DNA of 34,315 bases from Microcystis wesenbergii FACHB-1317 (GTDB lineage: Bacteria > Cyanobacteriota > Cyanobacteriia > Cyanobacteriales > Microcystaceae): NCBI RefSeq assembly GCF_014696875.1, contig NZ_JACJQV010000158.1, forward strand, positions 1 to 34,315, given 5' to 3'. The translations under genes and the position numbers were made by a program. The notes under the pieces are model-generated. The model ran no database searches, was not told the DNA's origin, and was given only the letters and a program-made list of their open reading frames with translations. How positions within the stretch are numbered: position 1 is the stretch's first letter; each line of letters opens with the position of its first letter. Positions 1-34,315 of the stretch are shown piece after piece.

Positions 1-131
1 TGTGCAGCAAGGGTTTGTCCCCCATAGCCTAATTCTAAGACTGTTTGGGCCATGAATCTTCTTTTAGCTGCACCTTTTAATTGAAGTGCAGTTTCACTGA
101 GCAATTTCTTGAGGGAATCAGTTAATTCCAT
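1..131 (-). CDS. ISAzo13-type transposase, N-terminal part (runs off left edge)
   Basis: The first 43 codons are visible, from an ATG at 131-129 to the window edge. The peptide begins MELTDSLKKLLSETALQLKG and continues with AAKRRFMAQTVLELGYGGQ. This resembles the start of ISAzo13/Rhodopirellula-type DDE transposases, whose N-terminus has a short helix followed by an (R/K)RRF(M/L)AxTV segment and a Gly-rich helix-turn-helix lead-in. The catalytic DDE region lies outside the window, so whether the element is intact cannot be judged. The family call comes from memory of this N-terminal pattern only. Confidence 0.55.
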   Translation of the reverse strand, partial: MELTDSLKKLLSETALQLKGAAKRRFMAQTVLELGYGGQTLAA

Positions 132-408
132 ATACACTTACAAAGAAAAACTTGATTAATAATGTACAGGATTAATTCTACTACAAAATTGGCAGGAGGA
201 GGCAACCATCGACCCCTACCTCCTACACTCCGAGAATGATTATTATTCTTGAGCATGAATAGTTTATTTTTTGGAAGTCCCTTAACTGCTGTAAATCCGA
301 CAGCAAGCTGACTCAGCAATTTAAGCGAAAATTCTGCCATTCTCTAGAATGCCATTCCGGGTTAATCTGGGTTTTGTGACAATTTATGGCTAAATTTTAA
401 GAGGCAGT
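132..408. other. intergenic, transposon flank and ndk upstream region
   Basis: No convincing gene. A 72-codon minus-strand frame (340-122) crosses the transposase start and has no recognisable family. The part nearest the transposase start presumably contains the end of that insertion sequence, but no terminal inverted repeat can be defined because the other end is outside the window. The last 50 bases before ndk carry an A/T-rich stretch and a weak GAGG ribosome-binding site. Confidence 0.4.
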
Positions 409-858
409 ATGGAACGCACTTTCTTAATGATTAAACCCGACGGTGTGCAGCGCAATCTGGTGGGGGAAATTATTCAACGCTTTGAAGCTAAAGGTTTTAC
501 GCTGGTTGGGTTGAAAATGATGCAGGTTTCTAGCGAATTAGCGGAAAAACACTACGCTGTTCATAAAGAACGACCCTTTTTCCCTTCGTTGGTCGATTTT
601 ATTACTTCCTCCCCCGTGGTAGCCATGGTTTGGCAAGGAGAAGGAGTAATTGCCTCCGCTAGAAAAATTATTGGCGCCACTAATCCTCTCAATGCCGAAC
701 CTGGTACGATTCGCGGTGATTTTGGCATTAGTGTCGGACGCAATCTTATCCATGGTTCCGATGGTCTAGATACCGCCAAAGATGAAGTTAGTCTCTGGTT
801 TAGCGATGCAGAATTGGCTAATTGGACTCCCGCCATCACTCCCTGGGTAGTAGAGTAA
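409..858 (+). CDS. ndk: nucleoside diphosphate kinase
   Basis: 149 residues, the usual length for bacterial NDK. It transfers the gamma phosphate of ATP to (d)NDPs through a phosphohistidine, balancing cytosolic nucleotide pools. Visible signatures are the N-terminal [20 protein letters not shown] block, the RPFF segment, the RGDFG loop and the active-site motif [12 protein letters not shown] with the catalytic His near residue 115. The ATG at 409 follows a GAGG a few bases upstream. It stands alone between repeat-rich intergenic stretches. No truncation or unusual residue is seen. Confidence 0.97.
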
Positions 859-1386
859 ATCCCTTTGAAGCTGTCGGTTGTCAGTATTCTCCGAGTCAGG
901 AAATAGGAGATAGGGTTTTGGGTTGATAGGGTGGTCATTGCGTGCGCGTTGCGGGGGGTGTTGGGGTGTTAGGGTTTTAGGGTTTTAGGGTTTTGGTTGA
1001 AATTCCCCCACTTCCCCACTTCCCCACTTCCCCACTTCCCCACTCTGCAACAACTCCTCCTACATACTTTGTGCTTTTTGTCAAAAAAACTTTTTTTTTG
1101 CAATAAAACTACACAAAAAAAAGATCATCGTTGTGGGTGAAATTGACTAATTTACCTGTCTGAATTAGGATCACTCTCTAGGTGTGGCAAGGGTTGAAAC
1201 CCTTGCTGCCTAAAAAAGCACAAAATACCCCATTATGAGATTCAGTAAAATCGCTGTAACCATTGTAACATCGTTGTTAAATAAAAATCTTTCTCAATTA
1301 ATTTTTAAGAATTTGTAAATATTGCGAAATGTTAATTTAAATATTCTCAAGTTTTTGGAGTCAATGAATAATTTTTGCTTATCTTT
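859..1386. repeat. gene-free repeat-rich stretch with two short tandem arrays and a hairpin
   Basis: No gene is supported here. At 969-996 the motif GGGTTTTA is repeated, and at 1005-1044 the octamer CTTCCCCA is repeated about five times. A perfect inverted repeat follows: GCAAGGGTT at 1187-1195 pairs with AACCCTTGC at 1198-1206. The two-base loop is too tight to close fully, so this is a palindrome or a hairpin with a slightly opened tip. The rest is A/T-rich. Confidence 0.7.
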
Positions 1387-1399
1387 GTCTAACATTGAG

Positions 1400-1507
1400 T
1401 TAGGAGATAGGAGTCAGAAGTCAGGAGTCAGGAGTCAGGAGATTATTTTTATTTATTCTTCCCACACTCCATTCCCCCACACCCCACACCCCACACCCCA
1501 CTTCCCC
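1400..1507. repeat. heptamer arrays abutting the pseudouridine synthase start
   Basis: Two low-complexity arrays lie next to each other. GGAGTCA-type heptamers run to about 1441, then CCCCACA-type heptamers run from about 1474 to 1507. The second array ends one base before the start codon at 1509. Such short tandemly repeated heptamers (STRR) are a known feature of cyanobacterial genomes. Confidence 0.75.
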
Positions 1508-1508
1508 A

Positions 1509-2504
1509 ATGCCCAATCAAGGCTGGATTTATCGAGATAAAATTAGCAAAAATCAGGCAGGATTAAGCTTATTAGCCTACTATACGGGCAAATATCCCCA
1601 TTCTAGCCCAGAAGAATGGCTCGATCGCATTTTATCGGCAGCAATTCTAGTCAACGGTCGTCCCGCTGGCCCCGATACAGTCTTAGAAATCGGGCAGCAA
1701 TTGACCTATCAGCGCCCGCCTTGGACAGAACCGGATGTACCGCTCTTTTTTGAGGTACTCTACGAGGATGCCGAGGTGTTAGTGGTGGCGAAACCTTCGG
1801 GATTACCGGTGTTAGCGGGGGGTGGATTTCTCGAACATACTCTTATCCATCTGGTACATCAGCATTATGCCGATGTCACTCCCTATCCAATTCATCGTCT
1901 TGGTCGCGGCACTTCGGGCCTAGTCTTAATGGCGAAATCAAAGCCCGCCAGAGCTAAATTGAGTCAACAGATGCGAGAGGGGAAAATTACCAAAATATAT
2001 CGAGCTTTAGTGGGTCGGGGCGACATACCAGATAATTTTACTATTAATCAAGCGATCGGGAAAATCGCCCATCCCATTTTAGGCTATGTTTACGGTGCGC
2101 TCGCAGATGGGTTATCGGCCCGCAGTGATGGTCGAGTCTTAAAAAAACATCCCGATAGTACCCTATTAGAAGTACAAATTTTTACGGGCAGACCCCATCA
2201 AATTCGCATTCATCTGGCCTTTTTTGGCTATCCTTTAATCGGTGATCCCTTGTATGGTCTGGGGGGATTACCGCGACCGGATGCAGTGCCGGGAGATGGT
2301 GGTTATTATCTCCATGCCAATCAAATCCTTTTCAATCACCCCAGTACAGGGGAAAGAATCTCTATTTGTTGTCCAGCGCCGCCGGAATCAGTTATCAGTT
2401 ATCAGTTATCAGTTATCAGTTCACTGAGAAAACTCCCCACACCCTACACCCCACACCCCACACTCTGCCCCCAGGAAAAACTTTTTGCCGCAGACCCTAT
2501 TTAA
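1509..2504 (+). CDS. RluA-family RNA pseudouridine synthase (HRLG variant)
   Basis: 331 residues. Family members isomerise uridines in rRNA or tRNA. The N-terminus has an S4-like segment (WLDRILSAAILVNGR). The catalytic domain contains LYEDAEVLVVAKPSGLPV, the motif HRLGRGTSGLVLMAKS, then KIYRALV and GRPHQIRIHLAFFGYPLIGDPLYG. In RluA/RluC/RluD the motif is HRLDxxTSG and the Asp is the catalytic residue; here the codon is GGT (Gly). I recall a cyanobacterial and plant subfamily with HRxGRGTSG, so this may be the normal state of the subfamily rather than a defect. About the last 38 residues, from roughly residue 293, are encoded by repeat DNA, not by family sequence. No ribosome-binding site is visible because the ATG follows a heptamer array. 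Confidence 0.85.
   Translation: MPNQGWIYRDKISKNQAGLSLLAYYTGKYPHSSPEEWLDRILSAAILVNGRPAGPDTVLEIGQQLTYQRPPWTEPDVPLFFEVLYEDAEVLVVAKPSGLPVLAGGGFLEHTLIHLVHQHYADVTPYPIHRLGRGTSGLVLMAKSKPARAKLSQQMREGKITKIYRALVGRGDIPDNFTINQAIGKIAHPILGYVYGALADGLSARSDGRVLKKHPDSTLLEVQIFTGRPHQIRIHLAFFGYPLIGDPLYGLGGLPRPDAVPGDGGYYLHANQILFNHPSTGERISICCPAPPESVISYQLSVISSLRKLPTPYTPHPTLCPQEKLFAADPI
2387..2501 (+). repeat. heptamer array plus composite repeat inside the synthase 3' end
   Basis: Four full TTATCAG heptamers lie at 2392-2419. A composite unit follows at about 2434-2501: CCCCACACC-type heptamers, then CTGCCCCCAGG, then AAAAACTTTTTGCCGCA and ACCCTA. The same unit occurs at 33474-33568 (plus) and 15663-15760 (minus). 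Here it is translated as the C-terminal tail of the pseudouridine synthase and supplies its stop codon. Confidence 0.8.
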
Positions 2505-2696
2505 AACCCCCCAAGCTCGATCGCCAGAGTCACTAAAAGACCACTTCGGTAATCACACCCTTAATCCCCCCTAAACGATAGCGAGAAACTAACACAATTC
2601 GATACAATATTGTCAACAAGCATTAAGCGATTTAAACTATCGATCGAAGGTAAAAGTCCCGAAGTTATCGAAATCTAGGGGGAGACAAAAACAAGC

Positions 2697-4859
2697 ATGG
2701 GTAGAGTAGTAGGCATTGATCTAGGGACAACTAACTCCGTCGTCGCCGTGATGGAAGGCGGAAAGCCAGTGGTCATCGCCAACTCAGAGGGCATGAGAAC
2801 CACCCCTTCTGTGGTCGGTTTTAATAAAGATGGGGAGTTAGTGGTCGGTCAAATGGCCCGGCGACAAGGGGTACTCAATCCCCAAAACACCTACTATGCA
2901 GTCAAACGCTACATAGGTCGTCGCTACTCGGAATTAAACCCCGAATCGAAGCGCGTCCCCTACACCATCCGCCGGGATGAGATGGGCAGTATCAAAATTA
3001 AATGCCCCCGTCTGCAAAAAGAATTCGCCCCCGAAGAAATTTCCGCCCTAGTTTTACGCCGATTAGCCGAAGAAGCCAGCCGTTATCTAGGGGAAGAAGT
3101 CACTGGGGCCGTCATCACTGTCCCCGCCTATTTTAATGACTCCCAACGTCAAGCCACCCGGGATGCGGGCCGAATTGCCGGGTTAGAAGTGCTGCGGATT
3201 CTCAACGAACCCACCGCCGCTGCCCTGGCCTACGGTCTCGATGAACAGGAAAGCAAGAAAATCCTCGTTTTTGACCTGGGGGGCGGTACTTTTGATGTTT
3301 CTATTCTGGAAGTGGGTGACGGCGTTTTTGAGGTGAAGGCCACCAGTGGCGACACCCAATTAGGCGGTAATGATTTCGATAAAAGAATCGTCGATTGGTT
3401 AGCCAATCAGTTTTTGGAACAGGAAGGCGTGGAGCTGCGCCAAGACCGGCAAGCCTTACAAAGACTCACAGAAGCGGCAGAAAAAGCCAAAATTGAACTA
3501 TCTGGGGTCAGCGTCACCGATATTAATCTACCCTTTATCATCGCCACGGAAGACGGGCCTAAACACATCGAAACTCGCCTGAGTCGGGCCCAATTTGAGG
3601 AATTATGCGGCGATTTAATCAGTCGTCTCCGTCGTCCTCTCAAACGGGCCCTTTCCGATGCCGGTTTGTCCCCCGTCCAATTAGACGAAGTGGTACTGGT
3701 GGGCGGCGGCACGCGGATGCCGGTGGTGAAGGATTTGGTGCGGAGTTTTATCGATAGGGAACCCAATCAAAATGTTAACCCTGATGAGGTTGTAGCGGTC
3801 GGGGCGGCTATTCAAGCGGGAATTTTGGGCGGCGAGGTCAAAGACGTGCTGCTCCTCGATGTGACCCCTTTATCCTTGGGTTTAGAAACCATCGGCGGTG
3901 TGATGAAAAAGTTAATCCCCCGCAATACCACTATTCCCGTCCGCAGATCTGACCTTTTTTCCACTTCCGAAAATAATCAAACTGTGGTGGAAATCCACGT
4001 TTTGCAGGGGGAAAGGGAAATGGCCAGCGATAATAAATCCCTGGGACGTTTTAAATTAACCGGTATCCCCCCCGCGCCCCGGGGTATTCCCCAAGTGCAG
4101 GTGTCCCTCGATATCGATGCTAACGGTATTCTACAAGTCACCGCTAGGGATAAAATGACCGGACGGGAGCAAAGTGTCACCATTCAAGGCGCTTCTACCC
4201 TCAGCGAAGGGGAAATTAACCGCATGATCGGCGATGCTGCCCGATTTGCCGAAGCAGATCGTACCCGTCGCGAAAAGGTGGATAAACGCAATCGCGCCCG
4301 CTCTCTGGTGGATCAAGCCCAACGACGCTTAAAAGATGTTACTCTCGATTTTGGTAATGAGTTTACCCGTTCCTATCGTCGTCAAATTGAGTCTTTGAGT
4401 ACGGAAATTATCGACGCTTTGGAGAAAAATGATGACCGTCGCCTTGATCGCGCCCAGGCGGACCTACAGGATGTAATCTATGAATTAAATCGCGAGGTAC
4501 GGCTACAATACGACGAGGAAGATGAGGGCTTTTTTAGCGCTATTCGCAAGACTTTTACTGGAGATAAGGAAGATGATCTTCCCTCCGAACCGCGTCGCGA
4601 TCGTTATCGCCAGGATTATCGTCCGGGTACACCGGGTTATCAAAGTGATTATCGACCCAATTATTCGGCTAATCAAGATAGTTATCGCCCCCGCAATCAG
4701 GACAATTACTATAATGGCCGCGATAGCGATTGGTCAAGTCCCCCCCCTTCGGAGGAAAAAAGTTATAACAATAGTAAAAGTAACCGCAGCAGCGGCAATC
4801 GTTCCCGCAATATTCCCCCCCAAAATAACTGGGATGATGAGGATGATGATTGGTTTTAA
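2697..4859 (+). CDS. dnaK3: Hsp70 chaperone DnaK, cyanobacterial DnaK3 type
   Basis: 720 residues, about 80 longer than E. coli DnaK. The ATP-driven chaperone binds exposed hydrophobic segments and works with J-proteins and GrpE. The nucleotide-binding domain starts [20 protein letters not shown] and has the phosphate loops [19 protein letters not shown] and [17 protein letters not shown]. The substrate-binding domain starts around [20 protein letters not shown]. From about residue 610 the protein becomes a disordered tail rich in Asp, Arg, Tyr, Asn and Ser, ending DDEDDDWF. Length, long tail and a dnaJ gene directly downstream match Synechocystis DnaK3, which is reported to be membrane- or polysome-associated. 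A GGGGGAG precedes the ATG by 12 bases. No CIRCE operator was seen upstream; TACAAT at 2603-2608 is a possible -10. Confidence 0.93.
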
Positions 4860-4860
4860 T

Positions 4861-5028
4861 CAGTGATCAGTAAACAGTGATCAGTAATCAGTGAAAAGGC
4901 AGTGGGAAACTACTATTTAATACTGCTCACTTAAAACTCAAATCTGATAACTGATAACTGATAACCGATAACTGATAACTGATAACTGATAACTGATAAC
5001 TGATAACTGATAACTGATAACTGAATAT
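4861..5028. repeat. STRR heptamer array between dnaK3 and dnaJ
   Basis: Eleven consecutive heptamers of CTGATAA run from 4944 to 5020, one with a T-to-C change (4965-4971). Degenerate CAGTGATCAGTAA-type units occur at 4861-4900. The array ends eight bases before the dnaJ ATG, so the position where a ribosome-binding site would be expected is filled by repeat. No terminator hairpin separates dnaK3 from dnaJ. Confidence 0.9.
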
Positions 5029-5904
5029 ATGCCACAATTAGTTAATTATTATGATGTTTTAGGAGTATCTCGCACGGCTACTGGTGACGAGATCAAAAAG
5101 GCTTTTCGACGACTAGCGCGCCAATATCATCCTGATGTTAATCCGGGGGATAAATCGGCCGAAGAAAAGTTTAAAGATATTAATGAAGCTTACGATGTTC
5201 TCTCCGATGAAGAAAAACGGGTTGAGTATAATCGTTCCTTGACGGGGATTAAGCGCCGCGGGATACGTCCGGGGGAAAAAGCCAATAGTAACGGTAATGG
5301 AAAAATCACCCGTACAGAACAGGATTTATGGAAGTTTAGAGATTTTAGTAACCTTAACACTAAGCGCGCTAAAATTGCCTCCTCTCCCCGTTTAACTCGT
5401 CGAGATGTGGAGGCAAAATTAACTTTACCTTTAGAGAAAGCCTATCAAGGTGGCAGACAAAGAATTCGTCTGGAAGATGGTAGATCAATAGAGGTAGATA
5501 TGCCGGCAGCCATGATCGATGGGCAGAAAATTCGTCTCAAAGGTCAGGGTATTGAAGGGGGTGATTTATATTTAAAAATAACTATCGCTAGGCATCCCTT
5601 TTTTAAGATTCAAGGTTCCGATATTGTCTGTCAAGTACCGATTACTCCTAGCGAGGCAATTGTGGGCGGTTTTGTGGAAATTCCCACCATTGACGGTTTA
5701 GTTAAAATGATGATTCCTAAGGGAGTTAAAAGCGGTCAAAGATTACGTTTGGCTAATAAAGGTTATCCCACTTCCCAAGGAGAGAGGGGCGATCAATTAG
5801 TGGAAATTCTCTTAGTTAATCCTCCCGATCCTAGCCCCCAAGAATTAGAACTTTATCAAAAAATACGGGCGATCGAAACTTTTAATCCTCGTCAAGGTTT
5901 ATAA
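5029..5904 (+). CDS. dnaJ: J-domain co-chaperone, type II DnaJ (CbpA-like)
   Basis: 291 residues. The J domain occupies residues 1-70: [20 protein letters not shown], then the HPD tripeptide in [10 protein letters not shown] and a [14 protein letters not shown] helix. A linker with SNGNGK follows. The two C-terminal beta-sandwich substrate-binding domains lie at about 120-280, with [16 protein letters not shown] and [14 protein letters not shown]. There is no CxxCxGxG zinc finger, so it is type II. It stimulates the ATPase of an Hsp70, most plausibly the upstream DnaK3. No Shine-Dalgarno sequence lies before the ATG because the heptamer array abuts it. Translation therefore probably starts on a weakly structured A/T-rich leader or is coupled to dnaK3. 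Confidence 0.93.
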
Positions 5905-6314
5905 AGATTATGCTAGGTGGGTTACGGTCTATTTTTTATTGATCAGAAGTCGGTTATCAGTATTCAGTGGTTAGTGGCTCTTCGGTTTGTGTTATGCAAT
6001 GGACGGGGGTTATAAGGGATGGAACCCTTATATAGAAAGGCATTTAGCGATTTTTGTCAATTGTTTTTGCTCTAGAGCGAACTAATCAATTAAGTCTCTT
6101 GCCAGATAAGGATTTACTCGATTTATGCCCCCCTATCGAACCATACCAAGTAACGAAGAGCCTGGTTAGTATTCAGAAGACAGCTTTTTCTCCCTGCTCC
6201 CCCGCAACGGATCGACTGAGCTTCGCCAAACGTCCGAACGTCGCGCACGAAGTGGTCTCCCCACTGATAACTGATAACTGATAACTGAAAAATACCCTTA
6301 ATTCCTGTCTTTTT
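5905..6314. other. intergenic stretch with hairpin and heptamer remnants
   Basis: No gene is convincing. A 75-codon frame with a TTG start (6054-6281) matches no family known to me and runs into repeat DNA. Visible structures are an inverted repeat ATAAGGG (6012-6018) with CCCTTAT (6025-6031), and three CTGATAA heptamers at 6263-6283 just upstream of pyrD. A possible weak leader for pyrD is within the last 30 A/T-rich bases. Confidence 0.6.
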
Positions 6315-7463
6315 ATGATAAATATAATTGATACAATTCAACCTTTTTATCCTCTAGCTTTTAAGGCTATTCGGGGCAATTTAGAGGGAACCCAAAAACA
6401 ATTATTAAATACTCTGCAAAAAATCGATCGCTCGCGGGGGGAATTTTGGGGACAATGGTTAATCTCCCAATTATCAGAATCCCTCAGTTTTAGCGATTCT
6501 CGCCTATCGCAAAGCCTCTGGGGGTTAAATTTCCCCAATCCGGTCGGATTAGCGGCAGGATTCGATAAAGACGGTTTAGGGGCAGGACTTTGGCATAATT
6601 TCGGCTTTGGTTTTGCCGAGGTGGGTGCTGTCACCCTAGAAGGGCAACCGGGCAACCCAAAACCGAGATTATTTCGTTTACCGGAAGATTTGGCGGGATT
6701 AAACCGTATGGGGGCAAATAACCTCGGAGCGCCGGTTCTAGCGGCAACTCTCCAGCAATCTTGGCAACGACAACCCCGACAGATTCCCATCGGTATTAAC
6801 CTCTGTAAATCGAAAAATACGCCCCTAGAAAAGGCTCCAGAGGACTACTTAGGCAGTTTTCGCTATTTATTCCCCCATGCTGATTATTTTGTCGTTAATG
6901 TTAGTTCTCCCAATACCCCCGGTTTGCGTTCCCTGCAAAGTGGGGAACAACTCGATAAAATCCTCGACATTTTACAAACAGAAAATCAAGGCAGAAAACC
7001 CCTATTAGTGAAAATTTCTCCCGATTTAGAATGGGAGGATATCAGAACAATTATTGAGTTAGCTTTCTCCTACCAATTAGCTGGAATTGTCGCTACTAAT
7101 ACCACCACTAAACGCACGGGATTAAAAACCACAATTCTGCCTGAAACTGGTAAACCAATCACTGAAGAAGCAGGGGGAATTAGTGGGCAACCTTTGCGGG
7201 AACGTTCCACGGAAGTGATCCGTTTTATCTATCAGCAAACCGAAGGCAATTTACCGATAATTGGAGTGGGAGGTATTTTTTCTGTCGATGATGCTTGGGA
7301 AAAAATTACCGCCGGTGCGAGTTTATTACAGATTTATACCGGTTGGTTATATCGAGGACCTTGGCTAGTATCAAATATTTTACAAGGATTAACAGAAAAA
7401 TTAGAGGCTAATGGGTTGACTAATATTAATCAAGCGGTGGGTTGGCAAGCTAACCGAGGATGA
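6315..7463 (+). CDS. pyrD: dihydroorotate dehydrogenase (quinone), class 2
   Basis: 382 residues. It oxidises dihydroorotate to orotate in pyrimidine biosynthesis, passing electrons from FMN to the quinone pool. The N-terminal 65 residues form the class 2 membrane-associating helices ([15 protein letters not shown]). FMN and substrate motifs seen are [17 protein letters not shown] (71-87), [20 protein letters not shown] (102-121), [14 protein letters not shown] (195-208, carrying the class 2 catalytic Ser), [11 protein letters not shown] and [17 protein letters not shown]. The length is typical. The ATG at 6315 is preceded by A/T-rich sequence without a clear ribosome-binding site. No operon partner from the pathway lies beside it, which is common in cyanobacteria. 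Confidence 0.96.
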
Positions 7464-7638
7464 GCCAATTTTCTCCGGTAATTAGCAAGAATGTCGGAAA
7501 AATTAGCTAAAATGTTATCTGTTCCCTTTGGGGATAAGATAAGATAATTAGGATAACTACAATAGGACTGCTCTAAAGACTACAGCTAGATAAAAATCGA
7601 TCGCCAAGTATGGAACTTTTTAACCAAACCACAATTCT

Positions 7639-9228
7639 ATGTCAAAAAAATCATTTTTACCCGGTTGTTTAGTCGTCCTAGGACTAACAGCAGTAACCGC
7701 AGGAGGTGTCTATCTTTATCTACGAGGACAACTACCTTGGCAAAGATTCACCCCCTTAGAATCGGCAAAAGTTATCCCAGAAACTGCTTTCGCTAGTAGT
7801 TTTGTCTCCACGGATGCAAAAGCTTGGTCAGTGTTAGCTAAATATGGTACACCAGAATCGCGAACTGCGGTTAGTCAAGGACTAGAAGAGTTACAAAAAA
7901 ATATCTTCACCGATAAGATTGATTATCGAAGGGATGTTGAACCTTGGATCGGTAGTATTAGCTTTGCTTTCCTTCCCGCAGCTACCCCCGGACAATCGGA
8001 ATTATTAACGGTTATCGGCATCAAAGATAAAATTAAAGCGTCAGAATTCCAGAAACAACTAGGACAAAAAGTTAATCGCAAAACTAGCACCAGTGACTAC
8101 AAAGGTATTACAATTACTGCTATAGATTGGCAGGATAATACCACCATTTATACTGCCGTTACTGGCGATTTTTTGTTGATATCCTACGATAAAAAGGTGT
8201 TAGAAGCGGCGATCGATACCTACCAAGGACAGCCATCTTTTAGCAGTAAACCGGAAGTGAGAAAACTGCTTTCCCAATCCCTCAACCTACCCAATACCCT
8301 AGCAACAATTTATATTGATGATTATGCCAAAATATTGGGAGCAGATGCTAATTTATCTCCCCAAAGTCGGCAAGAATTAGCAAAAATTCAGGATATTGTC
8401 GCAGGAGTGGGTGTCACCGATACGGGATTACAGTTACAAATGGTGGCTAAACTTGCTCCTGAAACTATTTCTAACCTACCTTCCCCCAGCAGAAATCAAG
8501 TTTTAAATTATTTACCCGGAGATACCATTGCACTCTGGAGCGGTAATAATCTTAAACAGGGATGGGAAGAAGCAGAAAAACAGTCCCAAACTAACCCAGA
8601 ATTACAAGCTTTTCTACGTCAGATCCGTGAGAATTTTCAGATGGCAACCCTTGACGCGGATAAAGAAGTTTTTAACTGGATGGATCGAGAATTTGCTTTC
8701 GGAATTATCCCCAACCAGCAAGGGGTGGGAGGGTTAGGTTTTGGGGGAATGATGATCTGGCAAACCGGCGATCATAAAGCGGCAAAAACTACCCTCGATA
8801 AGTTAAATGAATTGGTGAAAACTGTTCCCTTTATCACCATAAAAAACAGTCAAATTTCTGGCCAAGATGTGACTGAATGGAAAGCGGAAGAACAAGCTAT
8901 TTTAACCTATGCTTGGCCTAATAATGATACCCTAAAAATGACCGTCGGAATTCCCTATCAACCGCAACCGAATCAACCGATTAGCAAAAGTGAGAATTTC
9001 CAAGCATCGATCGCAAATTTGCCTAAAAATAATCTCGGTTATTTTTTCATCGATGTGGAGCAAATTATCGCTAAAGCAGGGGGAATTAATAATCTTCCTG
9101 CCGGGGAATTAACCCCGGAAGCAAAGGCCTTTTTAGAATCGGTACGCGGGATCGGAATTACTGCCACTATGCCTGATAAAACCACCAGTAAAATTGATGT
9201 TTTATTTTCCCTGAAGCAAACTCCCTAA
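7639..9228 (+). CDS. DUF3352 domain protein, membrane-anchored
   Basis: 529 residues, function unknown. Residues 8-28 (PGCLVVLGLTAVTAGGVYLY) form one hydrophobic helix after a Lys-rich start, which suggests a signal anchor with the bulk outside the cytoplasm. The body resembles the DUF3352 family of cyanobacteria: VIPETAFASSFVSTDAKAW near the start, repeated alpha/beta units, and a final GIGITATMPDKTTSKIDVLF strand. No catalytic motif is recognised. Its last 27 bases overlap the 3' end of folC on the other strand, so the two are convergent. No ribosome-binding site is obvious; the ATG lies after CCACAATTCT. Confidence 0.8.
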   Translation: MSKKSFLPGCLVVLGLTAVTAGGVYLYLRGQLPWQRFTPLESAKVIPETAFASSFVSTDAKAWSVLAKYGTPESRTAVSQGLEELQKNIFTDKIDYRRDVEPWIGSISFAFLPAATPGQSELLTVIGIKDKIKASEFQKQLGQKVNRKTSTSDYKGITITAIDWQDNTTIYTAVTGDFLLISYDKKVLEAAIDTYQGQPSFSSKPEVRKLLSQSLNLPNTLATIYIDDYAKILGADANLSPQSRQELAKIQDIVAGVGVTDTGLQLQMVAKLAPETISNLPSPSRNQVLNYLPGDTIALWSGNNLKQGWEEAEKQSQTNPELQAFLRQIRENFQMATLDADKEVFNWMDREFAFGIIPNQQGVGGLGFGGMMIWQTGDHKAAKTTLDKLNELVKTVPFITIKNSQISGQDVTEWKAEEQAILTYAWPNNDTLKMTVGIPYQPQPNQPISKSENFQASIANLPKNNLGYFFIDVEQIIAKAGGINNLPAGELTPEAKAFLESVRGIGITATMPDKTTSKIDVLFSLKQTP

Positions 9229-10449
9229 AAAGTAACCGACTAAATAAAGCGATCCACAGAGAATTATCTGACTATCGGCAGATTCTTGGATGGCTTTTTT
9301 TAGTCCTAGAAATACATCGGAACAAGTCTCTAGGTGAGATAATTCTGGACAAATTGAGGTCGCTAATTCCGCTAAGGTTTCAGGATTGGCACTGCTATGA
9401 TCGGGGACGGGAACTAAATATAAACTATCGCCTTTTCTTAACAAAGCTTGGAATATTTCTCGATGATCTTTAGTCGATAAAATTCCCATCACCCAGATAA
9501 TTTTTGGAGCCTTTAAACTATCTACATACTGCCTTAAACCAATAGCAGCAGCAGGATTATGAGCGCCATCTATTAAAATTTCTCGCTGACACCAATTAAC
9601 GGTTTGTAAACGTCCTAACCAGCGAGTTTTTGCCATTCCTTCTTGCACGACTTCATCGCTAATTTGCCAACCTTGCTGACGTAAAATATTAACAACAGCG
9701 ATCGCTATAGCCGAATTAGTTAATTGAAAATCTCCCGCTAAGGATAAAGGATATTCTAACCCTTGATATTTAGCACGATTATCGGCAATTTTTTCGGCAG
9801 CTTCTACCCATACCGTCGGACAATTTAACAGCTTGATTCTCTCCCTAACTACCCCCTGCGCTGATTCCGGTAATTGTCCGATAACTGCGGGACAATTTGC
9901 TTTTAATATCCCTGCTTTTTCGCCGGCAATATCTGCAACCGTCGGCCCTAAATTTTGCCAATGTTCCCGACTAATAGAAGTGATGACAGTAACTAAAGGT
10001 TGAGCGCAAACATTAGTCGCATCTAATCTTCCTCCTAAACCCACTTCCATCACGGCAATATCCACCTTTTCTCTGGCAAAATACAGCCAAGCAGCGGCAG
10101 TAATTACCTCAAATTGAGTAGGACTTTCCTGCTGGGGATCGATAAGCGATTCTATATCTTTAAGCAGGTTTTCTAAAGTCGCGGTTTCAATATTTTCGCC
10201 ATTAATAGAGATTCTTTCCGTCCAATCAATTAAATGGGGAGAAATATAACGTCCGACTTTGTAACCGGCAGTGCTGAGAATAGAGGATAGATAGGCACAA
10301 ACCGAACCTTTGCCATTAGTTCCCGTGACATGAATAATCGGAATTTGATCTTGGGGATTGCCTAAAATCTCCAGCAGATTTTTTATTCTTTCTAAACCGA
10401 GATTAACCCCAAAACGCTGAAAAGATTGCAGTAAAGAATCGATAGTCAT
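9202..10449 (-). CDS. folC: bifunctional dihydrofolate/folylpolyglutamate synthase
   Basis: About 415 residues. It ligates glutamate to dihydropteroate and adds further glutamates to folates in the cytosol. Family motifs are the P-loop VTGTNGKGSVCAYLSSIL, the switch YISPHL with TERISINGENI, EVGLGGRLDATN, then SISREHWQNLGPTVADIAGEKAGI and LIDGAHNPAA. I place the start at ATG 10449-10447 (MTIDSLLQSF); a TTG three codons upstream is possible, but no Shine-Dalgarno favours it. The gene is co-oriented with comB upstream (83-base gap with a hairpin) and converges on the DUF3352 gene with a 27-base overlap. Confidence 0.95.
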   Translation of the reverse strand: MTIDSLLQSFQRFGVNLGLERIKNLLEILGNPQDQIPIIHVTGTNGKGSVCAYLSSILSTAGYKVGRYISPHLIDWTERISINGENIETATLENLLKDIESLIDPQQESPTQFEVITAAAWLYFAREKVDIAVMEVGLGGRLDATNVCAQPLVTVITSISREHWQNLGPTVADIAGEKAGILKANCPAVIGQLPESAQGVVRERIKLLNCPTVWVEAAEKIADNRAKYQGLEYPLSLAGDFQLTNSAIAIAVVNILRQQGWQISDEVVQEGMAKTRWLGRLQTVNWCQREILIDGAHNPAAAIGLRQYVDSLKAPKIIWVMGILSTKDHREIFQALLRKGDSLYLVPVPDHSSANPETLAELATSICPELSHLETCSDVFLGLKKAIQESADSQIILCGSLYLVGYFLGSLLQGK

Positions 10450-10475
10450 GGTTGGCAAACTATAAATAAAGGAAT

Positions 10476-10501
10476 CCGGGTAGGATTGATGCTCCTACCG
10501 G
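10476..10501 (-). terminator. possible terminator or palindrome between comB and folC
   Basis: TAGGA at 10481-10485 pairs with TCCTA at 10493-10497, and the CCGG ends extend the stem to 9-10 pairs with one bulged G. The loop is seven bases. On the minus strand the hairpin is followed by ATTCCTTTATTTATA, a weak T-rich run. It could end comB transcription or be only a palindrome. Confidence 0.35.
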
Positions 10502-10532
10502 CACGGATAACCCTTTCTGTGGGTGGCAATGT

Positions 10533-11258
10533 CTAAAGTTTGACTAAAATGCTCGGTTCTTTTTGGATCGGTAAAACATCAAGAGAGTCAATATTAGCGC
10601 AGTATTTTAAATCTTCTTGACAGTGGAGACGCAAGAGGCGCTGACCGTGACTACAACTGTGGAACATTCCTAAAAGATCATTTTGCCATTGACGATAAAG
10701 AGCGATCGAGGCGATCACCTCATCATTACCGATCGCCATTTGCCCCGATTGTTCTTGTAGCGCATTGGCGATCGCTCCAGCACAGGCCGTATCTTCCAGA
10801 GAATAACCACCTTCCCAACCAGAGCCAACAATCCAGACGGTGTCGGGCTGCCTATCCAATAAGTAATTAACGGCAGCTTGCCGATTGATCATAGCCGCAG
10901 TGATCACGATTGGGGATTCTTCCACTCTTTGCAGAGCGCGAGTGCCGTTAGTGGTACTGATAAACAGACGACGACCTTTCATTAAATCAGGGGTACAATC
11001 GAGGGGAGAATTGCCCAGATCGCAGCCTTCTACTTTCGCGCCACCTCTTTCTCCTGCTCGGAGACGTTTTTCTGGTTGCCAGGTATCACTCACCTGCATC
11101 AGGGTTTTCAGATCGCTGAAGGTTTGCACTGCTTCTGCACCGGCATTGAGGGCAGTGGCGATCGTGGTTGTCGCTCTTAAAACATCGATAACGACGGCGC
11201 AATCGGGTAGAGTATGGACGGGGGTAAGTTCGGGAGTATGATAAATGAAAACCTGCAC
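10533..11258 (-). CDS. comB: ComB-type 2-phosphosulfolactate phosphatase
   Basis: 241 residues, typical for the family. In archaea ComB removes phosphate from 2-phospho-3-sulfolactate on the way to coenzyme M. Cyanobacteria keep homologues although they make no coenzyme M, so the substrate here is uncertain. Motifs seen are [20 protein letters not shown] near the start, [26 protein letters not shown] and [16 protein letters not shown]. The start is GTG at 11258; [11 protein letters not shown] aligns well with the family N-terminus. It lies upstream of folC in the same direction. Confidence 0.9.
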
Positions 11259-11597
11259 GAGTTATACCAAGTAAAAAGTAAAAGGGGAAATAAGCTCAAC
11301 ATACCGCCGCTCGGCTTCGCGCGGGCAGAAGAAAGACAAGGCCGATTTTATCACGATGGATGTCAGCTAGTTAAGCTGTTCGTCATTCAAATTGCTGGTG
11401 GAGATCAAGCAAGAGGCAATACCCCCCCGATGTCGGGGGGGCAGGGGGGGTGGGGGGTTGAGGGGCTAATCTCAGAATAAGCGGTTTAAATACGTCTTAG
11501 CTTATCAGTTGAAATGCCCACGCGGATCACAAAATTGGTCAATTGTCAATAGGGTTTGGGATGTTCTCACCCCAGATCGATCATCATAACGAAATGT
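11259..11597. other. intergenic with GC palindrome
   Basis: No gene is supported between comB and xisH, which are divergent. A perfect palindrome lies at 11422-11441: seven C, GATGTC, seven G. G-rich low-complexity sequence follows to about 11460. The same palindrome core recurs at 33496-33516. An 88-codon frame crossing this stretch is made of repeat DNA and comB antisense. Confidence 0.6.
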
Positions 11598-11603
11598 TAT
11601 AAT
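11598..11603 (+). promoter_or_regulatory. candidate -10 box for xisHI
   Basis: A perfect TATAAT lies 33 bases upstream of the xisH ATG in an A/T-rich setting. No good -35 hexamer is seen 17 bases upstream, so this is a weak, -10-only assignment. Confidence 0.35.
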
Positions 11604-11636
11604 TAATAATTATTATGCCTGCTAACTTCAAGATTC

Positions 11637-12053
11637 ATGTCTGCTAAAGATCGTTTTCATGGTGCAGTGAGAAAAGGATTAGAAAAAGAGGGTTGGATCA
11701 TTACGGATGACCCTTTAAGGATTGAAGTGGGTGATGTAGAAATGTATGTCGATTTAGGAGCAGAGCAACTGATAGCCGCAGAAAAAGACAATGAAAAGAT
11801 AGCCGTTGAAATTAAAAGTTTTATCGGTAAATCCAGTATTTCAGAATTTCATACTGCCATTGGACAATTCTTTAATTATCGGGTTGCTTTAGAAGAAAAA
11901 GAACCTAAAAGACAGTTATATTTAGCTGTTCCCTTAGATATTTATTATAGTTTTTTTGAATTGCGATTTATTCAAACTGTCGTTAAACGATTTCAAATTT
12001 ACCTGATTATTTATGATCCGATTGGGGAGGTAATTGTCGCATGGAAAAATTAG
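11637..12053 (+). CDS. xisH: XisH-family protein (fdxN element excision controlling factor homologue)
   Basis: 138 residues. In Anabaena, XisH and XisI are needed with the recombinase XisF for developmental excision of the fdxN element. The family is widespread in cyanobacteria that form no heterocysts, where the role is unknown. The sequence shows a PD-(D/E)XK nuclease-like core: EMYVDLG (Asp39), then IAAEKDNEKIAVEIKSF (Glu58-x-Lys60). The family start MSAKDRFHGAVRKGLEKEGW is intact. It overlaps xisI by 13 bases. No XisF-type recombinase lies in this window, so a classical excision role is not supported by context. Confidence 0.92.
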   Translation: MSAKDRFHGAVRKGLEKEGWIITDDPLRIEVGDVEMYVDLGAEQLIAAEKDNEKIAVEIKSFIGKSSISEFHTAIGQFFNYRVALEEKEPKRQLYLAVPLDIYYSFFELRFIQTVVKRFQIYLIIYDPIGEVIVAWKN

Positions 12054-12376
12054 AACAATATCGTCACTATGTCAAGCAAGTCATTACTGAATATTCTCAG
12101 ATAGGTTCATCTAAAGATCCGATTGAACAACAATTGATTTTTGATACAGTTGGCGATCACTATCAATTGATGTATGTTGGCTGGAAAAATAGACGAAGAT
12201 ATCATGGTTGTGTTTTGCATCTCGATATTAAAAAAGGTAAAATCTGGATACAACATGATGGCACTGAGGTAGGAATTGCCAATGAATTAGTTAATTTAGG
12301 TGTTCCTAAAGAAGATATTGTTTTAGCCTTTCATGAACCCCTAGTCAGAGAATATACAGGGTTTGCGGTGGGTTAA
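12041..12376 (+). CDS. xisI: XisI-family protein
   Basis: 111 residues, the full family length. It has the N-terminal EQYRHYVKQVITEYSQIG helix, the block QLIFDTVGDHYQLMYVGW, then RRYHGCVLHLDIKKGKIWIQ and the C-terminal LVNLGVPKEDIVLAFHEP. It is the usual partner of XisH. The start lies inside xisH, and GGGGAGG at 12024-12030 forms a strong ribosome-binding site, so the two are co-translated. The biochemical activity is unknown. I infer that it binds or restrains the nuclease-like XisH. Confidence 0.93.
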   Translation: MEKLEQYRHYVKQVITEYSQIGSSKDPIEQQLIFDTVGDHYQLMYVGWKNRRRYHGCVLHLDIKKGKIWIQHDGTEVGIANELVNLGVPKEDIVLAFHEPLVREYTGFAVG

Positions 12377-12501
12377 TCTTAATCAGAGAAAAGCGCCAAA
12401 TTCGCCTAACCTAATCATAGCTTAGGCGACAAACAGGATCAGCAAGAGATTTCGATTTTTTTACCTTTCTGTATTTTTTTGTTAACAAAACTTAACAATT
12501 A
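12377..12501. other. 3' flank of xisI
   Basis: No gene. One inverted repeat, CGCCTAA (12403-12409) with TTAGGCG (12422-12428), has a 12-base loop and no T-run after it on the plus strand, so it is a poor intrinsic terminator. A T-rich stretch follows. Confidence 0.4.
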
Positions 12502-12672
12502 TCGGCAAAATTTTGCTTGCTTTTATCGGCAGATTTTGAGATAATATTTTTAAAAGATTTTATTTATAATGGGAATCTGTGCGCTTAAAAAAATTTTGCA
12601 AAGATTCCCATTATAAGAAAAGCATAGCGCAAGTCGCCGGCAAAGTCAAGTCCTTCCCCATTAATTATGGGT
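12502..12672. repeat. 171-base hairpin element, copy 1
   Basis: This segment recurs at 12868-13038 with no gaps and 10 differences (161/171 identical). It opens with the palindrome GCAAAATTTTGC (12505-12516). A long hairpin has perfect 14-base arms at 12564-12577 and 12603-12616 around a 25-base loop. A small stem CCCAT/ATGGG closes the segment (12658-12671 area). No open reading frame of note is present. Half of the differences between copies fall in the 25-base loop and none in the 12-base core of the arms. Confidence 0.9.
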
Positions 12673-12867
12673 TGGCTGAAAAAGTAGGGGCGAAGCATTG
12701 GGATAGAAAATCTACGGTTTCAGCGATAGGTTATTGTCCGACTGCTTCGCCCTGACAGGATGCGCTCGCAGATCAAGATGTGGTGAGTCATACCGCACAG
12801 AAAACGGGTTTCTCCGAGAAACCCGTTTTCTACTCATGCAAAAGGCAGATTTAGTATCAGACCAAAT
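12673..12867. repeat. spacer between the 171-base copies, with two further palindromes
   Basis: GGGCGAAGCA (12688-12697) pairs with TGCTTCGCCC (12743-12752) across 45 bases. A near-continuous 31-base palindrome lies at 12800-12830, with arms 12800-12814 and 12816-12830 (GAAAACGGGTTTCTC and its complement). Both look like dispersed palindromic repeats rather than parts of a gene. Confidence 0.75.
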
Positions 12868-13038
12868 TCGGCAAAATTTTGCTTGCTTTTATCGGCAGAT
12901 TTTGGGATAATATTTTTAAAAGATTTTATTCATAATGGGAATCTATGCGTCTAAAAAAATTTTGCACGGATTCCCATTATAAGAAAAGCATAGCGCAAGT
13001 CGCCAGCAAAGTCAAGTCCTTTCCCATTACTTATGGGT
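12868..13038. repeat. 171-base hairpin element, copy 2
   Basis: Second copy, offset by exactly 366 bases from the first. The long hairpin arms are at 12932-12943 and 12969-12980 (12 bases, perfect). The GCAAAATTTTGC palindrome is at 12871-12882 and the closing CCCAT/ATGGG stem near 13023-13037. The outer two base pairs of the copy 1 stem are weakened here by one T-to-C change. Confidence 0.9.
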
Positions 13039-13246
13039 GCGAATTTCCAAGAATCAAAAAAGGGGGTTAGTGGGGGACTGGTGTTGGGGAGATTTTGCTG
13101 GGTTCGGTGAACAGTTATAAGTTATCAGGGATAAATTGTATCCTAAGCTACATTTTTCTGGCTAAAAGGGAAATCTTTATATTTTTTTGACAATCTTCAG
13201 GCACAGTTCTGTATTTCTCAAATTCTACACTTAGGTTTTCCTAAAA
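13039..13246. other. intergenic between repeat copy 2 and tRNA-Met
   Basis: No gene is seen. The stretch holds low-complexity GGGGGTTAGTGGGGG sequence and a single degenerate AGTTATCAG heptamer. T-runs downstream of the tRNA on the minus strand are short; TTTTAGG directly follows the tRNA 3' end. Confidence 0.5.
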
Positions 13247-13320
13247 TGGCTCAGGGCAGATTTGAACTGCCGACCTTGGGCTTATGAGTCCCCTGCTCTG
13301 ACCAACTGAGCTACTAAGCC
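13247..13320 (-). tRNA. trnM: elongator tRNA-Met (CAU)
   Basis: The minus strand folds into a full cloverleaf. The acceptor GGCTTAG pairs with CTGAGCC (one G-U). The D arm is AGCTCAGTTGGTCAGAGC. The anticodon stem-loop is GGGGACTCATAAGCCC with anticodon CAT. The T arm is GTCGGCAGTTCAAATCTGCC. The discriminator A is at 13247 and CCA is not encoded. The acceptor begins with a paired G-C, which fits an elongator rather than the initiator. Confidence 0.95.
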
Positions 13321-13373
13321 GTTGTTTACACAGTTATCAATCATAACACACAATCACCCAATTGCACAAGAGC

Positions 13374-13400
13374 AAAAAAGGGAAGATTTTTTCTTCCCTT
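13374..13400 (-). terminator. intrinsic terminator of the M23 peptidase gene
   Basis: On the minus strand a 9-pair stem AAGGGAAGA/TCTTCCCTT (arms 13392-13400 and 13378-13386) with a five-base loop is followed directly by TTTTTT. It lies 11 bases after the peptidase stop codon. Confidence 0.85.
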
Positions 13401-13411
13401 GGCGGGCATCT

Positions 13412-15265
13412 TTAACGTCTGCCTGGCAGGAAAGCGATGGGATTAACTGCGCCCTGGCCGGAGGGGTGAACCTCGAAATGGAGGTGGGGGCCGGTGCTAA
13501 AGCCGGTGCTACCCATATGGGCGATTGGCTCACCTTGCTGAACAGTTTCGCCGCGACGCACCAGCAGACGGCTGTTATGGGCATAGAGAGTGACGCTACC
13601 ATCGGGGTGACGCAGTTTCACCAGATTGCCATAACCACCCGAATTCCAACCGGAGGCGATTACTTCACCGGCAGCCGCCGCCACAACTGGTGTACCCACT
13701 GGACCGGCGATATCGATGCCGCGATGAGGTCTGCCCCAGCGCCAACCGAAACCGGAGGTTAACACACCTCTAGTGGGCCAGATAAAGCCGGTAAAAATCG
13801 GGGCGGGATTGGGTAAATACTCATCGGGATTAGTGAGGGGAGGAAGGGAAGGTTCTACGGTTTCGCCGACGGGAATTCGGAGGCGGTCATTATATTCTTC
13901 CACATTGGTAGGAGCCGAACCGATAATCTGGGGGGGGGTGCTTTGGTTAGAACGCGAACGAAGGGCGGTCCATTGGGGATTAGGGGTTATTTGCGGCTCA
14001 TCGAGGGTTTCTGTGGGATTATCGACGGGAATAGCGATACTTTTCTGGGTTTCCGAAAGATTAGTTTCCCGCAGATTAGCCACCTCTTGGCGCAGTCTTT
14101 CCCGATAGCTGCCGGTGATATTTTCGGGGAATTCTTCCGTCCCCGTGGTGGCGGTGGCGGCGGGCAAATTTTGCCGATTGCTGGGGTTAAAGGACAATCT
14201 AGGGCGATCGCCGACTAAGGGGGTAAGATTTTGATTAACTCTAGCGTTGGCAGAGCGATCGGGAATCACTAGGGTTTGATTAACTTTAATCTGATTGGGG
14301 TTGTCAATGCCGTTTTCCCTGGCTAATTCGGCGGGGGTGATGCCGAGAGCGCGAGCGATCGTGTTTAAGGTATCCCCGGGCCGAACCCGATAAACTTGGT
14401 TTTCTGGGGGAACTATGACCCGAGGATTGGGAACGGCGGGAATTTCAGTCACAGGAGCCGGATTTCGTAGGGCGACGCTGGGAATTTCCGGTCTGCTGGT
14501 TAAGGGAGGATTAACGGGAATTGTGGCTACCGGGCGATCGCTTTCAGGGGTGGGAACGGGAATCGGGATCACCTGGCCAGTTGGTCGGGGGGATTCTTCG
14601 GGAGCAGTAACGGGAATCTCGACGCTAGTTGGCGAATTATCGGGAACGAGAGCGGTAGTTTCGGTGACGATTACCGTTTCCCCGGAATTGGACTGATGGG
14701 GGTTTTCCTCGGTTCGCAAGGCGGCCAAACTTTCTTGGAGACGTTGACGGGTTTGACGCAGACTAGCAGAGGAACTATCCAACTGCTCAGGAGTTGCTGC
14801 CGGGGCTGCCGGGGGCAACTGCTCAGGAGTGGGAATTTTTAAGGTTTGTCCGATAATCAGATCGGAATGGGGGGAGAGATTATTGCGGGTAGCGATCGCT
14901 GTGGGGGTGGTTTGATAGGTGTCGGCTAAACTCCACAGGGATTCTCCCGGTTTTACCTGATGCTCAACCACTGATGTGGCGATGAATTTGACGGTAGCAA
15001 GTGCTTGGGATTGGATTATTTGCGGTTCTTTTAGTTCTTTACCCGCACCTTTTGCTTTTTGGGACAGGTCAATTACTTCCCATTCTAAGGGTACAGAATT
15101 GGCGGCCTGGGCTGATTCTGAGGTGGAGTTGAGAATGCTAGGTACTCCCAGAGAGAGTGCTAATCCCAGCAGGGCAGCCGAGCAACGGACTCGGTTAGAC
15201 TCAGCAGTGCAATTCTGTTCTGGGGTAGCGGATGTCATGGGGTTGTGGATAAAAGTCTCTTTCAA
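13412..15265 (-). CDS. LysM-domain M23 family cell-wall endopeptidase (NlpD/LytM-like)
   Basis: 617 residues. It probably binds and cleaves, or regulates cleavage of, peptidoglycan outside the inner membrane. A hydrophobic segment at 29-45 (ALLGLALSLGVPSIL) suggests an exported protein. LysM repeats lie at about 101-145 (VKPGESLWSLADTYQTTPTA) and 290-335 (YRVRPGDTLNTIARALGITP), separated by a Pro/Thr-rich linker. The M23 domain covers 490-615, with zinc ligands His514 and Asp518 in HRGID and His596 in HLHFE, plus His563 in LYAH. All ligands are present, so it should be active. I use TTG at 15265 because GGAGG lies five bases upstream; an ATG at codon 10 is the alternative. It has its own terminator and a long leader. 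Confidence 0.93.
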   Translation of the reverse strand: MKETFIHNPMTSATPEQNCTAESNRVRCSAALLGLALSLGVPSILNSTSESAQAANSVPLEWEVIDLSQKAKGAGKELKEPQIIQSQALATVKFIATSVVEHQVKPGESLWSLADTYQTTPTAIATRNNLSPHSDLIIGQTLKIPTPEQLPPAAPAATPEQLDSSSASLRQTRQRLQESLAALRTEENPHQSNSGETVIVTETTALVPDNSPTSVEIPVTAPEESPRPTGQVIPIPVPTPESDRPVATIPVNPPLTSRPEIPSVALRNPAPVTEIPAVPNPRVIVPPENQVYRVRPGDTLNTIARALGITPAELARENGIDNPNQIKVNQTLVIPDRSANARVNQNLTPLVGDRPRLSFNPSNRQNLPAATATTGTEEFPENITGSYRERLRQEVANLRETNLSETQKSIAIPVDNPTETLDEPQITPNPQWTALRSRSNQSTPPQIIGSAPTNVEEYNDRLRIPVGETVEPSLPPLTNPDEYLPNPAPIFTGFIWPTRGVLTSGFGWRWGRPHRGIDIAGPVGTPVVAAAAGEVIASGWNSGGYGNLVKLRHPDGSVTLYAHNSRLLVRRGETVQQGEPIAHMGSTGFSTGPHLHFEVHPSGQGAVNPIAFLPGRR

Positions 15266-15493
15266 ACAGACCTCCTGTGGTGTAAAGAGTTAGCTAGAAC
15301 CAGTCAATTCAGCCGATGATTCTAGCTTTCAGCATTAGCCTTGAGGCTAGAGTAGAAGTTAGGCCACTTTCTTTTTAGTCAAAATACCTAAAGGTGACTT
15401 TTAGGTGAGATTAACTTAGATTTGGCAATCATGCAAGTCTCCCTCTGACCATTAGCACCGGGATCACGGCAAGTTGGTGACATTTTGAATGTC
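15266..15493 (-). promoter_or_regulatory. structured-looking 5' leader of the M23 peptidase gene
   Basis: About 230 non-coding bases with several inverted repeats: GACATT/AATGTC (15479-15493), ACCTAAA/TTTAGGT (15386-15406) and TAGCC/GGCTA (15336-15349). Segments 15293-15299 (GCTAGAA), 15320-15326 (TTCTAGC), 15336-15340 and 15346-15351 can pair in mutually exclusive ways, as in switching leaders. C-di-AMP (ydaO) riboswitches often precede wall hydrolase genes, but I could not fit that consensus here. The call is inference. Confidence 0.4.
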
Positions 15494-15662
15494 CAGATAG
15501 ACGATGCTCTATCTCAGATGTTCCAAGCTGATCAGCATTTTTCGTCCTGCCAATTTTTGCCAGTTTTTTGATAGAAAATTTTTATCGGTTTTGCCGTTTA
15601 GAAAGAAATTATTAATGATTCGCTGCTCGAAAAGAGCAACGATAGCTATTGGGGGGGCAATA
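15494..15662. other. intergenic upstream of the M23 leader
   Basis: No gene is supported. A 76-codon plus-strand frame starting at 15504 runs into the GTGTGGG array and has no recognisable content. Part of the peptidase promoter probably lies here. Confidence 0.4.
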
Positions 15663-15826
15663 ATTAGGGTTTGCGGCAAAAAGTTTTTCGTGGGTGTGGG
15701 GTGTGGGGTGTGGGGTGTGGGGTGTGGGGTGTAGGGTGTAGGGTGTGGGGTGTGGGATTTTACCGATTTTCAGGGAAAAAGTCAAAATTTCGCCTCCCAC
15801 AAGGTTTTTAGATTTAATCAGCCAAC
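15663..15826 (-). repeat. composite MITE-like repeat with nine-copy heptamer array
   Basis: Read on the minus strand it begins near 15826 with GATTAAATCTAAAAACCTTG, passes CTTTTTCCCTGAAAAT, then a CCCACAC heptamer array (nine copies at 15694-15756, seen as GTGTGGG on the plus strand). It ends with AAAAACTTTTTGCCGCA and AACCCTAA. The same succession of blocks occurs at 33330-33568 on the plus strand, and the right half at 2434-2501. It sits immediately downstream of the restriction-methylation gene. Confidence 0.8.
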
Positions 15827-15831
15827 CCTAA

Positions 15832-18800
15832 TTAAAAAGAATACACGGCTGTTTTGATATTTTGGTAGTTATCATCTAGATCTGATTCTAGGAGAATAAT
15901 CGCAGTAATTCTTCTAGTCATCTCGCTGACTTCCTGCACTTCTGCGATAGTTAATCCCCGTCCTAATAATTTTTCCTCGCGATAACTTAGCCATTTTTTA
16001 ATGACTTGATAACCCCCGATAGTATATTCCCAAACCCGGGCCGGTATATTTTGCCAATAGGCTCGATCGTTGAGATAAATATCATAGGTTTTGGTTCCTA
16101 ATAATTTTCGCATTTCTGGGCTAATTACGCTCATTTCTGTGGTTGTATATTGTCTGGCGATCGCTTTTCCTTTACCCGGCATTGTCACGCCATTTTTCCC
16201 CCCGTGTCCCCAACCAACGTTAATAATTAAATCCCCCTTATCTGGGTTTAAATTTCCCCCATCAGTGCAGGAAATCAAGGCGATTTTTTGCAGTGCAGGG
16301 GTCGGTTTTTTGGTGACTCCTATAACGGGGTTTTCTGTGTCTAAAAGAGAGGCGATCGCTTGTCCTAGTTCGGCAGATTTAATTAATAATTCTTGGCTAT
16401 TGGGAAGGGGAATTCTTGGGAAGTCTTGACGAATACCGTCGGCATTTTCCCGAAGATATAAGGGAGAGTACCCAATCGCTAACGAGTGCAGCCAAATTAA
16501 GGAAGCATTCTCGATATTTTCATCAAGATTATTAATACCCAGTTGATTTAAGTATTGACGAGATTTTTCCGAGAGATTAGCTTTTATTGAAGGACTATTA
16601 AAGTTACCAGAATCGAATAATTTTCCTTGAGTATTATCTTCTGTATTCACCTTCTCTGAATTTTGACGTAATCGTATAGGAAAGTGATGAGATTGTCCTC
16701 GAATTACATGAAAGTCTGTTAAAAACTTGGTAAAATAAATAGGAACTCCTTCCGGTTCAGTTACACCAGCAGGACGACTGACTAAAAAGGAATTACCTTG
16801 AAATTGATGAATAAATAGCGAAGGTCTTGCTCGGTTCCATAAAGGTGTAATTTGAGTATAATAACACCATTTAACCTCATAGGGTCTGAGCAGATAAGGT
16901 AACAGCATTTGAGGATTAAATTTTTCGCGTAACTTTAAGACTTTATCTCTTGCTTTTTTGGCATTAAATCCAGCCACATCTTTAGTTAAACCTGTATTAA
17001 GTGATGCTAATTCTTCCCATGAAACATTTTGATTAAAGTATTTACTTATTCTTTCCGAAAGAATAGTTTTATCACTATCAATAAAACTATAGCCTCGATT
17101 CTCTTTATAACCTGTAATTGGAGCTTCATCAGATAAATCTGTTAACTTTGGCCATGCTAAATAGTGAGAGGAAACATCGGAGGGACGGAAAGAATAACGA
17201 TTAGATAGTTCTGGGTTAGAGACTTGATAAAAAGCATCAAAATCTTGATTATTTAAACTATCTAATAACTGTTCTCGTTTAGCCACTCCCCAGAAATGGC
17301 GAAAATAGACATCAACATTTTTATTCCTTACTTCCTTTCTTACCATTAATCCGATAGTTGTCCCGACTCGAATTCCTTCCTTATTGTATTGAGTAGAAAA
17401 AACACTAGGATCTGGATTACCTTCGGGGGTTAACTTTCCCGTTTCGCGACTATCACCATTGAGACAATCAAACCAAAGACGATCAAATTCTTGTAAAAAT
17501 CTTTGCCGCATCACCACAAAAGAAGGATCACCGAGATAGGAAAAATTAGAAATATAACAAACAACCCCTTTGCCAGTATTTTCTGAAATACATCTTTCCG
17601 CTAAACGAAAAAAGCGCACATATAACTCATCTAAATTAAACTTTTTAATCCCCCAATCGGAGATTAAACCCTGTTTATACACTTCTACTAAACCTGCTTC
17701 TTCTGCGGGACTGGTTCCAGCAAAAGCATTGTAGGGAGGATTACCGAGAATAACTAAAATCGGTTTACCGCGCTTAACTTCATCAGCTGCCTCTCGTTCC
17801 TTATTTAACTCCGGAAAACTTAATTGTAGCTGTTGAATTTTCTGTTTACTTTCCTCATCGGGGGGTTGCCAACCGGTTAAAGCATTAGTCAGATAAATCC
17901 CGACTCGTTCACTATCTTCTATTAAAGGTACACCCAAACTTTGCAGGAATAAACCTAATTGTAGATGAGCGACGACAAAAGGAGCGGTTAAAATCTCGAA
18001 ACCGAAAATTCTTTCTATGGCTGCCTTTTTCACCAAAGCCATGGCTAAAGCACCCGCGCCATTTTCCTGTAAAGTATCGGTAATATAGCGCAAAACCTCG
18101 ACTAAATAAGCACCAGTGCCACAGCAAGGATCGAGAATATAAACATCGGGATTAGCTAAACCGTCCTCAATATTTAATTCTTCTCGTAAAACTCGATCGA
18201 CTCGCGCTACCATATAGCGAACAATTTCCGGAGGAGTGTACCAAACTCCCAATTCTTTGCGTAAATCAGGATCAAAAGCTTGCAGAAATGGTTCATAGAA
18301 ATACTGTACCGCTTGTCCCTCATCGAATTGACGAAAAAATTCCTCTCGTCGCACTCGATTTAAAGCTGCACCAGTCCAATTCAAGACTTCTACTAATCCC
18401 AAAGATTTTAACTTACTCGGTGCAGCGATCTGCTCAAATAGGATCGCTAACATGGGAACATGGAGATGGTGGGCTGCGGATTTCCAATCGAACTTATCCT
18501 CGCGATTGAGGTTTTCCTTGTGCCATAATACCCAAGCGGAAAATAAACCATAAAAGAGGGTTTGCACGAGGGTAGAACGAAAAAATTTATTTCCCTGTTC
18601 CTGTTCAAATTTGATACCTAGGGCATTTTCTAAAGCTTGACGAATATTGGCCAGAGCGGGAAGATCGGAATGATGTTCTAAGCGTGCTTTTGCGTCCCGC
18701 GCATAGGAAGCAAGAAACCAAGCAACATCGGCTGGTGAGGTGATAGGAGCCGCCTGTAAAAGCACTCTCTTTAGGTATTCTAAGAGGCTATCACCCTGTT

Positions 18801-19287
18801 CGGCGGCGAATTTGGATGGATTTGAGGTTTTTAGCCAAAACTCGGCTTCTGAGGGGGCTAAACTATAGGCTTCTAATTCTACCGGTTGACCTTGGCTATT
18901 GCGGCCGATGAGCAGAAAATCGCGATAATTGGTGACTAATACTTGACCGTATTTTTGCCAGTATTTTTGTACTTGCTCGCTGGCGGCGATTTTTTTGACA
19001 TCTTCTTTGGTTCCCTTAATCTCGATCGCGCCTCTTTCGGGAAAAATCGCCGTAAAAGGTTCTAATTCTTGATTTTTGGGGAATTGATCGACGTTAAAAA
19101 GTCCCCCGTCCGGCAATCCCGCACCCTGATTTCTGAGGTTGATAATGCAGCGCACTCGCAGTTTTAGGGTTTTACCGATTTCGTTAAGGAGAGTTTCGAG
19201 AGTGCCGTAGTAGGAGGTTTCTTTTACCGCTGCTTGGGAGGAGTGGATTTCGTGCAGGTTGCGAAAATAATTGACGAGGGGATTCAT
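15832..19287 (-). CDS. single-chain restriction-modification enzyme (type IIG / ISP-like, no helicase)
   Basis: 1151 residues. One polypeptide appears to carry nuclease, N6-adenine methyltransferase and DNA-recognition functions. Residues 1-130 look like a PD-(D/E)XK nuclease: GLPDGGLFN with Asp60, then GAIEIKG with Glu89-x-Lys91. The methyltransferase region has GVWYTPPEIVRYMV (347-360), the SAM loop DPCCGTGAYLVEVL (386-399) and the catalytic NPPY (516-519). The C-terminal ~450 residues resemble the type ISP specificity domain, including VWEYTIGGYQVIKKWLSYRE near the end. No DEAD-box helicase motifs lie between nuclease and methylase, unlike LlaGI-type ISP enzymes. It should act alone on foreign DNA; all motifs look intact. 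Confidence 0.88.
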   Translation of the reverse strand: MNPLVNYFRNLHEIHSSQAAVKETSYYGTLETLLNEIGKTLKLRVRCIINLRNQGAGLPDGGLFNVDQFPKNQELEPFTAIFPERGAIEIKGTKEDVKKIAASEQVQKYWQKYGQVLVTNYRDFLLIGRNSQGQPVELEAYSLAPSEAEFWLKTSNPSKFAAEQGDSLLEYLKRVLLQAAPITSPADVAWFLASYARDAKARLEHHSDLPALANIRQALENALGIKFEQEQGNKFFRSTLVQTLFYGLFSAWVLWHKENLNREDKFDWKSAAHHLHVPMLAILFEQIAAPSKLKSLGLVEVLNWTGAALNRVRREEFFRQFDEGQAVQYFYEPFLQAFDPDLRKELGVWYTPPEIVRYMVARVDRVLREELNIEDGLANPDVYILDPCCGTGAYLVEVLRYITDTLQENGAGALAMALVKKAAIERIFGFEILTAPFVVAHLQLGLFLQSLGVPLIEDSERVGIYLTNALTGWQPPDEESKQKIQQLQLSFPELNKEREAADEVKRGKPILVILGNPPYNAFAGTSPAEEAGLVEVYKQGLISDWGIKKFNLDELYVRFFRLAERCISENTGKGVVCYISNFSYLGDPSFVVMRQRFLQEFDRLWFDCLNGDSRETGKLTPEGNPDPSVFSTQYNKEGIRVGTTIGLMVRKEVRNKNVDVYFRHFWGVAKREQLLDSLNNQDFDAFYQVSNPELSNRYSFRPSDVSSHYLAWPKLTDLSDEAPITGYKENRGYSFIDSDKTILSERISKYFNQNVSWEELASLNTGLTKDVAGFNAKKARDKVLKLREKFNPQMLLPYLLRPYEVKWCYYTQITPLWNRARPSLFIHQFQGNSFLVSRPAGVTEPEGVPIYFTKFLTDFHVIRGQSHHFPIRLRQNSEKVNTEDNTQGKLFDSGNFNSPSIKANLSEKSRQYLNQLGINNLDENIENASLIWLHSLAIGYSPLYLRENADGIRQDFPRIPLPNSQELLIKSAELGQAIASLLDTENPVIGVTKKPTPALQKIALISCTDGGNLNPDKGDLIINVGWGHGGKNGVTMPGKGKAIARQYTTTEMSVISPEMRKLLGTKTYDIYLNDRAYWQNIPARVWEYTIGGYQVIKKWLSYREEKLLGRGLTIAEVQEVSEMTRRITAIILLESDLDDNYQNIKTAVYSF

Positions 19288-19318
19288 AAAAACTGTGGTC
19301 TAGATAATTAAGGTTAAT
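19286..19318 (-). promoter_or_regulatory. leader sequence of the restriction gene, shared with 23062-23094
   Basis: The 33 bases touching the restriction gene start codon recur at 23062-23094 with 31 matches. On the minus strand the block ends in ACAGTTTTTAT and runs into the ATG. It probably holds the leader or promoter-proximal part of the gene. No clear Shine-Dalgarno is present. Confidence 0.5.
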
Positions 19319-19432
19319 CTTATAAAATTTTGTTACAAGATTGAACATTTCTGCTTTGAACGGTTACAATTCCCATTGTAAGTAGCCGGTTATATTTAAA
19401 TTAAAAATCGATTTTAGGTTCGATCCCCCCTA

Positions 19433-19649
19433 CCCCCCTTATTAAGCTGTCCTTTAGTCACATCTTTCTTAACATTTCAAACCTTTGTAGCACAAGGCTT
19501 TCAAGACTCGGTTAACAATTTGTAATATTCCTTGTTGACACCCTTACTGACAAAGAAAAAACTGAAATCAAGTCAGGATAAGGGTTGGAGTGCTTACTGC
19601 AAAAATTGTTAAGAAAGATCCCTATAAGGGATAGCTTATTAAGGGGGGT
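19433..19649. mobile_element. 217-base MITE-like element with 41-base terminal inverted repeats
   Basis: The first 41 bases (19433-19473) match the reverse complement of the last 41 (19609-19649 within one base) at 33 of 41 positions without gaps. The tips (six C then TTA, and AAGGGGGG) and the inner 12 bases (19462-19473 with 19608-19619) are the best conserved. The interior of about 135 bases holds no gene. No clear target-site duplication is seen. It lies 80 bases before the metalloprotease start. Confidence 0.7.
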
Positions 19650-19729
19650 GCTGATAGGCGGGGGCTCTGATAATTTTTAACGCCTACCTACTTAATTATT
19701 GATCTCTCTTGTTTTGGAGGAAATTAAAG

Positions 19730-21907
19730 ATGGCTGATTTTCTTGATTTCGTTGTTCGTGACAGTTTGCTCAATCCTCTTACTATCACGCTTTTATCTAC
19801 AGATTTAGAACAAATTGACGAAGGAACAAGACATGGCATTGATGCTCAGATTGATGACACAGATCCTCTTGGGCGTAAAGGAGCAATTTTAGCTGAGTCG
19901 GTGCAGGAAAATGGCTTAAAGACAGGAAATTCCCAGTCTGTATCGCTTAATACTAGCCAATCTCTAAGTTCTCTGGTTTCAAGTAACTTACAACACATTG
20001 CTGGGTGTAACTGCTCATTCTGCGCTCTTCCTCCATTTGATCCGAATCTAGTTAAGAATCAACCGAAACAGTCAGCCGCCACTGTATCAGCCGCTTTAAA
20101 TCTATCTCAAACTTTCTCCCTTAACAGCTTAGCAGGAGCAAATCACACAATTTATCTGGATTTTAACGGGCATACTACTTCTGGTACTTCTTGGAATACA
20201 GCCTATAATAAGGCTAATATTGTTACTCCTGCTTTCGATTTTGATGGCAATACAGGGTCTTTTAGTAATGCTGAACTAGAAAGAATCCAGTATATTTGGC
20301 AGCGCGTGGCGGAGGATTTCATCCCCTTTAATGTTAATGTCACAACTCAAGCTCCAACGGATATCAATGATTTGATTAAAAGCGGTACTGGTGACACTCG
20401 CTGGGGTGTGCGTGTTGCTATTGGTGGGAGCAGTTATGACTGGTTCGGTGCTGGAGCAGGAGGAGTTGCCTACGTTGGCTCTTTTAACTGGAATAGTGAT
20501 ACTCCCACCTTTGTTTTTGATGACCAACTAGGTAATGGTAACGAAAAATATACGGCTGAAGCTATTTCCCATGAAGTAGGACATACTCTCGGACTATCCC
20601 ATGATGGACGAATTACCCCCAGTGAGGGATACTACGCAGGACATGGTAGTGGGGATACTGGCTGGGCACCAATTATGGGAGTAGGATACTATCAGAACCT
20701 ATCCCAGTGGAGTAAAGGGGAGTATGCTTCCGCTAATAATACTCAAGATGATTTGCAAATTATTACCACCCAAAATGGTTTTGGCTACCGAACCGATGAT
20801 ACTGGTAGTACAATTGCTACTGCGAAAGCATTAACGGTTTCTGGTACTTCTGTTAGTGGTAATGGTATCATTGAGCGCAATACGGATGTAGATTTCTATA
20901 GTTTTACTACAGGTGCGGGTGCGATTAGTTTGACGGTGAATCCATTTAATCGTGGACCAAATTTAGATATTTTGGCAGAGTTATACAATTCTGCGGGAAC
21001 TCTAATTGCATCATCTAATCCGACGGATTTATTATCAGCAAATATTACAGCAAATGTCGCAGCCGGAACCTATTACCTCAAAATTGATGGGGTAGGCAAA
21101 GGATCTGCTCTTTCTACTGGCTACACTGATTATGGTAGTTTGGGGCAGTATTCGATTAGTGGTTCAGTATTACCGATATTGGGATACACATCACGAAAAG
21201 TCGATTTTAATGGTGATGGAAAGGATGATATCTTGCGCCAAGAAAAATATGCTGATGGGATCAGAGACGTTGAAATATATTATTCTAATGGGAATAGTTT
21301 TAACTCTCCTGTTACTCTTGCCCAGTGGTCATGGGCTTGTGTATCCAGTTTTGCTGGTGGCACTAACCTAATAGTCGGTGACTTCAATGGCGATAAAAAA
21401 AGTGATATTTTACGTCAAGAAACTATTGCTGACAATAACTCTGATGTATCCATTCTTTATTCAGACGGATATAACTTTAATGTTGGCTTAAATCAACTTT
21501 ATGACCAATCAGTTATGTATGCAGGTTTTGGAGGTGGAACTAAACTCTTAGTTGGGGATTTTAATGGTGATGGAAAGGACGATATCTTGCGCCAAGAAAA
21601 ATATGCTGATGGGATCAGAGACGTTGAAATATATTATTCTAATGGGAATAGTTTTAACTCTCCTGTTACTCTTGCCCAGTGGTCATGGGCTTGTGTATCC
21701 AGTTTTGCTGGTGGCACTAACCTGATAATTAATGACTTTAATGGGGATGGTAAAGATGATATTTTACGTCAAGAAACTATTGCTGACAATAACTCTGATG
21801 TATCCATTCTTTATTCAGATGGATACAACTTTAATGTTGGCTTAAATCAACTTTCCGATCAATCAGTTATGTATGCAGGTTTTGGAGGTGGAACTAATTT
21901 AATTTAA
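19730..21907 (+). CDS. metzincin (reprolysin-like) metalloprotease with PPC domain and FG-GAP repeats
   Basis: 725 residues from ATG 19730, chosen because TGGAGGAAATTAAAG places a ribosome-binding site nine bases upstream. An upstream in-frame TTG at 19709 is less likely. The protease domain contains the zinc motif HEVGHTLGLSHDG with the catalytic Glu, and a Met-turn in APIMGVGYY. A bacterial pre-peptidase C-terminal (PPC) domain follows (DVDFYSFTTGAGAISLTV to GTYYLKIDGVG). Four FG-GAP/VCBS-like repeats end the protein, each starting DFNGD with Asp/Gly calcium-type loops. No classical signal peptide is seen, so export by type I secretion is possible but unproven. A Cys pair in GCNCSFC near residue 90 is notable. 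The last repeat ends abruptly, so the C-terminus may be truncated. Confidence 0.85.
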   Translation: MADFLDFVVRDSLLNPLTITLLSTDLEQIDEGTRHGIDAQIDDTDPLGRKGAILAESVQENGLKTGNSQSVSLNTSQSLSSLVSSNLQHIAGCNCSFCALPPFDPNLVKNQPKQSAATVSAALNLSQTFSLNSLAGANHTIYLDFNGHTTSGTSWNTAYNKANIVTPAFDFDGNTGSFSNAELERIQYIWQRVAEDFIPFNVNVTTQAPTDINDLIKSGTGDTRWGVRVAIGGSSYDWFGAGAGGVAYVGSFNWNSDTPTFVFDDQLGNGNEKYTAEAISHEVGHTLGLSHDGRITPSEGYYAGHGSGDTGWAPIMGVGYYQNLSQWSKGEYASANNTQDDLQIITTQNGFGYRTDDTGSTIATAKALTVSGTSVSGNGIIERNTDVDFYSFTTGAGAISLTVNPFNRGPNLDILAELYNSAGTLIASSNPTDLLSANITANVAAGTYYLKIDGVGKGSALSTGYTDYGSLGQYSISGSVLPILGYTSRKVDFNGDGKDDILRQEKYADGIRDVEIYYSNGNSFNSPVTLAQWSWACVSSFAGGTNLIVGDFNGDKKSDILRQETIADNNSDVSILYSDGYNFNVGLNQLYDQSVMYAGFGGGTKLLVGDFNGDGKDDILRQEKYADGIRDVEIYYSNGNSFNSPVTLAQWSWACVSSFAGGTNLIINDFNGDGKDDILRQETIADNNSDVSILYSDGYNFNVGLNQLSDQSVMYAGFGGGTNLI
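21203..21907 (+). repeat. 354-base tandem duplication inside the protease gene
   Basis: Two units, 21203-21556 and 21557 to the gene end, each encode two FG-GAP-type repeats (118 residues, pattern A-B-A-B). The first ~165 bases of each unit differ at one or two positions. Differences cluster at 21363-21400 versus 21717-21754 and near the unit ends. The duplication is in frame. Confidence 0.9.
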
Positions 21908-22022
21908 TCCTGAACTTTATTGAATACACCTAGCCAGCATTTACTGGGGTGAGTTCGTAACCATTGGTGTCAACTTAAAGGGACAGGTTCCCAAATTTGC
22001 CGATTGAGAGAGGTTTTTTCTT

Positions 22023-22211
22023 GATGTCGCTTTCTCTCAAGGAAATGGGAGTTTTTCTGTAACAAACCAATTTATCGGAGATTTTGCTTCTTGGGCTGCT
22101 AACCCGAACGTCAGGGTATTAACGGGTAATTTTAATGGTGATAGTAAAACGGATGTGGCTCTAGTCAATCAGTCCGCAGGATGGAATACATTGCCTGTGG
22201 CTTTTTTCTAG
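22023..22211 (+). pseudogene. FG-GAP repeat gene remnant
   Basis: A 62-codon open stretch without a start codon reads DVAFSQGNGSFSVTNQFIGD, then NVRVLTGNFNGDSKTDVALV, then QSAGWNTLPVAFF and a stop. The GNFNGDSKTDVALV segment is a typical FG-GAP/VCBS unit. It is in a different frame from the protease gene that ends 115 bases upstream. It may be the detached 3' end of that gene or of a sister gene. Confidence 0.7.
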
Positions 22212-22351
22212 CGCTATCGCCTTGACGTAAACTCTGAAAATATGGAACGCAATCGCCTAAAAAACCCTAATTGGGGGGGAGCGTTAACATTATCTTAGCC
22301 TTGGCAGTAGCTGACTGGGTGAGGGGGTCATCAGGATTTTAGCAGACTTAG
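22212..22351. other. intergenic between gene remnants
   Basis: No gene or clear regulatory element. The stretch contains CCCTAATTGGGGGGG low-complexity sequence and probably includes the lost 5' part of the toxin gene that follows. Confidence 0.35.
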
Positions 22352-22564
22352 CTTGAAGTAACGGTTAAATTTCTGGAATCCATTATCCGTAAACCAGAAA
22401 AAAACTTCTGGTTTACGGATAATTTACAAGGAGATGTCAAGCAATTAAAGAATTTTACCCCTAATTATCGCTTAAGGGTGGGTAACTATCGAATTCTATT
22501 TGAGGTTGAAGAAATAACTTTAGTGATTTATCGTGTTAAACATAGACAAAATATCTACAATTAA
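22352..22564 (+). pseudogene. RelE/ParE-family toxin, broken 5' end
   Basis: An open frame without a usable start codon encodes FLESIIRKPEKNFWFTDN, then GDVKQLKNFTPNYRLRVGNY, then RILFEVEEITLVIYRVKHRQ and NIYN. The second half is a clear RelE/ParE mRNA-interferase core (YRLRVGxYRI, HRxxIY). The first ~20 residues of the family are missing, and a perfect 17-base inverted repeat occupies the middle (22383-22422). A TAG closes the frame upstream at 22349. The partner antitoxin follows 15 bases later. Confidence 0.75.
22383..22422. repeat. perfect 17-base inverted repeat inside the toxin remnant
   Basis: Arms 22383-22399 (TTATCCGTAAACCAGAA) and 22406-22422 are exact reverse complements around AAAAAC. 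It would fold into a very stable hairpin in RNA. Its translation (IIRKPEKNFWFTDN) does not resemble RelE, so it looks inserted. Confidence 0.85.
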
Positions 22565-22579
22565 ATTAAGGAGAAAACA

Positions 22580-22780
22580 ATGATTGAATTACATCCTAAA
22601 TTCTTAATCAAAAATGGCAAAAAAGAATTTGCTGTTTTAACTTATGAGGAGTTTATGAAAATTAAAGAAATCTTAGAAGACTTAGAGGATTTGGAAGATT
22701 TAATACAAGCAAAAGAAGAAGAAAAAGATAGTCAAACTTATTCTCTAGATGAGGTTAAGAAGATGCTAAATATTGATTGA
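22580..22780 (+). CDS. Phd/YefM-like antitoxin of the adjacent RelE relic
   Basis: 66 residues beginning [20 protein letters not shown]. This matches small cyanobacterial antitoxins that follow RelE/ParE toxins, with a short beta-strand start and an acidic helical tail ([20 protein letters not shown]). AAGGAG nine bases before the ATG is a good ribosome-binding site. The toxin partner upstream is broken, so this antitoxin is now unpaired locally; it may still neutralise related toxins elsewhere. The 3' end overlaps the extended frame of the methyltransferase stump on the other strand. Confidence 0.8.
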
Positions 22781-22863
22781 TTGTCTTGCTTTAATTCGAC
22801 TATTTCGCAGATGGGAAAAAATAGAGTTCCCCTTGTATCTCTAAATCTGGCTCGTTTTCCTAC

Positions 22864-22986
22864 TTTTCGACAGTTTTCGTCTATTTCACAAGAATATACA
22901 CAGTCATAACCAACGCTCTCGAAAGCTAATCTAAATCCTCCAATACCAGCAAAAAGATCGATAAATCTGAGTTTTTCGTTTGTCAT
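22864..22986 (-). pseudogene. C5 cytosine DNA methyltransferase, 5' stump
   Basis: From ATG 22986 the peptide reads [20 protein letters not shown], then [20 protein letters not shown]. This is motif I ([10 protein letters not shown]) and the start of motif II of m5C methyltransferases. After residue 41 the family similarity stops. The open frame continues with unrelated sequence ([20 protein letters not shown]) to a stop at 22738, inside the antitoxin gene. The Pro-Cys catalytic motif IV is absent, so the product cannot methylate DNA. Confidence 0.85.
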
Positions 22987-23061
22987 TGCCAAATTATGAC
23001 ACCAAAGATAGCCAAAGTGAATATATCCTAAATTTTAGCAAATGTTCCGACTTATGCAGCG

Positions 23062-23094
23062 ATAAAAACTGTAGTCTAGATAATTAAGATTAAT
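23062..23094 (-). repeat. second copy of the restriction-gene leader
   Basis: 31 of 33 positions match 19286-19318. In that copy the block ends on the ATG of the restriction enzyme; here the ATG position reads ATC. The block lies 75 bases upstream of the cytosine methyltransferase stump on the same strand. Confidence 0.8.
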
Positions 23095-23165
23095 AGGCCC
23101 CGATATAATCAATTTGGAGATACTAGATTAGGGATAATTGAGTAAAAACTCGCACAATTTCGGGT

Positions 23166-23498
23166 TCAGAATTCTGCGGCTTTTTCTTGCTCAATCTCGG
23201 TCTCCAATTCTTGACGTAATTCTTCTAGAGAAGTGGTGGCAGCTGTCTGAGATAATCTTTCTTGTGACCAATTTAAGGACTGAAAAAGTCGTTGAGCGTT
23301 AGCTGGAGAGCGCAAAAGATAAACTTCTTCTAATAAAGCGGATAATTCGTCAGCAGCAATCAAGGCCACATCATGATGACCCTGACGTTGGACAATAACG
23401 ATCGAGTTTCCCAGTTCTACTTGTTCTAAAACCTGAAGAAAATGTTCCTGTGCTTGGGTATAGCTAGTATAGGTGGTGGGGATGGGCAGCATGGCCAT
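23166..23498 (-). CDS. Phd/YefM-family antitoxin, apparently without a toxin
   Basis: 110 residues. The N-terminal half is the Phd/YefM DNA-binding fold: YTSYTQAQEHFLQVLEQVEL, IVIVQRQGHHDVALIAADEL and LEEVYLLRSPANAQRLFQSL. An acidic helical tail (LEELRQELETEIEQEKAAEF) would wrap a toxin such as YoeB or RelE. The ATG at 23498 has GGAG seven bases upstream; a second ATG two codons later is possible. No toxin frame follows the stop on the minus strand, where only a short peptide-like stretch (SEPEIVRVFTQLSLI) is open. It is therefore likely an orphan or relic antitoxin. Confidence 0.85.
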   Translation of the reverse strand: MAMLPIPTTYTSYTQAQEHFLQVLEQVELGNSIVIVQRQGHHDVALIAADELSALLEEVYLLRSPANAQRLFQSLNWSQERLSQTAATTSLEELRQELETEIEQEKAAEF

Positions 23499-23530
23499 TA
23501 ATCAACTCCGCAGTCAAAAAATTAATCAAT

Positions 23531-23559
23531 GGGTGCGTTAACAAAGCGTAACGCACCCC
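23531..23559 (-). terminator. likely terminator of the glutamate synthase gene
   Basis: A 10-pair inverted repeat (GGGTGCGTTA with TAACGCACCC, eight-base loop) lies seven bases after the gltS stop. On the minus strand ATTGATTAATTTTTTG follows, with the T-run about ten bases from the stem. GGTGCGTTA...TAACGCACC palindromes are frequent dispersed repeats in cyanobacteria, so the role as terminator is probable, not certain. Confidence 0.55.
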
Positions 23560-23566
23560 AAAGAAA

Positions 23567-26500
23567 TTACACCGAAGTTAAGGTTTTCTCCGCGCTAATT
23601 TGCGCTTCGGGACTATCCGCTTCCGAGGGAGGGACCACTTGCCAGAATTGACCGAGATAGCTATCCCAATTAGCTAAAATTAACTTACCTTTGGGGCTAT
23701 TAGTGCGTTCTACATGGGCCTCAATTAAAGATTTTAACTGTTCCGCACCAGCAGCCGTGCCAACCCGTTGAATCTTGACAATTTCGGGGTTGAGTTTCTC
23801 CGGTAGGGACGGATCAAGGATATAAGCTAATCCTCCCGTCATCCCGGCGCCGACGTTGCGACCGACGGAACCAAGCACGACAATTACCCCCCCGGTCATA
23901 TATTCACAGAGGTGGTCCCCGGCCCCTTCGATAACTGCTTTCGCAGTGGAATTGCGGACAGCAAAACGTTCACCAGCGCGACCATTAGCGTATAACACCC
24001 CACCGGTGGCCCCGTAGAGACAGGTATTACCGATGATAGCGTTATCTTCGGGCTGATAATTGGCGTTTTGGGGCGGTAAGATGACGATTTCGCCGCCGTA
24101 GATGCCTTTACCCACATAATCGTTAGCTTCTCCCTCTAAATGGAGATTGACACCGGGTAAATTAAATGCTCCGAAACTTTGACCGGCCGCACCCTGGAAA
24201 TTGAGCTTAATTTCGCCTTCAAAGCCGTCATTACCGTATTTTTGGGCAATTACCCCCGCAATTCTCGCCCCCACGGAGCGATCGGTATTGACAATCCTGT
24301 AGGTTTTGCTGACGGTTCCCTGTTGCTCGATCGCCTGTTTAATCTCGCTATCGGCTAGAATATCGTCATCGAGAACAGCACCGTTACTATGTACTTCCTC
24401 GTGCTGCAACCAAGAGCGATCGCCACGGCCATCGGGTAAATTCAATAAACAATCGAGATTGAGGGATTCTGTCTTAGTTAAACGAGCATCGGAGCGCACT
24501 TTTAACAGATCTGCCCGGCCAATCACCTCATTTAAACTGTGATAGCCTAATTTCGCCAATAATTGCCGCGTTTCCTCAGCCACCAAAGTAAAGAAATTGA
24601 CCACATGAGCGGGAATTCCTGGAAAACGAGCTCGCAGACGTTCCTGCTGGGTAGCGACTCCCACAGGGCAATTATTCGTGTGACAGACGCGGGCCATGAT
24701 GCACCCCTCGGCAATCATGGAAATGGAACCAAAACCGAATTCCTCCGCACCCATGAGAGCAGCCATGAGGATATCCCAACCGGTTTTTAGTCCTCCATCT
24801 GCGCGCAAAATCACCCGATGACGCAGTTGATTTTCCATTAACATCCGATGCACTTCCGTCACTCCCAATTCCCAGGGACTACCCGCGTGTTTGATCGAAC
24901 TTAGGGGTGATGCACCTGTACCACCATCGTGGCCAGAAATCTGGATAATATCAGCGTTAGCTTTGGCAACTCCGGCCGCAATTGTGCCGATACCGATCTC
25001 GGCCACTAATTTGACGGAAACTTTGGCCCGGGGGTTAATTTGGTGTAAATCGTAGATTAATTGTGCTAAATCTTCGATCGAGTAGATATCGTGGTGAGGA
25101 GGGGGAGAAATCAAGGTAACACCCGGTTTTGATCGCCGTAACATGGCAATATAGGGACTGACTTTTTTCCCCGGTAATTGACCTCCTTCTCCCGGTTTTG
25201 CTCCCTGGGCCATTTTAATCTCTAGCTGTTTTCCACTCATTAAGTATTCGGGAGTGACTCCAAAACGACCCGAAGCTATCTGTTTAATGGCAGAATTGGC
25301 TGTATCACCGTTTTTTAAGCCGTTTAGGTGAGGCATGGTCACGGAATGTCCCTCGGCATCCACATCGCTTAAGCTGGTGTAGCGGATCGGATCTTCTCCC
25401 CCTTCTCCGGAATTGGACTTACCTCCGATACGATTCATGGCGATCGCTAGGGTTTCGTGTGCTTCCCGGCCCAAGGCACCGAGGGACATTCCCCCTGTGC
25501 AGAAGCGTTGCAGGATACTTTCGATCGATTCTACTGCTTCGAGGGGAATTGAGGCTCGATCGCTATTAAATTCTAATAGATCGCGTAAAGCAGTAACGGG
25601 TCTTTCCTGCAAGATTTGACGATAGGTTTCGTAATGGTCGTATCCTTGACCCTGGGAGTGAGCAGCCACGGCTTTATGGAGTGCTTTCGCCATTTCCGGG
25701 GAATTCATGTGGTATTCTCCCCCCGGACGGTAGTTGACAAAACCGTAGTTTTCTAGTTTTTTAGCGGTAAGATTGGGAAAAGCTTTGCTGTGGAATGCGA
25801 TCGCTTCTTGGGCCACCTCAGCAATGCTTAAACCCCCGACGCGACTGGTAGTACCGTTAAAAGCTAGTTTAACTAAATCTGCCGATAATCCGATCGCCTC
25901 GAAAATTTGCGCCCCATGGTAGGAAGATAGGAGAGAAATGCCCATTTTCGAGAGGATTTTCAGTAATCCTGCTTCTACGGATTTGCGGTAATTAATTAGG
26001 GCTTTTTCGAGACTAATAGCTTCTAATTTGCCGTTTTCCATCAATTTCTGGGTTTTTGGCTCGATCCACCACTGGGCGATCGTTTCTAGGGCCAGATAGG
26101 GACAGACTGCGGAAGCGCCATAACCAATTAGACAAGCGAAGTGATGGGTACTCCAACATTGGGCCGTGTCGATAACGATCGAAGCTTTTAAACGCAAGTG
26201 TGAGCGAATCAGGTGATGATGGACGGCACCAACGGCTAATAAGGGGGGAATATAGCTAGTTTTTTCGTCAATAGGAGCAGTCCTGTCACTGAGAATTAAA
26301 ATTTCCGCTCCCGATGCTACTTTCTTGGCGGCCTCAGCACACAAATTAGCGATCGCGGTTTCTAATCCCCGGGGGCCGGTGGTCAGATCATAAAGGGTAG
26401 AAAGTTCGGCTGTTTTGTAGCTAGAGGTTTTAACTGTGGCTAATTCCGCATTATTGAGCAGGGGAGAGTCTAATTTCAGTAAATGTGCGTCATCAACCCC

Positions 26501-28171
26501 TAATTTAAGGATATTACCCCGTCGTCCCAGATACATAGTCAAGGACATGACTAAACTTTCGCGTAAGGGATCGATGGGGGGGTTAGTAACTTGGGCAAAA
26601 CGTTGTTTAAAGTAATCGTAGAGAAGATGGGGTTTACTGGAGAGGACCGCTAGGGGAGTGTCATCACCCATACAGAAAGTCGGTTCTTTTCCCTGTTCTG
26701 CCATGGGAACGATAATCATATCCACATCTTCGGCAGTATAACCGAAAGCGGTTTGCAGGGGAAGGAGATTGCTGGGAGCGGGAATGTCGATCGCTGTTTC
26801 TTTGTCAATAAAGGTGCGTTGGGATTTAACCCATTCACCGTAGGGATTAGCTCCAGCAATTTCCTGTTTAATCGGCCAATTACGCTTAATTTCGCCTTTT
26901 TCTAGGTCCACTGCGAGCATTTGACCGGGGCCGAGACGACCTTTTTCCATAATGGTGGTTTCATCGAGGGGAATAGTTCCCGCTTCCGAGGAAACGACGA
27001 TATAACCGTTGTTAGTAATGCTATAACGGGCCGGTCGCAAACCGTTGCGATCCAAACAAGCGCCGACGATTCCCCCGTCACTGAAGACCAGTAAAGCCGG
27101 ACCGTCCCAGGGTTCCTGTAAACCGCTATAGTATTCGTAGAAGTCGATAATTTCGGGATAATTCTGTAAATCCGGCTGATTATTGTAGGCCTCCGGCACT
27201 AGGATCATAGCCGCTTCTAGGGGACTGCGACCGGTTCTCACCAATAATTCTAGGGCGCTATCGAGGTTATAGGAGTCGCTGTTAGCGGGGTTAACAATCG
27301 GGGTCAGGGATTGTAATTCTTCGTGGGTCCAACCTTCCGTTTCTAAAGCGGGTTCCCGGGCCGACATCCAGTTAATATTGCCCAAAAGGGTGTTAATTTC
27401 GCCGTTATGACCCAATAAGCGCATCGGTTGAGCGAGGGGCCATTTCGGTTGGGTATTGGTGCTAAAACGTCGGTGATAAATAGCGAATTGACTGCTATAG
27501 GCGGGATTTTGCAGGTCTAGATAGAATTCTCGCAGGATTTCGCCCCGTACCATGCCTTTATAGACAATGGTGCGACAGGAAAAGGAACAGAAATAGAAAT
27601 CATCGGCCAGTTGCTTACCGACTTCAGAACGGGCAATATAGAGTAGGCGATCGAATTGAGAACCGGCTAAATCGGGGGAAGTAACCAGAATTTGCTCGAC
27701 GTAGGGTTGATTTTCCCTTGCTTGTCTTCCGAGGACTTCGGGACGGACGGGAACAGCGCGCCAACCTAAAATCTTAATATTATATTTATTGACAATTTCT
27801 TCGATGTGTGCTTTAGCGTCGGCGCGTTCTTGGGCCGCTTGGGGAAGAAAGACCATACCCACCCCTAGTCGCTCAGATTCTGGCATATTTAAGCCATTTT
27901 CGGCGAACCAAGGAGCGAGGACATCTCTGGGGATAGCGGTCATCATACCGGAACCGTCACCGGAATCCTGATCGGCGCTGCAGCCTCCCCGGTGTTCCAA
28001 ACAAGCTAAGGCTAAAAGGGCCTGTTCAATCAGTTGATGGCTGCCAGAACCGCGCACATCGGCCATAAAACCGACTCCGCAAGCGTCCCGTTCCTCTACG
28101 AGCCATGGGGGACCCCAATAGGGATCGATTTGGTGTATATTGTCGGTTTTTAGGTTATTTTGTTGCGCCAT
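23567..28171 (-). CDS. gltS: ferredoxin-dependent glutamate synthase (Fd-GOGAT)
   Basis: 1534 residues, full length for the cyanobacterial and plastid enzyme. It makes two glutamates from glutamine and 2-oxoglutarate using reduced ferredoxin, closing the GS-GOGAT cycle of ammonium assimilation. The class II amidotransferase domain starts at the nucleophile Cys31 in [15 protein letters not shown], implying removal of a 30-residue propeptide. The central and FMN domains contain [31 protein letters not shown] and [19 protein letters not shown]. The 3Fe-4S cluster Cys are in [15 protein letters not shown] (C-x5-C-x4-C). The C-terminal GXGXG domain has the Gly-rich repeats up to [20 protein letters not shown]. 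An AAGGAT precedes the ATG. No NtcA site (GTA-N8-TAC) was found in the 300 bases upstream by eye. Confidence 0.97.
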
Positions 28172-28513
28172 AGAAGTTATCCTTAGGGTCGTTGTCTAGA
28201 AGGGTGGGATAGTTGGTCTGCTGAAAGGGTCAATCTAGAATAGAATTTTTTTTGATCTTGCCGTTTCGATTGTCGCTGATTTTTCCTAATTTTTGCCTGT
28301 TGCCGTCTTTATCTTGGCCAGTCTGAGGAATCACAGGTGATCTACCATGATATAGTAGCTCTTAGGAATTGTCATCGAAAATCCCCTGGATGGGGGTGAA
28401 ACATCTAATTTCCCTGTTCTATCAATTGCCAGCCAAATGCACAACCTTATCTTCTTACAATAAACCAAAGACCACATTCATCACACCCTATAATTAATTG
28501 GCCTTTTGATTTT
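28172..28513. other. upstream region of glutamate synthase
   Basis: No gene is supported. This should contain the gltS promoter on the minus strand, but no convincing -10/-35 pair or NtcA box could be fixed by eye. A short inverted repeat-like stretch occurs at 28383-28402 (CCCCTGGATGGGGG). Confidence 0.45.
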
Positions 28514-28879
28514 TCAACAAACCTTTACTTGACGGGGAACAGCCACCAATTTATCGTTGACGTAATTTTGTAACCACGGCCAACTTACACCTGTAACTCT
28601 GGCAATACGTCCTGGAGAAATTCCCGATAAATTTATGGAACTGAAGAGTTTTTCGGTGGGGGCAGTTAACCATCTATGGAGAAAAGAAATTAGCATGATG
28701 TTTTTTAGATTGGAATGACAGGTTAAAATTCTCTCAAACCAAGTGCGATTTTGACAAGTAATATCGACTATAAATAAGGGCAAGCCTAACTTTGTTGAGT
28801 TCCTGCTATGTTTATTTCGCCTGTAATCTGGCACTCCTTCAAAACCCCTAATACAGCCTTTCTCGTCAAGGTGAAGCAC
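28514..28879 (-). pseudogene. chimeric frame: duplicated membrane-gene start fused to an IS1-family transposase fragment
   Basis: A 121-codon open frame. Residues 87-121 (ISPGRIARVTGVSWPWLQNY, then VNDKLVAVPRQVKV) match the helix-turn-helix region of IS1-family transposases, encoded at 28514-28621; the DDE catalytic part is missing. Residues 50-85 (FERILTCHSNLKNIMLISFL and HRWLTAPTEKL) are a copy of the first residues of the 602-residue membrane protein encoded at 28975-30783. The frame is therefore a rearrangement product, not a functional gene. Confidence 0.7.
28627..28825 (-). repeat. direct repeat, downstream copy
   Basis: About 90% identical to 30669-30841. The 138-base core (28627-28764 against 30669-30806) aligns without gaps. 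A 26-base block present here is missing in the other copy, after which the match resumes to TTTATTTCGCCTGTA. The two copies flank the 602-residue membrane protein gene in the same orientation. Confidence 0.9.
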
Positions 28880-28974
28880 AATCTGAGAAACGCTGTAATA
28901 GCTATTTCAGTCATTTATTTTATTTGCCTTTACTTCAATAGATATCATAGCATTTAGAACGCAATAGTCCTGAA

Positions 28975-30783
28975 TCACAAAGAAGATTGAAGAATACATT
29001 TTGCTTCCAATAACAGCAATTTTTCATTCTCAAAAACCGTGCATTGTTCCTTGAGATTAGTAAGGACAGGAACAGAACCTTGTTCTAACTTTTGTAAAGC
29101 TTCTTCGGTGGCAGGCTGAAACTGTTTTAGCCAAGAATTGTTACGAACATAATCAGAAGTTAAAGATCCCTTGTCTAATAACCAAAAATCTATTCCATAC
29201 TTATTGATAAAAGTTTTGACTACTTCTAAATTATCGCTATATTGAGAGTTAATAGAATCAGTTACTCGTGAACGAAACTGATTGTAATAGCCTAGCTCAT
29301 AAGGAACATCAAATTTGGGGGCAGCTAAAACTGAACGTTGGGCAAAGCTTGGTAAATTAGATGCTTCGTTGGACAGGGAAGCAATTAGTATATCTTTTGG
29401 TTGTTGTGCCAAAAACTGATATAGTTCTTTTTCCATTCCATAAACATAACGATGAGTAGAGGTGAGATTTAAAAAACGACTGGGATAGAGTAGAAAAATT
29501 ATGGCTAGGAGTAATACAATTACCTGAGCTAATATTTGTTTTTTATTCTGGAGTTTTTGGTTTTTATTATTACCCTGAGATACCCATTTTTCTAGGAAGC
29601 AAATAAAAGCATCTACAACTATAATTAAAGTCATGGCACTAGCCAGACAAATAACATACAAAAGTGAGTGGGCATAGCGACTGGGAAGATAAAGCTTGAA
29701 TAGCAAGGCATGGGCTAAAAAGAATAGAAATAAAGATACAAAAATGATTTGGCTCAGAATTGTAGTGGCAGAAGTAACCCGATTGGCTAAAGGAAAACGA
29801 GATGGATAGCGTAGTAAAATCGGTAAGAATAAGCCTAAGAATAAAATTTGACTAGAAAAAAGCCAATTAAGTTGTAAACTACTGCGACTATTTCTACTAG
29901 CAAACCAGTAATTCCACCAGTTTTGACCAAAAAACACTACTGAACCTCTGGTCTGAAACTGTGGCAAACTTTTAGCCTGTGCGACCGTAATCATTGGTCC
30001 ATATTCGGAAGAACTCAAAACATAGGGTAAAAGCACCAAAAAAGTGACAACTAATCCTGCACCGCATAAAAGAAAATTACTTGGCTCTAGGGACGGATGC
30101 GGCCATCCTTTTCGCCAACTTAATAATCTTAAAACTAAAATTCCACCACTTACAAGAAGATAGGGTGGATAAAATAAACCTTGCAGGACAATAGTCACTA
30201 AGCAAGGCCAGAAAGAGCGGCGTAGCAGATAGTATAAAAATGCTAAAAATAGTAAAGGACCAAAAGCTCTTGGTGTACTACCAGACAGTAAGACCCCGGT
30301 AATTTTTTGATTGAGTAAAACGGTAAAAATAAATCCCACTGCTGGCACAGGTAACAACTGTCGTGCTAAAACAAAGCCATAGCTTGTTGTCAGCAAAAGC
30401 AAGGGGATAGGCAACAATTTACTCAAAAGGATGGGGTTGATTCCTAGACTAGCAAAGGTACGATAAAGTGCAGTATAGCCGGCTGGTAGAGATGATAAAA
30501 AGTAGTCACCTATAAAATCTTGAGGGAATAGAGATGATTGCCAAAAACGCAATAGCCAAGTTACATGAAATCTGGCATCTCCTTCGATAGCATATTCACT
30601 ATTAAAACCAGCTTTTACCAAAACAATAATGTTAATTATTGCAAAAATTAAACTTAAACTGAACCAAAATAAATTTCTGGCCCTGAAGAATTTTTCGGTG
30701 GGGCCAGTTAACCATCTATGGATAAAAGAAATTAGCATAATGTTTTTTAGATTGGGATAACAGGTTAAAATTCTCTCAAACAA
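28975..30783 (-). CDS. polytopic membrane protein, GT-C glycosyltransferase-like
   Basis: Up to 602 residues, with about ten hydrophobic helices (for example FWFSLSLIFAIINIIVLVKA, LLLLTTSYGFVLARQLLPVP, ILAQVIVLLLAIIFLLYPSR) and a soluble C-terminal region from about residue 450. An acidic loop (YAIEGDARFH) after the first helix is typical of GT-C type transferases that use lipid-linked sugars; the substrate is unknown. It lies next to a family 2 glycosyltransferase, which fits surface glycan synthesis. The start is uncertain: TTG at 30783 gives the longest form, ATG at 30738 is more usual. The first ~40 residues fall inside a duplicated DNA block, so the native N-terminus may have been replaced. 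Confidence 0.7.
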   Translation of the reverse strand: MFERILTCYPNLKNIMLISFIHRWLTGPTEKFFRARNLFWFSLSLIFAIINIIVLVKAGFNSEYAIEGDARFHVTWLLRFWQSSLFPQDFIGDYFLSSLPAGYTALYRTFASLGINPILLSKLLPIPLLLLTTSYGFVLARQLLPVPAVGFIFTVLLNQKITGVLLSGSTPRAFGPLLFLAFLYYLLRRSFWPCLVTIVLQGLFYPPYLLVSGGILVLRLLSWRKGWPHPSLEPSNFLLCGAGLVVTFLVLLPYVLSSSEYGPMITVAQAKSLPQFQTRGSVVFFGQNWWNYWFASRNSRSSLQLNWLFSSQILFLGLFLPILLRYPSRFPLANRVTSATTILSQIIFVSLFLFFLAHALLFKLYLPSRYAHSLLYVICLASAMTLIIVVDAFICFLEKWVSQGNNKNQKLQNKKQILAQVIVLLLAIIFLLYPSRFLNLTSTHRYVYGMEKELYQFLAQQPKDILIASLSNEASNLPSFAQRSVLAAPKFDVPYELGYYNQFRSRVTDSINSQYSDNLEVVKTFINKYGIDFWLLDKGSLTSDYVRNNSWLKQFQPATEEALQKLEQGSVPVLTNLKEQCTVFENEKLLLLEAKCILQSSL

Positions 30784-30841
30784 AGTGCGATTTTAACAAG
30801 CAATACTGTGTTGAGTTACTGGGGTGTTTATTTCGCCTGTA
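30669..30841 (-). repeat. direct repeat, upstream copy
   Basis: Partner of 28627-28825. Relative to that copy it lacks 26 bases. In the other copy YRRNKH and FERILTC are read in one frame; here the missing 26 bases separate them into two frames. This is where the frames at 30776-31075 and 28975-30783 overlap by eight bases. Confidence 0.9.
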
Positions 30842-31075
30842 GTGAGTATCAGTGGGAGAAGCCACTATTTCACTGGTTCTCGTTAAGAATAGTTTAATTA
30901 AACAAATTAAAGTCAAAATAATTGGAAAAATTTTCCACACGACTTGACGCTTAATTTCTACTATACCTTTACTTATTATAGTTTTTGGACTTAACCAATA
31001 GTTCATTCGCCAATTCAAGTCTGAATTGGCGAAGTCTAGGAAATCTTTGGCTGGCATAAGTAGGATTTTTCTCAA
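30776..31075 (-). pseudogene. N-terminal fragment of a membrane protein
   Basis: 99 codons, from TTG 31075 or more likely ATG 31057 (MPAKDFLDFANSDLNWRM). One transmembrane helix (VVWKIFPIILTLICLIKLFL) is followed by TRTSEIVASPTDTHY, which resembles the first external loop of polytopic glycosyltransferase-type proteins. The last ~22 residues come from the direct repeat. The frame ends inside the next gene with an eight-base overlap. It is probably the stump of a membrane protein gene, either separate or the original start of the 602-residue gene disconnected by a frameshift. Confidence 0.55.
31008..31031. repeat. perfect 10-base palindromic hairpin
   Basis: CGCCAATTCA (31008-31017) pairs with TGAATTGGCG (31022-31031) around AGTC. 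It is read through in the membrane-fragment frame as FANSDLNWR. Confidence 0.8.
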
Positions 31076-31165
31076 GTTACTATTTCTATTTTAGGTGGTT
31101 TAAGTGCGTTTTAGCTTACCTCTCCAAATTGTTACAAAAAATGCTGACTATCCCGATATTTATTA

Positions 31166-32110
31166 TCAAGTTCGTTTATCAATCATGTCTGCTAAAAGAG
31201 CAAACATTCCTGTTTGGGTTGTCGCTATTAATAGCAGTATAGTTCTTTCTGTGAGATCTTGATAAACAACAAGATCTTGAATTAAGGTCAATAAAAACCA
31301 AAGGAAGAAAAACCCAGAAATCGGTAGAAAAACCCGAAGTGGTGCAAAATACATTCCCACCCTGAGGATTAACTGGACAAAGCGCAAAGTATCGCGGATA
31401 GGCTTAATTTTACTCTTGCCTTGGCGAGCAAAATAGTCAATCGGTTCATAATGGACTAAATAACCATTAGTTAACATGGCTAGGGTAATCGTAGTGGTAA
31501 AACTAAAAGTATCGGGTAAGATAGTAAAAAATCTCTCTACCACGCTCTTACGAAAAACCCGTAAGCCACTATTAAGATCCAGAATGCGACTATTGGTAAT
31601 CCATTCGGCAAAACGGATAAGAAACCACTTAGGAATTTTGCGAATTGTTGGATAAACGACATTAGCACCAGTGCGCGCCCCGACCACCATATCGGCCTTC
31701 TCTAGCAGGGCAACTAATTGGGGAATTCTTTCGTTAGGATAGGTTCCATCCCCATCCGTAATCACGATTGCCCCATATTTAGCCTGTCTAATTCCCGTTT
31801 TTAGCGCCGCACCATAGCCACGATTTCTGGGATGTTCGATTACCCTAAATGTGATCAATTCCTGAAGTTCTCGCAAGATTTCACCCGTTCGATCCTTAGA
31901 ACCATCATTAACCACCACAATCTCATAGGTACAATTAGAGAGTTTTAGTTGTTCTTGGAGAAGTTCTAAAGTCGGAGTAATACCCTTTTCCTCATTATAG
32001 ACGGGAATGACAATAGAAAAAGCAGCACTGCCCTTCTTTCTTGCTGAACTTGGCGATAATTGACTCTCCAATTTTGTACGGCTTTCCATTATTTCTAGAT
32101 CAATTTTCAT
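31166..32110 (-). CDS. family 2 glycosyltransferase (DPM/DPG-synthase-like)
   Basis: 314 residues. It probably transfers a sugar from a nucleotide donor to polyprenyl phosphate or a similar lipid at the cytoplasmic face of the membrane. The GT-A fold shows SIVIPVYNEEKG (32-43), EIVVVNDGSKDRTG (63-76), HPRNRGYGAALKTGI, the metal-binding TDGDGTYPN (118-126) and DLNSGLRVFRKS. Two C-terminal hydrophobic helices (PISGFFFLWFLLTLI and TILLLIATTQTGMFALLADM) anchor it. The ATG at 32110 has no strong ribosome-binding site. The neighbouring membrane protein on the same strand could use its product; the donor sugar cannot be read from sequence. Confidence 0.92.
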   Translation of the reverse strand: MKIDLEIMESRTKLESQLSPSSARKKGSAAFSIVIPVYNEEKGITPTLELLQEQLKLSNCTYEIVVVNDGSKDRTGEILRELQELITFRVIEHPRNRGYGAALKTGIRQAKYGAIVITDGDGTYPNERIPQLVALLEKADMVVGARTGANVVYPTIRKIPKWFLIRFAEWITNSRILDLNSGLRVFRKSVVERFFTILPDTFSFTTTITLAMLTNGYLVHYEPIDYFARQGKSKIKPIRDTLRFVQLILRVGMYFAPLRVFLPISGFFFLWFLLTLIQDLVVYQDLTERTILLLIATTQTGMFALLADMIDKRT

Positions 32111-32632
32111 TAGTTTATCCGCTCATTATGATTGGTTTCTTCAGAGATATCCTCGTCAGAGTTAACCATAAGTAACCGTGTAAAATCAATTTCCTAGTCG
32201 AGACGGTCGAAGGTCGACAGCCATCAGTTATCATTGGTCTGACTGTCTTTTCACTGATTACTGATCACTGTTGACTGGTGACAGACATAAAAAGCGTTCT
32301 AACGAAATAAAGCCGACATCTGACAGAGTAGCGGCTTAGATGTGTAATTAATTTTGCTTAGGTACATAATCATATTTCGTCGAAGGTCAGAGGCCGTCAA
32401 GAAAAACTTTTTCTCAACCCCTTAGAACTTTCTGTCTGTGTCCAGCTAGTATATTCAATTTATGCTGAACAGTTGTCAAGGAGTCAACCGCTCAGCAGTT
32501 TCTGTACTGATTTACTTGATCAGTGGGGGTAGAACAAGTCCTCAACTGCTCAGTACTTTTCCTACGCCACAAGTATATCAGTGTATATTGAACAGTTGTC
32601 AAGTCCTTCAAAAAAAATTAAGGAATAGATTT
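32111..32632. other. intergenic with degenerate repeats
   Basis: No gene is convincing, although the methyltransferase frame stays open back to 32462. Features are degenerate TCAGTTATCA/ACTGATTACTGATCACTG units (32221-32275) and GTCGAAGGTC twice (near 32207 and 32379). AAAAACTTTTT occurs near 32402. The 15-mer TGAACAGTTGTCAAG appears at 32466-32480 and 32589-32603. Promoters for the divergent genes probably lie here but cannot be fixed. Confidence 0.5.
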
Positions 32633-33325
32633 ATGGCAGAAAAATTAGGCATCGATTATTTTGGCAAAAACCGCCCCCTGGCGAAACTTCACGGCAAGAC
32701 CACCCTGCAAATGCGCCGCAAAATGTATGATTTTTTAGAGAATGCCGTGGATGGTGTGAGGGGAAAAAAATTTTTAGACCATGGTTCCACACCGGAAACC
32801 ACCAGACAAGCGAGTAACTGCTTTATCCGCTGGTTGCTGGAAGATGATGCTAAGGTTTATGCCTGTTCTCCTGAAGAAATTAGCCATTTAGCGGCATTTT
32901 TCCCCGGATTACTTGTCCTTGATTGGCCTCCCACACCTTCCCAAGTAGAAGGAATTGACTATATCATCTCATCGGCGGTTATCGAACACGTCGGCAATGA
33001 ACAATCGCAGATTGAATACGTCAGCAGCCTGCTGCGATTATGTCCCCGCTTATTTATTACCACTCCTAACCGCTACCACTGGCTAGAATTTCATACGCGC
33101 TTACCCCTCTTGCACTGGCTGCCGAGAAGTTGGCATCGCGCTGTCTTAAACTTAATTGGGATGAAGTTTTGGGCTAGTGAAAAAAATCTGCGCTTGCTTG
33201 CGGAAGATGAATTTGCCCGTATTATTGAACAAGCTGCCCGAATTAATGGTTTAAAAGTTACTCTCCACTGGTATAAGCCGAAATTTCTGGGCTTAGTGTC
33301 TAATCTCTGCGTTTTAGTTAACTAA
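32633..33325 (+). CDS. class I SAM-dependent methyltransferase
   Basis: 231 residues from ATG 32633, chosen because AAGGAA lies eight bases upstream. An in-frame ATG at 32462 would add 57 residues of repeat-encoded sequence. The Rossmann-like core shows KKFLDHGSTPETTRQASNCF in place of the usual D/E-x-G-x-G-x-G, then YACSPEEI, VLDWPPTPSQVEGIDYIISS and AVIEHVGNEQSQIEYVSSLL, followed by RLFITTPNRYHWLEFHT. This pattern is like Methyltransf_11/23 enzymes found in glycan or lipid gene clusters. SAM loop I deviates (DHGSTPET, one Gly only), which is common in these clusters. The substrate is unknown. Confidence 0.75.
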   Translation: MAEKLGIDYFGKNRPLAKLHGKTTLQMRRKMYDFLENAVDGVRGKKFLDHGSTPETTRQASNCFIRWLLEDDAKVYACSPEEISHLAAFFPGLLVLDWPPTPSQVEGIDYIISSAVIEHVGNEQSQIEYVSSLLRLCPRLFITTPNRYHWLEFHTRLPLLHWLPRSWHRAVLNLIGMKFWASEKNLRLLAEDEFARIIEQAARINGLKVTLHWYKPKFLGLVSNLCVLVN

Positions 33326-33329
33326 GGCT

Positions 33330-33568
33330 TGCTGAATAAATCTAAAAACCTTGTTGGGTAAGACTTTTAGACCTTTTGTCAATCAAAAAGTACTGGATAT
33401 GGGAGTGATCGGGGGGAAATTTAGGTACTTTTTCCCTGAAAATTAGGTAATTGGCCACCTCAAAACTGGTAAAACCCCACACCCCACACCCCACACCCCC
33501 CCCGATGTCGGGGGGGTTGGGGGGGTCACACCCTGCCCCCAGGAAAAACTTTTTGCCGCAAACCCTAA
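33330..33568 (+). repeat. composite MITE-like repeat, copy with inserted GC palindrome
   Basis: It starts with TGCTGAATAAATCTAAAAAC right behind the methyltransferase stop and contains CTTTTTCCCTGAAAAT. A short CCCCACA array follows, then the palindrome C8-GATGTC-G7 (33496-33516), CTGCCCCCAGG and AAAAACTTTTTGCCGCAAAC. It is the plus-strand counterpart of 15663-15826. The palindrome interrupts the array and equals the one at 11422-11441. Confidence 0.8.
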
Positions 33569-33752
33569 CTAAGGCTGTCAGTCCTAAAACCACAAATCTA
33601 TTCCTGGCCACAAACAGAAAATGGCGTTGCTGATTTGAGATACGAATCTTCTTTTGTGGGATTTTTAAAACCTAGTGGGACTTAAACGATCAACAAGAGT
33701 ATAATAGAGTATAATCGTTAAAGAATAAGCACTTTACGTTGAAAGAGCAGCG
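33569..33752. other. flank and left end of the IS701-type element
   Basis: No gene. The direct repeat AGAGTATAAT occurs twice in succession (around 33697-33717) and contains TATAAT boxes that could serve the transposase. The IS terminal inverted repeat cannot be verified without the right end. Confidence 0.4.
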
Positions 33753-34315
33753 ATGAAAGAGACAACCCCAGCCGCGATGCCCCCATGCTTTGACCGATGG
33801 TGTCGGCGGTTTGACAATTGCTTCAAAAACGAAGCGCAAAAAAACGGCTTCAGACAATATTTAGGAGGATTATTAGGGGAAAGTGAGAGGAAAAACCTCA
33901 CTCAAATGGCCAATAATGCCGTCGGAGTAGTTTATAACCGATTACATCACTTTTTGACCGAATCTCCTTGGTCAGACCGTCAGGTGAATGAATGTCGGTT
34001 GCAAGTGATGAACCAATGCCGCCAGACGCAAATCCCCCGAGGATTTTCCCTGATTGTCGATGACTCAGGACATCGAAAAAGTGGCAATCTGACCGCCGGA
34101 GTTGGCAGGCAGTACTTGGGAGAAATTGGCAAGACAGACAACGGAATAGTCGCCGTCACTACTCATCTCTACGACGGCAAAAAAAGTGTCCCCCTAGACA
34201 TTGAAATTTATCAACCGGCTAGTTCCTTAGCCGAGGGGAAAGAAGACAAAGAATTTAAGAAGAAACCGGAGATAGCGATAGATTTAATTGACCGGAGCTT
34301 AAGCAGAGGCTATCG
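33753..34315 (+). CDS. IS701-family transposase, N-terminal part (runs off right edge)
   Basis: 187 codons are visible from ATG 33753. The peptide begins MKETTPAAMPPCFDRWCRRF and has FRQYLGGLLGESERKNLTQM. It also has HHFLTESPWSDRQVNECRLQ and the first catalytic Asp region FSLIVDDSGHRKSGNLTAGV, followed by RQYLGEIGKTDNGIVAVTTH. These are the hallmarks of IS701-family DDE transposases, about 400 residues when complete. No frameshift is seen up to the window edge. Confidence 0.88.
   Translation, partial: MKETTPAAMPPCFDRWCRRFDNCFKNEAQKNGFRQYLGGLLGESERKNLTQMANNAVGVVYNRLHHFLTESPWSDRQVNECRLQVMNQCRQTQIPRGFSLIVDDSGHRKSGNLTAGVGRQYLGEIGKTDNGIVAVTTHLYDGKKSVPLDIEIYQPASSLAEGKEDKEFKKKPEIAIDLIDRSLSRGY

Follow-up and report, generated by a model that had tools for sequence, protein, structure and literature searches.

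Convergent promoters that give rise to antisense RNAs are a known kind of genetic arrangement. In the SdsR/RyeA pair of Escherichia coli (PMC6610125), facing promoters produce overlapping non-coding RNAs, and head-on promoters that are expected to interfere with each other are described in work on transcriptional interference (PMC6593788). At the PR' promoter of phage lambda, -10-like sequences in the initial transcribed region mediate sigma-dependent pausing (PMC6606751). MITEs and REP/BIME repeats (PMC10969869, PMC3733652) are short, intergenic, palindromic and present in many copies.

Features of these systems are seen or predicted in a DNA element of cyanobacteria, two copies of which lie in a contig of Microcystis wesenbergii FACHB-1317 that was analysed over its whole length of 34,315 nucleotides (the window). 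In its anatomy, as read from the sequence, two putative sigma70-type promoters face each other around inverted half-sites, ATAATGGRA(ATMT), which enclose a centre of free sequence; the predicted -10 boxes lie outside the half-sites, whose outer ends are 47-50 bp apart. We propose that each of the twin copies is a compact convergent-promoter unit from which short, mutually antisense RNAs are predicted to arise, and we put the probability of this reading at roughly 60%.

The element differs from each of the described systems. SdsR/RyeA is a single-locus pair, whereas the element forms a multi-copy family in which, across an order, the motif is conserved and the distance of 47-50 bp nearly fixed; the convergent promoters of the interference literature are, as far as could be seen, individual or engineered pairs, whereas the element is a dispersed family of fixed geometry. 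The element shares with PR' a -10-like sequence in the (here predicted) initial transcribed region, but has two facing putative promoters and no known Q-like partner, and any pausing at it would be conjectural. Unlike MITEs and REP/BIME repeats, it occupies mostly conserved loci, is accompanied by flanking DNA in the insert at one locus, and has putative promoters on two sides. The cyanobacterial RNA SyR1 is also named PsrR1. With Yfr2 it belongs to the intergenic RNA genes of cyanobacteria (PMC2662882), a class that the element would join through its predicted RNA, and SyR1 adjoins a fabF gene, as one copy of the element stands beside a ketoacyl synthase gene. That copy, however, is absent from four of nine readable genomes, and the element loci match no Rfam family, which sets them apart from Yfr2 and SyR1 by distribution and Rfam search. 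Literature searches that included the letters of the motif, with subscription papers mostly outside their coverage, retrieved no recognisable description of the element. Thus, although the arrangement is of a known kind, a family dispersed over an order, its motif conserved and its spacing nearly fixed, appears, as far as these searches show, to be undescribed.

The twin elements and their family in Microcystis

The original prediction, made from the letters of the window, described two gap-free 171-base copies, 366 bases apart and identical at 161 positions, and a recount bears this out. It also placed five of the ten differences in the 25-base hairpin loop and none in the 12-base core of the arms, and a position count agrees (differences, in copy-1 coordinates, at 12539, 12565, 12579, 12584, 12585, 12601, 12602, 12639, 12656 and 12664). 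The palindrome and the small terminal stem that it mentioned are present as well (Table 1); the inward-pointing pair of putative promoters that flanks the hairpin was beyond its reach. The palindrome GCAAAATTTTGC is largely conserved across the genus copies and is a possible operator. A coding reading, based on a 15-codon frame within the hairpin of copy 1, was rejected, the frame not being kept in other copies as judged by eye.

Table 1. Coordinates of the twin elements and their parts in the window
Feature	Position	Strand	Sequence, support or remark
Element copy 1	12502..12672		171-bp unit; family model R1 matches 12492-12654
Element copy 2	12868..13038		161/171 identical; R1 matches 12862-13021
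Copy 1 plus promoter (predicted)	12517..12545	+	TTGCTT (12517-12522), 17 bp, GATAAT (12540-12545); TG one base upstream
Copy 1 minus promoter (predicted)	12621..12649	-	TTGACT (12649-12644), 17 bp, TATGCT (12626-12621)
Copy 1 left half-site ATAATGGGAATC	12566..12577	+	from sequence; 12-bp arm
Copy 1 centre between half-sites	12578..12602		sequence free, length near-fixed
Copy 1 right half-site ATAATGGGAATC	12603..12614	-	12-bp arm; outer span 12566-12614 = 49 bp
Copy 2 plus promoter (predicted)	12883..12911	+	TTGCTT-17-GATAAT, from sequence; p 0.085 vs shuffles
Copy 2 minus promoter (predicted)	12987..13015	-	TTGACT-17-TATGCT; generic scan; p 0.002; R2 E 1.6e-11
Copy 2 left half-site	12932..12943	+	from sequence
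Copy 2 right half-site	12969..12980	-	outer span 12932-12980 = 49 bp
Palindrome GCAAAATTTTGC	12505..12516 (copy 1), 12871-12882 (copy 2)		just upstream of plus -35
Small end stem CCCATTAATTATGGG	12658..12672		in one subfamily; no general part of the element

Two further features of the window lie outside the element: an inverted repeat between the twins (12799-12831), whose perfect 16-bp arms enclose a loop of 1 nt, and a gene at 15832-19287 (minus strand) with N6 methylase and Type ISP C-terminal specificity domains, a candidate restriction-modification enzyme.

The original prediction had suggested a search of the unit against Microcystis and other cyanobacteria, and this uncovered a genus-wide family, with the half-site pair extending over the order. 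A DNA search gave matches in all 12 Microcystis genomes (4-13 per genome, partial ones included), and a profile search with a threshold of 60 bits, weaker matches being left uncounted, yielded 76 distinct copies; we read them as three subfamilies. Leaving aside two copies from one locus (L068), 74 served as references, 49 of which were aligned. The copies are mostly situated at a few conserved intergenic loci, as judged from sequence: rather than showing dispersed, non-syntenic placement, the upstream flanks of 75 copies form five clusters (26, 19, 14, 8 and 5) and three single copies, and copies at one locus are mostly close neighbours in sequence. Six types of locus were recognised, in which comB, methyltransferase and acyl reductase are our own gene readings: (i) comB, which may or may not be accompanied by xisHI, the opposite side being occupied in several genomes by tRNA-Met and an M23 peptidase gene, (ii) a methyltransferase-like gene adjoining the same tRNA-Met and M23 peptidase, (iii) ketoacyl synthase adjoining dnaG, (iv) a DUF58 gene adjoining an acyl-reductase-like gene, (v) cyanate lyase adjoining a symporter, and (vi) pseudouridine synthase. 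In the 49 aligned copies the 19-column centre has a mean pairwise identity of 0.48, compared with 0.75-1.0 for the remaining segments, and the outer span of the half-sites is 47-49 bp in all of them.

The genus also contains a distant two-sided subfamily (L074:2718-3110, L109, L111, L116-L122, L128), whose members are paired at a distance of about 270 bp in three genomes and are single matches at the remaining loci read. Upstream of dnaG lies a repeat of roughly 80 bp (L041:2874-2953), which has many more matches across the genus genomes.

Evidence for the putative promoters and distribution of the half-site pair

The spacers of the predicted promoters on both strands are gap-free in the 49 aligned genus copies, all of which have TTGACT as the minus -35. 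The minus -10 reads TATGCT in 20 copies, TATGAT in 15, TATACT in eight, TATAAT in three, TACGAT in two and TACATT in one; its first T, second A and last T are thus invariant while the inner letters vary, which is the pattern expected of a -10 box. The minus promoter of copy 1 exceeds shuffled sequences (p 0.005), and both minus promoters of the twins are listed by a generic promoter scan of the window (four promoter-like sites, 2.4 expected). The plus promoters of the twins are absent from that list and score no better than shuffles (6.7, p 0.145 in copy 1; for copy 2 see Table 1). Moreover, the plus -10 ends 20 nt before the half-site, so that the plus start of the twins would fall about 13 bp outside the motif; together with the weakness of this promoter, this counts against a uniform scheme. 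In most copies no convincing terminator was seen by eye.

The motif also occurs behind single promoter-like sequences. In four genus genomes ATAATGGGAATC is found 23, 28, 24 and 17 times, against 1, 2, 1 and 1 for the reversed control. The 52 distinct contexts fetched comprise, by script, eight two-sided ones, 43 with TTGAC upstream (at least two of which are also two-sided) and one with neither. In 33 of 40 one-sided copies TTGAC is followed after 17 or 18 nt by TAnnnT and then, 6 or 7 nt later, by the motif; the remaining seven were not accepted by the script, their box being GATACT or GATAAT or their TTGAC doubled. A model built solely from these 40 copies (R2) recovers both twins on the minus strand (copy 1 at E 7.4e-9; copy 2 in Table 1) and matches their plus halves at E 4.1e-5 and 9.2e-4. 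It has 21-49 matches in each of the 12 genus genomes, a count that may include two-sided copies, and has matches in six of 38 other genomes of the family.

One-sided copies (L159-L172, L209-L213; TTGAC-N17/18-TAnnnT, then ATAATGGGAATCCGTG) are often clustered. Some stand before methyltransferase or type IIG restriction genes (L159, L166, L172), others before a DUF29 gene and before small gene pairs that we read as toxin-antitoxin-like. At L166 one-sided copies surround a gene for a Y1 (IS200-like) transposase (1485-2063, minus strand), next to which are AGTAGGGATAATTCATGAATTATCCCTAC palindromes and tandem repeats of 14 bp (1391-3046); the arrangement resembles a REP/RAYT locus.

Beyond Microcystis, the two-sided model R1 is matched in 61 of the 243 genomes that represent the order, and most of the 20 regions fetched have the same plan, as judged by eye and not by individual scores. 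Among 12 members from other genera found with R1, inward promoters beat shuffles (p 0.05) in seven on the plus and eight on the minus strand, a result biased by the fact that R1 contains the promoters; the tests that follow are based on promoter-free patterns and are unbiased in this respect. To keep clear of model bias, a search was limited to the half-site pair: ATAATGGRA, a free gap of 15-44 and the inverted motif (33-62 bp overall allowed). In the order, 98 of the 243 genomes and 56 of the 109 genera contain the pair; the column sums are 279 matches for the pattern and 14 for its reversed control. Although the pattern permits a wide range, the span is 47-50 bp in 73 of the 75 places listed, all of them outside Microcystis (47 bp in three, 48 in 19, 49 in 33 and 50 in 18; one place each has 36 and 52 bp, and one of the 50-bp places resembles an unrelated hairpin). 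In a phylum-wide draw, whose denominators are our own row counts, the pair was found in 29 of 83 genomes of the order, in none of 56 from other orders of the class and in none of 153 from other classes of the phylum. By this pattern, therefore, it is restricted to one cyanobacterial order in the genomes drawn. One genome (G389) has three 54-bp matches in which a repeated sequence fits the ends of the pattern; it looks like an unrelated repeat family.

The flanks of the pair were examined at 29 of 30 loci fetched by the promoter-free pattern, one 36-bp match being dropped, with E. coli values as promoter position weights. In these 58 flanks (29 genomes), inward TTG-N-TAnnnT pairs peak at a spacing of 17 (21 pairs, against 2-10 at each other spacing), whereas the outward control has a single pair at this spacing, and in 16 of the 21 the -10 starts 9-13 nt before the motif. 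The top-scoring promoter of each flank reaches 8.0, compared with 5.9 in shuffles preserving single-letter composition only, and 31% of flanks exceed the shuffled 95th percentile. In ten of the 58 the half-site itself is the best-scoring -10, so that in some copies the motif may serve as a -10 box instead of marking the start.

A similar comparison was made with a narrower promoter-free pattern (half-site pair with a centre of 29-32) in named genomes, for which 80 of 117 matching records were listed. Sorting by title gave 44 cyanobacterial records, including one of Acaryochloris (L353) that by eye has no promoters, and 36 others; after removal of matches too near the end of a locus, these provided 45 and 34 elements, respectively. 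The cyanobacterial elements average 8.44 bits inward and 1.85 outward, the others 1.0 and 1.36 (inward scores, Mann-Whitney p 2e-20). Inward promoters above 5 bits are found on both sides in 34 of 45 cyanobacterial elements and in none of the 34 others, 11 of the 45 lacking one on at least one side; the plus promoters of the twins themselves are weak. Half of the non-cyanobacterial matches (17/34), but only one of the 45 cyanobacterial ones, lie in open frames, and the former, being also devoid of promoters, are treated as chance. Among the 80 records listed are those of Microcystis, Trichodesmium, Nostoc, Microcoleus and Arthrospira. The narrow pattern also matches 12 viral contigs. In another genus (L251) at least six copies, four of which were read, form an array, most of them about 395 bp apart.

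Possible alternatives: hairpin, operator, mobile repeat or XisHI site

The hairpin could itself be the working part: a structured small RNA, of which one strand would be the product while the second promoter is incidental. Measured against dinucleotide shuffles, both twins fold well (z -4.4 and -4.0), as does the subgroup designated 1 (19 copies; mean z -4.6 on the plus and -5.4 on the minus strand), and several other genera have long perfect arms. However, two copies from other subfamilies gave z values of +1.1 and -0.6, and subgroups 2 and 3 (30 copies) fold weakly (mean z -1.3 to -1.9). The original prediction had taken the distribution of the twin differences as a hint of selection on structure, which is unsupported within the genus: over 49 copies covariation is no higher than in shuffles (standard pairs 72.8% vs 74.2%; score 0.038 vs 0.043), and while paired cells far exceed those of slid versions (31-43%), conserved arms alone would give such an excess. 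Arm matches within genus elements are fewer than between elements (44 copies, p 0.99).

Across genera a modest symmetry of the arms is visible. Matches within elements exceed those between elements in 35 elements (5.17 vs 4.47 of 10, p 0.0014), with one element per genus or genome (20 elements; 5.4 vs 4.73, p 0.023), in 64 of the 75 places listed for the order (4.14 vs 3.74 of 8, p 0.011) and in a reduced set of these (33 elements; 4.09 vs 3.45, p 0.012). The half-site finder caught 35 of 38 order-level copies, of which at least two (L091, L099) were anchored at a wrong span, and 44 of 49 copies from the genus; left out of the 75 were the 36- and 52-bp places, the dissimilar hairpin and eight further same-genome copies, some identical and some merely similar. 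This symmetry (p 0.001-0.02) leaves room for a selected hairpin or dyad. The window and 23 loci contain no Rfam 15 family at gathering score besides tRNA and SRP RNA, and a permissive scan gave below-cut-off matches only, mostly microRNA-like hairpins. With inward promoters also predicted on both sides of 34 of the 45 cyanobacterial matches, we regard a structured RNA as an unlikely explanation. Any constraint on the fold is secondary at most, and two facing copies of one motif account for much of the palindrome. The non-coding family envisaged in the original prediction is supported as an element, with a predicted RNA.

A DNA operator is another candidate, in which a dimeric or tetrameric protein would bind the inverted ATAATGGRA half-sites at a fixed distance and control the flanking promoters. 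It would fit a motif of about 13 bases, a free centre and a near-fixed spacing, and is consistent with the position of the motif 6-7 nt after the -10 in 33 of the 40 one-sided genus promoters, those with callable boxes. Nevertheless, spans of 47, 48, 49 and 50 bp all occur, a range corresponding to about 100 degrees of helical turn that a pair of rigid proteins would probably not accommodate easily, and we consider an operator of this type improbable.

Spread by a transposase, as a palindromic MITE or REP-type mobile repeat, would explain why the element is multi-copy and palindromic overall, with minus-strand self matches, why tandem copies exist, and why the one-sided copies at L166 have a Y1 transposase gene among them. 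It would also fit the place between ketoacyl synthase and dnaG, which is filled in five genomes, empty in four and unreadable in three, and where in two of the five filled genomes 47 bp of the end of the synthase gene are repeated on the far side of the insert. Yet the filled segment carries DNA beyond the element, and no short duplication was seen abutting the element (one filled/empty locus, by eye). We conclude from such sequence comparisons that copies can move by recombination. Taking into account also that the copies lie mostly at a few orthologous loci in the 12 genomes, that centre sequences are often diverse within one genome and that a blastn search with the 171-bp unit drew a blank among phage and plasmid records, the palindromic MITE of the original prediction is unsupported as stated, and we think a transposase-spread repeat very unlikely.

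That the twins are sites acted on by the neighbouring XisH/XisI pair, as was also proposed on account of the xisI gene ending 125 bp before copy 1, is highly improbable given the distribution of both: of 100 XisI matches in the 12 genus genomes (4-15 per genome) seven lie within 5 kb of a copy, six of them at what we read as one orthologous locus and the seventh about 2.3 kb from another copy, so that co-location does not extend beyond one locus. The best-scoring XisI type stands at the locus of the window in six of the 12 genomes, while in five genomes the element lies right beside comB (three) or within about 2 kb of it (two) with no xisHI match in the stretch examined. The xisHI neighbourhood looks incidental.

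How a convergent-promoter unit may work

In the convergent-promoter reading, RNA polymerase would start from both sides and produce two short overlapping antisense RNAs, the minus one beginning at about AUAAUGGGAAUC. Because the same motif would lie near each start, both RNAs would be near-palindromic, and the hairpin would be largely a by-product of one start motif facing itself.

More speculatively, the fixed distance may let two polymerases load so that their leading edges meet, while the motif, composed of the -10-like ATAAT and GGRA, may hold sigma and pause them; the unit would then be self-limiting and its short RNAs could act as a regulatory sense/antisense pair. This part of the proposal is based on the fixed spacing and on the occurrence of -10-like ATAAT with GGRA in the initial transcribed region, where ATAATGGRA falls by sequence if the starts are as predicted from the boxes alone. 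GGGA following a -10 box is bound by sigma region 1.2. Tentatively, the geometry itself may be the working part: polymerases launched head-on from motifs 47-50 bp apart would each stand in the path of the other, and the element could act as a transcription brake, a switch or a source of paired RNAs. The centre would be free to vary under this geometry because the two RNAs are always mutually complementary.

If the convergent-promoter reading is right, annotation has passed over a non-coding element that is common in a major order of cyanobacteria. It would provide many natural convergent pairs of fixed geometry for measuring polymerase collision, promoter-proximal pausing and antisense RNA, and it would offer a simple account of how palindromic, loop-variable repeats may be conserved without selection on RNA fold.
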